From Cryomorpha ignava (GTDB lineage Bacteria > Bacteroidota > Bacteroidia > Flavobacteriales_D > Cryomorphaceae), in NCBI RefSeq assembly GCF_010686655.1, contig NZ_JAAGVY010000008.1, forward strand, positions 62,001-126,000: a DNA stretch of 64,000 bases, given 5' to 3'. Positions 1 to 64,000 of this stretch are shown here, one piece after another. The position numbers and the translations under genes are program-made. Under the pieces are notes generated by a model. The model saw only the letters and a program-made list of their open reading frames with translations. It had not been told where the DNA came from and searched no databases. Within the stretch, counting starts at the first letter, position 1. Every line of letters begins with the position of its first letter.

Positions 1-495
1 CATATTAACGCCTACTACTCCAATTGTTTCCTGCTGCTGTGCCGCCTCATTTTCGTGAAGCTGCACGTGTAGAATCACTTCATTCGGCGATTTTTCAGGG
101 CTAGTTTGAAACTTTATTCCCAGCCAGCCGTGACCCTTAAAGCGTTTTTTAAAGTCGATTGTGGCTACCGTATTGGCAAACGAAAAAAACTTTTTTCCCG
201 GATGTTTTTCTCTGTCCAGGCGCTCTTCAATCAGCGCGTACTCGTGATTGATCATTTTGCGCAATCGCGTCTCACATACGTAGCGGTTCTTATCCTCATG
301 CCCGTAAATGGCATCGCTTACATCTTTGTCGTATGCCGACATGGTTTTAGCGATAGTGCCCGAGGCCCCTCCCGCTCTAAAGAAATGGCGAACGACCTCC
401 TGGCCTGCGCCAATTTCAGCAAAAGTTCCATAAATAGCAGGATCGAGATTTACCCGAAGCGCTTTTTGTTTGGCAGTGAGAATTACTCTTTCCAA
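1..495 (-). CDS. Conserved Bacteroidota protein, 3' end outside window
   Basis: Translating the minus strand gives an open frame from about 495 down to base 1, with no stop before the window edge, so only the first ~165 residues are visible. Landmarks are YGTFAEIGAGQEVVRHFF (near residue 25), FRAGGASGTIAKTMSAYDKD, and FFSFANTVATIDF. This matches a family of ~470-500 residue proteins that is nearly universal in Bacteroidota. From memory, databases label it variously 'TonB-dependent receptor' or 'nicotinate-nucleotide adenylyltransferase'. The visible part has no barrel, signal peptide or nucleotidyltransferase HxGH motif, so I do not assign an activity. No in-frame ATG exists near the N-terminus; TTG at 495-493 is the best start, 32 bases below a -7 box. 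The frame stays open further upstream, so the start is uncertain. Confidence 0.65.
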   Translation of the reverse strand, partial: MERVILTAKQKALRVNLDPAIYGTFAEIGAGQEVVRHFFRAGGASGTIAKTMSAYDKDVSDAIYGHEDKNRYVCETRLRKMINHEYALIEERLDREKHPGKKFFSFANTVATIDFKKRFKGHGWLGIKFQTSPEKSPNEVILHVQLHENEAAQQQETIGVVGVNM

Positions 496-527
496 AGTTA
501 TTTTTTGGTTTATAGTGAGAAGTGCTA

Positions 528-535
528 CAAAACTA
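528..535 (-). promoter_or_regulatory. Bacteroidota -7 box for the leftmost gene
   Basis: The minus strand reads TAGTTTTG here, fitting TAnnTTTG. It lies 32 bases upstream of the proposed TTG start at 495. The upstream -33 element is unclear. Confidence 0.4.
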
Positions 536-579
536 AGGCCTTTAACGCAAACAACATAGATTTTAGCATCCTTTTTGGA

Positions 580-611
580 TTGCGTTAGTTTAAATGATCT
601 TCTTAGTTTTG
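580..611 (+). promoter_or_regulatory. Promoter of the MBL-fold hydrolase gene
   Basis: TTG at 580-582 and TAGTTTTG at 604-611 are separated by 21 bp, a reasonable fit to the Bacteroidota TTG/TAnnTTTG promoter. Transcription would begin about 616-618, only a few bases before the ATG at 621. This argues against the upstream ATG at 594 as the translation start. Confidence 0.5.
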
Positions 612-620
612 TGCAACTCT

Positions 621-1388
621 ATGAAATTAACTTTTCTCGGCACCGGAACATCACAGGGAATTCCTGTAATAGGATGTAAATGCGAGGTATGCACTTCTGT
701 GGATGTGCGTGACGATCGCTTGCGCACCTCTGCAATGATTGAGATTGATCAAAAAATTCTGGTGATTGATACCGGTCCTGATTTTAGACAGCAAATGCTC
801 CGCGCAAAACCGGGAAGGGTTGATGCCGTAATATTTACACACGAGCATAAAGATCATGTTGCAGGGCTCGACGACATCAGACCCTTTAATTTTCAAACCG
901 GAATGCCCCTGAATGTCTATGCTTCCGATAGGGTAGAAGAGGCTTTAAAGCGCGAATATCATTATGTGTTTAATGATGCTTTAAAATATCCGGGTGTACC
1001 CGAAGTAAACCTTCACAAAATCTCTGCACAGTCTGCATTCTCTATTGGTGACACCGAAATTATACCCATTGAAGTCCTTCATTATAAACTACCTGTTTTG
1101 GGTTTTCGAATCAAGGATATGGCCTATATTACAGACGCCAACTTTATTTCTGAAAAGGAGAAAGTAAAGCTTCAAGGCCTTGACGTGCTAGTGCTAAACG
1201 CTTTGCGCAAAAAGACCCATATTTCACATTTTAACCTACAGGAAGCCATTGATCTTTCGCAAGAACTCGGAGCAAAACGTACCTATCTCACTCATATTTC
1301 ACATCTTATGGGTAAGCATGAAGATGTGAGCAAGGAGCTTCCGCCAAATGTCTTTTTGGCTTATGATGGTCTTGTGGTTGATTGCTAG
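621..1388 (+). CDS. MBL-fold metal-dependent hydrolase, PhnP/RNase Z-like
   Basis: A 255-residue single-domain metallo-beta-lactamase-fold protein. It opens with MKLTFLGTGTSQGIPVIGC and carries the metal motif THEHKDHVAGLDD (around residues 75-87), the aspartate in ITDANF, and a late histidine in THISHLMGKH. The GTGTSQGIP and CxCxxC-like start (IGCKCEVC) is typical of the PhnP-like / phosphoribosyl cyclic phosphodiesterase-like branch found in most Bacteroidota. A cytoplasmic two-metal phosphodiesterase role is inferred from family; the substrate is unknown. The frame also has an ATG at 594, but the family start and the promoter position favour 621. Confidence 0.8.
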   Translation: MKLTFLGTGTSQGIPVIGCKCEVCTSVDVRDDRLRTSAMIEIDQKILVIDTGPDFRQQMLRAKPGRVDAVIFTHEHKDHVAGLDDIRPFNFQTGMPLNVYASDRVEEALKREYHYVFNDALKYPGVPEVNLHKISAQSAFSIGDTEIIPIEVLHYKLPVLGFRIKDMAYITDANFISEKEKVKLQGLDVLVLNALRKKTHISHFNLQEAIDLSQELGAKRTYLTHISHLMGKHEDVSKELPPNVFLAYDGLVVDC

Positions 1389-1398
1389 ATTCAATTAC

Positions 1399-1446
1399 GA
1401 ATTACGAATGTCGAATTACGAATGTTGAATTACGAATGTTGAATTT
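1399..1446. repeat. 14-bp tandem repeat
   Basis: Three near-perfect copies of GAATTACGAATGTT (1399-1412, 1413-1426, 1427-1440) and the start of a fourth lie just after the hydrolase stop codon. The remaining 200 bases up to asnS hold low-information text such as TTTGCGTCTTTGCGCCTTGG and no gene. Confidence 0.8.
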
Positions 1447-1648
1447 AGCCTAGCACACCACTCCCAAGAACCAACCGAATTCCCTTTTCACCTTCGCGAG
1501 ACAAAAAAGGTAAGCGTAGCGAACATCTCCCCAAAAAACTCCACCCCAATTCTCCTTTGCGTCTTTGCGCCTTGGCGAGACCTAATGCGAAGTGCGAAGC
1601 ACAAGCATACAAACCCTAACGCCAAATGCGTCATCCTTGATTTGCGCC

Positions 1649-3079
1649 TTAAAACTCACAATGTCCCGGAGTTCGAGGAAAAGGAATGACATCGCGGATA
1701 TTGGTCATGCCTGTTACAAACATCACCAGCCTTTCAAAACCAAGTCCAAAACCTGCATGTTCACAGGTTCCGAATTTTCTGGTTTCTATATACCACCACA
1801 CGTGCTCTTCTTCAATTCCCATTTCTTTGCAGCGGCGCAAAAGTACATCTAGCCGCTCTTCACGCTGCGATCCTCCGGTTATTTCGCCAACTCCCGGAAA
1901 TAAAACATCCATTGCAGCCACTGTTTTATTGTCGTCATTCAAGCGCATGTAAAATGCTTTAAACGATGCCGGATAATCGGTAATGATAACCGGTTTTTCA
2001 AAATGCTTTTCTACCAGAAAGCGTTCGTGCTCGCTTTGCAAATCAGTGCCCCATTCAACCGGAAATTTGAACTTTTTCTTTTTGTAAGGTTTTGAGTTGC
2101 GTAAAATATCAATCGCTTCTGTGTAAGTAATTCGTTGGAATTTATTGCTTTGCACAAATTCGAGTCTTTCGATAAGTCCCATTGGGCGACGCTCATTTTG
2201 GGGCAAGCTTTTTTCTTCTTCCGCTTCGCGTTGCGCCAAAAATTCCAAATCGTCTTTGCAGTTTTTTAGCGCGTAGTCAACCAAATATTGAAGAAAATCT
2301 TCAACCAGATCCATATTATCAGTTAGGTTGGCAAAAGCTACTTCCGGCTCAATCATCCAAAACTCTGCCAGGTGGCGTGAGGTATTTGAATTCTCTGCTC
2401 TAAAAGTAGGGCCAAACGTATAAACCTTCCGCAGTGCAAGCGCGGCAAGCTCTGCTTCCAGTTGTCCCGAAACGGTAAGATTTGTCTCCGATTCAAAAAA
2501 GTCTTCCGAAAAATCGACTTTTCCATCTTCGGTTTTTGGCACATTGTTCAAATCGAGCGTGGTTACCCGAAACATTTCACCGGCACCCTCAGCATCAGAA
2601 CCTGTAATGATGGGACTATGAATATTGAAAAATCCTTTTTCATTGAAATAATTGTGAATCGCAAAACTCAAAGCATGTCGCACTCTAAAAATAGCTCCAA
2701 ACGTATTGGTTCTAAAACGCAAATGCGCTTTTTCACGCAAGAATTCCATGCTGTGTTTTTTTGGCTGGAGCGGGTATTTCTCCGGATCAGATTCGCCGTT
2801 GATTAGAACATCACTTACTTGTATTTCAGCGGTTTGACCTTTTCCCTGCGATTCAATCAGTTTTCCCTTTACGGTAATGGCCGCACCCGTATTTATTTTT
2901 CGCAAAAGCGCCTCGTCGTGATTTTCAAAATCGACTACTGCCTGAATGGTGTTTATGGTGCTTCCATCGCTCAATGCGATAAACCGGTTGCTGCGAAAGG
3001 TTCGTACCCACGCCGAGAGTTCAACTTCCTGACCTTTTGGGTCGAGGCTTAGAATATCTTTTACACTGCTTTTGCTCAT
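1649..3079 (-). CDS. asnS: Asparaginyl-tRNA synthetase
   Basis: Class IIb aminoacyl-tRNA synthetase that charges tRNA-Asn with asparagine in the cytoplasm; 476 residues, normal for bacterial AsnRS. An N-terminal OB-fold anticodon-binding domain (about residues 15-120, with VELSAWVRTFRSN) is followed by the class II catalytic core: motif 2 region FGPTFRAENSNTSRHLAEFW, the specificity stretch EFWMIEPE, and motif 3 GFGLGFERLVMFVTG near the C-terminus. The open frame extends to a TTG at 3106, but ATG at 3079 (MSKSSVKDIL) is the natural family start. It lies downstream of the vapBC pair on the same strand with a 93-base gap. I see no convincing promoter or leader in that gap. Confidence 0.95.
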   Translation of the reverse strand: MSKSSVKDILSLDPKGQEVELSAWVRTFRSNRFIALSDGSTINTIQAVVDFENHDEALLRKINTGAAITVKGKLIESQGKGQTAEIQVSDVLINGESDPEKYPLQPKKHSMEFLREKAHLRFRTNTFGAIFRVRHALSFAIHNYFNEKGFFNIHSPIITGSDAEGAGEMFRVTTLDLNNVPKTEDGKVDFSEDFFESETNLTVSGQLEAELAALALRKVYTFGPTFRAENSNTSRHLAEFWMIEPEVAFANLTDNMDLVEDFLQYLVDYALKNCKDDLEFLAQREAEEEKSLPQNERRPMGLIERLEFVQSNKFQRITYTEAIDILRNSKPYKKKKFKFPVEWGTDLQSEHERFLVEKHFEKPVIITDYPASFKAFYMRLNDDNKTVAAMDVLFPGVGEITGGSQREERLDVLLRRCKEMGIEEEHVWWYIETRKFGTCEHAGFGLGFERLVMFVTGMTNIRDVIPFPRTPGHCEF

Positions 3080-3172
3080 AATAAATTGAAATTTTTGCGG
3101 GTACAAAAGAACGAACTTTTGTGGTTATACTGGTAATGAAGTGGTGCAAATAAATGTAAGGTGATTTAAACT

Positions 3173-3547
3173 TTAGGAGTTAAGTAACTTTAAGCTTTCA
3201 ATGTCTTCGAAGTGCTTCATATTCAAAGTGTCTAAAGTTAGCCCATGTGCCACGGCTGTCCCAGGAATAAATAAATCAGGCTTGTCGATTGTTTTTCTTT
3301 TTGATTTAAGTTGAGCAACAATTCTTGCTGCTGATTTTGCAGCTTGACTGTCAAAACTTATTATGGTAAACTTTTCTAAGAAATTATCCCAAAACTGCAT
3401 CTGGGCTTTTGGTGCACCATTAAGAATCTCGAACTGGGTTATACTGGAAATATAGATGTAATCAAAATGCTTAAAATGTAAAACCAATTTCGAATTTGCC
3501 TTTTCTGACTTTCGAAAATAGTCAATCAAGATGGTTGTATCAATCAT
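3173..3547 (-). CDS. VapC-like PIN-domain ribonuclease toxin
   Basis: A 124-residue PIN domain. The N-terminal MIDTTILIDYF gives the first acidic residue. SITQFEILNG carries the conserved glutamate, and KPDLFIPGTAVAHGLTLDTLNMKHFEDI is the typical C-terminal block with the next aspartate. In most VapC proteins the last block reads T-R/T-N before the histidine; here it is TLN, a small deviation. Family members are Mg-dependent RNases, usually cutting tRNA or rRNA, and are held inactive by the adjacent antitoxin. The start ATG overlaps the stop of the upstream gene by four bases (ATGA), so the two are translationally coupled. Confidence 0.85.
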   Translation of the reverse strand: MIDTTILIDYFRKSEKANSKLVLHFKHFDYIYISSITQFEILNGAPKAQMQFWDNFLEKFTIISFDSQAAKSAARIVAQLKSKRKTIDKPDLFIPGTAVAHGLTLDTLNMKHFEDIESLKLLNS

Positions 3548-3777
3548 TTACTTTTTGTCCGCCATGCAGCAATACTTTTTCTATTATCTTCAATTCTCCC
3601 TATTTCTTCCTCCGATAAAACAGGGCCATTAAGCAAGTCTTGAATGAATTCGTCTTTTTTATCCATGGATGGATTCTTTTCGGACAATTCTTTGCGCAGT
3701 CTGGCCTTCTGCGAAGGCGACAAACTTTTTACCAGCTTTAGAAGTTGCTGAAACGGAACTTGTACTTTAATCTCCAT
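3544..3777 (-). CDS. VapB-like antitoxin
   Basis: A 77-residue protein directly upstream of, and overlapping, the PIN toxin. Starting at ATG 3777 it reads MEIKVQVPFQQLLKLVKSLS, then a charged helical stretch (SPSQKARLRKELSEK), and a C-terminal part rich in acidic and basic residues ending RKSIAAWRTKSK. Short helical proteins of this kind accompany PIN toxins across Bacteroidota and neutralise them through the C-terminal tail. The function rests on position and size. The frame continues upstream to 3852, but the -7 box at 3783-3790 sits inside that extension and favours 3777. Confidence 0.7.
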   Translation of the reverse strand: MEIKVQVPFQQLLKLVKSLSPSQKARLRKELSEKNPSMDKKDEFIQDLLNGPVLSEEEIGRIEDNRKSIAAWRTKSK

Positions 3778-3782
3778 AATAC

Positions 3783-3790
3783 CAAAGATA
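3783..3790 (-). promoter_or_regulatory. -7 box of the vapBC-like pair
   Basis: TATCTTTG on the minus strand matches TAnnTTTG and ends 5 bases before the antitoxin ATG, so the message would be leaderless or nearly so. A -33 element is not clear. Confidence 0.45.
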
Positions 3791-3869
3791 CAAAATTGGA
3801 TTTTGAATAACCATTTAGGTTTTTGGATTCTAAAGCGCTTTTTCCGAACCATTATTAAATTTACCCACC

Positions 3870-3898
3870 GGAAACATTTTAACTCTCAAAACGTTTCC
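3870..3898. promoter_or_regulatory. Probable TetR operator, 11-bp inverted repeat
   Basis: GGAAACATTTT (3870-3880) and AAAACGTTTCC (3888-3898) are inverted copies matching at 10 of 11 positions around a 7-base spacer. The right arm covers the expected -33 region of the promoter with its -7 box at 3917-3924. A palindrome over the promoter of an operon whose first gene is a TetR regulator is the usual autorepression arrangement. Binding itself is inferred. Confidence 0.6.
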
Positions 3899-3924
3899 AT
3901 AGTTTAAATTGTTTTATACATTTG
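3894..3924 (+). promoter_or_regulatory. Promoter of the TetR-RND efflux operon
   Basis: TACATTTG at 3917-3924 is a clean -7 box. A weak TTT at 3894-3896, 20 bp upstream, lies inside the inverted repeat. Transcription would start a few bases before the ATG at 3941. Confidence 0.55.
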
Positions 3925-3940
3925 CCGCTTGGAAAATGAT

Positions 3941-4570
3941 ATGTCTGAAGAAAATTTAAGCAAGGAAGATCAGCTCATTAAAGATGCCATTGACGTGTTT
4001 CTCACCTATGGCATCAAGAGTGTGACGATGGATGATGTGGCGCGGCACTTACGGGTATCTAAGAAAACCATTTATCAATTTGTCAAAGACAAAGAAGATT
4101 TGGTAAATAGATGTGTGCGCCGCGATTGCAATTCTATCGAAAATAGCGTGCAAGACATTCAGGCGCAAAACCTAAAGGCCATTGACGAAAATTTTGCCAT
4201 TAGTTCTGTTATTGTCGAAGAACTAAAAAATATTCACCCTTCTATATTTTACGATCTGGAAAAATACTATCCCGAAGCAATGGCGATGATGGTAGAAATG
4301 CGCCATGATTTTATTGGTGGAGTAATGCGCCAAAATCTGAACAAAGGAATTTCGGAAGGTGTTTATCGCCCCGAACTGAATGTAGAAATAATGACCCAGC
4401 TTTGGGTTTTACGATTGAATGTAATCTTTAACCCAAAACTTTTCCCAATGGATGAGTTTCATCCCAAAGATGTATACCTCGAAATGTTTATCCATCACAT
4501 TAGGGGAATTGCAAATGCAAAGGGATTGAAGGAATTAGAAAAGAATTTGAATAAAAATGCCAAACCTTAA
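3941..4570 (+). CDS. TetR/AcrR-family regulator of the efflux operon
   Basis: A 209-residue regulator. Its N-terminal helix-turn-helix occupies about residues 10-58, with the classic pattern IKSVTMDDVARHLRVSKKT followed by IYQFVKDKEDL. The C-terminal half is an all-helical ligand-binding and dimerisation domain with no recognisable ligand signature. The frame opens at TTG 3929, but ATG 3941 gives the normal family start and fits the -7 box. The stop codon at 4568-4570 directly abuts the ATG of the TolC gene, so it is the first gene of a four-gene efflux operon. It is probably an autorepressor acting at the 3870-3898 palindrome and released by a pump substrate. Confidence 0.85.
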   Translation: MSEENLSKEDQLIKDAIDVFLTYGIKSVTMDDVARHLRVSKKTIYQFVKDKEDLVNRCVRRDCNSIENSVQDIQAQNLKAIDENFAISSVIVEELKNIHPSIFYDLEKYYPEAMAMMVEMRHDFIGGVMRQNLNKGISEGVYRPELNVEIMTQLWVLRLNVIFNPKLFPMDEFHPKDVYLEMFIHHIRGIANAKGLKELEKNLNKNAKP

Positions 4571-5905
4571 ATGATGTCGCGAATACTTACCCTACTTGGT
4601 TTAATACTGTTAAGTAGTATTGCCACGGCACAGTCACTTTCATTATCGCTCGCAGAAGCACAGCAAATGGCTATTGACAGCAGCTATGCCACCAGAAATG
4701 CCCGCTACAACACCGAGAAAAAAAGAAAAGAAGTGAGAGAAGTGCTTGCCAATGGTTTTCCTCAAATTAACGGTACCGCAGAGCTCCAGGATTTCTTGAA
4801 AATTCCTACGCAGCTCGTTCCCGCCGAGTTTTTTGGTGGTGAACAAGGCGAATTTGCCGAAATTCAGTTTGGTACAAAATATAATTTTACTGCAGGCTTA
4901 AGTGCTACCCAGCTGATTTTCGATGGTACGTATCTGATTGGTATTAAGGCTTCTAAAACAGTTGTGGAGCTTACCACAAATCAGGAATTAAAATCTGAAC
5001 AAGACATTAAATTTAATGTCGCCGAAGCGTATCATACGGTATTGCTCGCCATAGAAAATTTAAATATTCTTCAGGAAAATCTCGGTAATTTTCAGAAAAC
5101 ACTTGACGATACACAGGCGCTTTACGACAATGGACTTACCGAACAGCAAGATGTTGATCAGATTAAACTCAATAAAAATCAAATCACGATTAATATTGAC
5201 CGCACTCAGCAATTCCTCGAGGTTTCGAGAAAAACACTGAATTTTTTGATCGGTATTGATTTAGATCGCCAGATTACTCTCACCGATAATATTGAAAATC
5301 TGGTTCAGGTAAGCAACGACCAAAAATACCTGGAGATCGAACCGCAGCTCAATACCCATCCCGATTATTTGATTGCTAAAACCAATCTGGAAATTCAAGA
5401 CTTGACGATTCGCGGCAATAAGGCAGCTTATTATCCGAGTCTTAGCGGATTCTTCAATTATCAACAAACGGCGCTGAGAAACGAATTCAATTTTACCGAT
5501 ACAGACCAACCTTGGTTTCCAACATCTATCATTGGCTTGCGCTTAAATGTGCCAATCTGGAGCAGCCTGCAGCGTAGAGCACGCGTACAGCAAGCTGAAA
5601 TAGGTTTTCAGCAAAGCGTTATGCAACTGCAGCAAACCGAAGAGAGCTTGAAGCTGGGAGTGGACAGGGCGCGAAGCAATTATGAAAATGCGCTTAAAAC
5701 CTGGGGAAATCAAAAAGAAAGTATTGCCCTTGCTCAAAGCATCAGCGAAAAAACAAATATTAAATACAGCGAAGGCATTTCGTCAAGTTTTGAACTCAAC
5801 GTTGCCGAGAGTCAACTCCTAAACGAACAAACCAAATACATACAGGCAGCAATGGATTTGCTGACAGCCAAACAGAACTTAGACAGAGCATTGAACATTA
5901 ACTAA
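4571..5905 (+). CDS. TolC-family outer-membrane efflux protein
   Basis: A 444-residue TolC-like channel. The signal peptide is MMSRILTLLGLILLSSIATA, cut before QS. The protein has the duplicated outer-membrane-efflux architecture: long alpha-helical segments (for example QQDVDQIKLNKNQITINIDR and the C-terminal ESQLLNEQTKYIQAAMDLL) alternate with beta segments such as FTAGLSATQLIFDG and GLRLNVPIWSS. It ends LTAKQNLDRALNIN, the usual TolC-type ending. As the trimeric exit duct it would join the adaptor and pump encoded next. There is no gap from the TetR gene and only two bases before the adaptor gene. ATG 4574 is an alternative start. Confidence 0.92.
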   Translation: MMSRILTLLGLILLSSIATAQSLSLSLAEAQQMAIDSSYATRNARYNTEKKRKEVREVLANGFPQINGTAELQDFLKIPTQLVPAEFFGGEQGEFAEIQFGTKYNFTAGLSATQLIFDGTYLIGIKASKTVVELTTNQELKSEQDIKFNVAEAYHTVLLAIENLNILQENLGNFQKTLDDTQALYDNGLTEQQDVDQIKLNKNQITINIDRTQQFLEVSRKTLNFLIGIDLDRQITLTDNIENLVQVSNDQKYLEIEPQLNTHPDYLIAKTNLEIQDLTIRGNKAAYYPSLSGFFNYQQTALRNEFNFTDTDQPWFPTSIIGLRLNVPIWSSLQRRARVQQAEIGFQQSVMQLQQTEESLKLGVDRARSNYENALKTWGNQKESIALAQSISEKTNIKYSEGISSSFELNVAESQLLNEQTKYIQAAMDLLTAKQNLDRALNIN

Positions 5906-5907
5906 CC

Positions 5908-7062
5908 ATGAAAAGTATAAAACTAAACGGCTTATTTACAACGGGAATTTTCCTGATAGCCATTTTTATCGTTGTATCCTGCGATAATCAGCCTGATACT
6001 AAATTAACCGCGCTCGTTGCGGAAAGAGATTCTCTTAAAACGGAGAGAAAAGAACTGGATGATAAAATTCATGAGCTTGATGAGCAGATTCAGGAATTGG
6101 ACTCCACCATTACCAATAAGTTGGTGACGACTATTACAGCCGACACAGCACTTTTTAAGCACTATTTTGATGTGTATGGAAATGTGCAATCTGACAAGAC
6201 TGCCTCCTTGTTTGCCGAAAATCCGGGTAATGTAACCCAAATATTGGTTGAAGAAGGTCAGCAGGTTAAAAAGGGTCAATTGCTTGTACGCGTAGATGAT
6301 GATGTGTATTCCAGCAATTTGCAGGAGTTGCAGACATCGCTTGATTTGGCTACAACACTTTTTAATAAGCAAAAGCGGCTCTGGGATCAGAATATAGGCA
6401 GCGAGGTGCAATACCTGGAGGCAAAAAATAGAAAAGAATCGCTTGAGAATTCAATCGCAACCTTACGCGAGCAGAAAAGCAAATCAAGTGTTGTAGCACC
6501 TTTTGATGGAGTGGTTGACAAGATCTTTCCGAAAGTTGGGGAGATGGCAAGCATGCAAATGCCCGTTGCGCGTATTGTGAATCTGGACGACATGTACATC
6601 ACGGCCGACGTTTCGGAGCGCTATATCAATACGTTAAAGGTGGGCGATGAGGTGAGTCTTAGAATAAACGAAGATACAATTACCAGCAAAATTACCAGAG
6701 TGGGCGCATTCATTAACGCAACCAATCGCTCGTTTGAAATTCGCGTGGCAGTTGATGATAAAGTAGATGGAATCCGCCCCAACTCTTTGGTAGCTATGAA
6801 GATAAATGACATGTCTAAGAAGGGGGCAATTGTTTTGCCATCATCTATCATTATGCAGGATGGTAAAGGAAAAGACTACGTGTATGTAATTGGTAAAGAC
6901 GATAAAGCTAAGCAGGTAGCGCTTAAAAAAAGTATTCAAACAGGTGCGTCTTACGAGGGTAAAACGGTTGTACTCGAAGGTATTAATCCGGGAGATAAAG
7001 TGATTGAAAAAGGTGCGCGAAGTGTTCGTGATAGTGATAGAGTTGACACCGCAACGATTTAA
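5908..7062 (+). CDS. RND periplasmic adaptor (membrane-fusion protein), lipoprotein
   Basis: A 384-residue HlyD/AcrA-type adaptor. The N-terminus ends in a lipobox (IVVSC, cysteine near residue 25), so it is probably lipid-anchored in the inner membrane. A coiled coil of heptads rich in L, E and D follows (residues ~35-68). Then come the biotinyl-lipoyl halves (VTQILVEEGQQVKKGQLLVR and SSVVAPFDGVVDKIFPKVGE) flanking a short alpha-hairpin, a beta-barrel with VNLDDMYITADVSERYINTL, and a membrane-proximal domain ending GDKVIEKGARSVRDSDRV. It bridges the TolC duct and the RND pump on either side of it. The coiled coil before the first lipoyl half is longer than in E. coli AcrA. Confidence 0.92.
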   Translation: MKSIKLNGLFTTGIFLIAIFIVVSCDNQPDTKLTALVAERDSLKTERKELDDKIHELDEQIQELDSTITNKLVTTITADTALFKHYFDVYGNVQSDKTASLFAENPGNVTQILVEEGQQVKKGQLLVRVDDDVYSSNLQELQTSLDLATTLFNKQKRLWDQNIGSEVQYLEAKNRKESLENSIATLREQKSKSSVVAPFDGVVDKIFPKVGEMASMQMPVARIVNLDDMYITADVSERYINTLKVGDEVSLRINEDTITSKITRVGAFINATNRSFEIRVAVDDKVDGIRPNSLVAMKINDMSKKGAIVLPSSIIMQDGKGKDYVYVIGKDDKAKQVALKKSIQTGASYEGKTVVLEGINPGDKVIEKGARSVRDSDRVDTATI

Positions 7063-7068
7063 GTAATT

Positions 7069-10000
7069 ATGGCTAAAAAACACCTTGAAAAAGGAAGCAA
7101 AGGCTACAAAGAGTTTGGTCTTTCTTCTCTTTCTGTAGAAAACAGAACTACGGTAATCGTTCTTGCGGTTATCATCCTGATTGGCGGCGTATTTTCATAC
7201 TTAAGTATGCCCAAAGAGAATTTTCCGGATGTAGTAACTCCAGAGATTTACGTGGGTACTGCCTATCCGGGAAACTCTCCGCTCGATATTGAAAAATTGA
7301 TTACCAGACCTTTTGAGAAGGAGATAAACGCAATAAGTGGTGTTGACGAAATTAACTCTACAAGCACGCAGGGATTCTCGTCTATTCAGGTTAAGTTTAA
7401 CTTCGACATATCGCCCGAAGAGGCATTACGAAAAGTAAAAGACAAGATAGATGTGGCCATGAGCGACCGGGATTTCCCGACCGATTTGCCTGCCGATCCC
7501 AATGTTTTTGAACTCAACTTTTCGGAACTTATTCCGATAATGAATATCAACCTTTCGGGAGATTATTCCATAGATCAGCTTAAGACCTACGCCGAATATC
7601 TGGAAGATGCCATTGAAGATTTGCCTGAAATTACCAAGGTAGAAATTCGCGGTGTGATGGATAAAGAGGTGAAAATCAATGCGAATTTGCTCGCTATGGA
7701 AGCGATGGAAATTAGCTTTGATGATATAGCCAATGCCATTTCCTCAGAGAATACCACTATTTCGGGGGGTGACCTTTTGGTAGATGATATGCGCAGAAAT
7801 GTGCGCGTTATTGGCGAGTTTAAGGATGTTGAGAAAATTGGTAACATCATAGTGAAGCGTGAAAATCAGGAGGTGGTATACTTAAAAGATGTAGCCGATA
7901 TTTCGTTTGGAGAGAAAGAAAAGGAGAGCTATGCGCGCGAATATGGAAATCCGGTAGTAATGATTGACATTATGAAGCGGGCAGGCGAAAACTTAATAGA
8001 AGCATCAGAAAATATATCAAAAATTGTAGACGAGGCTAAGGCAAATCAATTTCCCGAAGATCTTAAGATTTCCATTACAAACGATACCAGCGATCAAACC
8101 AGAACGCAGGTTGATGAGTTGGTTAACAGCATTATCTTCGGTGTGCTACTTGTAGTTGGTGTCTTGCTATTCTTCCTTGGCTTAAGAAATGCACTTTTTG
8201 TTGGTATTGCCATTCCGCTTTCTATGCTGATGAGTTTTTTAATTCTCGGTGCGCTGGGTGTTTCGCTCAATGTAATTGTACTTTTTGCACTTATTCTGGC
8301 TCTGGGAATGCTGGTTGACAACGGGATAGTTGTTGTAGAAAACGTGTACCGCCTAATGGATGAAGGCTATACAGCCAAAGAGGCTGCCAAGCTGGGAGTT
8401 GGTGAAGTTGCGGTGCCTATTATTGCATCTACCGCCACAACACTGGCGGCATTTTTACCCCTGGCATTCTGGCCGGGAATGATGGGTGAATTTATGTTTT
8501 ACCTTCCCATTACGCTTATTATCGTACTTACTTCTTCGCTGTTTGTGGCCTTGGTTATCAACCCGGTTCTAACGGCAATGTATATGAAAACCGGTGAGCC
8601 CGATATCAATAAGAGGCGTATGGTGCGCAATAGTCTTATTTTTATCGTTATTGGAATCGTTTTTGACGCGGTGGGCTTGCTTTCAGAAGCTAAAGGGTTT
8701 ATTACTTTGGGTAATTTACTTCTCTTTATTGGTGCTGCCGGATTATTGAATGTTTATGTTCTAACACCTGGTACCATAAAATTTCAAAATCAGATTCTTC
8801 CCAAAATGGAGAATGGCTACCAGCGGTTTTTAACTTATGCACTTAAAGGAGCAAGGCCATATGGATTTCTGATTGGAACTTTTCTACTCTTAATTGTTTC
8901 GTTTGTTTTGCTTAGTGTTTTCCCGCCGAAGGTTGATTTCTTCCCTGTAAACGAGCCGCAGTACCTCAATATTTTCATTGAGAAACCCATTGGAACAGAT
9001 ATTGAAGAAACCAATAGAACGACTATTGAGCTAGAGAAGAAGGTAATGTCGCTACTTGATAAATACTTCACTACCAATGAAAATGGCGAACGAGAATCAT
9101 TTTTGATAAAATCTGTAATTGCTCAGGTAGGAGAGGGAGCCAGCGACCCGGCTCAAGGAAATTCGGCTGCTCAAACGCCTCATAAAAGTAGAATTACTGT
9201 GCAGTTCTCTAAGTTTCAAGATCGCCAGGGAATTAGTACCGGCGATGTTTTGGAAGAAATTCGGAAAGATTTAAAGGGCTACCCGGGTACCCAAATTTCT
9301 GTAAGTAAAAATGAAGCGGGTCCGCCGCAAGGTGCTCCTATTAACATTGAAGTCACTGGCGACGATTACGAAAAGCTTATGGACGATGCTGAAGGCCTTA
9401 GGGCATTTATTGATGAGCGAAATGTAGCCGGAATAGAAGAATTGAAACTCGACGTAGAAACAGGTAAGCCTGAAATGCCAATCATTATAGATCGTGAGAA
9501 AGCACGCCGACTCAACCTTTCAACCTATCAGATAGGAGATGCTTTGCGCACAGCCCTTTTTGGCCGCGAAGTATCAACATATAAAGAAGGTGAAGATGAT
9601 TATCCAATCAATGTTCGATTGCAAAAACGCTTCCGCGACAGCGAAGATGCCTTAATGAATATGAGGCTCACCTTTAGAAATCAGTCATCTGGCAAAATTG
9701 TTCAGGTACCTATTTCTTCTGTGGCTCATGCCGAAAAGAGCAGCACTTTTAGCGCTGTAAAGCGGAAAGAATTAGACAGGGTAATAACGATAACTTCAAA
9801 TGTACTAACCGGCTATAATGCCAATGAAATTGTTGCCAGGCTCAAGAGCTTTGTCGGTGAATATGATAAACATCAGGGTACTGAAATTAGCTTTACCGGA
9901 CAGCAGGAAGAACAAGCCAAAGAAATGGACTTCTTAAGCACCGCTCTTGCTCTGGCATTGTTCCTGATTATATTGATCATCACCGCACAGTTTAACGCAA

Positions 10001-10560
10001 TTTCCACGCCCTTTATCATCTTCTTTGCTGTAATTTTTAGCTTGATTGGTGTACTCCTGGGCTTGGTAATTTTCCAAATGGATTTCGTAATCGTTATGAC
10101 TATGATTGGTATCATTTCCCTTGCGGGGATAGTCGTAAACAACGCGATTGTATTGATTGATTATACCAATTTGATACGCTCGCGGTTGAAGGATGATATG
10201 GATATTGATCAGGAGGATACCCTTCCTTTTCAGCAAACGGTTATAGCAGTAATAGAAGGGGGTAAAACGCGTTTGAGACCGGTATTGCTTACGGCAATTA
10301 CCACAGTTCTGGGGCTTGTTCCACTTGCTATAGGGTTAAATATCAATTTCTTTACGCTTGTCAGCGAATTTGATCCGCAGATATATGTGGGTGGTGATAA
10401 CGTAATGTTTTGGGGGCCAATAGCTTGGACAATCATCTTTGGTTTAACCTTTGCCACTTTCCTTACATTGGTTATTGTGCCGGTAATGTATTTATTGTTG
10501 GCTAAGATGAAATACCGATTGGTTTACAAAAAGGATACGTCTTACGATATTGAAGCATAG
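7069..10560 (+). CDS. RND efflux transporter permease (AcrB/HAE-like)
   Basis: A 1,163-residue proton-driven inner-membrane pump, longer than E. coli AcrB (~1,050). TM1 is near residues 22-42, followed by the porter domain (FPDVVTPEIYVGTAYPGNSP). TM4 carries LGMLVDNGIVVVENVYRLMD, where the usual Asp-Asp proton-relay pair is Asp-Asn, as in many relatives. The second half repeats this with IISLAGIVVNNAIVLIDY. After TM6 (near residues 505-580) there are two extra hydrophobic segments before the repeat's first helix, accounting for much of the extra length. Substrate is unknown: with TetR upstream, drugs, bile-like compounds or solvents are plausible. It is the last gene of the operon. Confidence 0.93.
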   Translation: MAKKHLEKGSKGYKEFGLSSLSVENRTTVIVLAVIILIGGVFSYLSMPKENFPDVVTPEIYVGTAYPGNSPLDIEKLITRPFEKEINAISGVDEINSTSTQGFSSIQVKFNFDISPEEALRKVKDKIDVAMSDRDFPTDLPADPNVFELNFSELIPIMNINLSGDYSIDQLKTYAEYLEDAIEDLPEITKVEIRGVMDKEVKINANLLAMEAMEISFDDIANAISSENTTISGGDLLVDDMRRNVRVIGEFKDVEKIGNIIVKRENQEVVYLKDVADISFGEKEKESYAREYGNPVVMIDIMKRAGENLIEASENISKIVDEAKANQFPEDLKISITNDTSDQTRTQVDELVNSIIFGVLLVVGVLLFFLGLRNALFVGIAIPLSMLMSFLILGALGVSLNVIVLFALILALGMLVDNGIVVVENVYRLMDEGYTAKEAAKLGVGEVAVPIIASTATTLAAFLPLAFWPGMMGEFMFYLPITLIIVLTSSLFVALVINPVLTAMYMKTGEPDINKRRMVRNSLIFIVIGIVFDAVGLLSEAKGFITLGNLLLFIGAAGLLNVYVLTPGTIKFQNQILPKMENGYQRFLTYALKGARPYGFLIGTFLLLIVSFVLLSVFPPKVDFFPVNEPQYLNIFIEKPIGTDIEETNRTTIELEKKVMSLLDKYFTTNENGERESFLIKSVIAQVGEGASDPAQGNSAAQTPHKSRITVQFSKFQDRQGISTGDVLEEIRKDLKGYPGTQISVSKNEAGPPQGAPINIEVTGDDYEKLMDDAEGLRAFIDERNVAGIEELKLDVETGKPEMPIIIDREKARRLNLSTYQIGDALRTALFGREVSTYKEGEDDYPINVRLQKRFRDSEDALMNMRLTFRNQSSGKIVQVPISSVAHAEKSSTFSAVKRKELDRVITITSNVLTGYNANEIVARLKSFVGEYDKHQGTEISFTGQQEEQAKEMDFLSTALALALFLIILIITAQFNAISTPFIIFFAVIFSLIGVLLGLVIFQMDFVIVMTMIGIISLAGIVVNNAIVLIDYTNLIRSRLKDDMDIDQEDTLPFQQTVIAVIEGGKTRLRPVLLTAITTVLGLVPLAIGLNINFFTLVSEFDPQIYVGGDNVMFWGPIAWTIIFGLTFATFLTLVIVPVMYLLLAKMKYRLVYKKDTSYDIEA

Positions 10561-11003
10561 GTTTTTGAACCATTAATTTCTTTGAACCATTAAGTCTTCG
10601 ATCCATTAAGGAGTTAAGAAAATTAAGGTTTGCTGGTACCAACGCTCGCATCTTGCCATGCCTGCCGCTTGGTAAACTACGGGCAGCCTACTCTGGCGTC
10701 TCCAGCCTCCCTTTGTAAAAGCTCAATTGAAAAGATGAAGTGGGCAGCTTAAATTTAAAAAGAGTTCCGCATCAGAAACCCGGCGGGACGCAGGAAGAAA
10801 AGTCCCCAAGCTAAAAGCTTGGCGACGGCAGATTGACAACCACAACCTTAATGCCCTTAACTCCTTAATGATTTTTTCTTAATGGTTAATTTTTTTTGAA
10901 CCCAATGAAATGGAGAATAGGCCTTGTGGCAAAATCTCAACTGTTTAACTATACTTAGTTGAAACCTCATAACTTTTCAAGACGCTACGCAACAAATTAT
11001 TTA
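10561..11003. repeat. Gene-free region with dispersed repeats
   Basis: No coding frame is credible here. Repeated 'CCATTAAG' text lies at both ends (10570-10620 and 10850-10890). At 10654-10703 there is an inverted copy of the repeat also found at 28558-28613 and 31925-31980, sharing the core CGTAGTTTACCAAGC. At 10782-10830 is a related stretch (GGCGGGACGCAGGAAGAAAA, then AAGCTAAAAGCTTGG). Confidence 0.7.
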
Positions 11004-11011
11004 TACTTTTG
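11004..11011 (+). promoter_or_regulatory. -7 box of dxs
   Basis: TACTTTTG matches TAnnTTTG and lies 23 bases before the dxs ATG. The -33 region is poor. Confidence 0.5.
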
Positions 11012-11034
11012 TTAAGCAATACTAAATAGGGTTT

Positions 11035-12972
11035 ATGGAATACAAAGCAGGGCACTTATTGGAAAAGATTGATTTTCCGAAAGACCTTCGTGCAAATATA
11101 AAAGAGACAGAGCTGCCTGAGCTTTGCGACGAACTTCGCGACTTTATTATTGATGTTGTTTCTACAAAAGGTGGTCATTTTGGCGCCAGCCTTGGTGTAG
11201 TTGAGCTCACGGTTGCCCTGCATTATGTATTCAATACGCCATACGATCAGCTGGTTTGGGATGTAGGCCATCAGGCTTACGGACATAAAATTCTTACCGG
11301 TCGTCGTAAAATATTCCATACCAATAGAAAGTATAAAGGTATTAGCGGTTTTCCGAAAAGGTCTGAAAGTGAATACGATACTTTCGGTGTTGGGCACTCA
11401 TCCACTTCCATTTCCGGGGCTCTCGGTATGGCTGTGGCCAGCAAAATAAAAGGTGAGCTTGATCGTCAGCACATTGCTATAATTGGCGATGGAGCTATGA
11501 CTGCCGGTCTTGCATTTGAAGGACTCAATCACGCAGGAGTTGAAAACTCAAATATGATTGTTATCCTCAACGACAATTGCATGTCAATTGATCCCAATGT
11601 AGGAGCCCTAAAAGATTATCTAACTGATATCACTACTTCACCTACTTACAATAAGGTGAAGGATGAGGTGTGGAATTTGCTGGGAAAAATAAGCAAATTT
11701 GGACCTAATGCCCAGGCGATAGTCCAAAAAGTGGAAAATGCTATAAAGTCGTCGCTGCTCAAGCAAAGTAATTTATTCGAATCGCTGCATTTCCGCTATT
11801 TCGGCCCCGTTGATGGGCACGATGTAAACCATTTGGTAAGCGTGCTTCGCGATCTAAAAGATATTCCCGGGCCTAAAATTCTGCACTGCGTTACCGTAAA
11901 AGGAAAAGGGTATCAGCCTGCCGAAGTAGGTTCGCCAACACAATGGCACGCGCCCGGTTTGTTTAATAAAGATACCGGCGAGATTATTAAGGTCGTTCCT
12001 ATTAATCCACAGCCCCCAAAGTATCAGGACGTTTTTGGCCATTCTATTGTTGAGCTTGCCGAAAAGAATGAAAAGATTGTGGGTATTACGCCCGCCATGC
12101 CTACAGGTTCGTCGCTTAAGATTATGATGGAAGCTATGCCCGACCGCTCTTTTGATGTGGGAATAGCAGAACAACACGCTGTTACCTTTTCTGCGGGGCT
12201 TGCCACGCAAGGGCTCGTTCCTTTTTGCAATATCTACTCCAGCTTTATGCAGCGCGCTTACGATCAGGTAGTGCACGATGTGGCTCTTCAAAATCTCAAC
12301 GTGGTATTTTGTCTCGACAGGGCGGGATTTGCAGGTGCCGATGGCCCAACGCATCACGGTTCTTTTGACTTAGCTTACTTCCGCTGTATTCCTAACCTCA
12401 CAATTTGCGCACCGATGAACGAAGAGGAGCTGCGCAATATGATGTATACGTCTCAACTTGAAAATGCCGGTCCATTTGTAATTCGCTATCCACGAGGTGA
12501 AGGTGTAATGATAGAATGGAAAACACCTTTTAGAAAAATAAAAGTTGGTACAGGCCGAAAGGTGCGAAATGGGAACGATATTGCTATTTTATCCATCGGT
12601 CATCAGGGCAATTACGCCTTATCTGCCGCCGAAGAGCTTTCAAAAAAAGGGATTGATATGGCGGTTTACGATATGCGTTTTGTAAAGCCACTCGACGAAA
12701 TAATGCTTCACGAAGTTTTCGCCAAATTCGATAAAGTTATAACTCTGGAAGATGGATGCCTGATGGGTGGTATGGGAAGTGCTATACTTGAGTTTATGGT
12801 AGATCACGGGTATAGCTCACAAGTAAAACGGTTAGGTATGGCCGATTGCTTTTTTGAGCACGGCTCACAAGAAGAACTATATGCAGAAGCTGGTTTTAGT
12901 ATAGAACATATTAAGGCAACAGCTAAAGAAATGTTGAAAGAAAAGTCTTCAGGGAAGTTTATGGTGGGGTAG
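11035..12972 (+). CDS. dxs: 1-deoxy-D-xylulose-5-phosphate synthase
   Basis: A thiamine-diphosphate enzyme joining pyruvate and glyceraldehyde 3-phosphate to form DXP, the entry step of the MEP isoprenoid pathway; cytoplasmic, 645 residues, normal length. The N-terminal part has KGGHFGASLGVVELTVALHY and DVGHQAYGHKILTGR. The ThDP/Mg motif is IIGDGAMTAGLAFEGLNHAG continuing to NDNCMSID. The pyrimidine-binding half has DVGIAEQHAVTFSAGLA (with the catalytic glutamate) and DRAGFAGADGPTHHGSFD. The C-terminal transketolase domain follows. It appears monocistronic, ending at a hairpin (12978-12998) against the convergent cassette. Confidence 0.96.
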   Translation: MEYKAGHLLEKIDFPKDLRANIKETELPELCDELRDFIIDVVSTKGGHFGASLGVVELTVALHYVFNTPYDQLVWDVGHQAYGHKILTGRRKIFHTNRKYKGISGFPKRSESEYDTFGVGHSSTSISGALGMAVASKIKGELDRQHIAIIGDGAMTAGLAFEGLNHAGVENSNMIVILNDNCMSIDPNVGALKDYLTDITTSPTYNKVKDEVWNLLGKISKFGPNAQAIVQKVENAIKSSLLKQSNLFESLHFRYFGPVDGHDVNHLVSVLRDLKDIPGPKILHCVTVKGKGYQPAEVGSPTQWHAPGLFNKDTGEIIKVVPINPQPPKYQDVFGHSIVELAEKNEKIVGITPAMPTGSSLKIMMEAMPDRSFDVGIAEQHAVTFSAGLATQGLVPFCNIYSSFMQRAYDQVVHDVALQNLNVVFCLDRAGFAGADGPTHHGSFDLAYFRCIPNLTICAPMNEEELRNMMYTSQLENAGPFVIRYPRGEGVMIEWKTPFRKIKVGTGRKVRNGNDIAILSIGHQGNYALSAAEELSKKGIDMAVYDMRFVKPLDEIMLHEVFAKFDKVITLEDGCLMGGMGSAILEFMVDHGYSSQVKRLGMADCFFEHGSQEELYAEAGFSIEHIKATAKEMLKEKSSGKFMVG

Positions 12973-12977
12973 GTTGG

Positions 12978-12998
12978 TGCTGACCATAAATGTCAGCA
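12978..12998. terminator. Bidirectional hairpin between dxs and the cassette
   Basis: TGCTGAC (12978-12984) and GTCAGCA (12992-12998) form a perfect 7-bp stem with a 7-base loop, in the 33-base gap between two convergent genes. The T tract is weak on both strands, so termination strength is uncertain. Confidence 0.55.
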
Positions 12999-13005
12999 TC
13001 TTGAT

Positions 13006-13383
13006 TTAATCAATATCAAGTCGCTGGGGAACTACTTCTAAAGCAATTTTTTCTTGATCGCCTTGTATCTGGAGCACAAAAACATGATCTGAAGTCATTA
13101 ACTGGTCATTAAATTTGAAATTTCCCGCTATTTCGGGAATGTCGATTACAAGTTCTTCGCCTGCCATATTTTTCGAGCAAACCACAAGTTCTACTTCTTC
13201 TTGACTGGTAATCTTCTCAAGCTTTTTTCCATTTTTGTCAGAAAAATAGAAGTCTGTAATCGACTGCTTATCATCTTCTTTTTTCGCCGGACAAGCCTGA
13301 GTGCCACTTTCAACATCGTTTTCAGATCCACTGTATTCGGGCTCTGTGTCGAGTTCATTTCTAAGATTAACTGTGCATCCCAT
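13006..13383 (-). CDS. Small uncharacterised protein, last gene of the LysM cassette
   Basis: A 125-residue protein beginning MGCTVNLRNEL, with no signal peptide. A polar, acidic N-terminal stretch is followed from about residue 40 by an apparently all-beta domain (ITDFYFSDKNGKKLEKI, EEVELVVCSKNMAGEELVID, HVFVLQIQGDQEKIALEVV). The phrase pattern 'V/T-x-x-x-K/T-N-M-x-G' resembles a small beta-sandwich domain I associate with LysM and secretion-associated proteins of Bacteroidota, but that is recollection and not proof. It lies 14 bases after the lipoprotein gene and is probably co-transcribed with it. The function is unknown. Confidence 0.65.
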   Translation of the reverse strand: MGCTVNLRNELDTEPEYSGSENDVESGTQACPAKKEDDKQSITDFYFSDKNGKKLEKITSQEEVELVVCSKNMAGEELVIDIPEIAGNFKFNDQLMTSDHVFVLQIQGDQEKIALEVVPQRLDID

Positions 13384-13397
13384 TGGTTATTGTTTTA

Positions 13398-13928
13398 TTA
13401 TCCAATTAATGTAATAGTGCTAATTGTGATTTTCGAATCACGTTTTCTTAAGTCAAAAACGACTGAATACTCCAACTCTGGAAAGTCTCTGCCTACGATG
13501 AAGTAGCAACATCCGTTTTCGTCGGGTTGAGAAAAACGCTCATCGATTTCTAATTCTGATTTCAAACTTTCTTTAATCAAATCAAGGTTAAAGTATTCTT
13601 TTACAAGGTCTATATTGTAAACATCAGCATCCATAGGAGGCGCAGAGATTATCGACTCAATAAAAATAGTGTCATTCTTAGCAATGGCAATTTTAAGTTG
13701 CGCTATAAAATTATCAATATCTTCGTTATCAGCAGGGGTGAGGCAATCTGAAGAGAGATATTCAGCAACTTCTTCCTCCGTTTCAGAATTAAAATCTGGA
13801 GTCTTCTTTTTTGAAGCAACGCTGTTTTCACTTCTTATCTGATCTGTGGCACGCGCTATAGAAGAATGCTTATTGCAAGCGCTTAGCAATAGAAGGGTTA
13901 TGGATAGTGTAAGAATGGTTTTTGTCAT
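13398..13928 (-). CDS. Lipoprotein, possible immunity partner of the LysM hydrolase
   Basis: A 176-residue protein with a clear lipoprotein signal: MTKTILTLSITLLLLSAC, cysteine at residue 18. The mature part is acidic (ETEEEVAEYL, NEDIDNFIAQLK, KSELEIDERFSQPDENGCCY) and ends in beta-rich text (LEYSVVFDLRKRDSKITIST). No family is recognised. Its ATG overlaps the stop of the LysM-hydrolase gene by one base (TAATG), so the two are coupled. A periplasm-facing lipoprotein tied to a predicted peptidoglycan-cleaving enzyme fits an immunity protein, but a chaperone or a surface lipoprotein is also possible. Confidence 0.75.
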   Translation of the reverse strand: MTKTILTLSITLLLLSACNKHSSIARATDQIRSENSVASKKKTPDFNSETEEEVAEYLSSDCLTPADNEDIDNFIAQLKIAIAKNDTIFIESIISAPPMDADVYNIDLVKEYFNLDLIKESLKSELEIDERFSQPDENGCCYFIVGRDFPELEYSVVFDLRKRDSKITISTITLIG

Positions 13929-15364
13929 TACCTGGTAGATTCTCCTTCCGTAGATGCTAGAGCCACAGAAGTAACTTTTAGACTAGCGCTAGTCTCAGTT
14001 GCGTAGGTATCGTCCGGGCCTAATTCATCGGCTGCAGTCACATTGTAGGTATTAGGAATATAATAACCCATAAATTTTCGATATACAATAGCTCCTGTCG
14101 AACGACTAGTATAACAACGAAAGATTTTACCCGTACAATTGTAATCAGTAACCTTAAGCATATTTCCTTGATTTCCACCTAAAAATAAATACCTTTTTGT
14201 TGTTTCTGAATTGGAATACTTTCCAAATACGAAACTTACATGACCTTGGTATTCCCTTTTATACTTCCCTGCTTCATTTTTGCTATAATCTGACCAAGTT
14301 GCAATGGCTCCATAAACGGGTTGGTCAACTTTTGTGAAATATGTTTCATTTTTATCTTGAAAACTTCTTGACCCTGCTGATCTTGGATTTTCGTAACCCT
14401 TTTGGGAAAGAACCCAACTGACGAAAGAGGCACACCATGCCTGCGCCGCTGCATCTGCATGAAAAAGTCTAACATGGGGATGATATTTATCTTCTATCAT
14501 TTGCCTTAACGGAGTAACAGTTTCCCTAACCCCTGCGGCTTCTCTTGCCTCTGTTAAGACCACTTCCATCCACGGAGCCCGAGAAGAGGTCAACCTAAAC
14601 CAAGAGCCATCCATGTCAAGCCATCCATTTCTCAAAGAATTTGTTCCTTCATTCCTACCGTAATAGTGGAAGTTCCGTTGGGGCATGTCAGTATTTCCGG
14701 TATGTGCGTCAACCAATAAATAGACAGGGGCATAGCCTTCCTCTGAATTTCTAATTAGTTCAACCCAACGGGCATTACTCTCATCATCTGCTGCGGTGAA
14801 TTTTACTTTGACTGCTGCAAAATCTAATAAATCATCAACGTTTAGGGGATTTTCATCTAGGGCAAAACGGCTCACTTCGGCTTCTATAATCGCTTTTCGC
14901 TCGCCATCAACTTCCACCTCTATCGTTGTGTCAACCGATTGAAGCATATCCTGCACTCCCTGTTTGATATTGATTTTGAGCGTTTTCTCTCTAAAATGTA
15001 ATGTCTCTACCACAATGTAAGCCTCGCCGTTTAGAGGCAATTCGGTAATTCGCTCAAAAGAGACGTTATTTCCGGTAGCGACGGTTGTAGGGATGATAAG
15101 CTGCTGACCATCGTGAATTACATTTGCATTTCGAATGTGATTTAGATCCACGAGACGTTGAACAGTCGTATTATGTTCTCTGGCGAGCTTTCCAAGTGTA
15201 TCTCCACTGCCGACGGTATGAAACATAGTACTTTCCTGGCCATTGCTAGTTAGCTTTTTTTGCGCAAAATAGGCTTTGATGATATGAGGTGTTTCAACAG
15301 GCACATCTGGAGGACTTAAAGAACAAGCCGTATTGAATGGATCATAAACTTTAATTCTTGACAT
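13928..15364 (-). CDS. LysM protein with C-terminal CHAP/NlpC-P60-like hydrolase domain
   Basis: A 478-residue protein without a signal peptide. Residues ~47-92 form a LysM domain (VGSGDTLGKLAREHNTTVQR, ending DGQQLIIPT). Residues ~105-260 are a beta-rich middle region of unknown fold. From about residue 265 (PWMEVVLTEAREAAGVRE) the C-terminal part resembles TIGR02594-type peptidases. The putative catalytic cysteine is in AWCASFVSWVLSQKGY, the histidine in GHVSFVFGKY, followed by the family signature LFLGGNQGNMLKVTDYN. Such enzymes cut peptide or amide bonds in cell-wall peptides. Absence of a signal peptide suggests a phage-like, type VI or contractile-injection route, but no such apparatus is in the window. 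It overlaps its upstream gene by 14 bases and its downstream gene by one. Confidence 0.8.
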   Translation of the reverse strand: MSRIKVYDPFNTACSLSPPDVPVETPHIIKAYFAQKKLTSNGQESTMFHTVGSGDTLGKLAREHNTTVQRLVDLNHIRNANVIHDGQQLIIPTTVATGNNVSFERITELPLNGEAYIVVETLHFREKTLKINIKQGVQDMLQSVDTTIEVEVDGERKAIIEAEVSRFALDENPLNVDDLLDFAAVKVKFTAADDESNARWVELIRNSEEGYAPVYLLVDAHTGNTDMPQRNFHYYGRNEGTNSLRNGWLDMDGSWFRLTSSRAPWMEVVLTEAREAAGVRETVTPLRQMIEDKYHPHVRLFHADAAAQAWCASFVSWVLSQKGYENPRSAGSRSFQDKNETYFTKVDQPVYGAIATWSDYSKNEAGKYKREYQGHVSFVFGKYSNSETTKRYLFLGGNQGNMLKVTDYNCTGKIFRCYTSRSTGAIVYRKFMGYYIPNTYNVTAADELGPDDTYATETSASLKVTSVALASTEGESTR

Positions 15365-15569
15365 CGCGCGTTCTTATTAAATGAATAAATAACATTGTCT
15401 GGAAATTTTCATCCGCGCCTCTCAAATGTTCTGCACCCATTCTGGAAATAGCAGAGATGAAATGATGCCAATTAGCTTTGAAATTAGAGAAGTTAGTGAT
15501 ACTAGAGATACCCACAGACGCCATTGGAATTGGATTTGTATCGCAAACTTGAAAAGTTGGTTGAGCCAT
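15351..15569 (-). CDS. Small protein, first gene of the LysM cassette
   Basis: A 72-residue protein (MAQPTFQVCDTNPIPMASVG at the start, ending FIHLIRTRDVKN) whose last 14 bases overlap the LysM-hydrolase gene in another frame. No signal peptide or known domain is recognised; the middle part is helical and amphipathic (FKANWHHFISAISRMGAEHL). ATG start, and TATCTTTA (minus strand, 15595-15602) is one base off a -7 box upstream. Overlap and context argue it is real and heads the four-gene unit, possibly as an adaptor or chaperone. That role is a guess. Confidence 0.6.
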   Translation of the reverse strand: MAQPTFQVCDTNPIPMASVGISSITNFSNFKANWHHFISAISRMGAEHLRGADENFQTMLFIHLIRTRDVKN

Positions 15570-15881
15570 GGTTGTTTTGGTTAATTGTGAAGGCTAAAGA
15601 TAAAATAAATACACTTAAATATAAACGAGTGATCTGTAAATGATCACTTATCACTACCTAATAATAAAGTACTTTTTTTTTACAGTTGTTTTCATTAGCG
15701 AAATTCTAAAAAATTTTTGCGCAGAAAAAAGACTGAAATGCTTTTGGGATTAATGATTATTAAAGCGACTCAATGAGCGCAATAATTTAGTGCTTAGATA
15801 AATCTGTAAAGTTTAATATTCATAAATAATCAATGCACATTCACTAAATGCATAAAAGTGATCATTGAGCTGATAAATCTA
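15570..15881. promoter_or_regulatory. AT-rich intergenic region with inverted repeats
   Basis: No gene is seen. AGTGATC (15628-15634) and GATCACT (15642-15648) form a perfect 7-bp inverted repeat near the probable cassette promoter, and AGTGATC recurs at 15857-15863. GATAAATCT occurs twice (around 15797 and 15870). Base composition is clearly more AT-rich than neighbouring genes, which suits a transferred cassette or a regulatory zone. Confidence 0.4.
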
Positions 15882-16382
15882 TCACGGTCGCAGCTCACCT
15901 TCCTGGCTTATATCTACCTTATTTCCGGTTATGGCGCCATAGGCCATTTTAAAGAGCGTAACCGCTTTATTGCTTTTTGGCTCCCAGTACTGAGCCTCTT
16001 TCGGATTTACAACAATAGCTCTGATTTTGGGATCACCGTCGCCGTCAAACCACGAATCATCTGCACTTTGATAGAGATCTTTGATTATAACTCTATCTGC
16101 AACAAGATGGGCCTCGCCATATAGATTAAGGAATTCCATATTGCCGGGCTTGCTGTATATTAGTTGCACTTTTTCATTCTGCGCAATGTGCTTGGCTGTA
16201 TCATGTTCGATACTTGTCAAAAACCAAATGTTCCCCTGATTATCTACTTTTTTAGTACTCATTGGGACGGAGTGAAGTGGGGCGTTCTCCAGGTTGGTAA
16301 TAAACATAGTGAAGTCTATTGCTTCTGCAAGATCCTTTATTTTTTCAATTGCTTCTTCGTTGTATTTGTCTTTAATGCTCAT
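15882..16382 (-). CDS. Pyridoxamine 5'-phosphate oxidase-like general stress protein
   Basis: A 166-residue split-barrel flavin-binding-type protein. Seen in it: FTMFITNLENAPLHSVPMST, the strand NIWFLTSIEHDTAKHI, then KVQLIYSKPGNMEFLNLYGE and the typical C-terminal region AIVVNPKEAQYWEPKSNKAV. This arrangement matches the 'general stress protein 26' branch of the PNPOx superfamily, which binds FMN, FAD or haem-like cofactors. The true reaction is usually unknown, and these are not the PdxH enzyme. Apparently a single gene; no clear -7 box was found upstream. Confidence 0.85.
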   Translation of the reverse strand: MSIKDKYNEEAIEKIKDLAEAIDFTMFITNLENAPLHSVPMSTKKVDNQGNIWFLTSIEHDTAKHIAQNEKVQLIYSKPGNMEFLNLYGEAHLVADRVIIKDLYQSADDSWFDGDGDPKIRAIVVNPKEAQYWEPKSNKAVTLFKMAYGAITGNKVDISQEGELRP

Positions 16383-16624
16383 AACAGTATTTTTCTTAAG
16401 TAGGACAATATTAGTGCCTACTGTAAGGAAACGCTTTTAACATGATCTAAAAATCGCTGCAAGTACTGGTTACAAAGCGAAATTTAAAAAGTGAAATATT
16501 GTGTAGAGTCTAGTATTGGGGAACGTATTGGGAAGAACCGCAACATTCTGAGGGCAATTATTTCCTCATGAGAGGCAAGAAAAAAGAGCTGAATTTAAGA
16601 GGAATGTTGGCATGAGTGGTACGG

Positions 16625-17869
16625 TTAGCTAAATATCGCCAGTACCTTTCCGTTCAATTCTTTTCCAATTTCGGCCACGTTATACCCTTTTGTTTTCAGG
16701 TTCATTTTCTCAAAAACAGTTTTTTCTGAAATGCTGAAAAGAGTCAAATTTGCACGAACACCTTCTTTTATTTCGGGAATCTCTAAGTCGAGAATACGCC
16801 GGGGATTAATGCTGAAAGTGGCTACAAGTTTAGCTAAATCCATTGAGCTGCCCACGGCTGTATAAAGCACCGGAAAGAAAGATTCGATACTGGCCATTCC
16901 AAAATTGGCGTAATCGAACTCCAGTTTTTTATGCTCTTCATCTTCGGGGCTGTGATCAGAACTTATTACGTCTATCTTTCCCGATTTGAGGAGCTTAATA
17001 AGTTCTTTTCTATTCTGTTCTGACCGAAGTGGAGGAAGAACTTTAAAATTCGTGTCAAAATTTTCGAGCTCATTTTCGCTGTAGGCGATGTGAGCGGCAG
17101 TGGTTTCACAAGTTATCCGCAATCCGTCCTTTTTCGCGGAAGCGATACGCTTTATAGACATTGCCGATGAAACCGGGCCGAGATGAAGTCGCCCATTTGT
17201 GTACTCGAGGAGGGTTAGGTCGCGTGCAACCATCATCTCTTCGGCAATAGCCGGAATACCTTTTAAGCCGAGCAGTGTAGATTGTACACCTTCATTAATT
17301 TGCCCATTTGGAATGAGCGTGGCATCGTAAGGGAAATGGATAACAGTTGCATCAAAATTTTTGGTGTAGAGAAGTGCGCGGTGCAGCAATCCCGATTCTG
17401 AAATAGATTCTTTATCGTCACTAAATGCTTTTGCCCCGGCGCGGTACATATCGTACATTTCGGCAAGGCTCTCGCCGGCGCGCTTTTTAGAAATCGTACC
17501 AATTGGTACAACTTGTACTTTACCCGATTTTGCCCGATTGAGCAAATACTCCACTGCCCCCTTATTGTCTATCGGCGGATTGGTAGATGGCATAAGCGCC
17601 ACAGCGGTAAATCCGCCATTTGCAGCAGCCTTTAATCCACTTTCCAGATCTTCTTTTTGCTCATCGCCCGGATCGCGGAAATTGGCGCGCATATCCATCC
17701 AGCCTATAGATACACAGAGTCCTTCGCTTTCAATAACCTTATCAACCTCGGTTTTTATAGAAGCAGCAATTTTAGTAATCTTACCGTTTTCGATTAAAAT
17801 ATCCCTTTTCTTTCCATTGTCGGGATGGCGTTCATCTACGATTGTGGCTTTTGAAATGCGGATTTTCAT
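16625..17869 (-). CDS. Dihydroorotase-like protein lacking the HxH metal motif
   Basis: A 414-residue amidohydrolase of the dihydroorotase type (usual length ~420-430). Active bacterial enzymes carry D-x-H-x-H-x-R-x-P-G; here the segment (residues ~59-68) reads DMRANFRDPG, so both metal-binding histidines are Arg and Asn. Later sites are partly kept: VIHFPYD, RLHLGPVSS, and the catalytic-aspartate region ISSDHSPED. Loss of HxH resembles the inactive 'PyrC-prime' DHOases that only scaffold aspartate transcarbamoylase in other bacteria. A catalytic role in pyrimidine synthesis is therefore doubtful and a structural role more likely. The gene follows the BatA-like gene by 12 bases, as in many Flavobacteriia, and is probably co-transcribed with it. 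Confidence 0.85.
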   Translation of the reverse strand: MKIRISKATIVDERHPDNGKKRDILIENGKITKIAASIKTEVDKVIESEGLCVSIGWMDMRANFRDPGDEQKEDLESGLKAAANGGFTAVALMPSTNPPIDNKGAVEYLLNRAKSGKVQVVPIGTISKKRAGESLAEMYDMYRAGAKAFSDDKESISESGLLHRALLYTKNFDATVIHFPYDATLIPNGQINEGVQSTLLGLKGIPAIAEEMMVARDLTLLEYTNGRLHLGPVSSAMSIKRIASAKKDGLRITCETTAAHIAYSENELENFDTNFKVLPPLRSEQNRKELIKLLKSGKIDVISSDHSPEDEEHKKLEFDYANFGMASIESFFPVLYTAVGSSMDLAKLVATFSINPRRILDLEIPEIKEGVRANLTLFSISEKTVFEKMNLKTKGYNVAEIGKELNGKVLAIFS

Positions 17870-17881
17870 GCGGATCAGGTA

Positions 17882-19960
17882 TTATATCTGTGGGGTCTGA
17901 ACTCTGGTTTTTTGTGTTTTCCAAAAGCGTAAAAGGAGTGTTTCGGCAAGGAGGAAAATCAGAGCTAAAATTAAGCAGATTTTCCACAGCTCGGTGCCTT
18001 TGCTCGCTTTCTCAATTCTTCTGCTCAATTGAGCAGAATCGCCATCGTAAATTCTTATTGGATTTCCGGGAATAGCCTTTACTGTTTCTTCCAGTTCGGC
18101 CATGGTATACGAGGCGAGATTGCTCTCTGAACGTGGGTAGTTTAAACCAACTGCGGCCAGCGTGTCGTTTCCCAAAATTACGTCGTAATTTCCAGCTTCG
18201 GTTACATCAGGGCCGGGGTTGATTTCTATTCGCCCATTGCGCACATTGTGCTGTGGTATTACGTCAACTTTTCCATCTATTCCCACCAAGTGAAATACAG
18301 ATTCTGTTCCCATCGCCATTCCCGGAAGGGTAAAATAATTGCCTACATCTATCGCGTTTACTGAAGTGGAGCGGCTCATCTCGGCCATGCGCAACGTGGT
18401 GGCTACAAATAAGGCGTGTCGCGAAAAGCTATTGCCGGGAATGCTTAGCGGGGCAGCCAGGGCGTAAAAATTTCCCTGACCGGTATTGTAACTTGTCAGG
18501 AAAATGTCGCCGTTGCCCAGGGTCATCAAATCGTCTGCATTTGAACTTAATGAACGTGAATATTTGAGGTATTTCTCGGCTTTTGGCAAATCGATATTTC
18601 GCGGAAGCTTCTGGAAAATTCCTTTGTAAAGCGGGTGCTCGGTGTTTAAGCTGCGCACTTGAAAATTGCCAGTAACGATTTTCGCAATTCCACCCGCATC
18701 CATATCGGCGAGAAAGCCATTGTACTGATCTAAATCCGGATTTTCGGACGGGATAAGCCAAACGCTACCACCACTTGAAGCAAATGTTTTAAGCTCTGCC
18801 GAAAGGCCAGACGAAATTTGATTTAACTCATAAAGAATAATCAAATCGTAATTGGGAAGCTCCGCATAGTTCACGTCGTTTACAGATACGGTTTGATATA
18901 CATAGCTCGAGTCGCCTTTAAAAACCGCTGTAAGATACGGATCGCGCTCGGCATTGTTTGGCCTGATAGCAAGGGTGTTAATCTCTTTAAATACGTTGTA
19001 CGAAAGGTTGTAAGTATCGTCGTAAGTTACCGGAAAATCATCTATCGTAACCGAAAGGCGCTTGATGCCGGGAGTGTCATGGACAAACGAAAGAATGGTG
19101 TCTGTCGCGCTATTCGCGGAAGCTCCAAAACTACCTATTGCTGCCTGCGCTCCATTGATCGTGAGCTTAAGGGGTACATCTTTCACCGCTTCAGATCCCG
19201 TATTGGCAATGCGCACATTCAACTTTTCAGAATCGCCTATTTTGCGAACGGGCGACGAAAACCAAACCGAATCGATGTAGAGGTTGGCGGGAGAATTTCG
19301 ATTGATATAAACCAGTGAAATGGTACTTGTGGTATCGGTTTCAATTTCGGCTAAGTTGTATCTAGATTTTTGAAAATCGCTAATAATGTAGTTCTCTTTT
19401 ACGTTTCCCGAATCGTCTGATTTTAGCAAATCGTTTTGCCGGTTTAGTATTTCTTGAATGCCGCGCGATTGTGGGCTCACCGCAATGTTTTGTACCATAT
19501 CGGTAAACTCATTTTTGCCGACAAGGCGCTGGTGCTTCCCTTCAAAATCTTGGGTAAGCAATTGAAAACGATCTGTAGCGGCGTAGGCTTCGGCAATATC
19601 TAAAGCCCTGTTTTTGGCTACTTCGAGCATCACACCCGCTTCGCTCTCGCCTTCCATGCTAAAGGAATTATCTATAAAAACCGAAACAGATTTTCCCGTT
19701 TCTAAGGCAGTTGTGTCGTTTTCGGCAATAAATGGCTGGGCAAATGCAAAGACCAAAAAGGCAACGGCCAGGAGGCGCATTAAAAGAATAAGCAGATGCT
19801 TTAAACGGTTCTGACTTTGCGTTTGATGTTTAATTTCCTTCAGAAACCGCACATTGGTAAAGGGAATGCGCTTAAACCTCCTGAAATTAAAAAGGTGTAT
19901 GATAACGGGTATCGCAAGGGCAGCAAGGGCGTAAAGAAAAGCTGGATATAAAAACTGCAT
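17882..19960 (-). CDS. BatA-like vWA-domain inner-membrane protein
   Basis: A 692-residue protein. The N-terminus is the Bacteroidota BatA domain: TM near residues 5-22, the FRRFKRIPFTNVRFL block, and a second TM (HLLILLMRLLAVAFLVFAFA, ~55-74). Then comes a von Willebrand factor A-like domain whose MIDAS motif DNSFS starts at residue 97. A large periplasmic region with beta-sandwich segments follows, and a final TM near residues 660-685 (WKICLILALIFLLAETLLLR). Proteins of this type are linked to envelope stress in Bacteroidota, but their biochemical role is not settled. It is first in the operon with the dihydroorotase-like gene and has a good promoter at 19992-20021. Confidence 0.85.
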   Translation of the reverse strand: MQFLYPAFLYALAALAIPVIIHLFNFRRFKRIPFTNVRFLKEIKHQTQSQNRLKHLLILLMRLLAVAFLVFAFAQPFIAENDTTALETGKSVSVFIDNSFSMEGESEAGVMLEVAKNRALDIAEAYAATDRFQLLTQDFEGKHQRLVGKNEFTDMVQNIAVSPQSRGIQEILNRQNDLLKSDDSGNVKENYIISDFQKSRYNLAEIETDTTSTISLVYINRNSPANLYIDSVWFSSPVRKIGDSEKLNVRIANTGSEAVKDVPLKLTINGAQAAIGSFGASANSATDTILSFVHDTPGIKRLSVTIDDFPVTYDDTYNLSYNVFKEINTLAIRPNNAERDPYLTAVFKGDSSYVYQTVSVNDVNYAELPNYDLIILYELNQISSGLSAELKTFASSGGSVWLIPSENPDLDQYNGFLADMDAGGIAKIVTGNFQVRSLNTEHPLYKGIFQKLPRNIDLPKAEKYLKYSRSLSSNADDLMTLGNGDIFLTSYNTGQGNFYALAAPLSIPGNSFSRHALFVATTLRMAEMSRSTSVNAIDVGNYFTLPGMAMGTESVFHLVGIDGKVDVIPQHNVRNGRIEINPGPDVTEAGNYDVILGNDTLAAVGLNYPRSESNLASYTMAELEETVKAIPGNPIRIYDGDSAQLSRRIEKASKGTELWKICLILALIFLLAETLLLRFWKTQKTRVQTPQI

Positions 19961-19991
19961 ACAGACGTACTCGTTTATGATCGTCGGGGGT

Positions 19992-20021
19992 CAAATATAC
20001 ATTGAATGTTTTAAGAATCAA
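19992..20021 (-). promoter_or_regulatory. Promoter of the BatA-like/dihydroorotase-like operon
   Basis: On the minus strand TTG (20021-20019) is followed after exactly 19 bp by TATATTTG (19999-19992), a near-ideal Bacteroidota promoter, about 30 bases before the ATG at 19960. Confidence 0.7.
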
Positions 20022-20237
20022 GGATGCGCGCACACCGGATTAATAAAACCTGTTAATGCTGCGTGTTTCAGCTCTGATAAGACATTTAAGTGTCTGACCA
20101 ATAGAGTTCAATAACCAGACGCGCGAACTTTCGACCATAGGGAGTGCGTACATATGCCAAGGAGTCCCGCTGTGGCGGGATGACTGTTTGCAAAAGAGGT
20201 GCAAAGCAGATAGCGGACTTTATATAAAGATGCTATT

Positions 20238-21212
20238 TTAATAAGGAAGCGCGTCGGTACTATCAAAAGTAGAATTGGTAAGTTGCTCTTCTTTCTTTGA
20301 CTCCAGGTTGCGTTTAAATATTTGTAAAACACCGTCAATTCGCTTATTATAATAAATTGATTTTCCGGATTTAGCCCAGGCGGGATACGCAGCATTCTCT
20401 ATTACGAATTTAGGTCCAAGACCATTTTCTGAAGAGTAATCATAAACTTCTAACTGCCCGTTTATAGCAATAGCTACCTGCTTACCATCAGGCGACCAGT
20501 CGTAGCTCGACATGCGCGAAGAGGTTTCGTAGAGGGAATAATTCTTCATTTCGTTTTCGTCAAAAAGCATAAACGAATTTTTATTTGGCTCATTTTGAAT
20601 ATACGAAATCTGTTTTTCGCCCGGCACGATGCGCAGCGAGTTACGCGCGCCTCCTCGTAGTCCGATTTCACTCATTTGTCCGCTTTCCAAATCTTTTCGA
20701 TAAAGGGTCTCAAAGCGCCCATCGGTTGACTTGAAATACAAAGCCTCTTTTTTTGAAGGACTCCAGAGTGGTTCAGACTCAATAGATTCTTTAGTAGTAA
20801 TACGTACTAAGTTTGACCCATCTAGATTGCTGGTGTAAATGTCACGGTTGTTTTCGGCTGACGACATGAAGGCAAGTTTATTGCCATTTGGCGACCAGGC
20901 GGGGAAGCCTTCGATTGCCGGACTGTTCGTTACGTTTACTGTCTCGCCGCTCTCTAAATCGTATATATAAACATCCCAGTTGCCAAAGTCTTCGCTCATA
21001 TAGGCAAGTTTTGTGCGGTCGGGAGATAACATTGGTTTTGAGATTTTTACCGAATCATTTAAGAGCGGTTCGATATTCCCTTTTCCGTTCATTTTATAGA
21101 GTTGCTCAATGCCGGTTTCTTTGGTGATTAGTAAAATGGGATCTTTGCCTTTATCAGAAGTGCACGAAGCCAGTATTAGAAAGGGCAAGCAGAGAAGTAA
21201 AAGTTGTTTCAT
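20238..21212 (-). CDS. TolB/PD40-type beta-propeller lipoprotein
   Basis: A 324-residue exported protein. The signal MKQLLLLCLPFLILASC ends in a lipobox, so it should be lipid-anchored, probably at the outer membrane. The rest is made of WD40-like PD40 repeats, such as MLSPDRTKLAYMSEDFGNWD, FPAWSPNGNKLAFMSSAENN, SYDWSPDGKQVAIAI and YPAWAKSGKSIYYNKRIDG, giving roughly six propeller blades. The usual role of this fold is protein-protein interaction in the periplasm; no partner is evident nearby. The frame opens two codons earlier with TTG, but ATG 21212 is the better start. It appears to be a single gene. Confidence 0.8.
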   Translation of the reverse strand: MKQLLLLCLPFLILASCTSDKGKDPILLITKETGIEQLYKMNGKGNIEPLLNDSVKISKPMLSPDRTKLAYMSEDFGNWDVYIYDLESGETVNVTNSPAIEGFPAWSPNGNKLAFMSSAENNRDIYTSNLDGSNLVRITTKESIESEPLWSPSKKEALYFKSTDGRFETLYRKDLESGQMSEIGLRGGARNSLRIVPGEKQISYIQNEPNKNSFMLFDENEMKNYSLYETSSRMSSYDWSPDGKQVAIAINGQLEVYDYSSENGLGPKFVIENAAYPAWAKSGKSIYYNKRIDGVLQIFKRNLESKKEEQLTNSTFDSTDALPY

Positions 21213-22054
21213 TTCCAAATTTTATTGAGCGACGAATGTACACAGATTATAATTTTAGGGCGGATGGTTAGTTTTAAATTTTGGTAAATGGGATTTAAAG
21301 GGATGCCAAGTAATAAGGACTTGTGGGAAAAGAGTTGCCACTAATGTGGTTATTGAGCATGTCGAAATGCACGAATAAAGATTTTGTGGCGGGAAAAAAA
21401 TTGCCACGAACTTAGCGAAAGCGATCTCACCGAAGGTAATGCACGAATAAGTGTTTTGTGTTTATTTTTCTGTTGGGTCGTTCTTAAAAATTAAATCCAC
21501 TTATGAACCATTAAAATGTGCGGTGGCGCCCTTCAGGGATCTTATCTCTATACACATCGTCAGGTGAAATTCAATTTTTAATTTTAGATCATACAATTGT
21601 CTGAATACCAAGGCCTTCCCGCACCCTATCCCAAATTAGCGTAACGACTCACGAATACCTTATAAAATAAACACTTATGAGTAAAAGGGCACCACCGCAC
21701 ACCTCTTATAAGGGAATAATGGTATTCATAAAAATACCACCTCACCACGACCTGAAGGTTATCTGAAATTATGGTTCTCATGGAACATTAATGTGTGCGT
21801 TGGAAGCTCCCCATTTAGGCGATGTGCTGAGCTTGTCGAAGTAGGTTGGGTGTGCGCGAAGCATTGATAGACAGTGCTTTGGATTGTCGTAGAAATGGAT
21901 TTATTGAAATAAGGATTCTAAAAGTATCATATTTCTTCGCTCCTACATTATACCAAGTAAGTTAGATCTCAAAAGATGTGTTGCATTGAGCGGCGTCGAA
22001 ATGTGTATAGAGATTAGCTCAGTGATGGGGCGGGAAGGCGTTTTTATGGAACTA
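21213..22054. repeat. 842-base gene-free region with degenerate dispersed repeats
   Basis: No convincing frame is seen. It holds a degenerate tandem pair around 21320-21475: each unit has TTGTGG, GGGAAAA, TTGCCAC and GCACGAATAA in order. It also holds three relatives of a short motif: TTGAGCATGTCGAAATGC (21353-21370), TGAGCTTGTCGAAGT (21828-21842) and TTGAGCGGCGTCGAAATG (21987-22004). AT-rich stretches lie between. Such text is common filler in Bacteroidota chromosomes. Confidence 0.6.
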
Positions 22055-23044
22055 TCACTCACCACCTTTAGTCATTCCCAATTTCTCTTCTGCAAAAGCA
22101 GAAATAGCCTCGAAAACCTCAGGAACAGCTCCAGATTGTAAATCGCTGGCAATAACGTGGTTGTTTGCCGTTGGGAATTCAACCAAAACGTTTTTATCGG
22201 CTGGTGTGCCTAGGTTTTTATGCATATCACGCACAGCAGATACTTTAATCACCGGGTCTTGATTTTCTTCATTCCGGTAATAAACACCGCTAAAAACAGG
22301 GCAATGCACTTCCCGATAGGTGTCATTGGTGGCAATCGTTTCTACCAATTCTTCAAGCGCCACAACCGCTTCAAGTCTATAGGTAGAATACCAGAATTTC
22401 TTGTATTCATCGCTCGCTTCAACGGTTCTAAAATCGCCACCAAAAACGAGTCTGGCAATTTGCAAACCCCAGGGATCGTTCAGCAGAAATGCAGCAGGAT
22501 CGTTTATTTCCATATTGGGCGAAAAGTTAATCAGGCCTTTTATTTCGGGATAGGTTGCAGCGAGCTTAATGGCGAGCGTGCCCCCGGTCGAAGTGCTCAT
22601 TATTACTACTTCGTCGCCCAGATTTTTGGCTATGGCATATGCCTCCTTTGCAGAATTCCAGAGACGGTCGGCGGTGAGTTGAACCATTGCATCAGTGGTG
22701 TCTATGCCGTGATCTGAAAGCCGAGCCAGATAAAGATTGCAACCGTATTTCTCTGCGAATCGCACATGTGTTGGGAAACCTTCGCGTCGGCTGGCCGAAA
22801 ACCCGTGGAGGTAAAGTATGGACACCTTCGTTTTGGATTTTATTGATGGATCGTTCCAAACAATTTTCGCTTCATTCCCTCGTTTCAGCGTGTGCAGCGC
22901 ATTCTGATTGTTTACAAAGTCTTGTAACTCTGTATGATTCTCAGGGATTACAGAGAGGGCAGAGCCGTATTCGGGTGTTTTTGGCGACGGCCCCAGAAAA
23001 TACACAATTGCCAGAAGCAGAATAGTTAAGAGGAGCTTTATCAT
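22055..23044 (-). CDS. Alpha/beta hydrolase, membrane-anchored or exported
   Basis: A 329-residue serine hydrolase. An N-terminal hydrophobic segment (MIKLLLTILLLAIVYFLG) acts as anchor or uncleaved signal. The oxyanion region is VSILYLHGFSASRREG. The nucleophile elbow reads VIMSTSTGGTLAIK, a Ser-Thr-Ser-Thr-Gly-Gly version of GxSxG in which the first glycine is serine. The catalytic histidine is likely the one in PTANNHVIASD, and the acid may lie in YRNEENQDPVIKV. Family members are esterases or lipases; the substrate cannot be read from sequence. It stands alone between two gaps. Confidence 0.8.
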   Translation of the reverse strand: MIKLLLTILLLAIVYFLGPSPKTPEYGSALSVIPENHTELQDFVNNQNALHTLKRGNEAKIVWNDPSIKSKTKVSILYLHGFSASRREGFPTHVRFAEKYGCNLYLARLSDHGIDTTDAMVQLTADRLWNSAKEAYAIAKNLGDEVVIMSTSTGGTLAIKLAATYPEIKGLINFSPNMEINDPAAFLLNDPWGLQIARLVFGGDFRTVEASDEYKKFWYSTYRLEAVVALEELVETIATNDTYREVHCPVFSGVYYRNEENQDPVIKVSAVRDMHKNLGTPADKNVLVEFPTANNHVIASDLQSGAVPEVFEAISAFAEEKLGMTKGGE

Positions 23045-23134
23045 AGCTGCAAATTTGATTTATTTATCAATACGAAGCGTATTAAAAATGGGTACGCACT
23101 TAGCAATCCGGTGATTTGATTTTTAGAATTAAAC

Positions 23135-23905
23135 TCAGTATTTCTCAAAGGCGCCAAGTCCAAACAGGGCAAAATCGTATTTAACCGGATCTTCCGGGTC
23201 TAATTTTCTTAGCTTTTCTGTGAGTTCTACAACAGCTTTCCAGTCGTCTTGCTTACGCGAAAGGAGTTTGAGTTTGCGCGCAACACGCGAAGTGTGCACA
23301 TCGAGCGGGAGATATAGCTGGGCGGGCGACATGGTTTTCCAAATTCCGAAATCTACGCCCTTTTCGTCTGATCGAATCATCCAACGCAAATACATATTCA
23401 TCCGCTTGGCAGCAGATCCTTTTAAGGGATCGGGTAGGTGCTTTTTGCTTCTCACCAAATGTGGGCCAGAGAAGAAATTAGTTTTAAATGTATTCCATCC
23501 GGTACCGGGATTTTGCAAATCGACTTTAAAACTTTCGGCTATAGCGTTTTCCAGCCCGCCTTCTGATCTGTATATTCGCTGCAAAGCATTTAAAAAAGCC
23601 AGCAAATCATCGTAATTAAATGTGCGGTGAACAAATCCCTGAAACCGGGCTAAGTCTTTCTCCTTAAAGTTGAGAATAAAATCGTGCGGAGCATTGTCCA
23701 TCAACTCCATTAGTTTTAGCGCATTGTTAATGATGGTTTTGCGCTGACCCCAGGCAATTACAGATGTCAGGAAGCCAGCGATTTCAATATCTTCCTTCTT
23801 TGAAAAGCGATGTGGAATCTGAATAGGATCGGTCTCAATAAAATCGGTGCGATTGTATTGTTCAGCCTTTTCATTCAGTAAAACTATTAATTCTGATTTC
23901 TTCAA
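23135..23905 (-). CDS. TIGR02757-family protein
   Basis: A 256-residue cytoplasmic protein of the conserved TIGR02757 (DUF2400-like) family. It shows the family blocks [51 protein letters not shown], and [19 protein letters not shown]. The fold appears helix-hairpin-helix-like, distantly resembling DNA glycosylases, but no activity is proven. The start codon is TTG (23905-23903), overlapping the LolD stop as TTGA, so translation is presumably coupled to lolD. No in-frame ATG gives a complete family N-terminus. Confidence 0.85.
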
Positions 23906-24576
23906 ATTGCAATTTTTGGCAGTGGCGCTGCAAATTTACCATCAACCATCGTAAGTGTTCGATCGGCCATTTTTGCCAGATCTTTATTATGAGTTACGAT
24001 TACAAAAGTTTGATTGAATTCCTGGCGAAGCTCAAAAAACAAGTTGTGCAGATGGTTTGCATTTTTTGAATCGAGATTTCCTGAAGGTTCGTCGGCAAAG
24101 ATTACTGCGGGACTGTTCATCAATGCGCGAGCTACGGCCACGCGTTGTTGCTCACCGCCAGACAGCTGTCCGGGTTTGTGATCTTTCCGGTGGCTCAAGC
24201 CCAGCCTTTCTAGCAATTCCGATGCGCGGATAGCTGCTTTTTCTTTGTTTAAGCCGGCAATAAAACCGGGCATACACACATTTTCCAGTGCAGTAAACTC
24301 GGGTAATAAGTGATGAAACTGAAAAATAAATCCGATTTCCTGATTTCGGAAAACCGACAATTCACTTTTACTGAGTTTGTTAATATTCGTGCCTTTAATA
24401 AACAGACTACCCGAAGTAGCTTTATCAAGCGTGCCAAGAATTTGCAGCAAAGTTGTTTTTCCCGCACCTGAATCGCCGACAATTGAAACCACTTCTCCAG
24501 CTTTTATCTCCAGATTCACGCCCTTTAACACCTCTAAATCACCGTAAGTTTTTATAATTTTACTCGCCTTGATCAT
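23902..24576 (-). CDS. lolD: ABC transporter ATPase, LolD type
   Basis: A 224-residue ATPase. Walker A is [18 protein letters not shown], the Q-loop region is [20 protein letters not shown], the signature [15 protein letters not shown], and Walker [13 protein letters not shown] with the following TFVIVTHN H-loop. [16 protein letters not shown] and [10 protein letters not shown] are hallmarks of LolD, the ATPase of the LolCDE complex that releases lipoproteins from the inner membrane to LolA. MacB- or FtsE-like ATPases are close alternatives. No LolC/E permease gene is adjacent, as is common in Bacteroidota. It is followed, with overlap, by the TIGR02757 gene. Confidence 0.88.
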
Positions 24577-24740
24577 AAGCCTGCGAAGATAGGGTTTGTG
24601 AGTAAATGAAACGAAGGGTTTTCGGAAATTATAATTTGAGGCAAAAGAATGAGCTCGGCTTTTATTCCTGTTTATAGTTTAAGGCATAAAAACAGCTTTA
24701 CATCATTGGATCACCTTAGCAAATAGTTGGATCAGACTCG

Positions 24741-25097
24741 CTACTCTGCTGGAACATTACTGCTCACTATTTGCAAACCCACAATAGAAATAACAAGTGT
24801 TGAGAGAAAAAATAAGCGCCAAAAGGTTATCGGTTCTTTAAATAAAATAATCCCCATTATCACTGTTCCAATCGCACCTATGGCACCCCATACGGCATAT
24901 GCTGTTCCTACCGGTATGGCATTCTCGCCACCCATAGCTTTAAAAAGAAGCAGCATGCTTATGCTTACGCAAATAATAAAGGAGAGCAACCACATCCACA
25001 TTTCTTTGCCTGAGGCATGTTGAGCTTTTCCAAGACTTATTGCAAAGCCCGTTTCAAATAGACCGCCGATCAATAGAAATATCCAGTTTATACCCAT
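24741..25097 (-). CDS. Small multidrug resistance transporter, SugE/Gdx-like
   Basis: A 118-residue four-helix inner-membrane protein. The first helix carries the essential glutamate in LIGGLFETGFAISLGKAQ. The second and third helices span SFIICVSISMLLLFKAMGG and AIPVGTAYAVWGAIGAIGTV. The fourth ends LSTLVISIVGLQIVSS. VGTAYAVWGAIGAIGTVIMG is the SMR signature. The segment around the glutamate and the KAQHASG loop look nearer to SugE/Gdx guanidinium exporters than to EmrE drug pumps, but a single protein does not settle this. It functions as a dimer. No guanidine riboswitch-like leader was recognised. Confidence 0.85.
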   Translation of the reverse strand: MGINWIFLLIGGLFETGFAISLGKAQHASGKEMWMWLLSFIICVSISMLLLFKAMGGENAIPVGTAYAVWGAIGAIGTVIMGIILFKEPITFWRLFFLSTLVISIVGLQIVSSNVPAE

Positions 25098-25266
25098 TTG
25101 GATGTCAGTTAATTAAGTGTAATTTATCGAAAAGAACGCCATCATCTTTTATCGTAGCGGCTTACCCTCTTGATATATCGATTAGAAACGAATGTCATTT
25201 AAGCAGGGCAATCTGCTTGCTGTCATTCGCCGAAAAGGAAAAGCTTGACCCAATTAGAAAAAAGGC

Positions 25267-25395
25267 TTATTTATATTTCTTGTGTTTTTTCTTTTTCTTC
25301 GATCGGGCATTCATATACCTCGCAAAAATAATTAAGGCAACAATAAAGCCGATTACAAGTCCTAATTGTGTAGTGAGTCCAACTGCTAAGATCAT
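25267..25395 (-). CDS. Possible 42-residue single-span membrane peptide
   Basis: An ATG (25395-25393) to TAA (25269-25267) frame encodes one hydrophobic helix (LGLVIGFIVALIIFARYM) and a strongly basic tail (NARSKKKKKHKKYK). This 'positive-inside' pattern suits a small membrane protein with a cytoplasmic tail. TACCTTTTG upstream resembles a -7 box with one extra base. It lies in the 335-base gap between the SMR and DUF5686 genes, which otherwise holds nothing. No homologue is known to me and it could be chance. Confidence 0.4.
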   Translation of the reverse strand: MILAVGLTTQLGLVIGFIVALIIFARYMNARSKKKKKHKKYK

Positions 25396-25432
25396 AGTGT
25401 TTAAGATTTTCAGGCAAAAGGTATAAAATATA

Positions 25433-28045
25433 TTACTGGAAAGAAATTAAATCGGTAGTAATTCCCAATTGAATTCTGAAATCAGCGTATTTTCCATCCA
25501 GAAATGCACCGGTAACATCAATTCTAAAAAACCGGAATAAATTATCGATGCTGTATCCTACCTCTAAATAATGATTAACCGTGGGGGTAATAATGTGGTT
25601 GATATTGATGTTTTCTTTCACCCCGGTTAGCCGCAAAACGCGGATATTGGTAAGCAGAAACTGACGAAACTCGTAATTAATCCAAGTGCTTACGTATTGA
25701 TCGTTAGTGGAATAATCGTAGTAGGGAGCAATAGAGTAACCCTGCATTTGCGCGAAGCGGGTAAATATGGTTTGATTTCCCATAAAGTGGGCGTAATCCA
25801 TAAATTCCATGGTATTGTTGCGCAAAAACTTACCGGCCTCACTGCGTACAGCAATTTTTCCAAATAGGTTGAGGTCAAAGCGGTATTTCACTTCAATTTT
25901 CGCCAGGTCGTAATCTGCTGTAGATTCGTAAACACCCGGAATGGCCTTAACATAAGTTACATTAATCTCGGGTGGGTTGTTTGCTTTTGAATACGTTTCG
26001 CCGCTTTTATAATAGCGCGACCAGGGCTTCCAGGTAAAACCCAGATAAACTTTAAAAGCCCGTGAACGTCCAAAATGAGTATCTGGCATTTCGAGGCTTA
26101 CGGGTGCATTTTCTGAATATTCTTTCTTAGGATTGTCAAACCACACATAATCGGTATTGTTAAACGTTTCGATGCGCTCGGTAAAAATTACCGATGGTTT
26201 TAATTTGAGGTTATGCCTTACGCGATGTTCCCAATTGGTTTCAATAAACTTTTTGTCGTACACCCGCATAAAGTGGTTTTCTACAAAGAGCGACGAAATT
26301 GCATCGGTAAATGTGGCAATAGGTTCACGTTCATTAAACTGGCTGTAATAATAGCCGCCTTCTACATTTATCTTGCTTCCTTTCATCAGGCCTTTACCAT
26401 ATGAAAATTCAGATTTTAGAGTTCCAAACCCTCGGTTTCGCGCGAAAGCATACCGGAAAACTGGAGAAATCTCTAGCTTCCTGTCCTTGTCAATACGTTT
26501 GAAATAGCTAAGTGCGTATTTAAAGTTCCATCCATCTACGCTATTAAACCGGATAGATGCGAGTGCATTTTTTATCTGGAGGGTATTGTCATTTCCCAAG
26601 TCATATCTGTTGCCCCATACTAAGTCATAGATTTTAAACTCTTTACCGGTATTAAGCGTGTCGCCTTCTTCGCGTTTTATTTGCTCTATGGCCAGGCTGT
26701 CTTGAAGATCATATCCTTTTTCTTCGCGAACAGTGAGTGGAATAGGGCGTTTTAGTGCCCAATAAGTGCTGTCGTTACCATAAGCTGTCGAATCTATTTT
26801 TACATCCCGCGACTGTATTACAGCGGGCTCATCGGTCTGTTGGCGCTCCTGCTTTTCGTATTGGCGCATGAGGTGTCTCAATTCCTTTCGGGTAAGCTCT
26901 TCGCCATTCATCAGTTTGTCTTCTGATGATTTTTTTGCCTTTTCCAAATCGGTTTCCGGTTTGCTGTCGCGAGATTCTATGGCTTCCTGTTCTGTTTTTT
27001 CGTCGAGTACCGTAAAGGTGTCTGCCAGTTCGTTATTTACTGTAATGTCGTATTTGCTCACCGTTGCGAGGTATTGAAACTCAAATGTAAATCCAAGAAT
27101 TTTTCCTGTACCATCGTACTTGTGCGATACCGGCATCCATACACTGGGTTTTATTGGTGCAAAAACTTGATTTACTTCAATGCGAATTCCCTGAATTACA
27201 AAGTAGAGATCTATACTGTGAATAGCCCAAAGATCTTCTACAACATATATTTTTCCGGCAAAAACATCTTCGCCGCGGCTACGCGGAATAACCTGAATTT
27301 CATTTATTTGATAGCCTCTATCAGAAAAAGTACTCACGTATTTAAACTTGTAGTATGCGAAAGCTTTTGGCGAAAAAGGAGAGATAAGACCGGCAATCTC
27401 AGGTTCATACAGCGAGCTGTTAATATAATTCATCGGGCTCGTATTTTGGTCGTCGCCAGTGCTGCGAATACTAATTACCCGCTCTTTATAATCGCCTGGC
27501 CTGGTGTAGGTTATTTCCGAAACCGATTCTGTAACAAAGGTCGCCGAGGTATCTAGCCCTTCTTTTTTCAATGTCTTTTCCAAAAACCAGGGTGCATCAA
27601 CCAGTCGGCCACCTCCTTTTAAATACACCTCGCATGTATAATGGTTTACTTGCTGGCGGTGATAGCTGCTTTTAGCAATGGCTTTTCGCATAATTTTATA
27701 GGCCGGGTCTTCCTTTCCTCCGTCTATTTCGGCGGCTTGTAAGGAGTATGCTTGCTGTTGTAAAACGATGTCGCGCGTTAGCAATTCACTGGCGACAGTT
27801 ACCGAAATCTGCTCGCTTTTATAGCCTAGAAATTGAAAACTTATGGAATAGGTGCCCGGTGAAAGCCGAAGTTCGTATTTCCCAATTTGGTTTGTAACAC
27901 TGCCCGAACCGGTTTGCTGCACATAAATTGTAGTAAAAGGCAGAGGTTCGCCGTCCTGGTCAATTACTGTTCCCCTTATGCCTTGGGCTTTTGCCAATGC
28001 AGGAATAAATAATATAGGAATGAGAAAAAGGAAAAATCTATTCAT
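25433..28045 (-). CDS. DUF5686 outer-membrane protein with carboxypeptidase-like regulatory domain
   Basis: An 870-residue exported protein. Signal peptide MNRFFLFLIPILFIPALAKA, cut before QG. Residues ~22-112 form a CarboxypepD_reg-like beta-sandwich (GIRGTVIDQDGEPLPFTTIY ... GKYELRLSPGTYSISFQFLG). From ~125 the DUF5686 region begins (EDPAYKIMRKAIAKSSYHRQ), including the charged linker ELTRKELRHLMRQYEKQERQ near residue 390. The C-terminal half is rich in amphipathic aromatic strands and ends RIQLGITTDLISFQ, as in an outer-membrane beta-barrel. The family is widespread in Bacteroidota and its function is unknown. It stands alone; -7 box at 28095-28102. Confidence 0.85.
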   Translation of the reverse strand: MNRFFLFLIPILFIPALAKAQGIRGTVIDQDGEPLPFTTIYVQQTGSGSVTNQIGKYELRLSPGTYSISFQFLGYKSEQISVTVASELLTRDIVLQQQAYSLQAAEIDGGKEDPAYKIMRKAIAKSSYHRQQVNHYTCEVYLKGGGRLVDAPWFLEKTLKKEGLDTSATFVTESVSEITYTRPGDYKERVISIRSTGDDQNTSPMNYINSSLYEPEIAGLISPFSPKAFAYYKFKYVSTFSDRGYQINEIQVIPRSRGEDVFAGKIYVVEDLWAIHSIDLYFVIQGIRIEVNQVFAPIKPSVWMPVSHKYDGTGKILGFTFEFQYLATVSKYDITVNNELADTFTVLDEKTEQEAIESRDSKPETDLEKAKKSSEDKLMNGEELTRKELRHLMRQYEKQERQQTDEPAVIQSRDVKIDSTAYGNDSTYWALKRPIPLTVREEKGYDLQDSLAIEQIKREEGDTLNTGKEFKIYDLVWGNRYDLGNDNTLQIKNALASIRFNSVDGWNFKYALSYFKRIDKDRKLEISPVFRYAFARNRGFGTLKSEFSYGKGLMKGSKINVEGGYYYSQFNEREPIATFTDAISSLFVENHFMRVYDKKFIETNWEHRVRHNLKLKPSVIFTERIETFNNTDYVWFDNPKKEYSENAPVSLEMPDTHFGRSRAFKVYLGFTWKPWSRYYKSGETYSKANNPPEINVTYVKAIPGVYESTADYDLAKIEVKYRFDLNLFGKIAVRSEAGKFLRNNTMEFMDYAHFMGNQTIFTRFAQMQGYSIAPYYDYSTNDQYVSTWINYEFRQFLLTNIRVLRLTGVKENININHIITPTVNHYLEVGYSIDNLFRFFRIDVTGAFLDGKYADFRIQLGITTDLISFQ

Positions 28046-28094
28046 ATTTTAAAACCTTGTGACGGCTAATGGTTGAAAAAAGTAACAACAAGCA

Positions 28095-28102
28095 CAAATT
28101 TA
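28095..28102 (-). promoter_or_regulatory. -7 box of the DUF5686 gene
   Basis: TAAATTTG on the minus strand, about 50 bases before the ATG. No clear -33 element. Confidence 0.4.
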
Positions 28103-28735
28103 AGTTAAAGATTGAGTTTAATGACAGGTAATTTTAAATGAAGCCTTTTGGTTGATTTTATGCGCTGAAAATAGTCTCGAGTCGCTAGTCTCGCGGCAGT
28201 TTATGGAAAAAGTAGAATTTATTGTTCCAATCGGATCGTTATGTTGTAGAATGGAAGAAGAAAGAGAGTTGAATGTAGTAAATCAGAATATTTTTCGTCG
28301 TGGAAAATTGGAATTTGTGGTGTTCTGTATTTATGGTTGGGTAATGGGGTCAGAATGAAGTTTCATTAATCGCAAACGCAACAAAAACCATCATTAATGA
28401 AAAATGTGATATAGGAGAGCCGCGATGCTCCGCATCTCTTTCTGTCGCGTTTAAAGAGATTGTTGAAATCAATCACATAAATAGTCTAATCATCAATTTT
28501 TGCCGCAGCATTACAATATCAGCGAATCCCCTAAAACATTATCTCAAAAACCACCTTGCGGGACGCCAGAAAAAGCCACCCGTAGTTTACCAAGCCAAAG
28601 GCATGGCGAGACGCCACGCTAAAAAGCGTGGTAAACTGAGGGTGTTCGAGGAGTGACTATATGCAAGCTGTTATCCAAAATAACCCACCAAACCCGGACC
28701 CCAATCATAAATCATAAATCTGAAATCAAGATTCC
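28103..28735. repeat. Gene-free region with dispersed repeats
   Basis: No credible gene. AGTCTCGAGTCGCTAGTCTC (28173-28192) is matched by AGTCGCTCGTCTCGAGG-type text at 47263-47293. At 28558-28613 is one copy of the GGGACGCCAG...CGTAGTTTACCAAGC repeat, followed by a hairpin with arms CCACGCT and AGCGTGG (28613-28632). Near 28705 there is 'ATCATAAATCATAAATC' tandem text. Confidence 0.6.
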
Positions 28736-28766
28736 TTTGAATAATTAACAGGGCTGCGTACATTTG
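28736..28766 (+). promoter_or_regulatory. Promoter of sucC
   Basis: TTTG (28736-28739), a 19-bp spacer and TACATTTG (28759-28766) match the Bacteroidota vegetative promoter exactly. The sucC ATG follows 20 bases later. Confidence 0.8.
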
Positions 28767-28786
28767 CGGCAAACAAAAATATACCC

Positions 28787-29977
28787 ATGAACATTCACGA
28801 ATATCAAGGTAAATCAATACTCAACTCATTTGGCGTGGCCGTACAACGCGGTCTCGTTGCCGATACTCCCGAAGAAGCCGTAGAAGCAGCTAAAAAAATC
28901 AACGAAACAACCGGTTCGGACTGGTTTGTGATTAAAGCGCAAATTCACGCCGGAGGCCGAGGTAAGGGTGGGGGAGTAAAAATTGCCAAAAACCTTGATC
29001 AAGTGAAAGAAATTTCTTCGCAAATATTGGGTATGCAGCTTATTACGCCCCAAACGTCTGCCGAAGGTAAATTGGTGAGCAAAGTGCTTATTGCCGAAGA
29101 TGTTTACTACCCTGGCGATAGCGAGCCAAGCGAAATTTACATGAGCATATTGCTCGACAGAGCTACCGGAAAAGTTACCATTATGTACTCTACCGAAGGT
29201 GGAATGGACATTGAAGCCGTAGCCGAAAAAACGCCCGAACTTATTTATAAGGAAGTAATAAATCCAGGCCTCGGCATTCAAGGCTATCAGTGCAGAAAAA
29301 TTGCTTTCAACCTTGGCCTTAGTGGCAAAGCGTTTAAAGAAATGGTAAAATTTGTAGAATCTCTCTACAATGCTTACGTAGGTTGCGACGCCAGCCTTTT
29401 TGAAATTAATCCTGTACTTAAAACATCAGATGACCGCATAATAGCTGTTGATGCAAAAGTTACTCTTGATGACAATGCTCTTTTCCGTCACAAAGATTAC
29501 GCAGCAATGCGCGACCTTAGCGAAGAAGACCCTACAGAAGTGGAAGCCGGTGAAGCAGGTCTTAACTACGTGCAACTAGATGGTAATGTGGGATGTATGG
29601 TTAACGGTGCCGGTCTCGCAATGGCTACCATGGACATTATTAAATTAAGCGGTGGTGAGCCGGCAAACTTCCTAGATGTAGGGGGTACAGCCGATGCCAA
29701 ACGTGTAGAAAAAGCCTTTAGAATTATCTTGAAAGATGAAAAAGTAAAAGCTATCCTTGTTAATATTTTCGGCGGTATCGTTCGTTGCGACCGCGTAGCG
29801 CAGGGTATTGTAGATGCGTACAAAAACATAGGCGATATAAATGTACCTATCATCGTGCGCCTGCAAGGTACCAATGCCAAAGAGGGAAAAGCACTTATTG
29901 ATGAGTCAGGTTTAAAAGTACATTCGGCCATAGTGCTTCAAGATGCTGCCGACAGAGTTAAAGAAGTAATGGCTTAA
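28787..29977 (+). CDS. sucC: Succinate-CoA ligase (ADP-forming) beta subunit
   Basis: A 396-residue subunit of succinyl-CoA synthetase, which converts succinyl-CoA to succinate with ATP or GTP formation in the TCA cycle. It starts MNIHEYQGKSILNSFGVAVQ. The ATP-grasp domain has FVIKAQIHAGGRGKGGGVKI and LFEINPVLKT. The C-terminal flavodoxin-like ligase domain has LDVGGTADAKRVEKAFRIIL and VNIFGGIVRCDRVAQGIV, with the nucleotide-loop residues in RLQGTNAKEGKALIDESGL. Length is normal. The alpha subunit (sucD) is not adjacent, as is common in Bacteroidota. A strong promoter precedes it and a hairpin terminator follows, so it is monocistronic. Confidence 0.96.
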   Translation: MNIHEYQGKSILNSFGVAVQRGLVADTPEEAVEAAKKINETTGSDWFVIKAQIHAGGRGKGGGVKIAKNLDQVKEISSQILGMQLITPQTSAEGKLVSKVLIAEDVYYPGDSEPSEIYMSILLDRATGKVTIMYSTEGGMDIEAVAEKTPELIYKEVINPGLGIQGYQCRKIAFNLGLSGKAFKEMVKFVESLYNAYVGCDASLFEINPVLKTSDDRIIAVDAKVTLDDNALFRHKDYAAMRDLSEEDPTEVEAGEAGLNYVQLDGNVGCMVNGAGLAMATMDIIKLSGGEPANFLDVGGTADAKRVEKAFRIILKDEKVKAILVNIFGGIVRCDRVAQGIVDAYKNIGDINVPIIVRLQGTNAKEGKALIDESGLKVHSAIVLQDAADRVKEVMA

Positions 29978-30022
29978 CTACATTTTCTATTCCTCATACT
30001 TTATTAGATATTTACGTTCATT

Positions 30023-30052
30023 GCGCGCAGTTTTATAAGCTGCGCGCTTTTA
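30023..30052 (+). terminator. Intrinsic terminator after sucC
   Basis: GCGCGCAG (30023-30030) pairs perfectly with CTGCGCGC (30040-30047) around a 9-base loop and is followed by TTTTATTT, 46 bases after the sucC stop. Confidence 0.85.
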
Positions 30053-30188
30053 TTTACTTGTTCAGAATATCTGCGCACGTCGGTCTTCACACCAAATACA
30101 TTACTAAGAGAAAAATTTTAGGCAGGCTTTTTGTTTATGTGGTACCATAGCGATAAAACATTCGCAAAAAATTCACGTTTAACGATAT

Positions 30189-30908
30189 ATGCGCCCACTA
30201 ATTTCATTCGTATTTTTAAGTTTTTTGTTTTGCCTTTCGGCGAATGCGCAATCAGGAACCAATGTTGATTCATATCAGGGCTTGTACCTGCTTGAAACCA
30301 TAGTGGTAGATGGCGATACAATTCCAGTGGTTACGCTACGTCCAGCACATATTTCAAGCAGTAGAAAAGGGAGAAGTCAACGCTATCAGCGTCAGTACGA
30401 CAAGTTGCATCGCAATGTTGTTAAGACTTATCCTTACGCAAAAGTCGCCGGAAAACTCATTAAAGCATACAATGAAAATCTTTCGCTCCTTGATACCGAA
30501 GCCGCCCGCGACGCATATCTCGATAAATGCGAGGAAGATTTAAAAGCCGAGTTTGAGGGCGAAATCAATAAAATGACACGCAGCCAGGGTGTGGTACTTA
30601 TCAAACTCATAGACCGCGAAACCGGAAATACCAGCTATGAACTTATCAAGCAACTCAAAAATGGATTTACCGCTTTTATGTGGCAGGGAATAGCCGTAAT
30701 GTTTGGTTCTGACCTCAAGGTAAATTACGATCCTGCAATAGATAATACCGACTACCAGATAGAAGAAATTGTGTCAATGATTGAGTCGGGTCAGATTGAA
30801 GTTGACTTACGCGACGTAAAAACCCCCGCTGCCAAAGATGTGCTCGAAGCCAAAGACAAACGCCTTCAGCGAAAAATGGAGAAGCAAAGAAAAAAGCAGA
30901 ACGGTTGA
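30189..30908 (+). CDS. DUF4294-family exported protein
   Basis: A 239-residue protein with signal peptide MRPLISFVFLSFLFCLSANA cut before QS. The body matches DUF4294: ETIVVDGDTIPVVTLRP, then a basic stretch (SSRKGRSQRYQRQYDKLHRN), NVVKTYPYAKVAGKLIKAYN, and the helical core KCEEDLKAEFEGEINKMTRS with LIKLIDRETGNTSYELIKQL. It ends in a Lys/Arg/Gln tail. The family is restricted to Bacteroidota and has no known activity. No neighbour is close enough to form an operon. Two hairpin repeats follow. Confidence 0.85.
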   Translation: MRPLISFVFLSFLFCLSANAQSGTNVDSYQGLYLLETIVVDGDTIPVVTLRPAHISSSRKGRSQRYQRQYDKLHRNVVKTYPYAKVAGKLIKAYNENLSLLDTEAARDAYLDKCEEDLKAEFEGEINKMTRSQGVVLIKLIDRETGNTSYELIKQLKNGFTAFMWQGIAVMFGSDLKVNYDPAIDNTDYQIEEIVSMIESGQIEVDLRDVKTPAAKDVLEAKDKRLQRKMEKQRKKQNG

Positions 30909-30910
30909 GA

Positions 30911-30948
30911 TTATGATTCGTAGCCTCCTCGATTTATCGCGAGGCATG
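30911..30948. repeat. Hairpin repeat, copy 1
   Basis: The segment beginning TTATGATTCGTAGCCTC, continuing with CTCGATTTATCGC and GAGGC, forms a 5-bp GCCTC/GAGGC stem. It is nearly identical to a copy exactly 100 bases downstream. It lies 3 bases after the DUF4294 stop and may end its transcript. Confidence 0.75.
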
Positions 30949-31010
30949 TTTTAATTATTCCCTTGCATATGCGCACCATTACGCCAACCGTTCTCGGTAC
31001 AAAGGTTGAT

Positions 31011-31048
31011 TTATGATTAGTAGCCTCGTCGATTTATCGCGAGGCTAC
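31011..31048. repeat. Hairpin repeat, copy 2
   Basis: TTATGATTAGTAGCCTC continues to GATTTATCGCGAGGCTAC. Arms GTAGCCTCG (31020-31028) and CGAGGCTAC (31040-31048) give a perfect 9-bp stem. Copy 1 has compensation-free mismatches in the outer stem, so this copy is the more intact one. Confidence 0.8.
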
Positions 31049-31078
31049 TTACGCACTTCCAAAGTAATTTGTTGATTT

Positions 31079-31086
31079 TAGATTTG
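31079..31086 (+). promoter_or_regulatory. -7 box of the 155-residue protein gene
   Basis: TAGATTTG matches TAnnTTTG and lies 32 bases before the ATG at 31119. No convincing -33 element. Confidence 0.4.
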
Positions 31087-31118
31087 TATCTTAGTAGTCT
31101 AACTTAAACACATCAACC

Positions 31119-31586
31119 ATGATCTCCAAATTTTTCATTATCGCTGCAATTGTTGGATTGCTTCCGGGTACCTCAAATCAATCATCTAAAACTGCTCTTA
31201 TATCAGGACTGGAATATGCATTAACCCAGTCGAAAATAGCTGATGCCTATGGTTTAGAAGCTACATCAGATAAAAAGAATTGTAAAAAAATTGTAGTTGT
31301 TAACTCCACAAAGAATTTAGACAAGTCTGCTGCTGCTTACTTTAACGAGTCTGAACTATGCATTGTAGCTAAGCAAAAACAGGATATGTTTTTCTTATCA
31401 ATCCAGAAATATTTCGAAATAGAAAAATTTTCTGTAGATGACAACCAATACACTTTATCTCTGCAATTGATCTCGCCTGAGTATAATCCATCAGCAAACA
31501 AACAAATGTTTTGGGTCTTGAAATATAGTTTAACTGATGGGTTAATAAATGTTCAATCCTTTGATCAGGTTGTTCAGGATAATTGA
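31119..31586 (+). CDS. Small exported protein of unknown function
   Basis: A 155-residue protein with a hydrophobic N-terminus (MISKFFIIAAIVGLLPGTSN) that is probably a signal peptide, cut near residue 18-22. The mature part has two cysteines (KKNCKKIVVV and ESELCIVAKQ) that could form a disulfide, and beta-rich segments such as QYTLSLQLISPEYNP and FWVLKYSLTDGLINVQSF. The layout (short helix, then antiparallel strands) recalls small periplasmic proteins, but I recognise no family. It stands alone and is more AT-rich than its neighbours. Confidence 0.65.
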   Translation: MISKFFIIAAIVGLLPGTSNQSSKTALISGLEYALTQSKIADAYGLEATSDKKNCKKIVVVNSTKNLDKSAAAYFNESELCIVAKQKQDMFFLSIQKYFEIEKFSVDDNQYTLSLQLISPEYNPSANKQMFWVLKYSLTDGLINVQSFDQVVQDN

Positions 31587-32165
31587 AACAGCAATTAGAA
31601 CGAGATTGATTTATTAAAAGCTGACTGAAACCACGTGAATCGCAAATATTCGCGTGGAGTGGTCGCAGAAAACTTCATCTAGTTTGGATTGAATAAGACG
31701 TAAATTTACTGCCGCAACGCTCAAGGCCTGAATGGCCGACATATAATAGCACAGGTCTTCAGATCCCGATCCGCGGGAGTAAGCAGCCAGCCCCGGGAGC
31801 TTAAAAATCGTCGAGGCTGTGCAGCCCTGTGTTATATAACCAAATTCATCAAAGCCTTTACAGGGCGACATATCTCAACGAAAACATGGATCAAAAACTA
31901 ACAAACATATCATCATGAATGCCTGGCGGGACGCCAGAAAAAACAACCCGTAGTTTATCAAGCCAAAGGCATAGCGGGACGAGAGCGTTTGCGCACCGAA
32001 TCGTAATTAGCTCAAACGAGCCTAGGAGAAACCCACATAACCATGAGAACCAGTTTATCTTGAAAAATAGAACGGGAAAACATGAAATCAATCAACTCTC
32101 TCTCTCTCTCTCTCTACAAAATTCTCAAATCCGCACATCCGCACATCCGCAAATCCACAAATCAA
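31587..32165. repeat. Gene-free region: REP-like element, dispersed repeat, microsatellite
   Basis: About 31721-31872 holds a palindrome-rich element with AGGCCTGAATGGCCGACATA at one end, TTTACAGGGCGACATA at the other, and internal GC palindromes (GGGCTG/CAGCCC, CCCCGGG). It resembles REP-like elements common in Bacteroidota. An 85-codon minus-strand frame through it (31614-31871) is a by-product of the repeat. At 31925-31980 is a copy of the GGGACGCCAG/CGTAGTTT repeat. At 32096-32115 is a (CT)10 tract, followed by ATCCGCACATCCGCACATCC-type 9-mers up to the next gene's stop. Confidence 0.65.
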
Positions 32166-33554
32166 TTACTTTTCCCTAAAGAACAACTCAACCCGTCGGT
32201 TCAAAGCCCTACCTTCATCAGTAAGATTTGACGCATACGGATCTTTTTCGCCGATTCCTTCGTTAGCAATCCGTTCGGGAATTACTCCGTTTATCACCAA
32301 AAACTCTTTTGCGGCAGCAGCCCGGTTGTCGCTCAATACCTTGTTGTAAGCATCGCTTCCTATGGCGTCCGTATGTCCTTCTATGCGCAAGGTCATATAC
32401 GGATACTCATCCAGAATACGCGCCACGGCATCGAGTACTTCAATGTATTTTGCACTGATATCGTACTTGTCGTAATCGAAATACACAAAACGGATATACG
32501 TTTCGGAGTCGAGAAGCTCAGCCTTTGTCATGGTCTCAAGTGAGCGGTTTACCTGCTTGCCGCTTGCAGAAGTTTCTATGATCAACACCGGCTCTCTCCG
32601 TTCCACTTCTAAATCGGCATCCACCATTTCCAAACTGTCTAAAACAGGTTTTGAAATAGTTAAATCTGTAAGGTAAATGCTCGAAAGCGAATCGTTTCTA
32701 TTGCTGCTAAAGTAGGCAGTGCCATCTTCTGTCGAATAAAAATAGGCATCAAAATACTTGGAGTTCAAAGCGTTTCCGGGATTCACCGGTTCCGACCATT
32801 GTGTCCATGAATCGTCTTGCAGCTTTGAATAATAAATGTCGTAATCATCCGGATTTTCAGGTCGGTTTGCCGAAAAGAAAAGCAGTTTTTTCTGGGTATC
32901 GTAAAAAGGACTTATTTCGTCATTGGCGCTATTCACCTCACTTCCTAAGGGTATGGGCTGAGTCCACGTCGTGCCCTGATCGCCGGAAAGGCTAATGAAT
33001 AGATCGTTGTTTTGGGTCTTGCCTTCTACCGGCAACGACCAAAGTATAAAATTTTCATCGGGACTCACATAAGCGCTGTAAAATTCGGTCGTAATATTCA
33101 AATCGGGAATCACCACCGCTTTCGGATCACTCCATTTATTCGCGGAAGCGCTATAATTTATAACAGACAAACCGGGAACTGGGTCGCCGGCAGCATTGGT
33201 TTGGTTGAGCAAGTAAAGCCGGTTTCCATTTACTGTAGTGCCCACCACCACATCACTTTTTTTGGTGTTGATCTCCGAAAAGTTCTTTGCACTATCAAAA
33301 GTGTCGTCTATTAAATCGCTCGTCCACACATCCTGCCCGCTGTACTTCCCACCTTTATTGGAAGCGTGAAACGTTCTTGCGAAATACATCTTCTTGCCAT
33401 CAGCGCTTATAACAGGAAAACTCTCTTCGGCATCGCTATTTATAGCCTTGGTCATTTTCTGCGCCGGAGCGAAAGATATAGTTTCGTCTTGTGCGGTAGC
33501 AGATGCACAGAATCCGATAAAACCAATGATGAGAAATAGTTTAAATGGGTTCAT
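32166..33554 (-). CDS. OmpA-family protein with PD40 repeats (type IX locus)
   Basis: A 462-residue exported protein; the start at ATG 33554 gives signal MNPFKLFLIIGFIGFCASATA, cut before QD. Residues ~25-310 are PD40/WD40-like propeller segments (FPVISADGKKMYFARTFHAS, FYSAYVSPDENFILW, ISPFYDTQKKLLFFSANRPE, AYFSSNRNDSLSSIYLT). The C-terminal ~110 residues are an OmpA peptidoglycan-binding domain (RIEGHTDAIGSDAYNKVLSD, ending NRRVELFF). This architecture accompanies PorP/SprF and large type B adhesins, probably linking the surface protein or its outer-membrane carrier to the cell wall. It is the last gene of the three-gene operon, 7 bases after the PorP/SprF gene. Confidence 0.9.
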   Translation of the reverse strand: MNPFKLFLIIGFIGFCASATAQDETISFAPAQKMTKAINSDAEESFPVISADGKKMYFARTFHASNKGGKYSGQDVWTSDLIDDTFDSAKNFSEINTKKSDVVVGTTVNGNRLYLLNQTNAAGDPVPGLSVINYSASANKWSDPKAVVIPDLNITTEFYSAYVSPDENFILWSLPVEGKTQNNDLFISLSGDQGTTWTQPIPLGSEVNSANDEISPFYDTQKKLLFFSANRPENPDDYDIYYSKLQDDSWTQWSEPVNPGNALNSKYFDAYFYSTEDGTAYFSSNRNDSLSSIYLTDLTISKPVLDSLEMVDADLEVERREPVLIIETSASGKQVNRSLETMTKAELLDSETYIRFVYFDYDKYDISAKYIEVLDAVARILDEYPYMTLRIEGHTDAIGSDAYNKVLSDNRAAAAKEFLVINGVIPERIANEGIGEKDPYASNLTDEGRALNRRVELFFREK

Positions 33555-33561
33555 TCTTCTT

Positions 33562-34557
33562 CTATTTTTTGTTGAATTGAAATCCGAGTACAATTTCATG
33601 ACTTCCGCTACTCAAATTATTAATTGAAGAGGTAACATAATCATATGCATAGCCTACCTTCATCCAGTCGTTTATGTGCAGACCTGCCAGCACAGATACG
33701 GCGTCTTCATTTCTATATGACAGTCCCAGCCAGAACTTTTCCCGAAATTCGGCCTTCACATTAACATCAACAGAGAGTGGGGCAGGACCCAGTATTTTAA
33801 ATAGTAGGCTGGGCGTAAGATCTACGTTTTCAGAAACCGGAATGCTGTAGCCAACCGTTGCAAACTGGTGTATTTTTAATCTGGCATCGCTAAAGTTCAT
33901 TTCAGTACCTTCATTGCCTAGATTAATCTCATTTTGAGCAATCTGATACACTGAGTATCCCAAGAATGCGCGGTCGCTGTACAGAAAAACTCCGGCGTTG
34001 ATATCGAATAAATTTGATTGCGTACCATTTGCAATAAAATCGGAATAGGTATTGTCTGTTGGGTTTTCCAAAACCACCATATCGCTTCCAAAAGTAAGAC
34101 CATACCAGCCAAAGCTGGTTCCAATTGCCAGCCAGTATTTATCGGCTATCGGCATATGGTACGAGTAGCTCGCCATTACCGAGGTGCGTTTAAAAAGACC
34201 GTACTCATCTATTGCCGCCATTCCTCCCACCACATGCTTGGCATAGCGAATGGTTTCAGTACTTTTATAGAGGTCGCGACGACTAATCGGGATGGAATAC
34301 CGGTTTTGCAACACCTTTGGCTTTTTGCCCAGATTTACAGATCCATTTGCGTAATAGGTTTGCGGCGCACCATCAAAACCAGCCCATTGCTGTCTGAATC
34401 CCAGATTTATATCAATATCTTTATCAAGGCTCGATGCTGCAGGATTTAGCACATACATATTTTGCATATACTGGCTAAACTGTGGCAGTTGCTGTGCCAT
34501 AATTCCTTGTAAAGAAAGGAAAAGCAAACCTGCGAGTATGTAGATTTTCGTTTTCAT
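33562..34557 (-). CDS. PorP/SprF-family type IX secretion outer-membrane protein
   Basis: A 331-residue outer-membrane beta-barrel with signal peptide MKTKIYILAGLLFLSLQGIMA, cut before QQ. The family start QLPQFSQYMQNMYVLNPAAS follows at once, then alternating strands such as INLGFRQQWAGFDGAPQTYY, the GGMAAIDEYGLFKRTSV loop, and a C-terminal strand EIVLGFQFNKK. PorP/SprF proteins help attach or deliver particular type IX cargo (SprF serves SprB). Here it lies between the giant HYR adhesin (3 bases upstream) and the OmpA protein, the standard cargo-carrier-anchor order. Confidence 0.92.
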   Translation of the reverse strand: MKTKIYILAGLLFLSLQGIMAQQLPQFSQYMQNMYVLNPAASSLDKDIDINLGFRQQWAGFDGAPQTYYANGSVNLGKKPKVLQNRYSIPISRRDLYKSTETIRYAKHVVGGMAAIDEYGLFKRTSVMASYSYHMPIADKYWLAIGTSFGWYGLTFGSDMVVLENPTDNTYSDFIANGTQSNLFDINAGVFLYSDRAFLGYSVYQIAQNEINLGNEGTEMNFSDARLKIHQFATVGYSIPVSENVDLTPSLLFKILGPAPLSVDVNVKAEFREKFWLGLSYRNEDAVSVLAGLHINDWMKVGYAYDYVTSSINNLSSGSHEIVLGFQFNKK

Positions 34558-34560
34558 GTC

Positions 34561-37500
34561 TTATCGAATTATGTTCACTGTTCCGTTCAAATTATCCATT
34601 CCGGCAGTCTTGAAATCCAGAATGTAGTAGTAAGATCCCGTAGGCAGATCCTTTCCATCGTTCGTTCCGTCCCACGGATCGCGGTAGCCCGTGCTTTCAT
34701 AAACCGAATTTCCCCAGCGGTTGTAAATGACGACATGGGCATCGGGGTATTTTTCAATTTCAGGAATATTCCACACATCGTTTGCCCCATCGCCATCGGG
34801 TGTTATGGTATTTGGCAATTCTTTAAATACGCGAATTAACACTGAGTCCGTAGCCTGGCAACCCATTACACTCGTGTAGGTTACATAGTATGGTGTGGTT
34901 TCGCCCGGCATCGCTACAGGTCGGTCGCAGTCTGTACAGCTAAGCCCCACGGGTGGCGACCAGTTGTAAGTTCCGCCTTCCGGCGATGGTGATGCAGAGA
35001 GGGTAGTAGAGCTTCCAAACATGATCAGCTTGTCGGCACTGGCGATTACACTTACTCCTATTTCTACAAAAATCGTTACTGTGTCGGTCTTTACATCACA
35101 TCCCGTTTCAGGGTCAAGCGCGTAAACAAATTGGTTCGTTCCCGCGCCAAGTCCGCTTACAGCTGTCTGCGCGCTGTTAGGGCTGTCTATTATTCCGCTG
35201 CCTTCCACGAGAGTCCATTCCGCAGCTGCACCTTCGGGGTCATTTCCGGTAAGGGTAGTAAAAGTCTCGTCGCAGAGCGTTTCATCTGCGCCCGCATTTG
35301 CCGTTGGAGCATTTTCTAATACCATTATTTTAAACGAGCAGGTATCGGTATTTCCGTTTACATCTGCCGCTACAAAGGTCAGTGTGTTTTCCCCTTCCGG
35401 GAATGTGGCTCCTGCCGCCGGTCCGCCAATCTGCACAATTGCCGCAATCTCGCAATTATCAGTAGCAGTAGGCAAGTCAAATTCGGGAACTAAATCGCAG
35501 GTTTCAAAATCGGCAGGGCATATAATAACCGGCGCAATAGTGTCAAGAACCGTAAAGGTAAAGGTGCAAAGCGTGCTGTTTCCGGCATTGTCGGTGGCTG
35601 TAATCTCATAGGCGTAACTTCCCGGATTTAGCGAAGCACCATTTGATGGGCCTGCAGTTTGCGAAACGGTTACATTGCAATTGTCAGATGCCAGTGGATT
35701 CCCATAATCTGCTACAACTGTGCACGATCCCGGAGCCAGATACAAGGTAGAATCTGTTGGACAATTTGTAAATACAGGCGCAGTGGCATCAACTACCGTT
35801 ACCGTATAGCTGCAAGTTGCCGTGTTGCCGGCATCGTCTTGGGTGGTAAATTCAAATGCGGTTTCGCCAAGCGCGAGTGTACTTCCGGTGGTTGGTCCAC
35901 CGGTTTGAGATACAATCAATATGTCGGTACAATTATCAGTCGCTTCGGGAAGGGCAAAATTGTAAACCGCTCCGCAGATATCAGGTGCTGAATTTACAGC
36001 GACGTTTTCCGGACAGTCAAATACCGGCAATTCGGTGTCATTTACGGTAACGTTAAACGAACAGCTTGTTTGATTTCCTGATAAGTCGGTAACGGTATAA
36101 GTTACAACTGTTATGCCCACCGGAAACTCGCTACCCGGAGCTAAGCCGGCAGTAAGTGCAGTGGCAGCACCACCACAATTGTCATCTCCTTCGGGAGCGG
36201 TATAATCTACCACAGCTCCACAAATTCCGGGATCGTTGTCGATAATAATATCGACTGGGCAAGTTATGGTTGGCGGCACGGCTTCGATAATGCTAACCGT
36301 AAAGCTGCATGATGTTGTATTTCCGGCAGCGTCGGTGGCGGTAAAGGTCACAGTGTTAATGCCTGCCGGGAATGATTCGCCCGAAGCAAGTCCTGCTGTT
36401 AAGCTTAAATCGCTCAATGCACAATTATCAGTGGCAACCGGCACTCCGTAGGCAACTACGGCGGCACAGTCTCCATCGGGAATGTTTACAAGAATATCGG
36501 CCGGGCAGGTTACTTCTGGTGCTTCTTCATCAACCACTGTTACAGTAAAGCTGCAAGTCGCCGAATTGCCGGCCAGATCGGTAATTTCGTAAGTTATAGT
36601 GGTTTCCCCTTCCGGGAATACAGCTCCACTCGGTAAGCCGGCCGTTTGGGTAACTGTGGCAATATTACATGAGTCGTTCGTAGTGGGTGCGTCGTAGTTC
36701 ACAAGGGCTTCACAAGTTCCGGCATCTGCTGGGGTTACAATATCGTCAGTACAGGTAATGGCAATAGGATCGGAAGGTTGAAGAATAATATTGAAGGTAC
36801 ACACAGCCGTATTTCCAAATTGGTCGGTTGCAGTAAATTCCACCGGGTTTGTCCCTGCCGGGAATACATCGCCGGAAGGCAAACCACCTGTTTGAGTAAC
36901 TACTACATCGCTGCAATCGCTTGCTGTGGGCGTATCGAAAATAGCAATACCGGTACATGCAATACCGGGATCGGTCGGGAAAACCAGATCGCCAGGACAG
37001 TCTACAAAAACAGGATTTTCCGTTTCAGCAATCGTGATTTCGAATGAGCAAGACGCTGTATTTCCGGCTAGGTCTGTGCCTTCAAATTCTACGGTATATA
37101 TTCCAGCATTTACCACATCGCCACTCGCAGGGCCGCTGATTAAGGTATATCCACCAACGGCACAATTATCGGTCATTACCGGATCGGCATAAGTCAACAA
37201 TGTAGTACACTCGTCATTGGAAATGGTAAAGCTAATGTCGGCAGGGCAGGTTATTTCGGGTGCTTCTTCATCAACTATTGTAATGGTAAAGCTGCAAGTG
37301 GCTGTATTGCCGGCCAAATCGGTAATCTCATAAGCCACTGTAGTTTCCCCTTCCGGGAAAAGGCTACCGCTAGGCAGACCGGCAGTTTGGGTAGTGGTGG
37401 CAATATTACAAGAGTCGTTGGTTTCCGGGTCGTCGTATATTACCACGGCTTCGCAGGTTCCGGCATCGGCGGCGATTATAATATTTTCGGGACAGGTAAT

Positions 37501-39567
37501 CGCAATGGGATCGGCCTGCTGAATGATAATGTTAAAAGTACAAACGGCGGTATTTCCAAATAGGTCGGTAGCAGTGAATTCTACGGGGTTTATTCCGCCC
37601 GGGAATACATCGCCGGAAGGCAAACCACCTGTTTGAGCAACAGTTACGTCGCTGCAATCGCTCGCCGTGGGGGTATCAAAAATCGCTATTCCCTCGCAAA
37701 CACTTTCAGCATCGGACGAGAAAACCAGATCGCCGGGACAATCCACAAAAATAGGATCTTCGGTCTCTGCAATCGTAATATTAAAGGAGCAAGTAGCTGT
37801 ATTACCGCTTCCATCAGTCGCTTCAAATTCTACGGTGTAAATCCCGGCGTCAACTACGTCGCCACTTTGGGGGCCGCTTATTACGGTAAATCCTGCCACG
37901 GAGCAGTTGTCAGTAATTACTGGGTCGGGGTAAGTGAGCAGGGTTGTACACGCATCACCGGGAATGGTAAAACTAATATCGGCAGGGCAGGTAATTTCAG
38001 GTGCTTCATCGTCGGTAACGATAATATTAAATGTACAGATTTGAACATTTCCGGCATCATCTGTGGCGGTGTATTCAATTGGAGTGCTGCCAAGAGTAAA
38101 AGTGCTTCCGCTGATAGGGCCGCCAGTTTGCACTATGTTATCTAAAAGACAATTATCTGAAACTGTGGGTGCAGAAAATAGAACTTCGGCATCGCAAGTG
38201 CCCGGAGCTGCCAGAACGATAATATCCAAACATTCAAAAACCGGAGCTTCAGTATCGAGCACGGTTACAGTAAAGCTACACGACGCTGCGTTGTCAGAAT
38301 TATCTCGAACCTCGTAAGTAATTAGCGTTGCCCCCAGCGGAAAATTTGAACCTGATGCCAAACCTCCAATCAAATCAGTATTGGCGTCTAAGCAATTATC
38401 AGAAGATACTACAGCCGGATAGTTTACTACTGCGCCGCATTCGCCCGGGTCGTTGCTCACAACAATATCTGCAGGGCACGATATTACGGGTGGAACGGTT
38501 TCCTGTATAAAGATGGTAAACTGGCAAATGGCAGTATTTCCGGCAGCATCTGTTGCTGTAAATTTCTGCACATTGTATCCCGAAGGGAAAGTGGAGCCAG
38601 ATGGAAGCCCCTGGGTTTGGGTAATGGTTATCGGCCCGCAATTGTCCGTAGCAGTAGGCATATCGTATGTAGCTATTTCAGAGCAACCGGTAGCGCCAAT
38701 ATTTATTGTAATATTTGGGGGACAGTTAATTACAGGTGGTGTATTGTCAACTACATTCACATTAAAACTGCACGAGGCTGTATTGCCATAAGCATCTGTA
38801 ACTGTGTAAGATTCAATGGTTGTGCCAAGAGGAAAAGATCCTCCCGAACCAATGCCCGCAGTGAGCGCCGTATTTACCGAAGAGCACCCATCAGTACCAA
38901 CCGGTGCGGTATAATTTACCACAGCATCGCATGAGGCAGATGCCGACACGGTAATATCGGCGGGGCAGGTAATAATAGGATCGGAAACATCAAGAACGGT
39001 GAGAATAACGCGGCAAAACGCCTGATTTCCCTCCAGATCGAAAGCTGTAAAATCGAGAAAATGCTCACCAACCGTAAAAGAAGATCCACTGGGCAAACCT
39101 GCAAATTGATAAATAGCAAAAATACCACAATTGTCGGTGGCAACCGGAAGAGCGAAAGTTACAACGACCGAGCAGGTGGTCGCGTTGGCATTTACTGAAA
39201 AATCGGCGGGACATTGAAAAACTGGATTTTCGGTGTCGTTTACAGTGATGTAAAATGCACATTGGTTTTGCGCACCCTCATCATTGGTTACCTCAAAGAT
39301 TATTTCAGTGGTACCCACGTCAAAGAACGACCCGGAAGCCGGGCCCGCAATGCGAGTTGTTGTAATGTTTGTGCCGCTTCCTGTTCCTGTAGGTGGAGTA
39401 TAGTTAACGATTGCACCACATTCAAGAGGGTCATTGTTTTGCACAATATCGGTAGGACATATTATAGATACCTGGGCGTGCAGAGTGCCGAAGTATAAGA
39501 AGAATCCGAAAAGGATAAGAATATGTTTGTGCAATAAAAAAGCAGGGGTAGATTTTTTCATTTGCAT
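34561..39567 (-). CDS. Giant adhesin: 17 HYR repeats and type B sorting domain
   Basis: A 1,668-residue surface protein. After a signal peptide (core ILILFGFFLYFGTLHA, before QV) come 17 HYR-type beta-sandwich repeats of ~75-85 residues, each with CPADI-like and DNC motifs and ending TATCSFTVTV-like. Each repeat carries several cysteines likely to form disulfides. Two PKD-like modules follow (ANAGADETLCDETFTTLTG; SADKLIMFGSSTTLSASPSP). Then comes the gliding-motility-associated type B C-terminal domain (ITPDGDGANDVWNIPEIEKY, VIYNRWGNSVYES, PWDGTNDGKDLPTGSYYYIL), which directs export by the type IX system. Start: the frame is open to 39618, but ATG 39567 or 39561 precedes the signal. Repeats 7-9 and 10-12 are near-duplicates. 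Confidence 0.92.
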   Translation of the reverse strand: MQMKKSTPAFLLHKHILILFGFFLYFGTLHAQVSIICPTDIVQNNDPLECGAIVNYTPPTGTGSGTNITTTRIAGPASGSFFDVGTTEIIFEVTNDEGAQNQCAFYITVNDTENPVFQCPADFSVNANATTCSVVVTFALPVATDNCGIFAIYQFAGLPSGSSFTVGEHFLDFTAFDLEGNQAFCRVILTVLDVSDPIITCPADITVSASASCDAVVNYTAPVGTDGCSSVNTALTAGIGSGGSFPLGTTIESYTVTDAYGNTASCSFNVNVVDNTPPVINCPPNITINIGATGCSEIATYDMPTATDNCGPITITQTQGLPSGSTFPSGYNVQKFTATDAAGNTAICQFTIFIQETVPPVISCPADIVVSNDPGECGAVVNYPAVVSSDNCLDANTDLIGGLASGSNFPLGATLITYEVRDNSDNAASCSFTVTVLDTEAPVFECLDIIVLAAPGTCDAEVLFSAPTVSDNCLLDNIVQTGGPISGSTFTLGSTPIEYTATDDAGNVQICTFNIIVTDDEAPEITCPADISFTIPGDACTTLLTYPDPVITDNCSVAGFTVISGPQSGDVVDAGIYTVEFEATDGSGNTATCSFNITIAETEDPIFVDCPGDLVFSSDAESVCEGIAIFDTPTASDCSDVTVAQTGGLPSGDVFPGGINPVEFTATDLFGNTAVCTFNIIIQQADPIAITCPENIIIAADAGTCEAVVIYDDPETNDSCNIATTTQTAGLPSGSLFPEGETTVAYEITDLAGNTATCSFTITIVDEEAPEITCPADISFTISNDECTTLLTYADPVMTDNCAVGGYTLISGPASGDVVNAGIYTVEFEGTDLAGNTASCSFEITIAETENPVFVDCPGDLVFPTDPGIACTGIAIFDTPTASDCSDVVVTQTGGLPSGDVFPAGTNPVEFTATDQFGNTAVCTFNIILQPSDPIAITCTDDIVTPADAGTCEALVNYDAPTTNDSCNIATVTQTAGLPSGAVFPEGETTITYEITDLAGNSATCSFTVTVVDEEAPEVTCPADILVNIPDGDCAAVVAYGVPVATDNCALSDLSLTAGLASGESFPAGINTVTFTATDAAGNTTSCSFTVSIIEAVPPTITCPVDIIIDNDPGICGAVVDYTAPEGDDNCGGAATALTAGLAPGSEFPVGITVVTYTVTDLSGNQTSCSFNVTVNDTELPVFDCPENVAVNSAPDICGAVYNFALPEATDNCTDILIVSQTGGPTTGSTLALGETAFEFTTQDDAGNTATCSYTVTVVDATAPVFTNCPTDSTLYLAPGSCTVVADYGNPLASDNCNVTVSQTAGPSNGASLNPGSYAYEITATDNAGNSTLCTFTFTVLDTIAPVIICPADFETCDLVPEFDLPTATDNCEIAAIVQIGGPAAGATFPEGENTLTFVAADVNGNTDTCSFKIMVLENAPTANAGADETLCDETFTTLTGNDPEGAAAEWTLVEGSGIIDSPNSAQTAVSGLGAGTNQFVYALDPETGCDVKTDTVTIFVEIGVSVIASADKLIMFGSSTTLSASPSPEGGTYNWSPPVGLSCTDCDRPVAMPGETTPYYVTYTSVMGCQATDSVLIRVFKELPNTITPDGDGANDVWNIPEIEKYPDAHVVIYNRWGNSVYESTGYRDPWDGTNDGKDLPTGSYYYILDFKTAGMDNLNGTVNIIR

Positions 39568-39590
39568 GCTGTTTAAGCTATAGGGTAAAT

Positions 39591-39618
39591 CAAAGATAGT
39601 GTTTGAGCGCAGTGGCAA
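39591..39618 (-). promoter_or_regulatory. Promoter of the type IX adhesin operon
   Basis: Minus strand TTG (39618-39616), 17 bp, then TATCTTTG (39598-39591), 23 bases before the ATG at 39567. This -7 box lies inside the longer open frame, supporting the downstream start. Confidence 0.5.
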
Positions 39619-39694
39619 TTACACGTGATTTCAAACTTATCAAGATTTTCTTTTTATAAATTTTAGTACTCAATACGTGAATACGCAGGAAAAG

Positions 39695-40576
39695 CTATTT
39701 AGATTCAGAATGGTTCAACTTTGCTCCACAATTCCTGCAATACTCGGCATCGTATCGGTGGCCTTCAACTCCGCAAGATGTGCAAAGCCGATTGGTATTA
39801 ACGTTGGCAGCTTGTTTGCCGCTTACACCTTTGTAAATCTCGGCTCCTACAATTCCTGTGGGAATGGCGATTATGGAATATCCGAGAAGCATAATTACCG
39901 AAGCGATCATTTGGCCCAGCACGGTGGTGGGTGTTATATCGCCAAACCCAACTGTGGTAAGGGTTACAATGGCCCAGTAAATGCTTAGCGGAATGCTGTT
40001 AAATCCGCCTTTTCCACCTTCTACAAGGTACATTATACTGCCGAGGATAAAAACGAGTATGAGCAGAAAGAAGAAGAATACTGTAATTTTATGTCGGCTG
40101 GTAACTAGTGCTTTTCCAAGCACCTGTGCTTCTGAAACAAAGCGCATAAGCTTCAATATTCTGAACACCCGTAGCAACCGCAATGCGCGTATAATGGCGA
40201 GACCCTGTGAGCCTACAAAGATGAAACTCAAATAAGTCGGCAAAATAGAAAGCAGATCGATTATTCCCAGCCAGCTAAAAATATATTGGGCCGGTTTTTT
40301 TACCACCCATATTCTGGCGATGTATTCTATTGTGAAAAATATAGTTACTACCCATTCTATTATTCGCAATACAGCTCCGTAAGTAGCTTGTATATAGCTA
40401 ACACTTTCGAGCATTACAGCCAAAACACTCACACCGATAAGTACGAGGAGGATAATGTCAAAAAGCTTTCCGATGTAGGTGCTGGTGCCAAAAATTATAA
40501 TAAAAAGCCGTCGGCGCACGGGGCTATGCTCCAACCGATTCTCTTCATCACGGTATTCGTCTTCCGTAAAGGCCAT
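39695..40576 (-). CDS. Voltage-gated potassium channel with C-terminal zinc ribbon
   Basis: A 293-residue six-helix channel of the KvAP/ion_trans type. S1 is near residues 38-58. The S4 voltage sensor RALRLLRVFRILKLMR has arginines at three-residue spacing. The pore helix and filter are AIVTLTTVGFGDITPTT (TVGFGD filter), followed by S6 (GQMIASVIMLLGYSIIAIP). After S6 a short linker leads to a tail with CTSCG and CRNCG, four cysteines spaced like a zinc ribbon, about 25 residues from the end. Ion selectivity for K+ is strongly suggested by GFGD. The ribbon is unusual and may sense metal or redox state. It stands alone. Confidence 0.9.
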   Translation of the reverse strand: MAFTEDEYRDEENRLEHSPVRRRLFIIIFGTSTYIGKLFDIILLVLIGVSVLAVMLESVSYIQATYGAVLRIIEWVVTIFFTIEYIARIWVVKKPAQYIFSWLGIIDLLSILPTYLSFIFVGSQGLAIIRALRLLRVFRILKLMRFVSEAQVLGKALVTSRHKITVFFFFLLILVFILGSIMYLVEGGKGGFNSIPLSIYWAIVTLTTVGFGDITPTTVLGQMIASVIMLLGYSIIAIPTGIVGAEIYKGVSGKQAANVNTNRLCTSCGVEGHRYDAEYCRNCGAKLNHSESK

Positions 40577-40640
40577 TTATAGGATTCTGGTATTTTTTAA
40601 AAAAGCGAAGCTAAGGTATTTCTTTAAGAGATACGTAGAT

Positions 40641-41699
40641 TTAAGCCGTTTGTATTTGAGTTGCTTTTAGAGGTTTTGTGATTTTTGGATTCATTACCGC
40701 AAACCAGAGTGGCGGAATAAGGCTAAGAAGCATCATGCCGGGATAGCCGGTAGGCATTTGCGGGCTGTGGTCGTGGTGTTCCAATATTTGATATTTCTTT
40801 TGAGGTTGGAAGTGGTGGTCGCTGTGCCGCGAAAGTTCAAAAAGCATGAGCCTGCCAATTGCGTGGTTGCTATTCCACGAGTGGGTTGGTTGCACCTTCT
40901 CGTATCTGAAATCGGTTATTTTTGAGCGCATCAATCCGTAGTGTTCTATATAATTCACTGTTTCGAGCATCAAGAAGCCTATAATCGCTGCACCTGTGTA
41001 CCAGATCAGAATTTCCAATCCAAAAGTGAAACCGATAAGCAACCAGAAAGCTATTTGAATAAGCTGAAACCTTAGCATTTCATTTTTCAGTGTAAAGGCT
41101 TTTTGGTTTTGTCGGATAAGTCTTTGGTTTTCGATTTTCCAGGCAGAGATATAGCCCAAAACCACCGAGCGAATCCAAAATTGGTAAACTAATTCATTCC
41201 GTCGCGATGATGCGGGATCATCGGGTGTGCTCACATTTTTGTGATGGCCGCGGTTGTGCTCTATAAAAAAGTGCATGTAGGCACTTGGCAGTAAAAGTAT
41301 TTTGGCGAGATTTTGCTCAAATGTTTTGGTTCGGTGTCCGAGTTCGTGTGCAACATTTATTCCCAGCCCGCCAAGAATGACACCAAGCGAGAGTGTGAGA
41401 CCCATTTTTTCGTAAAACTCAAGCGGCATTTGCTGCAACGCAAATAGATAAAATACAATGCAGGCATATATTGCCGGAGCAACAAGGTAAAGCAGAACGT
41501 CATACTTCCGGTCTTCACGACGCATTTCATTCTCTGCGGTTTCCAGGTTTTGTGCATTTGGTTTGATCAGCAATTCCAATCCGGGAATAAAGCCAAAGGC
41601 AAAAATAACAGGTGCAAAAGTCACCCAATCTCCAAAGTTCAATCCGCAAAAGAATAGAACCGGCAGAATAAATGGCATCGCGTATTTTAGGTACTTCAT
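40641..41699 (-). CDS. alkB: Alkane 1-monooxygenase (AlkB-type, integral-membrane di-iron)
   Basis: A 352-residue membrane hydroxylase with about six transmembrane helices. The three histidine boxes are all present: HELGHRTK (residues ~118-125), EHNRGHH (147-153) and RHSDHH (~290), plus the AlkB-specific NYIEHYGLMR motif that separates it from fatty-acid desaturases and xylene monooxygenases. The family inserts oxygen at the terminal carbon of medium-chain n-alkanes, using rubredoxin as electron donor. No rubredoxin or rubredoxin reductase gene is adjacent. The frame continues upstream to 41795, but ATG 41699 gives the normal N-terminus. It is divergent from the phenylalanine hydroxylase gene. 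Confidence 0.88.
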   Translation of the reverse strand: MKYLKYAMPFILPVLFFCGLNFGDWVTFAPVIFAFGFIPGLELLIKPNAQNLETAENEMRREDRKYDVLLYLVAPAIYACIVFYLFALQQMPLEFYEKMGLTLSLGVILGGLGINVAHELGHRTKTFEQNLAKILLLPSAYMHFFIEHNRGHHKNVSTPDDPASSRRNELVYQFWIRSVVLGYISAWKIENQRLIRQNQKAFTLKNEMLRFQLIQIAFWLLIGFTFGLEILIWYTGAAIIGFLMLETVNYIEHYGLMRSKITDFRYEKVQPTHSWNSNHAIGRLMLFELSRHSDHHFQPQKKYQILEHHDHSPQMPTGYPGMMLLSLIPPLWFAVMNPKITKPLKATQIQTA

Positions 41700-41736
41700 G
41701 TTGGTGGAATTGAGTTGGAATAAAATTACGAAAAAT

Positions 41737-41768
41737 TTTGTTTGGTAAAAATTACTTTCATAGATTTG
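41737..41768 (+). promoter_or_regulatory. Promoter of the phenylalanine hydroxylase leader
   Basis: TTTG (41737-41740), a 20-bp spacer and TAGATTTG (41761-41768). Transcription would start near 41773, just before the leader-peptide ATG at 41777. Confidence 0.7.
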
Positions 41769-41776
41769 ATTTTCAA

Positions 41777-41833
41777 ATGAAAATGAACAACACATATACT
41801 TATTACTATTCTGATTATTTCGGGCTGGGATAA
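41777..41833 (+). CDS. Tyrosine-rich leader peptide of the attenuator
   Basis: An 18-codon frame, MKMNNTYTYYYSDYFGLG then TAA, starts right behind a good promoter. Five of the 18 residues are tyrosine (codons at 41795, 41801, 41804, 41807 and 41816) and one is phenylalanine. It ends 24 bases before a terminator hairpin that precedes the gene for phenylalanine 4-hydroxylase, whose product is tyrosine. This is the layout of a classic amino-acid attenuation leader. A second ATG at 41783 could also be the start. Translation and stalling are inferred. Confidence 0.75.
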   Translation: MKMNNTYTYYYSDYFGLG

Positions 41834-41857
41834 GTATATCACTTAATAAGTTACACT

Positions 41858-41890
41858 ACCCGGTTCGTTTGACCCGGGTTTTTTATTTTA
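41858..41890 (+). terminator. Attenuator terminator before phenylalanine hydroxylase
   Basis: ACCCGG (41858-41863) pairs with CCGGGT (41874-41879) and is followed by TTTTTTATTTT. It ends 5 bases before the ATG at 41896 and so must be passed to express the gene. The competing pairing GGCTGGG (41823-41829) with CCCGGTT (41859-41865, with G-U pairs) would break the 5' arm. A ribosome stopped at the leader's TAA (41831) would cover 41823-41829 and let the terminator form. One stalled at the Tyr codons would leave it free. Confidence 0.7.
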
Positions 41891-41895
41891 AAAAA

Positions 41896-42612
41896 ATGAT
41901 GATTCAGACCTATTCGGCTTACACCGATGAAGATTTTGCAGTTTGGAAATTGCTATACAGCCGCCAGATGGAGATTTTGCCAAAGCTCGCAGCAAAGGAA
42001 TACCTCGACGCGCTGGAGCGGGTTAATTTTACCGCCGACCGCATTCCACATTTTAACGAAGTGAATAAACTTCTGGGCGAAACTACAGGCTGGAAGATTG
42101 ATGTGGTGCCACATATTATCCCTGTCGAAGAGTTTTTTCCAAAACTGGAGCGTAAGACTTTCGGAGCTACCACCTGGTTGCGAAAAATGAGTGAGCTCGA
42201 TTACCTCGAAGAGCCCGATATGTTTCACGATGTTTTTGGCCATGTGCCGTTATTGAGTAATACAACCTTCTGCGCCTTCTTTCACGGACTCTCAAAAATT
42301 GCGATGAAGCATCTCGATAATCCCGAGATACTAGAAAAACTGGGCAGAATGTACTGGTTTACCATCGAGTTTGGCCTTATTCGCGAAAGCGGAGACCTTA
42401 AAATTTACGGCGCCGGAATTATGTCGTCGCACGGCGAAACGAAATATAGTGTGAGTAACGAACCGACCCACTTGCCTTTTGATGTAAAAACGATTCTGAA
42501 CAAGACGTATAACAATATGATTATTCAGGATACTTATTTTGTGATTGATAGCTTTGAGCAGCTTTTTGATTCTTTGGGAGAGATTGAGCGGCAGGTGGAT
42601 ACAAGTGATTAG
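41896..42612 (+). CDS. phhA: Phenylalanine 4-monooxygenase
   Basis: A 238-residue non-haem iron, pterin-dependent hydroxylase converting phenylalanine to tyrosine in the cytoplasm. Iron ligands are visible: two histidines in PDMFHDVFGHVPLL (near residues 111 and 116) and the glutamate in YWFTIEFGLI (~158). The substrate/pterin region (GATTWLRKMSELDYLEEPDM) is intact, and length matches bacterial enzymes. The frame reaches up to 41869, but that extension lies inside the terminator hairpin. ATG 41896 or 41899 is the start. Expression is probably controlled by the tyrosine-codon attenuator upstream. With no other aromatic genes nearby, it may serve biosynthesis of tyrosine or phenylalanine breakdown. 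Confidence 0.95.
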   Translation: MMIQTYSAYTDEDFAVWKLLYSRQMEILPKLAAKEYLDALERVNFTADRIPHFNEVNKLLGETTGWKIDVVPHIIPVEEFFPKLERKTFGATTWLRKMSELDYLEEPDMFHDVFGHVPLLSNTTFCAFFHGLSKIAMKHLDNPEILEKLGRMYWFTIEFGLIRESGDLKIYGAGIMSSHGETKYSVSNEPTHLPFDVKTILNKTYNNMIIQDTYFVIDSFEQLFDSLGEIERQVDTSD

Positions 42613-42851
42613 TGTTTGGTTTTTGGTTTTTAGATTGGGCGAAAGGAGCCAGGAGCTTTTTTGTGATTCCTTTCCTTCTTCTCCACAAGCGGGTCGTGTT
42701 TAGCGAAGTCGAAATACATGAATAATTTTTACAATTCAAGGAATATTGCGAAAAGCATTTTTTAATTCTATTTACAAAAAAAAATTCTTACCAATTAACA
42801 AAGCCGCCACACGTAGCGCTTAACGTCTCTTAGATTTTCTATTTCGGAGTT

Positions 42852-43847
42852 TTATTGCTTAATAAACTTAGCAGCATTGCTCATCCCATTTATTGAGATA
42901 AGATAAACTCCTGCATTTAAATTCGATACATTAATCGGGCTGTTGTTTTGCATTTTCCCGGTCATTACTTCTTTACCGGTAATGTCCATAATACGGTACC
43001 CGGAATTGGCATCCGTTTCGCCTTTAACCAGTAGATTACTTTCAGTAACTGTTGGATACACGCTAAATTCTGGAGCATTTGCTTCAAAAATTCCTACCGG
43101 ACTTGATGGAGCAAAGCGATAAACACGCCCAGATTCTGGTATTCCATCTAGTCCTATTTGCAATTCTCCATCTGGGAAGGTCGTAAATTCAAATAGTGTG
43201 GGATTCGTAGGGTCGCCGATTATTGTAGCCCCATATTCTACCCATATTGTGTAAAGGCTTACATTTATACCCAGAAGCATTGTCGGGCCTTGATTTCCAA
43301 AAAATGCCACATCAGGATTGGGCAAATTAGAATTGCCATAGTGAATTTCCATTATTCCGCCATTTTCATAAAACCAGAGTTGAAAATTCATTCTGTTCTC
43401 TGCAGCAGGTTCGGAGCTTGTTACTTCGTCATAAAACGCTACGTTTTGATATTGAATTTTAGCAATACGATCTCCGGCAGTTCCTACTGTTTTAAAAGAT
43501 ATTTCTGATGATGCAAGACCCTCAAGATAATCTCCATCTACTAGATCTTCTTGAAGCCCGAAAATATGTAGAGTATCTTCAACTTCAATATCGCCAAAAG
43601 CCATATAAGCCCCTTCACCAAACTGGGTTACGGAAGGGTAAATTTCACCTCCTATTTCGAAATCAAAGCCAAATGAAAAAATAAACAAGGGGTCGTTCCA
43701 CGTGTCATCATCCACATCATTATAGGTGACGATAGCAGGGTTGGTTAATTCGGCATAATCTGAAGTATAAGTAGTTAGCGTATAAGAAGGTTGTGCAAAT
43801 GAGGCCATGCTGGCTGTAATTGCGATTAAAAGTAGAGCATTTTTCAT
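42852..43847 (-). CDS. Exported protein with type A (Por) type IX sorting domain
   Basis: A 331-residue protein with signal peptide MKNALLLIAITASMASFA, cut before QP. The central ~230 residues are a beta-rich domain (DDTWNDPLFIFSFGFDFEIG, RMNFQLWFYENGGIMEIHYG, GPTMLLGINVSLYTIWVEYG) that resembles surface or collagen-like-binding folds but is unassigned. The last ~80 residues match the type A secretion signal: FSVYPTVTESNLLVKGE, GYRIMDITGKEVMTGKM, and the ending GVYLISINGMSNAAKFIKQ. It is thus cargo of the type IX system, either released or anchored through lipopolysaccharide. It stands alone; the gap after phhA (42613-42851) holds no gene. Confidence 0.85.
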   Translation of the reverse strand: MKNALLLIAITASMASFAQPSYTLTTYTSDYAELTNPAIVTYNDVDDDTWNDPLFIFSFGFDFEIGGEIYPSVTQFGEGAYMAFGDIEVEDTLHIFGLQEDLVDGDYLEGLASSEISFKTVGTAGDRIAKIQYQNVAFYDEVTSSEPAAENRMNFQLWFYENGGIMEIHYGNSNLPNPDVAFFGNQGPTMLLGINVSLYTIWVEYGATIIGDPTNPTLFEFTTFPDGELQIGLDGIPESGRVYRFAPSSPVGIFEANAPEFSVYPTVTESNLLVKGETDANSGYRIMDITGKEVMTGKMQNNSPINVSNLNAGVYLISINGMSNAAKFIKQ

Positions 43848-43901
43848 TTTTTTTAGTGTTAATTTGTTTAATAAAATATTTAAAAGGAAAGTCTGAATTA
43901 G

Positions 43902-45074
43902 TTAAAATTTTATTCCCAGTTGGATATCTCCGAAAAGATTAAAATCTATATTATTATTGTATGGATTCGATCCGTTTTGATAACCCATCTCAACATCGAA
44001 GTAGAAATGGTCGCTAAATGTGCGTTGAATACCTGTGGAAATAGTGTACCCGGATCCTCCTGATCTGAAAGAATCATTATAGAATTCATAATTTCTATTA
44101 TACCCATAAGATATATAGTTAGCCGAAAGCCCATCTCCACATTTTCCTTTGCGGATTCTGTTTTTTAAATTGTAATAATAGCGCGCTTGCAGGCGTGCCG
44201 TAAATTGACTAGATCTGCCATTTCTTGAATACGGATTTTCTTTACTACTTGTCCGAGAATAATATTCTAGCCCGAAGTCGGCACCAATTGAAACAGGCAG
44301 ATCAAAAAGTTTTTGCTCAATAGCAATTTTTGGCCTTATCCTTATTTCATCATAGCGTTCAGTTGTAGCTTTATATACCGAAAACAGGTCGGTGGTGTTT
44401 ATTTTAAGTAGGAGGGTTTCTTTTTTATAACACTTCACTACCGGACAAAGTCTATCTCTATCTAGTGCCTTTTCATTACCGAAGACAAGACCCAATCCAA
44501 CTAGAGCTGTGGATTGAATAAAAATGGCATCCCGCGAATAAGTGTTATCGGTAAATCTATTAAGCTTTCTGTATGTGCTATACCCAGCATTTATACCGAA
44601 GTCAATAAGTCCATTCCCTAGAAATCGACGTTGAATGCCCCATCGCCCGTAATAATACTGCTCATTTTGTTCATTTGGAATAGTAGGATTATCGTAACCC
44701 AAGGCAAAGTAATTTCCTGACATATTTCTTACACCCTTCTTTTTACTACTATAATAAAGACGTAGTTCTGCATTTAAAGTAAAATAAGAAGGAGAAGATA
44801 TTTGACTGCTGCGCAATTCCAGTTGTCCCATCAATGTGAAATAAGGAAGGAGTTCTACTTCCGCACCCACACCTACAGCAGGTGCCCGAAGCATAAATTT
44901 GGTTTCTTCGTGCATCATAAATGCGTATTCCAGAGGAGTGAGGTACTCAATTATGGAATCTGTTTTTGCAGCAGTTCCGGTTGTGTCTCGCTGGGCAGAT
45001 AAACCTGTAGGCGCGACAAGAATTACGGACACGAGAATTGTAAATATCAATAGGTATGTATTTAATTTCCTCAT
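43902..45074 (-). CDS. Outer-membrane beta-barrel protein of unknown function, last gene of the sigma operon
   Basis: A 390-residue exported protein; signal peptide MRKLNTYLLIFTILVSVILV with cut near SAQ-RD. The mature protein shows alternating aromatic strands (SYFTLNAELRLYYSSKKKG, FTARLQARYYYNLKNRIRKG, FYFDVEMGYQNGSNP) and ends FNLFGDIQLGIKF, a terminal phenylalanine typical of outer-membrane barrels. A CPVVKCYKK loop has two cysteines. No family is recognised. Its ATG overlaps the preceding stop by four bases (ATGA), so it is the fourth gene of an operon headed by an ECF sigma factor. It may be a target or a sensor of the system. Confidence 0.75.
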   Translation of the reverse strand: MRKLNTYLLIFTILVSVILVAPTGLSAQRDTTGTAAKTDSIIEYLTPLEYAFMMHEETKFMLRAPAVGVGAEVELLPYFTLMGQLELRSSQISSPSYFTLNAELRLYYSSKKKGVRNMSGNYFALGYDNPTIPNEQNEQYYYGRWGIQRRFLGNGLIDFGINAGYSTYRKLNRFTDNTYSRDAIFIQSTALVGLGLVFGNEKALDRDRLCPVVKCYKKETLLLKINTTDLFSVYKATTERYDEIRIRPKIAIEQKLFDLPVSIGADFGLEYYSRTSSKENPYSRNGRSSQFTARLQARYYYNLKNRIRKGKCGDGLSANYISYGYNRNYEFYNDSFRSGGSGYTISTGIQRTFSDHFYFDVEMGYQNGSNPYNNNIDFNLFGDIQLGIKF

Positions 45075-45979
45075 TGCACAATGTAATTTAGGGTTCCGGT
45101 ATTCAATTGAATTACAGCGTTGGCGGTGTTGCCGGCAGCCTTATAGTGATACTTTTGGCTCCCGTCCGTGTCGGTTACTGATTCCAATTGTTTGGATGAA
45201 AGATTTTTTACTTCCGAATTTTGAGTTTTTATTTCATAGTTCATTAATGTTTTTGAAGCGATGTCAAGAAAGATTTCACTTCTATCTGCGTTTACCGCAA
45301 ATCTCAAGGCTTTACTTATTTTCAAAATCCGCAATTCAGCGTAGGTCGCATCTATTTCGGCAGAGCCGGTGAGGTTTTCAATGGTAATATTCGTTCGGTT
45401 GGATGTTAAATCAATGATTCCTGAAATGTTTTTGAGGTTGATCTCTCCGTATTTTAATTTCATCTCGGCTATCCCGGAAAAATTTGTGAGATTGAGGTTT
45501 GTAAATTCGAGCTTGAACTTCATATCGCTTGAAATATCCTCTACAGTTATATTTCCAAAATAATTCCAGATTTCAATCGAGCCTTTTACATTTATGGGAA
45601 TTTGAATTTTATAAGTGGTCTTTAGTTTTGATTCGGGACGCTTATCGGATCCTGATAATTCAACATAATTGCGCAGTGAAATGGTTTTTCCGGATTGATC
45701 TGCGATTAATTTCAATTTCTTCAAATCTGTTTCTGCCTGCTCTTTATTGCTGTGGCGGGATGCGCGTACAATTTCGCATTTTAGCTCAGTGCCGCCGTAA
45801 GTGCTCAATTCAATAGTTGCCTGCTCGCCGTTTATAAACAAGCGTGATTTATCTGTCCACGAGTAGCTTTCTTTCTGGGTAGTGCTCACCACCTGTATGG
45901 CTTGTTGCGCTTCCGCGAATGGAATCCCAATGGGCATAAGCAGGATGACTAAAACGATATGGATACGACTAATTTTCAT
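45071..45979 (-). CDS. DUF4097-like exported adhesin-type protein
   Basis: A 302-residue exported protein; signal peptide MKISRIHIVLVILLMPIGIP with cut near AEA-QQ. The mature part is a right-handed repeat-like beta structure with recurring short strands (IEIWNYFGNITVEDISSDMK, MKLKYGEINLKNISGIIDLT, NITIENLTGSAEIDATYAEL), as in DUF4097/DUF2807 proteins. In Bacteroidota these are often found beside ECF sigma and anti-sigma genes. The function is unknown, probably envelope or surface. Both ends overlap neighbours by four bases. Confidence 0.8.
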   Translation of the reverse strand: MKISRIHIVLVILLMPIGIPFAEAQQAIQVVSTTQKESYSWTDKSRLFINGEQATIELSTYGGTELKCEIVRASRHSNKEQAETDLKKLKLIADQSGKTISLRNYVELSGSDKRPESKLKTTYKIQIPINVKGSIEIWNYFGNITVEDISSDMKFKLEFTNLNLTNFSGIAEMKLKYGEINLKNISGIIDLTSNRTNITIENLTGSAEIDATYAELRILKISKALRFAVNADRSEIFLDIASKTLMNYEIKTQNSEVKNLSSKQLESVTDTDGSQKYHYKAAGNTANAVIQLNTGTLNYIVQ

Positions 45980-46674
45980 AGTAATTTCCGGGTCATTTCA
46001 TTTACTATTTTGCTGTGTTCAATCTCAAGGTGAACGAGCATGCGCTCAAGTTTTCCATTGTCAGCATAGGGGTTTATCTGTGCTTCTATCTCTGCGCGAT
46101 CTTTTTCGAGTTGTATTAATTCTTCTTCCAGATTTTTAAATTCGGGCGTTTCGCAGACTGTTTTTGAGCGCAGGCACAATTGCTCAATCAGCTCGTTGCC
46201 TGCAATGCCGTCCCAACCGTTGCGATCTGTATCGGCAGCTGCCGGTTCGCGAGCATCTTCCCACTCTACATGGTATTCCAGTTTCGGTTTATCGTTTATT
46301 ATAATTTTTAAAATCACTGCCGATCCCAATGCGAGAATAAGTACCGCAGCCCATTTCAGAATTAAATATCTTCTTCCTTCTGTTTTTTCCGGCTGCTCAA
46401 TCTGCGCTTCCAGTTTTGTCCATAGTTCATCATCAGGCTCATGCTTCGGCAAATTGCTCCGCATTTCTGCAGCAGCTAATTTGTGATCAATTTCATTCCA
46501 AACATTTTCTGATGGATTATGCTGCGGTAAAAATATCTTCAGTTTTTTAGAATTGTTTTTTGACTTCTCACCGCTTTCTGAATTTAGCTGTGCATCAATT
46601 TTATCCCATACAGAATCATCCGGTGAATGCTTCGGCAAATGGTCTTTGATATGTCGCTTCTCATTTCCGGTCAT
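45976..46674 (-). CDS. Predicted anti-sigma factor with three N-terminal repeats
   Basis: A 232-residue single-span membrane protein. The N-terminal ~92 residues contain three copies of a module L-P-x-H-x-P-x-[DE]-x-x-W-x-[EK]-[IL]-[DE]-x-x-[LI]: LPKHSPDDSVWDKIDAQL, LPQHNPSENVWNEIDHKL and LPKHEPDDELWTKLEAQI. A transmembrane helix follows (LILKWAAVLILALGSAVILK, ~residues 104-123), then an extracytoplasmic domain with two cysteines (EQLCLRSKTVCETPEF) and a coiled coil of E, L, K and I. Position directly behind an ECF sigma gene and topology argue for an anti-sigma factor. It has no classical ZAS zinc motif. Start ATG 46674 overlaps the sigma stop (TGATG). Confidence 0.75.
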   Translation of the reverse strand: MTGNEKRHIKDHLPKHSPDDSVWDKIDAQLNSESGEKSKNNSKKLKIFLPQHNPSENVWNEIDHKLAAAEMRSNLPKHEPDDELWTKLEAQIEQPEKTEGRRYLILKWAAVLILALGSAVILKIIINDKPKLEYHVEWEDAREPAAADTDRNGWDGIAGNELIEQLCLRSKTVCETPEFKNLEEELIQLEKDRAEIEAQINPYADNGKLERMLVHLEIEHSKIVNEMTRKLL

Positions 46675-47192
46675 CACATTTCGGTTTTGAGTTTGTTTTG
46701 CAACATCCGTTTCGCTTTATGCAACTGACTTTTCGATGTGTTTTCTGAAATGGCGAGCATATCAGCAATTTCCCGGTGCTTAAAACCCTCTATTTCGAAC
46801 AAAGTGAAAATGCTACGGTATCCGTCGGGAAGTCCGAGAATTGCTTTTTCAAGATATTCTGATTCTACAGAAAGATAATTGCTTTCATCTGCCACTTCAG
46901 GCACAATTTCCAAATCGGTAAACTGCATTTTACTTTTTACGCGATCTAAAGCTGTCCGCGCCATAATCGTATGAATCCAAGTACCTGCCTTACTGTCACC
47001 CCGAAAACTTTCAATGCTTCGAAAAACCTTCAGAAAACCTTCTTGGAGCACATCTTCTGCGTCTTCAAAATTTCCTGTTATACGATAAGCCAGTGAGTAC
47101 ATCTGCGATTTATATTGGTCGTACAGCGCTTTCTGTGCAATGCGTTCCCCATTGCGACAGCCATCTAATATTTCAGATTCGGTCGTGTACAA
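46674..47192 (-). CDS. ECF-family RNA polymerase sigma factor
   Basis: A 172-residue sigma-70 ECF protein. Region 2 spans ~residues 20-90 (LYDQYKSQMYSLAYRITGNF, EDAEDVLQEGFLKVFRSI, GTWIHTIMARTALDRVKSK). Region 4 is ~118-168 (ILGLPDGYRSIFTLFEIEGF, HREIADMLAISENTSKSQLH, KAKRMLQNKL). It heads a four-gene overlapping operon: sigma, anti-sigma, DUF4097 and outer-membrane protein. No in-frame ATG precedes region 2. The only usable start is TTG (47192-47190), with an in-frame stop 12 codons further up, suggesting weak, controlled synthesis. No vegetative -7 box is seen upstream, consistent with self-activation. Confidence 0.88.
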   Translation of the reverse strand: MYTTESEILDGCRNGERIAQKALYDQYKSQMYSLAYRITGNFEDAEDVLQEGFLKVFRSIESFRGDSKAGTWIHTIMARTALDRVKSKMQFTDLEIVPEVADESNYLSVESEYLEKAILGLPDGYRSIFTLFEIEGFKHREIADMLAISENTSKSQLHKAKRMLQNKLKTEM

Positions 47193-47711
47193 TTCTTTTT
47201 GTTCTATTAGCTTAGAGGGGTCAATTTAGGGAATGGTTGCCTGGGAGAGGAATTTAGTTAAAAGTCTCGAGTCTCGAGTCGCTCGTCTCGAGGTCGGTTG
47301 CGCTGGGTTTAGTGGGTTTTTGAAAAAGCTGTAAGACATTAGCTTTAAGCTATAAGCAGATTGCGGGGCGTATGGTTCTTCTTCTTTTTTTAGTGTTTGG
47401 TTTAGAGTATTTCAAGATTTTTTCGGCTTTCTTTTCTGATTTTCGATAGTAGCAATGAGGTGTAGGCGGCGTTTGACAAACTCAATGCCAGATTGAGAGG
47501 TATTAACTCGCTCTGGTCTGGAAATCTTTTCAAAAAGGTATCCCGGCGGTACGCCGGACTAAGCGCCCCCTCAAGAGACGTGCAGCGATGACTTTGTCAA
47601 AAATCCAACGACCAGAAGAGCCCGAACGGGGAACGAAAAACCAAAAATCAAACACCAAAAACTTAGCGGTAATCGAGTGGTTATTGAGCTTGTCGAAATG
47701 CGGAGTCGAGA
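47193..47711. repeat. Gene-free region with dispersed repeats
   Basis: About 520 bases without a credible gene. At 47263-47293 is a self-complementary run of CTCGAG-type units related to 28173-28192. Near 47545 is CCGGCGGTACGCCGG, a 15-base palindrome. Near 47681 is TTATTGAGCTTGTCGAAATG, a copy of the short motif also seen at 21353, 21828, 21987 and (degenerate) 42700. Confidence 0.6.
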
Positions 47712-48752
47712 TTAATAAGCCAAAATCGTATAAACCGGCAAGTGATCGCTATAGCCACCAAAGTATTTGGTACCACCGTAAGTTCTATTGGTTTTTATAT
47801 CGCCATACTCTTCATTAAGATAAAGCATATCGTCAAAGAAGAAAGGTTTCGTGCTGGCCGAAACGATATCCGGAAGTTTGTAATCTGTAAGGGTGCGGCT
47901 CACGATTATTTGATCCAGAAAATCCCATTCTCCTTTGTAATTGTACGATCCGCGTTCCTGTTTTTGAAGGCCGTGCATTAGGTTTACCATTTTCGATTTG
48001 GTATTAAGCGAGTCGGCTTTGAGAACTTCTGTAATAGATACGTTGCTCGGATAATCGTTAAAATCGCCCATGCAGAGTATAAGTGCATCGGGGTTGGTGC
48101 CGATTACGCTGTCTATAGCAGCTTTGAGGGTTTTTGCGGCGCTCAATCGTTTAAATTCAGATTCTTCCTGTCCGCCCCAGCGAGATGGCCAGTGATTTAC
48201 AAAAATGTGGAGTTCTGGCCCCTTAGTTACTTTTCCTTTTACATAAAGAATGTCGCGGGTGGGTCTTTCCGTTTCCGGAAGGGGAACAAAAATGGGTTTT
48301 GAATAAATGACTTTAAACTGCTTTTTGCGGTAAAGCATTCCCACATCAATACCGCGTTCATCGCCGCTTTCGTAATGCACTATTGCGTAGTCGCCATTTT
48401 TTAGTGCGTTGGCATTGGCCAAATCTTCTATTACTGATTTGTTTTCCACCTCGCACAATCCTACAATCGTTGGAAGTGTTTTGCCGAGTTTTGAAATTAC
48501 GGTACTCAATTTTTCCACTTTATCTGCATATCGCTCTTCATTCCATTCGCGTTCGGCTGAGGGTAAAAATTCATCGTCGTCTTTATCAGGGTCGTCTAGT
48601 GTATCAAAAAGATTTTCAACATTGTAAAAACCAATTGAAATTTCCCTCTGTTTTTGATCTTTGTCTTCGGCGCTGGTATATGCAGAAATTGCGATAGAAA
48701 ACGCAATTAGAGCCGCAAGAGTAAGAATTACGAATGTGGGTTTTTTAAGCAT
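47712..48752 (-). CDS. Endonuclease/exonuclease/phosphatase-family protein, exported
   Basis: A 346-residue EEP-fold hydrolase. From ATG 48752 the N-terminus is a hydrophobic signal or anchor (MLKKPTFVILTLAALIAFSI). Catalytic motifs in order: SIGFYNVENLFDTLDD (Asn), VGLCEVENKSV (Glu), FVNHWPSRWGGQEES (His), ILCMGDFNDYPSN (Asp-Asn) and YSDHLPVYTILAY (Asp-His). All residues for a Mg-dependent phosphodiesterase or nuclease are present. The family in Bacteroidota is often labelled 'endonuclease'; extracellular DNA, inositol phosphates or lipids are possible substrates. The frame extends to 48935 through the divergent promoter region, so the internal ATG is preferred. Confidence 0.85.
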   Translation of the reverse strand: MLKKPTFVILTLAALIAFSIAISAYTSAEDKDQKQREISIGFYNVENLFDTLDDPDKDDDEFLPSAEREWNEERYADKVEKLSTVISKLGKTLPTIVGLCEVENKSVIEDLANANALKNGDYAIVHYESGDERGIDVGMLYRKKQFKVIYSKPIFVPLPETERPTRDILYVKGKVTKGPELHIFVNHWPSRWGGQEESEFKRLSAAKTLKAAIDSVIGTNPDALILCMGDFNDYPSNVSITEVLKADSLNTKSKMVNLMHGLQKQERGSYNYKGEWDFLDQIIVSRTLTDYKLPDIVSASTKPFFFDDMLYLNEEYGDIKTNRTYGGTKYFGGYSDHLPVYTILAY

Positions 48753-48761
48753 AATAAATAG

Positions 48762-48790
48762 TTGAGAACGCTGACAAGATTGTAAATTTG
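48762..48790 (+). promoter_or_regulatory. Promoter of the Smr-domain protein gene
   Basis: TTG (48762-48764), 18 bp, TAAATTTG (48783-48790). The GTG start is 43 bases further down. Confidence 0.55.
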
Positions 48791-48833
48791 CGGCAAACTT
48801 AGCGAAAACCGTGCTAGCATTTGTTAACTGGAA

Positions 48834-49397
48834 GTGAATTTTAAGATAGGCGATAGGGTTAGATTTTTGAATGAAGTTGGCAGTGGAGTAGTAATATCCG
48901 CTGGCGTAGATCTTGTTGTGGTGGAAGATGAGCACGGCTTTGAATGGGAAATGTCAGTAAATGATGTGGTGCCCGCAAATACGCATCTGGAAAGTAAATA
49001 CAATATTGACCACTCAGATCTGGATTCAAAGCGGGAAATCGATCTTCCTGAATCGCTCACCGAGGCAAAGGAAGCAGAGATTTTGCAATTTGTGTCTGCT
49101 CATGGCAAAATGACTTACCTGGAGATAGATTTGCACATCAATGAATTGGTAGATCGCACCGCACATTTATCAAACCATCAGATGGTAATGATCCAGTTAG
49201 ATCATTTTAAACGCTTGCTGCGACTGGCCAAAAAGGAGAAATATCAAAAGCTGGTTGTTATCCACGGCGTTGGCGAAGGTGTTTTGCGTGCAGAAATACG
49301 GCACATACTTTCAAAAATAGAAAATTGTAACTTTTACGATGCAGATTTTGAACGTTATGGGCAGGGGGCTACTGAGGTTCGATTTTGGTTTAATTGA
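48834..49397 (+). CDS. Smr-domain protein with DUF2027-like N-terminus
   Basis: A 187-residue cytoplasmic protein. The N-terminal ~60 residues form a small beta-barrel (FKIGDRVRFLNEVGSGVVIS, LVVVEDEHGFEWEMSVNDVV), as in DUF2027. The C-terminal Smr domain (from ~residue 100) has TYLEIDLHINEL, in place of the canonical DLHG, and LVVIHGVGEGVLRAEIRHIL, the HGxGxGxLR motif. Smr domains nick branched DNA or cut RNA at stalled ribosomes. Loss of the glycine after DLH (DLHI) is a family variant. The start is GTG at 48834; no ATG is available in frame upstream. It is convergent with two exported proteins. Confidence 0.85.
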   Translation: MNFKIGDRVRFLNEVGSGVVISAGVDLVVVEDEHGFEWEMSVNDVVPANTHLESKYNIDHSDLDSKREIDLPESLTEAKEAEILQFVSAHGKMTYLEIDLHINELVDRTAHLSNHQMVMIQLDHFKRLLRLAKKEKYQKLVVIHGVGEGVLRAEIRHILSKIENCNFYDADFERYGQGATEVRFWFN

Positions 49398-49524
49398 TCT
49401 ATGACTTCAGGTTTATGATTTGAGGTGCAATGCTCGGTGGGTTTTTGAAAGCTTATTTTGTCTGTCCAAATTTTATGTCAATGGCAAACAAATTGAGCAC
49501 AAGATATCGAAACTAGAACCAACC

Positions 49525-50178
49525 CTACTTCGAAACTGCAAACGACTGTGCGAACTGCTCAAAGGGGATTTGCTTAATACTTTCATCAACGGTAAAAACG
49601 GCTTGGTCAATTTTTTCTACCGACACAGATGAGCATTGAAAAGAAATGCGCATTTTGCCTTTTGCAATTTCATATTGTAGTGGAATTCCTTTTAAATCTG
49701 CAAATTGTGGCAGTACGCATAGGGTTCTTAATTCGGGAGCGTAATAAATTTCGAGTGAATCTTTTCCCGAAAGGGCAAACGCCTGATTACACGTATAACC
49801 CGCGATTACCTTCGTTTTTGTGCCGTCTACAATCTTAAAAGATTCTGCTTTTTCGAGCTTTAGCATTTCCATTTCATTCATCTTTACTTGAAATTCCTGA
49901 CCCATAAATTTCATGAGCAAAATGCTTGTTTTCAAATCTGAATTGGTGATAAAAGCCTGTGATCCACCGCCTGCAAGAGATTGATTAAGCCGCATTTGGG
50001 TACCTTTTATAGACATAGTGCTCTGTTTTGGAAGCATGTCTATAAATGTTAGTGTTTCTGGATCGTTGCTTTCATAAGTCATTTCATAATACACCTTTCC
50101 TTCAAACTGGCTAAAGCAAAAATTCGAAAAACCAAAAACGAAAAGAAATACGAGATAAGGTGCCTTTTGATTTATCAT
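49525..50178 (-). CDS. Exported DUF4412-like protein, second of a paralogous pair
   Basis: A 217-residue protein with signal peptide MINQKAPYLVFLFVFGFSNF cut near CFS-QF. The mature part resembles DUF4412/GLPGLI-type small beta-barrel proteins: FEGKVYYEMTYESNDPETLT, TKTKVIAGYTCNQAFALSGK, LEIYYAPELRTLCVLPQFAD. The I-A-G-Y-x-C and YYAPEL segments match the IAGYPC and YYTKAI segments of the upstream gene product, so the two are paralogues. Its ATG overlaps the upstream stop (ATGA). The function is unknown, probably in the periplasm or outer membrane. Confidence 0.75.
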   Translation of the reverse strand: MINQKAPYLVFLFVFGFSNFCFSQFEGKVYYEMTYESNDPETLTFIDMLPKQSTMSIKGTQMRLNQSLAGGGSQAFITNSDLKTSILLMKFMGQEFQVKMNEMEMLKLEKAESFKIVDGTKTKVIAGYTCNQAFALSGKDSLEIYYAPELRTLCVLPQFADLKGIPLQYEIAKGKMRISFQCSSVSVEKIDQAVFTVDESIKQIPFEQFAQSFAVSK

Positions 50179-50927
50179 AGTTCAAATGTTTCTACAAGCT
50201 GCGAAAGTTCTACATCCATTGATTCTTTTGAGATGGGGGTAAAGTCTTCTTTGGGATTCAATAAATCGGGCATTACCTTTTCAGGCCTAACTGAAATCGC
50301 TTCAAGTCGCATTCGTATGCCAAATTCTACAATTTCATAAGCCATCAATACACCATCTATTTCGTGGTATTGGGTACACCAGTTCGGCTTTTCCATATCA
50401 ATGGCTTTGGTGTAATAAACGTCTATTTGAGACTTTTCTACATCTTCAAATACGATAATAGCTTTCTGGCAGGGATAACCCGCAATAGTATCAATCACTT
50501 CTGTTTCAATAACCTGCATTTTTGGATACTCAGCCAGCATTTGCAGCACTTCAGTTTCATCCATCATTACTTTTACCTTCTTTCTAAAAACCTTGAGCTG
50601 ATGCTCTACCGTTTTGAGATTTCTATCGGCAATAATGCGGTTTTTAAATACGCCACCTGCCGCTTCAAAATAAGATGCGAAAGCATTCTCTTTAAATGCA
50701 TAAATCATAATCTCCGGCATTAGAGTTGCCGTAAGGCTTTCTTCTCCCATTTCGGGAAAGCTGACTTTATACTCTATTATACCTTCGTTTATGTTGCCTG
50801 AAAAACTACCGGGCGAAATTTTATTGCAGGCTACAATTAATACACCCATAATAAGTATAGGGGTAAGCCATAAAAGTTTGATAATTAAGGCGGTGTATCT
50901 GGAAGTTTCTGGGGTATTGGTACTCAC
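50175..50927 (-). CDS. Lipoprotein paralogue of the downstream DUF4412-like protein
   Basis: A 250-residue lipoprotein: GTG start at 50927, hydrophobic signal LLWLTPILIMGVLIVAC with lipobox LIVAC near residue 34. The body has EGIIEYKVSFPEM, DTIAGYPCQKAIIVF, VYYTKAIDMEKPNWCTQYHE and DGVLMAYEIVEFGIRMR, the same order of segments as the downstream protein. The conserved cysteines (GYPC and NWC) may pair. No ATG gives a full signal peptide, which supports GTG. It is first in a two-gene operon. Confidence 0.75.
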   Translation of the reverse strand: MSTNTPETSRYTALIIKLLWLTPILIMGVLIVACNKISPGSFSGNINEGIIEYKVSFPEMGEESLTATLMPEIMIYAFKENAFASYFEAAGGVFKNRIIADRNLKTVEHQLKVFRKKVKVMMDETEVLQMLAEYPKMQVIETEVIDTIAGYPCQKAIIVFEDVEKSQIDVYYTKAIDMEKPNWCTQYHEIDGVLMAYEIVEFGIRMRLEAISVRPEKVMPDLLNPKEDFTPISKESMDVELSQLVETFEL

Positions 50928-51072
50928 GGTGGTACGTATTAGTTTGACTTTTAAGACAGTTTTAACCCTTTTCGGAGTGTTTCATTCAAGCAATACGAAC
51001 ATTTTTAGGCAAGGTTTCAAGATTAATCTATCATTATCTCTACTTCATTCTTTATAATCAGGCTTTCTTGGC

Positions 51073-51080
51073 TAAATTTG
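51073..51080 (+). promoter_or_regulatory. -7 box of the deiminase-ctlX-argS operon
   Basis: TAAATTTG matches TAnnTTTG, 25 bases before the ATG at 51105. A weak TTT at 51051-51053 is about 19 bp upstream. The box lies inside the longer open frame (from 51078), supporting the 51105 start. Confidence 0.5.
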
Positions 51081-51104
51081 GCCATTCATTTCTTGAATTA
51101 TTTT

Positions 51105-52022
51105 ATGATAGACCTTCATATTAAAAATGAAACCAGTAAGCTCGAAGCTGTGGTTTTGGGTGTTGCAAATTCTCCGGGATCTGTTCCAACCATTGACAAT
51201 GCCTACGACCCAAAATCGAAAGAGTTTATCCGGAAAGGACAATACCCTACCGAAGAAGATACTGTTCGCGAAATGGATGCCTTTGCAAATATACTCACCA
51301 AATACGGAGTAAAAGTATATAGGCCGGAAATATTGGAAGATTTGAATCAAATTTTCACCCGCGATATTTGTTTTGTAATTGATAATATGATTGTTGTAGC
51401 AAATGTGCTCAAAGAACGCGATGAAGAGGTACATGCCATTGATTACGTGTTTGATCAAATCAACCCCAACCAAATCATCGAAATGCCCGACGGAATACGC
51501 GCCGAAGGTGGCGATGTAATGCCCTGGAACGGAAAGTTGTTTATAGGTTATTCTGAACCCGAAGATTTTAACATGTATCAGGTAAGCCGAACAAATAGGG
51601 AAGGAGTGGATTTTTTGAAAAACCAATTTCCGCATTATGAGGTGCACGCTTTTGAACTTGTAAAGAGCGATGATGACCCAAGGGCAAATGCGCTACACCT
51701 GGATTGTTGCTTTCAGCCAATAGGAAAAGATCAGGCAATAATTTTCCCCGGCGGTTTTAAGAATCAAAAAGATGTTGAATTTTTGCGCAGCTACTTTGGA
51801 GAAGAGAATATAATAGAAATAACCCGCGAAGAAATGTATAATATGTATTCAAATGTTTTTTCAATTTCGCCCGAGGTCATTGTTTCTGAAAAGAATTTTA
51901 CACGATTAAATACTGAGTTGAGAAAACGTGGTTTTACAGTAGAAGAAGTGCCTTACGGCGAAATAAGTAAGCAGGAAGGCTTATTGCGATGTTCTACATT
52001 GCCACTTAGAAGAACGAAATAA
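51105..52022 (+). CDS. Arginine deiminase/amidinotransferase-family protein
   Basis: A 305-residue guanidine-modifying enzyme with the pentein fold. Visible active-site blocks are FTRDICFVIDNMIVVAN, the acidic EGGDVMPWNGKLFIGY, the histidine in HLDCCFQPI, and the C-terminal nucleophile cysteine in GLLRCSTLPLRR. The pattern fits the arginine deiminase / glycine amidinotransferase / DDAH superfamily, and homologues in Bacteroidota are usually 'arginine deiminase-related' or 'amidinotransferase'. The exact substrate (arginine, methylarginine, citrulline) cannot be fixed. It starts an operon: the CtlX gene follows after 4 bases and argS 5 bases after that. Confidence 0.82.
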   Translation: MIDLHIKNETSKLEAVVLGVANSPGSVPTIDNAYDPKSKEFIRKGQYPTEEDTVREMDAFANILTKYGVKVYRPEILEDLNQIFTRDICFVIDNMIVVANVLKERDEEVHAIDYVFDQINPNQIIEMPDGIRAEGGDVMPWNGKLFIGYSEPEDFNMYQVSRTNREGVDFLKNQFPHYEVHAFELVKSDDDPRANALHLDCCFQPIGKDQAIIFPGGFKNQKDVEFLRSYFGEENIIEITREEMYNMYSNVFSISPEVIVSEKNFTRLNTELRKRGFTVEEVPYGEISKQEGLLRCSTLPLRRTK

Positions 52023-52026
52023 CGAT

Positions 52027-52971
52027 ATGAACAAACAGATTACAGCACATATAATGATGATGCGACCGGCGAGTTTTGATTACAACGCCGAAACCGCAGT
52101 GAATAACTATTACCAGAAAGTTCTGGACAATTTAGACCCCGGCGAAGCAAATGAAAGGGCCACTGTAGAGTTTGATACTTTTGTAAAAAAGCTCCGTGCC
52201 GAAGGGATAAGCGTTTATGTATTTCAAGATGACGCCGAGCCCCACACGCCCGATTCTATTTTCCCAAACAACTGGGTTTCATTTCACGCAGATGGGCGCA
52301 TAGCGATGTACCCCATGTATGCCGAAAACCGCCGATTGGAACGACGTGAAGAAATATTTGATATTCTGGCCGACGATTTCGGATTTGAAGTAGAAGAGCT
52401 TGAAGATTTTTCAGAATTCGAAAATGCAGGGCTTTACCTGGAAGGAACGGGGAGTATGATTCTCGATCGTGAAAACATGCTGGTATATGCTGCGATTAGT
52501 GAGCGTACCGATATGGATGTACTCGATTCTTTTTGCCAGCGATTTGGCTATGAGCCTGTTGCCTTTAAAGCTTACCAAACCCATAATGATGAGCGACTAC
52601 CCATTTATCACACCAATGTAATGATGTGTTTGGGATCAAAATTCTCGGTAATTTGCTTAAATTGCATCGATGATTTGAATGAGCGCAAAATTGTAAAAGA
52701 CACCTTAAAGGAAACGGGTAAGAAGATAGTTGAAATCACTGAAGCCCAGAAGGAACATTTTGCAGGAAATATGCTTAATGTGTGCAATGATAAAGGCGAG
52801 GAGTATTGTGTAATGAGCACGGCAGCATTCAATTCCCTGCGGCCAGATCAAATAGAAATTATAGAAAATCACGCGAAAATACTGCACAGCTCGCTTGATA
52901 CTATTGAAGCACTGGGTGGCGGAAGTGCGCGATGTATGATGGCAGAAATATTTCTGCCAAAAAAAGATTAG
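52027..52971 (+). CDS. ctlX: Citrulline utilisation hydrolase-like protein (CtlX)
   Basis: A 314-residue pentein-fold hydrolase that matches the Bacteroidota CtlX family: start ITAHIMMMRPASFDYNAETA, SIFPNNWVSFHADGRIAMYP, the acidic LYLEGTGSMILDRENMLVYA, histidine in IYHTNVMMCLGSKFSV, and the cysteine in GGGSARCMMAEIF near the C-terminus. CtlX is linked to citrulline breakdown, but biochemical proof is limited. It sits between a deiminase-like gene and argS in one operon, which supports a role in arginine/citrulline metabolism. The length is normal and all expected catalytic residues are present. Confidence 0.85.
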   Translation: MNKQITAHIMMMRPASFDYNAETAVNNYYQKVLDNLDPGEANERATVEFDTFVKKLRAEGISVYVFQDDAEPHTPDSIFPNNWVSFHADGRIAMYPMYAENRRLERREEIFDILADDFGFEVEELEDFSEFENAGLYLEGTGSMILDRENMLVYAAISERTDMDVLDSFCQRFGYEPVAFKAYQTHNDERLPIYHTNVMMCLGSKFSVICLNCIDDLNERKIVKDTLKETGKKIVEITEAQKEHFAGNMLNVCNDKGEEYCVMSTAAFNSLRPDQIEIIENHAKILHSSLDTIEALGGGSARCMMAEIFLPKKD

Positions 52972-52976
52972 AACGG

Positions 52977-54761
52977 ATGGGAAAAATAGAAACACAGATA
53001 CAAGAACTCGCTTCAAAAGGTGTAAAGGAAATTTTTAATGCAGATTTAAAGCCAGAAGAGATTCAGATTCAGAATACACGGAAGGAATTTGAAGGAGAGT
53101 TTACCATTGTTACATTTCCCCTTACCAAATTATCGGCCAAGTCGCCCGAAGAAACCGGCAATGCGCTGGGTCAGTATATGGTTGGCAATTCAGAAGATTT
53201 AGAATCATTTTCTGTTGTAAAGGGTTTTTTGAATCTTAAATTTAGGAGTGTTTATTGGGTTGACCGATTGAATAAAATGCTCACCAAAAATCGCTTTGGT
53301 TTTAGAGATAAGAAAACCAAAGGTTTGGTAATGGTAGAGTACTCATCTCCAAACACCAATAAGCCACTGCATTTAGGACACCTTAGAAACATCTTTTTGG
53401 GGTATTCTGTTTCTAAAATTCTGGAAGCTTACGGACATACAGTAAAAAGGGTTCAAATAATCAACGATCGTGGTATCCACATCTGCAAATCTATGCTGGC
53501 ATGGCAAAAGTTTGGTGAGGGAGAAACTCCGCGTTCAACTTCGCTTAAAGGAGATCACTTTGTGGGGAAATACTATATTGTTTTCAATAACAAATATAAG
53601 GAGCAGGTGGCCAAGATGGTTGAGAAAGGCATGAGCCAGGAAGATGCTGAAGATCAGGCGCCGCTTATGCGCGAAGCCCGTGAGATGCTGAAAAAATGGG
53701 AAGCAAAAGATCCGCAGGTTTATAAACTTTGGGAAACCATGAATGAGTGGGTTTACGATGGTTTTAACCGAACTTATGAGCGGATGGGAGTTCGCTTCGA
53801 TAAGCTTTATTACGAAAGTAATACCTGGACCGTCGGTAAAAAAATTGCTCTTGAGGCAGTTGACAGTGGTGTTTTCAATAAACAAGACGATGGGTCTGTA
53901 TGGGTAGATTTGACTAACGACGGACTTGATAAAAAGCTAATTCTGCGTAAGGATGGAACGGCTGTTTATATGACCCAGGATATTGGAACGGCGATATTGC
54001 GCTACCACGATTTTCCTGAGCTTACCAAGCTGGTATATACGGTGGGTAATGAGCAGGAATACCACTTTCAAGTGCTGTTTAAAATATTGGAAAAATTGGG
54101 CCATAAGTGGGCCAAAGATTGCTACCACCTTTCTTATGGAATGGTGGAACTGCCTGAGGGTAAAATGAAATCGCGGGAAGGAACGGTTGTTGATGCTGAC
54201 GAGATAATGGAAACAATGGTGCATAGCGCCGAGACCATCACTACAGAGCTGGGTAAGCTTGAAGATATGCAGCGTGCCGAAAAACGCAAACTCTTTGAAG
54301 ATATCGGAATGGCCGCTTTAAAATATTTCCTCCTGCGTGTAGATCCGAAAAAGAATATGCTGTTTGATCCCAAAGAAAGCATTGATTTTAATGGGCATAC
54401 CGGTCCGTTTATTCAATATTCTTATGCTAGAATTCAATCGGTACTGCGCAGCTATGGAAGCATACCCATGTACTTTGAGAAAGATTTTGAAATTAATGAG
54501 CACGAGCGCGCCCTACAGCATAAAATTTATCAATATCCTTATATTATCGAATCGGCAGCGCTGGAATATAACCCCGCTTTGCTGGCCAATTATATTTACG
54601 ACCTGGCCAAGGATTTTGCGGCATTTTACCAAAACCATTCTATCCTTCAGGCCGAAACTGAAAATATTAAAGAGTATCGGGCCGGCCTTGCAGCTGCTGT
54701 TGGTAGAGTAATAGAATCTGGAATGGAATTAATAGGAATATGCGTTCCCAACAGGATGTAA
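52977..54761 (+). CDS. argS: Arginyl-tRNA synthetase
   Basis: A 594-residue class I synthetase charging tRNA-Arg. An N-terminal additional domain (1-~110, with FEGEFTIVTFPLTKLSAKSP) is followed by the Rossmann fold: VEYSSPNTNKPLHLGHLRN contains the HIGH-type motif HLGH at residues 132-135. Then DRGIHICKSMLAWQKFGEGE, YMTQDIGTAILRYHDF, and the KMSKS-type loop GKMKSREGTVVDADE. The C-terminal anticodon-binding domain begins near residue 480 (YARIQSVLRSYGS) and ends GMELIGICVPNRM. The frame is open from 52932, but ATG 52977 follows the CtlX stop by 5 bases and gives the family start. Confidence 0.95.
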   Translation: MGKIETQIQELASKGVKEIFNADLKPEEIQIQNTRKEFEGEFTIVTFPLTKLSAKSPEETGNALGQYMVGNSEDLESFSVVKGFLNLKFRSVYWVDRLNKMLTKNRFGFRDKKTKGLVMVEYSSPNTNKPLHLGHLRNIFLGYSVSKILEAYGHTVKRVQIINDRGIHICKSMLAWQKFGEGETPRSTSLKGDHFVGKYYIVFNNKYKEQVAKMVEKGMSQEDAEDQAPLMREAREMLKKWEAKDPQVYKLWETMNEWVYDGFNRTYERMGVRFDKLYYESNTWTVGKKIALEAVDSGVFNKQDDGSVWVDLTNDGLDKKLILRKDGTAVYMTQDIGTAILRYHDFPELTKLVYTVGNEQEYHFQVLFKILEKLGHKWAKDCYHLSYGMVELPEGKMKSREGTVVDADEIMETMVHSAETITTELGKLEDMQRAEKRKLFEDIGMAALKYFLLRVDPKKNMLFDPKESIDFNGHTGPFIQYSYARIQSVLRSYGSIPMYFEKDFEINEHERALQHKIYQYPYIIESAALEYNPALLANYIYDLAKDFAAFYQNHSILQAETENIKEYRAGLAAAVGRVIESGMELIGICVPNRM

Positions 54762-54782
54762 TAACCTTTGGATTAGAATTTT

Positions 54783-54790
54783 TATCTTTG
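54783..54790 (+). promoter_or_regulatory. -7 box of ffh-folD
   Basis: TATCTTTG, 25 bases before the ffh ATG. The best TTTG upstream (54767-54770) is only 12 bp away, so the -33 element is uncertain. Confidence 0.45.
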
Positions 54791-54815
54791 CACGCCTAAA
54801 ACGACAAGTAAAACT

Positions 54816-56162
54816 ATGTTTGATAATCTTACCGACAAATTTGACCGCGCCTTTAAAGTCTTAAAAGGACAGGGTCAAATCACCGAAGTTAACGTTGCCG
54901 AAACACTTAAAGAAGTTCGCAGGGCATTGCTTGATGCCGATGTAAACTTTAAAACTGCCAAAGATTTTACCAATCAGATAAAAGAAAAGGCGCTTGGAAG
55001 AGATGTACTTACTGCCGTAAAACCGGGTCAGTTACTGGTAAAAATTGTGCAGGAGGAGCTTGCAGAGCTCATGGGCGGCGAGCAGGAAGATGTTGATTTA
55101 AAAGGCAATCCGGCTATTATTTTGATGTCGGGTTTGCAAGGCTCTGGTAAAACCACTTTTTCAGGAAAACTGGCCAATTACTTAAAGACCAAGAAAGGAA
55201 AAAAACCGCTATTGGTAGCTTGTGATATTTACCGCCCTGCGGCAATTGATCAGCTTCACGTAGTTGGAGATCAAATAGGTGTAGAAGTTTTTTCAAACCG
55301 CGATGAAAAAGATCCGGTAAAAATTTCGCAAGCTGCTATTCAATACGCGCGTAGCAATGGCCACAATGTTGTTATTGTCGATACTGCCGGTCGTTTGGCG
55401 ATTGACGAGCAGATGATGAATGAAATCACTGCTGTAAAGAGGGCGATTAATCCATCAGAAACGCTGTTTGTAGTAGATGCCATGACCGGTCAGGATGCCG
55501 TAAATACAGCCAAAGCTTTTAATGAACGCCTTAATTTTGATGGCGTTGTGCTTACAAAACTCGATGGTGATACCCGCGGTGGAGCTGCCATTTCCATCAA
55601 ATCGGTTGTAAACAAGCCTATTAAATTTATTGGTACGGGAGAGAAAATGGAGGCGATTGACCTCTTCTATCCCAAGCGTATGGCCGATCGTATTTTGGGA
55701 ATGGGCGATGTGGTTTCGCTTGTTGAGCGTGCCCAGGAAAATTACGATGAGGAGAAAGCGCGAAAGCTTCACAAAAAAATAGCCAAGAACGAATTTAGTT
55801 TCGACGATTTTCTTGATCAGATACAGCAGATCAAGAAAATGGGGAATATGAAAGATTTGATGGGCATGATACCCGGAATGGGAAAAGCCGTTAAAAATCT
55901 GGATATTGACGACGATGCATTTAAAGGCATTGAGTCAATAATATACTCTATGACTCCCGAGGAGCGAAACGATCATAAAATATTAAACGGCAGCCGCCGC
56001 AAGCGAATTGCAAACGGCAGCGGCGCAAGCCTTCAGGATGTGAACAAGCTTGTAAAACAGTTTGAAGAAACCCGAAAGATGATGCAACTCATGTCGAACA
56101 AGAAAAATATGGCCAACATGATGCGTCAAATGGGAGGCATGAAAGGAATGCCGGGAATGTAA
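54816..56162 (+). CDS. ffh: Signal recognition particle protein Ffh
   Basis: A 448-residue GTPase that binds signal sequences on nascent chains and the 4.5S RNA and delivers ribosomes to FtsY. The N domain is near residues 1-90 ([16 protein letters not shown]). The G domain has the P-loop [28 protein letters not shown], the DTAGRL motif, [12 protein letters not shown] and [12 protein letters not shown]. The methionine-rich M domain runs from about residue 325 and ends in a Met/Gly-rich tail ([17 protein letters not shown]). Length and motifs are normal. Its stop overlaps the folD start by one base (TAATG), so the two are co-transcribed. Confidence 0.96.
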
Positions 56163-57055
56163 TGGAAGCAAAAACCAACGATACACTTGTACTCAACGGC
56201 AAGGCAACCGCACAGGAAATCAGAAATGAGATAGCCAAAAAAGTCGCTGACCGAAAGCAAAAGGGACTCAAAGTTCCTCATCTCGCTGCAGTTCTTGTAG
56301 GAACCGATGGTGGTAGCGAAACTTATGTGAGCTACAAAGTAAAAGATTGTAAAGAAGTTGGTTACGAATCAACACTTATCCGCAAACCTGACACCATTTC
56401 AGAAAAAGAACTTCTCGATTTGGTAGCAGACCTTAACGCCAATAAAGACATCGATGGATTTATTGTTCAGCTCCCTTTGCCAAAACATATCGACCCCCAA
56501 AAAATTATAATGGCCATCGACCCCTTAAAAGACGTAGATGGATTTCATCCCGAAAATGTGGGTAAAATGACGCTTGGGCTTTCCGGTTTTCTGCCAGCTA
56601 CACCTTCCGGGATTATAGAATTGATGAGGCGGAATAGTATCAACCCATCAGGCAAACACTGCGTTGTACTCGGTCGGAGCAATATTGTAGGCTCACCAAT
56701 GAGTATTTTACTTTCCAGAAATGTCGAAATGGGAAATGCCACCGTAACCCTTTGCCACAGCCGCACAAAGAATTTAAAAGAGCTTGCGGCTACGGCCGAT
56801 ATTTTAATTGCCGCATTAGGCAAGCCAGGGTTTGTAACTGCCGATATGGTAAAACCCGAAGCAGTAGTAATCGATGTCGGAACCACCCGCGTGCCTGATT
56901 CATCTAAGAAATCTGGTTTTAGCTTGAAAGGCGATGTGTGCTATGGCGAGGTGTTTCAGAAAGTATCGGCAATTACACCCGTGCCGGGTGGAGTTGGGCC
57001 AATGACTAGGGTAGCCCTTTTACTCAATACACTTAAAGCAGTAGAGCTAAGATAG
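56162..57055 (+). CDS. folD: Bifunctional methylenetetrahydrofolate dehydrogenase/cyclohydrolase
   Basis: A 297-residue enzyme interconverting 5,10-methylene-, 5,10-methenyl- and 10-formyl-tetrahydrofolate with NADP+. The active-site block [18 protein letters not shown] carries the catalytic tyrosine and lysine. [14 protein letters not shown] and [17 protein letters not shown] are family signatures. The nucleotide-binding part has [17 protein letters not shown] and the C-terminal [18 protein letters not shown]. The start ATG (56162-56164) overlaps the ffh stop by one base. This ffh-folD pairing recurs in Bacteroidota. Length is normal. Confidence 0.96.
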
Positions 57056-57113
57056 CGGCAACCTTTTCGTCAATATTTCGTTATTACATGGTTGAAGTGA
57101 AAGAATCTAAATA

Positions 57114-57144
57114 TTGACTTTGAGCGTAAATAAACGTATATTTG
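57114..57144 (+). promoter_or_regulatory. Promoter of the giant LamG protein gene
   Basis: TTG (57114-57116), 20 bp, TATATTTG (57137-57144); ATG at 57174 follows 29 bases later. Confidence 0.6.
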
Positions 57145-57173
57145 TCGTTTAAAAGTTGCCGTACATCGCCCCA

Positions 57174-60100
57174 ATGAATAAACTTATCCGCTATTTATTT
57201 CTTAGTGTTTTGCTTTTGATGCCGCTTTTTTCTGTGGCGCAAACGGGGCCATTGGGCATTGGGAATGGCGATGGTTCTGCATCTCCTACGGGATATGCGC
57301 AACCGCGTTTATTGCTTTGGCTTGATGGGAGTGATGTAATTAGAGATGGTTCAAACAATGTTATTCAGTGGACCGATCAAAGTGGAAATGATCATCATTT
57401 TACTGCTACAGGCATTAATCGACCTACATTTCAAGCAGCCGGAGGACCTTCCGGCACTCCTTGTTTATTGTTTGATGGAGCTGATAACAGACTTGTTTGT
57501 TCCGGGTTTGAATTCCCCAGCAGTGGATATTCTATTTATTTTGTCATTAAGTCCAATGACAGTAAATACGGAATTTTTAGTTATGCTACCGCTTCTGAAC
57601 CTCATGAGGTAAATATTTATAATGATAATGGTTTTCGTCAGCAGGCCGGAGCTGCCAATGACAGAGCTTCTAATATTGGAAATATCAGCACCGGAATATG
57701 GAATTATGGTGGAATCTGGTGGGATAATTCATCAAATATTCTCTGGGAATACAATAGATCAAATAGCGCAGGGGGAGAGAACACGTCAACTTTTGCAAAT
57801 GGATTTAACATAAGTCCCACTGGAACAGCTGTGATAGGTGATATCCAGAATTCAGTAAATGGAGGATATTTAGCCGGTGATGCATTCAATGGGCAAATAG
57901 CTGAAATAATTATTTGGGAAGGCACAATGACCAGACCCATTGGACGAATGATGCGTACTTATATGCACACCAAGTATGGTATAGATGCCAATGGATCAAA
58001 CTGGGATAAATTTCAAGGATATGCTTCGGGGAGTGCAGGAGAATATTTTACGCCCATTGCTATTGGTAAAGATAATGGAGGAAATCCCGGTGAGCATAAT
58101 GAATCGCGTTCAAATGGTTTGGTTTTACGAATTAATTCGGGTGAGTTTACTGCTTCGCGCACATATCTCGGTGCAGGCCAGGCAACGTCTGGCACCAATA
58201 CTGTTATACCATCTTTAGCTTCAGGTGTGCAACAGCAATGGAGTCGCTCCTGGGAAATTGCTGGAACAGATGGAAGTCAGATTTATCAAATCGGATTTGA
58301 TTTTGGAGAAGGCATTAGTGGCGACATCCCCCAGAACGCAAATAATTATGTGCTCTTGCGAAAAATTGGGATTGGCGGGTCTTATTCTGAATTTACAGGA
58401 GTAGTCTCAAAGGCGATTGTAGACGATGAAGTTGTCTTTAGAGTTAATCGTTCAGATTTTGCTTCATCAAATCGGTATTATACAATTGGAACACAAAATG
58501 CTGCGCAGAGTAGTTTAACTGGCGCTGATTTACGCACTTGGTATGCATATCAAACCGGAAATTGGAATAACCCAACCACTTGGACCCTTGACGGAAGTGC
58601 CGCACCAGCTTATGTTAATCCAGGTAATGCTATTCCTGCAATTGGTGACAACGTATATATTGGATCAGGTCGAAAAGTTACTATTAGCGGCTCTTTTCCA
58701 ATATATGGAGCACTTAAAGTTTTTGGAACGCTCGATGTGGCCGCCGCACCTGCACCCACATTTTCCTCAATTGATGGAAATGGTTTGATTCGCTGCTCTG
58801 GAAATGGTGGATCAGGTAATTTTCCAATTGGTAATTCTACAGCTTTTGCTGATGCCGCAAACGGAGGAACAGCTGAATTTTATGGAAATGGAGGCTTTAC
58901 GCAAAACACAGATGTTTTGGTAAATAAGTTGAAAATTAACTTTGGATTAAGTACTGATGTTATAACCCTTTCTGCTAATCTCACTCACAATGGTTTGTTC
59001 GAGATAAATAAAGGTACTCTTGAAGTTAACAATGGCTCCAATTCCCTCACTGTTAACAGTAATGGACGCGTGCTGGTAGAAAGTCAGGGAAGAATAAGAA
59101 CGAGTACTGCCGGATTGGCCATAAAGCACACCTGGAATTTTTTGAAAGACTTTATTATAGATGGGGATGTAAGATTTACAACTCGCACATCGCCAAATTA
59201 TATAGCTCCCGAATCTACTCAATTTATTGAAGCTAGATTTATCAGTGGTACGTTAAATCAGGAGTTGAGAGCCAACGGAATTAGCTATTTTTCACGGATA
59301 GTTGTGAATAAGGGTATTGACATGACCTACACACTTACCATAAATGGTGCACCAAATAAGTTTCAACTTTTGGGACGTTGCAATGCTGGAATGGGTGCTA
59401 ATTCATTTACTTCAGAAGGTGCGAATGGTAATTCATTTGCATTAGTAAATGGAACGGCAGAGATAAAGGAGAATATTTTTATACCTCTTCATCACAACGG
59501 AGGTAACCACAATATTAATGAAACCGCCATGCTATGGGTTAATGGGGGTGAGGTTACAAAAGGTTTTCCTTCAGGAACTGAAGCGATTGTTGTTTACGGA
59601 ACAGTAAAGATTAGTGCTGGGAATTTAAACGCATACTGCAAAAGTGGATTCACCATGCGTGGAAATGGATTGCTTCAAGTGGATGGAGGAGTTGTAACTA
59701 CTGATCAAATTCGAACATCCGTACTGGGTGTTGAGAATATCGGTGGTGTGATTATCAATGGGGGCCAGGTTTTTGTAGATGGGAATTTGCCGGCAGGAGT
59801 TAATACCGCTTATTATACTTTTAGTCTCACCTACCCCGGAAATTTATTTCGAATGACAGGTGGTGAACTTCATGTAAGTGGACCATCTGGCAGAGGATTA
59901 ATTTTCATAAATTCTGATCCCGAAAATACGAGCGTAAGCGGCGGTACCGTTTTTCTTGATGTTTCTGATGCAGTATCTACTCAAAAGCTTTCGAGCAGAG
60001 CGGCATTCTGGAATTTGACAATTACGCGGTCATCCGCAAGCGGAACCAATCGTCCTGTTTATGTTTCCGGTGGTAATTCAGGTGGTGGAAGCGAGCAAGC

Positions 60101-63100
60101 TGATATGGTTGATCAGGATCTTATTGTTCGCAATAATTTGTCAATAACTGGAGCAAATAGTCCGACCCTCCAAATGGGAACTGGATCCTATAAGGCAGAC
60201 TTGTATCTGCACGGTAGCTTTGAGATCGGGAATGGTGCAGTTTATGACCACAATCTAAATACTACCCGTTTTGTTGGGAACTCTAATACTTTTTTAACGC
60301 TAGATGGTCAAACCAAGTTCTTTAACAATGTTGAGATAAATAAAGATACAGATACTAGATACGCAAAAATACAGCCCACAAGTGTTGCAGTTCCAATGGA
60401 TGTGCTAGGCAATTTTAATGTTGAAAAGGGTTATTTTGATCAAGGTGGAGAGGTTGCACATGTGAAGGGAAATATCGTAAACCGTTCTCGAATTGGAGCA
60501 GATTTGAGCACAGGCTTTATATTGATGAATGGCCTATCTGGGAGACAGGACATAGTATCGGAAAGTGGAATCTTTAATAAGTTATATATTGATAATCCGG
60601 ATGGGGTGGAACTCAAAAATGACGGTCTTCGGATAACTAATCGATTTCATTTTTATGACGGATCTTTTTTTATTGGGGATAATAAATTACGCATTGAATC
60701 AACCATTGTGAGTCCGATAACAGGTATTAGCGCAGTAAATGATCAATTTGTAGTATGCAGTGGTAATGCTTCTGCAGGAGGTGTTGAAATAATAAATCAT
60801 TCAGGTACTCAGACTATTTTCTATCCTTTTGGGGTGAATTCTGGTGGTGTCCTAAAATATACACCTTCAGTAGTATACGTTAATGGTGGGTTTATCGATG
60901 AAGGGTATATCAGAATTACCCCTGTTGATACTTTATTATCAACTCTTGATATTAGTGCCGGAGTGGATTATTTAAATTATTACTGGAAAATTTCTGCCAG
61001 CGAATTTGATACGCGTCCAAATGTTACGCATCGATTTCAATATGACCAAAGCGATGCAGAAGGCGACGAGACAAATTTCTCTTCTGGTCGTGTGCTAACT
61101 CAGCTGCCTTACTTGAGAAGTGTGGATGCGCTAACTGCTCCTTCAACGGCCCATGTAAACACTGGTTCAAATCTTATTTATTACAATGGTGATGACCAAA
61201 ATGCTGGAACAACCGGTTCAGGAACGCCTTTGGTGAATGCAGATTACTCTGCTGGTGATGAACTTCGATTTTCCGGATCGCCGCAGGTTTTCTTTTCTAA
61301 TAGTGATTTTGTAAACGTAGGCGCTGTTTGGGATGATTCTAACAATTGGAATGAACTTAGCACTTTCTCATCTGGCGATGACATCTTTGACTATCATAGC
61401 TCAAGCCATTCCACTCAAGGCGATTTCCCTGAAGCGGGTGATATTGCAATAATAGGTTTTGATGTGGATGACCCATCTACCCATAAGCCGCACGTTTACG
61501 TCGCGCCATCTGGAGGGATAGAGGCTACTGTTGTGGCTTTTACACCACTTCAGAATACAGGAGGAAATAGATTGCCGAGATATTTCGGCTCAGGATCTGA
61601 TAATCTGGGAATATTAAGACCAACACTCAAATTGGGTACTACAGCTGATATAATAAAAGTACAGCAGATTACTGGTGAGGGAGCGCTCTGGCTCCAAAGC
61701 GATATCGACTTAGGTGTTTCAGATATAGGAGGCTTTTTAAATGAAGACTCATCGGTAGTTGTGATAGCAGCCGGTTCGACAGTGTTTAATTTTTTACCTG
61801 CAAATGTTCCAAATTTGTTTGTAGCAACTGGGAGCCCAACTATTTCGTCAGATATTACAGTAAAGAATAAATTAGAAATTGTAGGAAGCTCAGCTCTTTT
61901 GCTTAGCACCAATGCTGCCGGAAATATTGATGTGGCTGGTGATTTGATTCTTGCTCAATATCAGGCGGCATCTTCTAATTCAAGACTTTTTTTTAGAAAG
62001 GGAAAAAACGGTAAAACTGTCACAGTAGGTGGGGATGTTAAAATTTTAGGAAATGGATCTCTTATTGATATTTCAACAATAGGAAGTCCACCTATAGTGC
62101 CAGTTGACTGGACACCAGATGAGGTAGGTGCTTTACTTTGGTTAGATGCATCTGATGCATCTACAATTGCATTATCCGGGACCAAGGTGACTGGCTGGGA
62201 TAATAAAGCTGGAGGCACTTATAATTCCTACCAAACGGACGATACAAAAAGACCTGAATATCAATCGTCTGGCCTGAACGGTGAAAACACGATTCGGTTT
62301 GATGGTAATAATGATTTTCTGAGAATTGATCATAACGATCAGCTCAATATGATGGCTAGTCAAGATTTTGAAATTTTTTCTGTTATTAAGTCAGATGTTG
62401 CTCCAAATCAAGCTGCGGTATATGCAAAAGGTGGTGTAAGCTCTCGTGATTTTATGCTTTATTTCTATAATCCTGCAATAAAATTTTACATGGACGGCGG
62501 GTCTATGCAGATGCAGGCACCTACGTCTGTAGGATCCAATGCAAATATGGGCTGGGCGAGAAGACAAGGTAATAATGGTTTACTTTATAATACGATTAGT
62601 GGAACTGCTTCAGACAATGGCGCTTCGGGAGCCACTAACAATGGGAATGTTCACAACGTTTCAATTGGTGCTATGGATGAAGGTACCCAGCGATTTTTTG
62701 ATGGGGATATTGCTGAGATTATTCTGATAAAGCGGGCGTTGACTCAAGAAGAGAGGGAGCAAATGGAAGGTTACCTTGCTCATAAATGGGGTCTGGAAGG
62801 AGATTTGCCGAGTGGTCACCCCTATAAAACTGAGGCACCCCTGATTGGTGGATCTCAATCAAATTTACCTAATCAATTAATTGTTGAAGGAGATATTATT
62901 CAAACTTCCATTTCTACAGTAGGAATGGACTTATATCTTCCAACGCTTACTATTCCAACTGATACGACTTTTGTGAATTTAATTGTTAGAGGTACAGGTG
63001 ACCATCAGTATAATAGACTGGCTGGTGCAATACCAAAAATTTGGAAATTGGAGGTAGATAAAGGAATTGATTTAACTTCAAGTTTTACATTTAATTCTGA

Positions 63101-64000
63101 CATAGACTTTTTCAGCCCAACTAATGAGCTTCAAAAACCAATTAATCTAAAAAACGGTTTATTAAAGCTCAATAATGCAGCTATAAATCTTACTTTTTCT
63201 TCGGGAGGAGGGGATTTTAGAATTCCCGAAACGGCTGGTCTGGAATTGAATGCCGGAAATTATCAAATTACAGGAGATGAGACCGGCTTGATACTTGAAG
63301 GATTATTAAAAATGACCGGGGGAACTTTCAGCATCGGCGATGCCGATGGTGAAAATAATTATATAGAATATGCATCTAGCGGCCTGGCAAAGATCACAAT
63401 CGAAGGTGGCTCGCTTATAGTTGGAAGTCAGGTAAGACGTGGTCTTACTAATACCGCAGGAGTTTTAAAATACATGCAAACCGGTGGTGGTGTGGTAATA
63501 GGAAGGTACGCTGCACCTGCTGCAAATCGTGGAATGCTTGAAATTACCAATATCGGTAGCAGCTTTGAACATACAGGAGGCACGCTTACATTTGTTAGAG
63601 GTGTGAATAGCAGTTCTACTCCTTCACTTTTGATTGAAAATCCAAGTGTTTCAAACGTATCGGGTACTTCTGAAATTACAATTGGAAATATGGATTCGCC
63701 TACTGGAGCGCAAATCAAGAATTTTGGAATAAAAAGTTCTATTCCATTGAATAAGATTACTATTGATAACTCGTCTACCGAGGATCCAATTGTAAATCTT
63801 ATTTCTCTTGGACTTACATTAAATGATGATTTAATTATTGAAGGTGGAGCTTCCTTAAATTGTGGAAATCAGAATTTGATCTTATTTGGTGATGTGGATA
63901 ATGACGGGCTTCTCAGCTCAACTTCCTCCAAAGTCACATTAAATCACTCTTCAATTGGATCTGTATTGGGAACAGGTACTTTTGATCTATTTAATCTGGA
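57174..64000 (+). CDS. Giant exported LamG-domain surface protein, 3' end outside window
   Basis: One frame stays open from ATG 57174 to the window end, at least 2,275 codons. Signal peptide MNKLIRYLFLSVLLLMPLFS, cut near VA-QT. Two concanavalin/LamG-like domains are visible: residues ~46-265 (PRLLLWLDGSDVIRDGSNNV ... HTKYGIDANG) and ~1650-1880 (GALLWLDASDASTI ... RALTQEEREQMEGYLAHKWG, then SGHPYKTEAP). Between and after them are long runs of short, glycine-, asparagine- and threonine-rich beta segments (NGLFEINKGTLEVNNGSNSL, GGEVTKGFPSGTEAIVVYG) that look like a parallel beta-helix or filamentous adhesin stalk. Type IX export is likely, but any sorting domain lies beyond the window. Monocistronic as far as visible. 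Confidence 0.88.
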   Translation, partial: MNKLIRYLFLSVLLLMPLFSVAQTGPLGIGNGDGSASPTGYAQPRLLLWLDGSDVIRDGSNNVIQWTDQSGNDHHFTATGINRPTFQAAGGPSGTPCLLFDGADNRLVCSGFEFPSSGYSIYFVIKSNDSKYGIFSYATASEPHEVNIYNDNGFRQQAGAANDRASNIGNISTGIWNYGGIWWDNSSNILWEYNRSNSAGGENTSTFANGFNISPTGTAVIGDIQNSVNGGYLAGDAFNGQIAEIIIWEGTMTRPIGRMMRTYMHTKYGIDANGSNWDKFQGYASGSAGEYFTPIAIGKDNGGNPGEHNESRSNGLVLRINSGEFTASRTYLGAGQATSGTNTVIPSLASGVQQQWSRSWEIAGTDGSQIYQIGFDFGEGISGDIPQNANNYVLLRKIGIGGSYSEFTGVVSKAIVDDEVVFRVNRSDFASSNRYYTIGTQNAAQSSLTGADLRTWYAYQTGNWNNPTTWTLDGSAAPAYVNPGNAIPAIGDNVYIGSGRKVTISGSFPIYGALKVFGTLDVAAAPAPTFSSIDGNGLIRCSGNGGSGNFPIGNSTAFADAANGGTAEFYGNGGFTQNTDVLVNKLKINFGLSTDVITLSANLTHNGLFEINKGTLEVNNGSNSLTVNSNGRVLVESQGRIRTSTAGLAIKHTWNFLKDFIIDGDVRFTTRTSPNYIAPESTQFIEARFISGTLNQELRANGISYFSRIVVNKGIDMTYTLTINGAPNKFQLLGRCNAGMGANSFTSEGANGNSFALVNGTAEIKENIFIPLHHNGGNHNINETAMLWVNGGEVTKGFPSGTEAIVVYGTVKISAGNLNAYCKSGFTMRGNGLLQVDGGVVTTDQIRTSVLGVENIGGVIINGGQVFVDGNLPAGVNTAYYTFSLTYPGNLFRMTGGELHVSGPSGRGLIFINSDPENTSVSGGTVFLDVSDAVSTQKLSSRAAFWNLTITRSSASGTNRPVYVSGGNSGGGSEQADMVDQDLIVRNNLSITGANSPTLQMGTGSYKADLYLHGSFEIGNGAVYDHNLNTTRFVGNSNTFLTLDGQTKFFNNVEINKDTDTRYAKIQPTSVAVPMDVLGNFNVEKGYFDQGGEVAHVKGNIVNRSRIGADLSTGFILMNGLSGRQDIVSESGIFNKLYIDNPDGVELKNDGLRITNRFHFYDGSFFIGDNKLRIESTIVSPITGISAVNDQFVVCSGNASAGGVEIINHSGTQTIFYPFGVNSGGVLKYTPSVVYVNGGFIDEGYIRITPVDTLLSTLDISAGVDYLNYYWKISASEFDTRPNVTHRFQYDQSDAEGDETNFSSGRVLTQLPYLRSVDALTAPSTAHVNTGSNLIYYNGDDQNAGTTGSGTPLVNADYSAGDELRFSGSPQVFFSNSDFVNVGAVWDDSNNWNELSTFSSGDDIFDYHSSSHSTQGDFPEAGDIAIIGFDVDDPSTHKPHVYVAPSGGIEATVVAFTPLQNTGGNRLPRYFGSGSDNLGILRPTLKLGTTADIIKVQQITGEGALWLQSDIDLGVSDIGGFLNEDSSVVVIAAGSTVFNFLPANVPNLFVATGSPTISSDITVKNKLEIVGSSALLLSTNAAGNIDVAGDLILAQYQAASSNSRLFFRKGKNGKTVTVGGDVKILGNGSLIDISTIGSPPIVPVDWTPDEVGALLWLDASDASTIALSGTKVTGWDNKAGGTYNSYQTDDTKRPEYQSSGLNGENTIRFDGNNDFLRIDHNDQLNMMASQDFEIFSVIKSDVAPNQAAVYAKGGVSSRDFMLYFYNPAIKFYMDGGSMQMQAPTSVGSNANMGWARRQGNNGLLYNTISGTASDNGASGATNNGNVHNVSIGAMDEGTQRFFDGDIAEIILIKRALTQEEREQMEGYLAHKWGLEGDLPSGHPYKTEAPLIGGSQSNLPNQLIVEGDIIQTSISTVGMDLYLPTLTIPTDTTFVNLIVRGTGDHQYNRLAGAIPKIWKLEVDKGIDLTSSFTFNSDIDFFSPTNELQKPINLKNGLLKLNNAAINLTFSSGGGDFRIPETAGLELNAGNYQITGDETGLILEGLLKMTGGTFSIGDADGENNYIEYASSGLAKITIEGGSLIVGSQVRRGLTNTAGVLKYMQTGGGVVIGRYAAPAANRGMLEITNIGSSFEHTGGTLTFVRGVNSSSTPSLLIENPSVSNVSGTSEITIGNMDSPTGAQIKNFGIKSSIPLNKITIDNSSTEDPIVNLISLGLTLNDDLIIEGGASLNCGNQNLILFGDVDNDGLLSSTSSKVTLNHSSIGSVLGTGTFDLFNL

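Follow-up and report, generated by a model that had tools for sequence, protein, structure and literature searches.

In the trp, his and phe attenuators of Enterobacteria, codons for the end product of the pathway lie within a short leader open reading frame (ORF), the leader RNA can form 1:2, 2:3 and 3:4 hairpins, and a terminator stands just before the regulated gene. Within the Bacteroidota, leader-peptide candidates and structured 5' elements have been reported before amino acid operons of Flavobacterium psychrophilum, with pheA and hisG named (PMC9723704), and the Bacteroid-trp RNA motif (RF01692) is likewise a candidate cis-regulatory RNA (PMC2864571). Short candidate regulatory ORFs with Phe and Tyr codons are also on record, located before genes of shikimate metabolism and not before phenylalanine hydroxylase (PMC6429828). 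Control of phenylalanine hydroxylase itself has been described for the phhABC operon of Pseudomonas, where PhhR acts together with sigma-54 (PMC1173090); PhhR is, however, a DNA-binding activator of a catabolic operon and not an RNA attenuator. In keeping with what an earlier note on this DNA had supposed, no earlier description of attenuation of a phenylalanine hydroxylase was found in the open-access literature searched. No Rfam family corresponds to it.

The window analysed here, a stretch of 64,000 nucleotides from Cryomorpha ignava, contains a phhA gene whose product matches NF008877 and TIGR01267 above cut-offs (NCBIfam) and Biopterin_H (Pfam). Clustered codons, a terminator before the gene, a mutually exclusive antiterminator, suitable geometry and a gene whose product makes the regulatory amino acid are all found at this locus (41761-41898), none of them seemingly by accident. 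By its sequence the element belongs to the ribosome-mediated transcription attenuators, among which its target is unusual; its distribution is wide. It differs from the trp, his and phe attenuators in using Tyr codons, in its target, a pterin-dependent oxygenase converting Phe to Tyr, in its phylum, and in a leader AUG that coincides with or adjoins the predicted 5' end, leaving no room for a Shine-Dalgarno site. With the F. psychrophilum elements it shares the phylum, the TAnnTTTG promoter and the suspected mechanism, although the main text of that study contains neither phhA nor Tyr and the mechanism is not worked out there (PMC9723704). The features of the locus are collected in Table 1.

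Table 1. Features of the phhA leader region of C. ignava, in window coordinates
Feature	Position	Strand	Basis
Two TTTG copies, -33 type elements	41737-41740, 41741-41744	+	sequence
-7 promoter box TAGATTTG, consensus TAnnTTTG	41761-41768	+	sequence; box spacing rule from PMC9723704
Leader peptide ORF MKMNNTYTYYYSDYFGLG, 18 codons and stop	41777-41833	+	sequence; Tyr-rich leaders in relatives
Likely control codons Tyr7, Tyr9, Tyr10, Tyr11 (TAT ACT TAT TAC TAT)	41795-41809	+	ribosome-position folds; Tyr clusters in relatives
1:2 hairpin of untranslated RNA, predicted to hide the antiterminator arm	41794-41839	+	minimum-energy fold, window sequence only
Antiterminator 5' arm CGGGCTGGG, overlapping the leader ORF at its 3' end	41821-41829	+	arm pairing in relatives; folds
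Terminator hairpin ACCCGGTTC-GTTT-GACCCGGGT	41858-41879	+	sequence; counterparts in relatives; folds
T-rich tract of terminator	41880-41889	+	sequence
phhA, phenylalanine 4-monooxygenase, pterin-dependent; controlled gene	41896-42612	+	NCBIfam, Pfam
Divergent gene upstream of phhA, fatty-acid-desaturase-family membrane protein	40641-41795	-	PF00487

The leader and its alternative structures

The leader ORF encodes five Tyr and one Phe among its 18 codons, as had been read earlier from the same letters. The terminator stem is formed by arms 41858-41866 and 41871-41879 with one internal mismatch; its outer six pairs are the ACCCGG/CCGGGT noticed before, and TTTTTATTTT follows 3' of the stem. The earlier note had placed the end of the terminator 5 bases before the phhA start, and this distance needs correction, as 16 nt separate the stem, and about 6 nt the T-run, from the ATG at 41896. 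The alternative pairing then proposed, seven base pairs between 41823-41829 and 41859-41865, is present and slightly longer: 41821-41829 pairs with 41859-41867 over 9 bp, three of them G-U, so that the latter segment is common to the antiterminator and the terminator 5' arm. In folds of a transcript ending at 41872 the antiterminator forms at -13.9 kcal/mol. The leader as a whole folds at -29.2 kcal/mol against -18.2 kcal/mol for shuffled sequence, better than all 200 of 200 dinucleotide shuffles (z -3.7).

Folds calculated for successive ribosome positions are consistent with the suggested geometry, in which a stalled ribosome frees the antiterminator arm and one at the stop codon covers it, and so is the spacing in relatives. 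With the ribosome at Tyr7-Tyr11 and the transcript extended to 41872, the 9-bp antiterminator forms; once the ribosome has moved to Tyr14 or the stop codon, it is lost and only the terminator is left. The Tyr14 codon (41816-41818) lies too near the antiterminator arm, and the likely control codons are thus Tyr7, 9, 10 and 11. A wait at the Tyr codons, previously put near 41801-41809, is accordingly retained in the folds with the codons concerned refined as in Table 1. In the completed RNA the terminator (-15.3 kcal/mol in the fold) prevails over the antiterminator, so the switch must be kinetic, as in other attenuators.

The promoter had been described as TTTG, 20 nt and a box, and this arrangement is present, with the second TTTG copy reducing the gap to the -7 box to 16 nt. 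In F. psychrophilum the TAnnTTTG box spans -12 to -5 relative to the transcript start, and leaderless mRNAs make up only 5.5% (PMC9723704). Applied to the window, where the first base of the box lies at -16 from the leader AUG, this spacing predicts a transcript start near 41773 and a 5' untranslated region of about 4 nt at most, and the leader ORF is likely to be leaderless or nearly so, a point that the earlier note does not make. The same box is found in exact form ahead of the ORF in 34 of the 52 distinct leaders from related genomes described below; among these 34 its first base is at -12 from the AUG in 17 and at -13 in 5, and closer in none. A box 12-13 nt before the AUG predicts a leaderless or nearly leaderless leader mRNA, and in these 22 leaders the predicted transcript start falls on the A of the AUG or on the base preceding it. 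From this promoter spacing, attenuation is predicted to be able to operate with ORFs that are leaderless or almost so, in bacteria that do not use Shine-Dalgarno initiation.

Together these features make ribosome-mediated transcription attenuation of phhA by charged tRNA-Tyr very probable. RNA polymerase would start at about 41773, and a ribosome would initiate at an AUG at, or a few nucleotides from, the 5' end. When Tyr-tRNA is ample, the ribosome would reach the stop codon at 41831 and cover 41821-41829, the terminator (41858-41889 with its T-tract) would form, and phhA would not be transcribed. When Tyr-tRNA is short, the ribosome would wait at Tyr7-Tyr11, and 41821-41829, left uncovered, could pair with 41859-41867 ahead of the synthesis of the terminator's 3' arm; polymerase would then read into phhA, and the enzyme produced would hydroxylate Phe to Tyr. 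Should translation fail altogether, the 1:2 hairpin would hide the arm and termination would be the default. In this scheme we infer the transcript start, the translation of the leader, the efficiency of termination and the response to Tyr.

In the host genome at large, among 20 loci inspected from a search with the pattern TAYNNNTAYTAYTAY, only the phhA leader (L228) was recognised by eye as a Tyr leader; the search was not exhaustive, as the phhA leader itself escaped an automated scan that applied a stricter terminator score. One further locus of the 20 (L225) also lies within a 20-codon open frame.

Distribution and covariation in Bacteroidota

The phhA loci were gathered from named genomes and from others in the family, order and class of the host, giving 184 upstream regions. 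To count as Tyr-clustered, a short ORF had to contain 3 or more Tyr within 6 codons, and the terminator had to follow the ORF stop by no more than about 110 nt. The ORF alone was found in 62 of the 184 regions in sense and in 10 in antisense orientation. The combination of ORF and terminator was found in 59 regions in sense (32%) and never in antisense; the control windows drawn from the rest of the same loci, 1,572 in number, contained it once (0.06%). It is thus about 500 times commoner upstream of phhA than in the controls. The 59 positives include some duplicates, owing to overlap between the two collections, and also a few distant hits; dropping identical leaders and one doubtful case (L123) leaves 52 distinct leaders, which span 17 family labels and, in addition, named species such as Echinicola shivajiensis (L045). 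The comparison across Flavobacteriales that the earlier note had proposed, of Tyr-rich frames, hairpins and covariation upstream of phhA, is therefore positive in many families of the class, and a large and directly testable set of attenuators is added in a phylum for which few have been described.

The leader peptides are alike in little but the Tyr cluster, as illustrated by MNFNNNTYYYFLSN (L083), MQKQNTYYYYRFHLGESEM (L112), MKQTSTYTTYYYPPTFIGTGVYCSFC (L004) and MLFANAYYYHYYHATPARNGSFMF (L153). Tyr accounts for 20% of leader residues, encoded by TAT in 163 and TAC in 47 cases. An enrichment of NAY codons (Asn, His, Asp and Tyr), which would have hinted at queuosine, was considered and dropped, Asp being the rarest leader residue (0.9%).

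The attenuator is lineage-specific and not universal. Many phhA genes are found without the element, even in genomes without tyrA, as in 21 of 22 genomes of family f9, where a single leader occurs. Homologous regions lacking Tyr frames or hairpins had been named beforehand as evidence against the attenuator; they exist in some lineages, f9 among them. Around the tyrA genes of tyrA-positive genomes, the search for Tyr leaders found none.

Covariation between the two arms of the antiterminator was assessed by taking, for each leader, the best pairing that the sequence downstream of the final Tyr codon of the cluster can form with the 5' arm of its own terminator. Summed over the 52 leaders, own pairs reach -644 kcal/mol versus -466 kcal/mol (SD 17) for permuted partners, and 0 of 20,000 permutations were as good. 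The result holds within family f8 alone, which belongs to the same order as the host (n=17; 0 of 10,000 permutations as good as own pairs), and own arms exceed shuffled arms with a mean z of -2.4. The arms vary among lineages and change together, with compensatory pairs such as GGTCAGG/CCTGATC (L083), GGAGCGG/CTGCTCC (L060), CAGAGG/CCTCTG (L086) and GGATTAGG/CCTAATCC (L045). The antiterminator arm begins at a median of 13 nt past the final Tyr codon of the cluster and reaches close to the leader stop, and the terminator in relatives begins about 26 nt past that stop. Given the size of the ribosome footprint, such spacing would be expected of an arm that a ribosome stalled at Tyr just leaves free and a ribosome at the stop covers.

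At L191 (genome G432), about 17 nt before the phhA match, there is likewise a strong terminator, and its antiterminator arm is almost perfect (-25.5 kcal/mol); the leader there, MMNQTAKCFCLNIRPVVDGVGLYCRYGS, is not Tyr-clustered, and tyrA is present in this genome.

Tyrosine supply and the role of phhA

In the host genome, which is 99.85% complete, neither tyrA (prephenate dehydrogenase, PF02153) nor pheA (prephenate dehydratase, PF00800) was detected with models that match in nearly all control genomes. Chorismate synthase, pterin-4a-carbinolamine dehydratase and 4-hydroxyphenylpyruvate dioxygenase (HPPD) are present. By known enzymes, phhA is therefore the only detectable route of the host to Tyr, starting from Phe. 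Uptake of Phe is probably needed, and a non-homologous enzyme may replace tyrA or pheA. The proposal that scarcity of charged tRNA-Tyr turns on phhA thus gains support from the missing tyrA and pheA in addition to the comparative data, covariation and geometry, all at the level of sequence. Several relatives are likewise without tyrA and pheA despite having chorismate synthase, and the genomes of host and relatives suggest wide Phe auxotrophy among them.

Mutant fitness data from Echinicola vietnamensis support a Tyr-biosynthetic role of phenylalanine hydroxylase (PMC7311316), and its congener E. shivajiensis carries the Tyr-rich leader noted above. The pterin dehydratase gene directly follows phhA in several relatives (G186, G141, G017), so that in these genomes one attenuator would control both the enzyme and the recycling of its cofactor. 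With this element, an enzyme that is mostly treated as catabolic gains a defined regulatory circuit, and the case for phenylalanine hydroxylase as a biosynthetic enzyme is strengthened for many Bacteroidota without prephenate dehydrogenase.

The catabolic HPPD is encoded in 54 of 54 genomes tested, and phhA may serve catabolism as well. It could be argued from this that the attenuator is real and that phhA mainly serves breakdown of Phe and Tyr, with the Tyr codons gauging general starvation; in family f79 (G484, G530, G622, G588; for example L175-L177 and L182) phhA indeed lies directly behind the HPPD gene. These f79 genomes with the catabolic gene order, however, have tyrA and no Tyr leader, the leader-bearing genomes are mostly without tyrA and without the HPPD-phhA order, and induction at low Tyr makes little sense for Tyr breakdown, which together render such a role improbable as the main one. 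Whether the leader tracks loss of tyrA was considered separately: tyrA occurs in 2 of 43 leader-positive versus 11 of 60 leader-negative genomes, a difference in the right direction that is not significant (p = 0.07) and not independent of phylogeny, and such a relationship is not claimed. Family f9 is without tyrA as well as largely without the leader.

Algoriphagus-type leaders and other readings of the element

Algoriphagus-type genomes have the same pair of hairpins with a different leader, MNPTPRT[YF][VI]HHS..., in which His codons are at least as prominent as Tyr codons. It is found upstream of phhA at L006, L013, L024, L036, L070 and about 30 further loci, some with GTG starts. Across 34 distinct sequences the amino acids at positions 2-7 and 10-12 never change and their codons vary synonymously, which suggests selection on the peptide itself. 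In family f27, four genomes carrying either this leader or the related His/Tyr leader found in Litoribacter were tested, and all four have tyrA; G569 of this family, which is without tyrA, carries an ordinary Tyr leader (L153).

A peptide fixed in its amino acids and free in its codons would be expected if the leader sensed through the nascent chain, as an arrest peptide for free Tyr, Phe or another ligand, instead of through scarcity of charged tRNA-Tyr. For the element in general we regard this as quite unlikely, since the other lineages, the host included, have largely unrelated leaders save for the Tyr cluster, which fits codon sensing. Tentatively, both kinds of leader might be accommodated in one picture that we consider possible, if doubtful: class-wide attenuators of Bacteroidota with a leaderless leader ORF, acting on phhA as the sole detectable source of Tyr, as in animals, with the tyrA-containing Algoriphagus lineage having drifted to the fixed His/Tyr peptide NPTPRT[YF][VI]HHS, maybe a nascent-chain sensor.

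A terminator near a start codon could also belong to an upstream transcription unit, in which case the Tyr ORF would be accidental. The upstream gene is divergent, however, and the terminator before phhA is therefore not its own; the enrichment over control windows and the covariation of the arms with the end of the leader further make this explanation highly improbable. The product of that gene has histidine motifs that resemble those of alkane 1-monooxygenase.

A T-box, binding tRNA, or another ligand-binding riboswitch would equally sense Tyr supply through a terminator and an antiterminator, but can practically be set aside in favour of Tyr-codon attenuation: no tool result favours it, the conserved parts are only the Tyr ORF and the two alternative hairpins, and Rfam gave, for 41500-42100 and up to E=5, just two weak matches to unrelated sRNAs, and for 20 related loci no relevant family at the gathering threshold, with the T-box and Bacteroid-trp RNA models unmatched. 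The Rfam search also located an unrelated cobalamin riboswitch shortly downstream of phhA in one of the relatives (L150:2256-2444).
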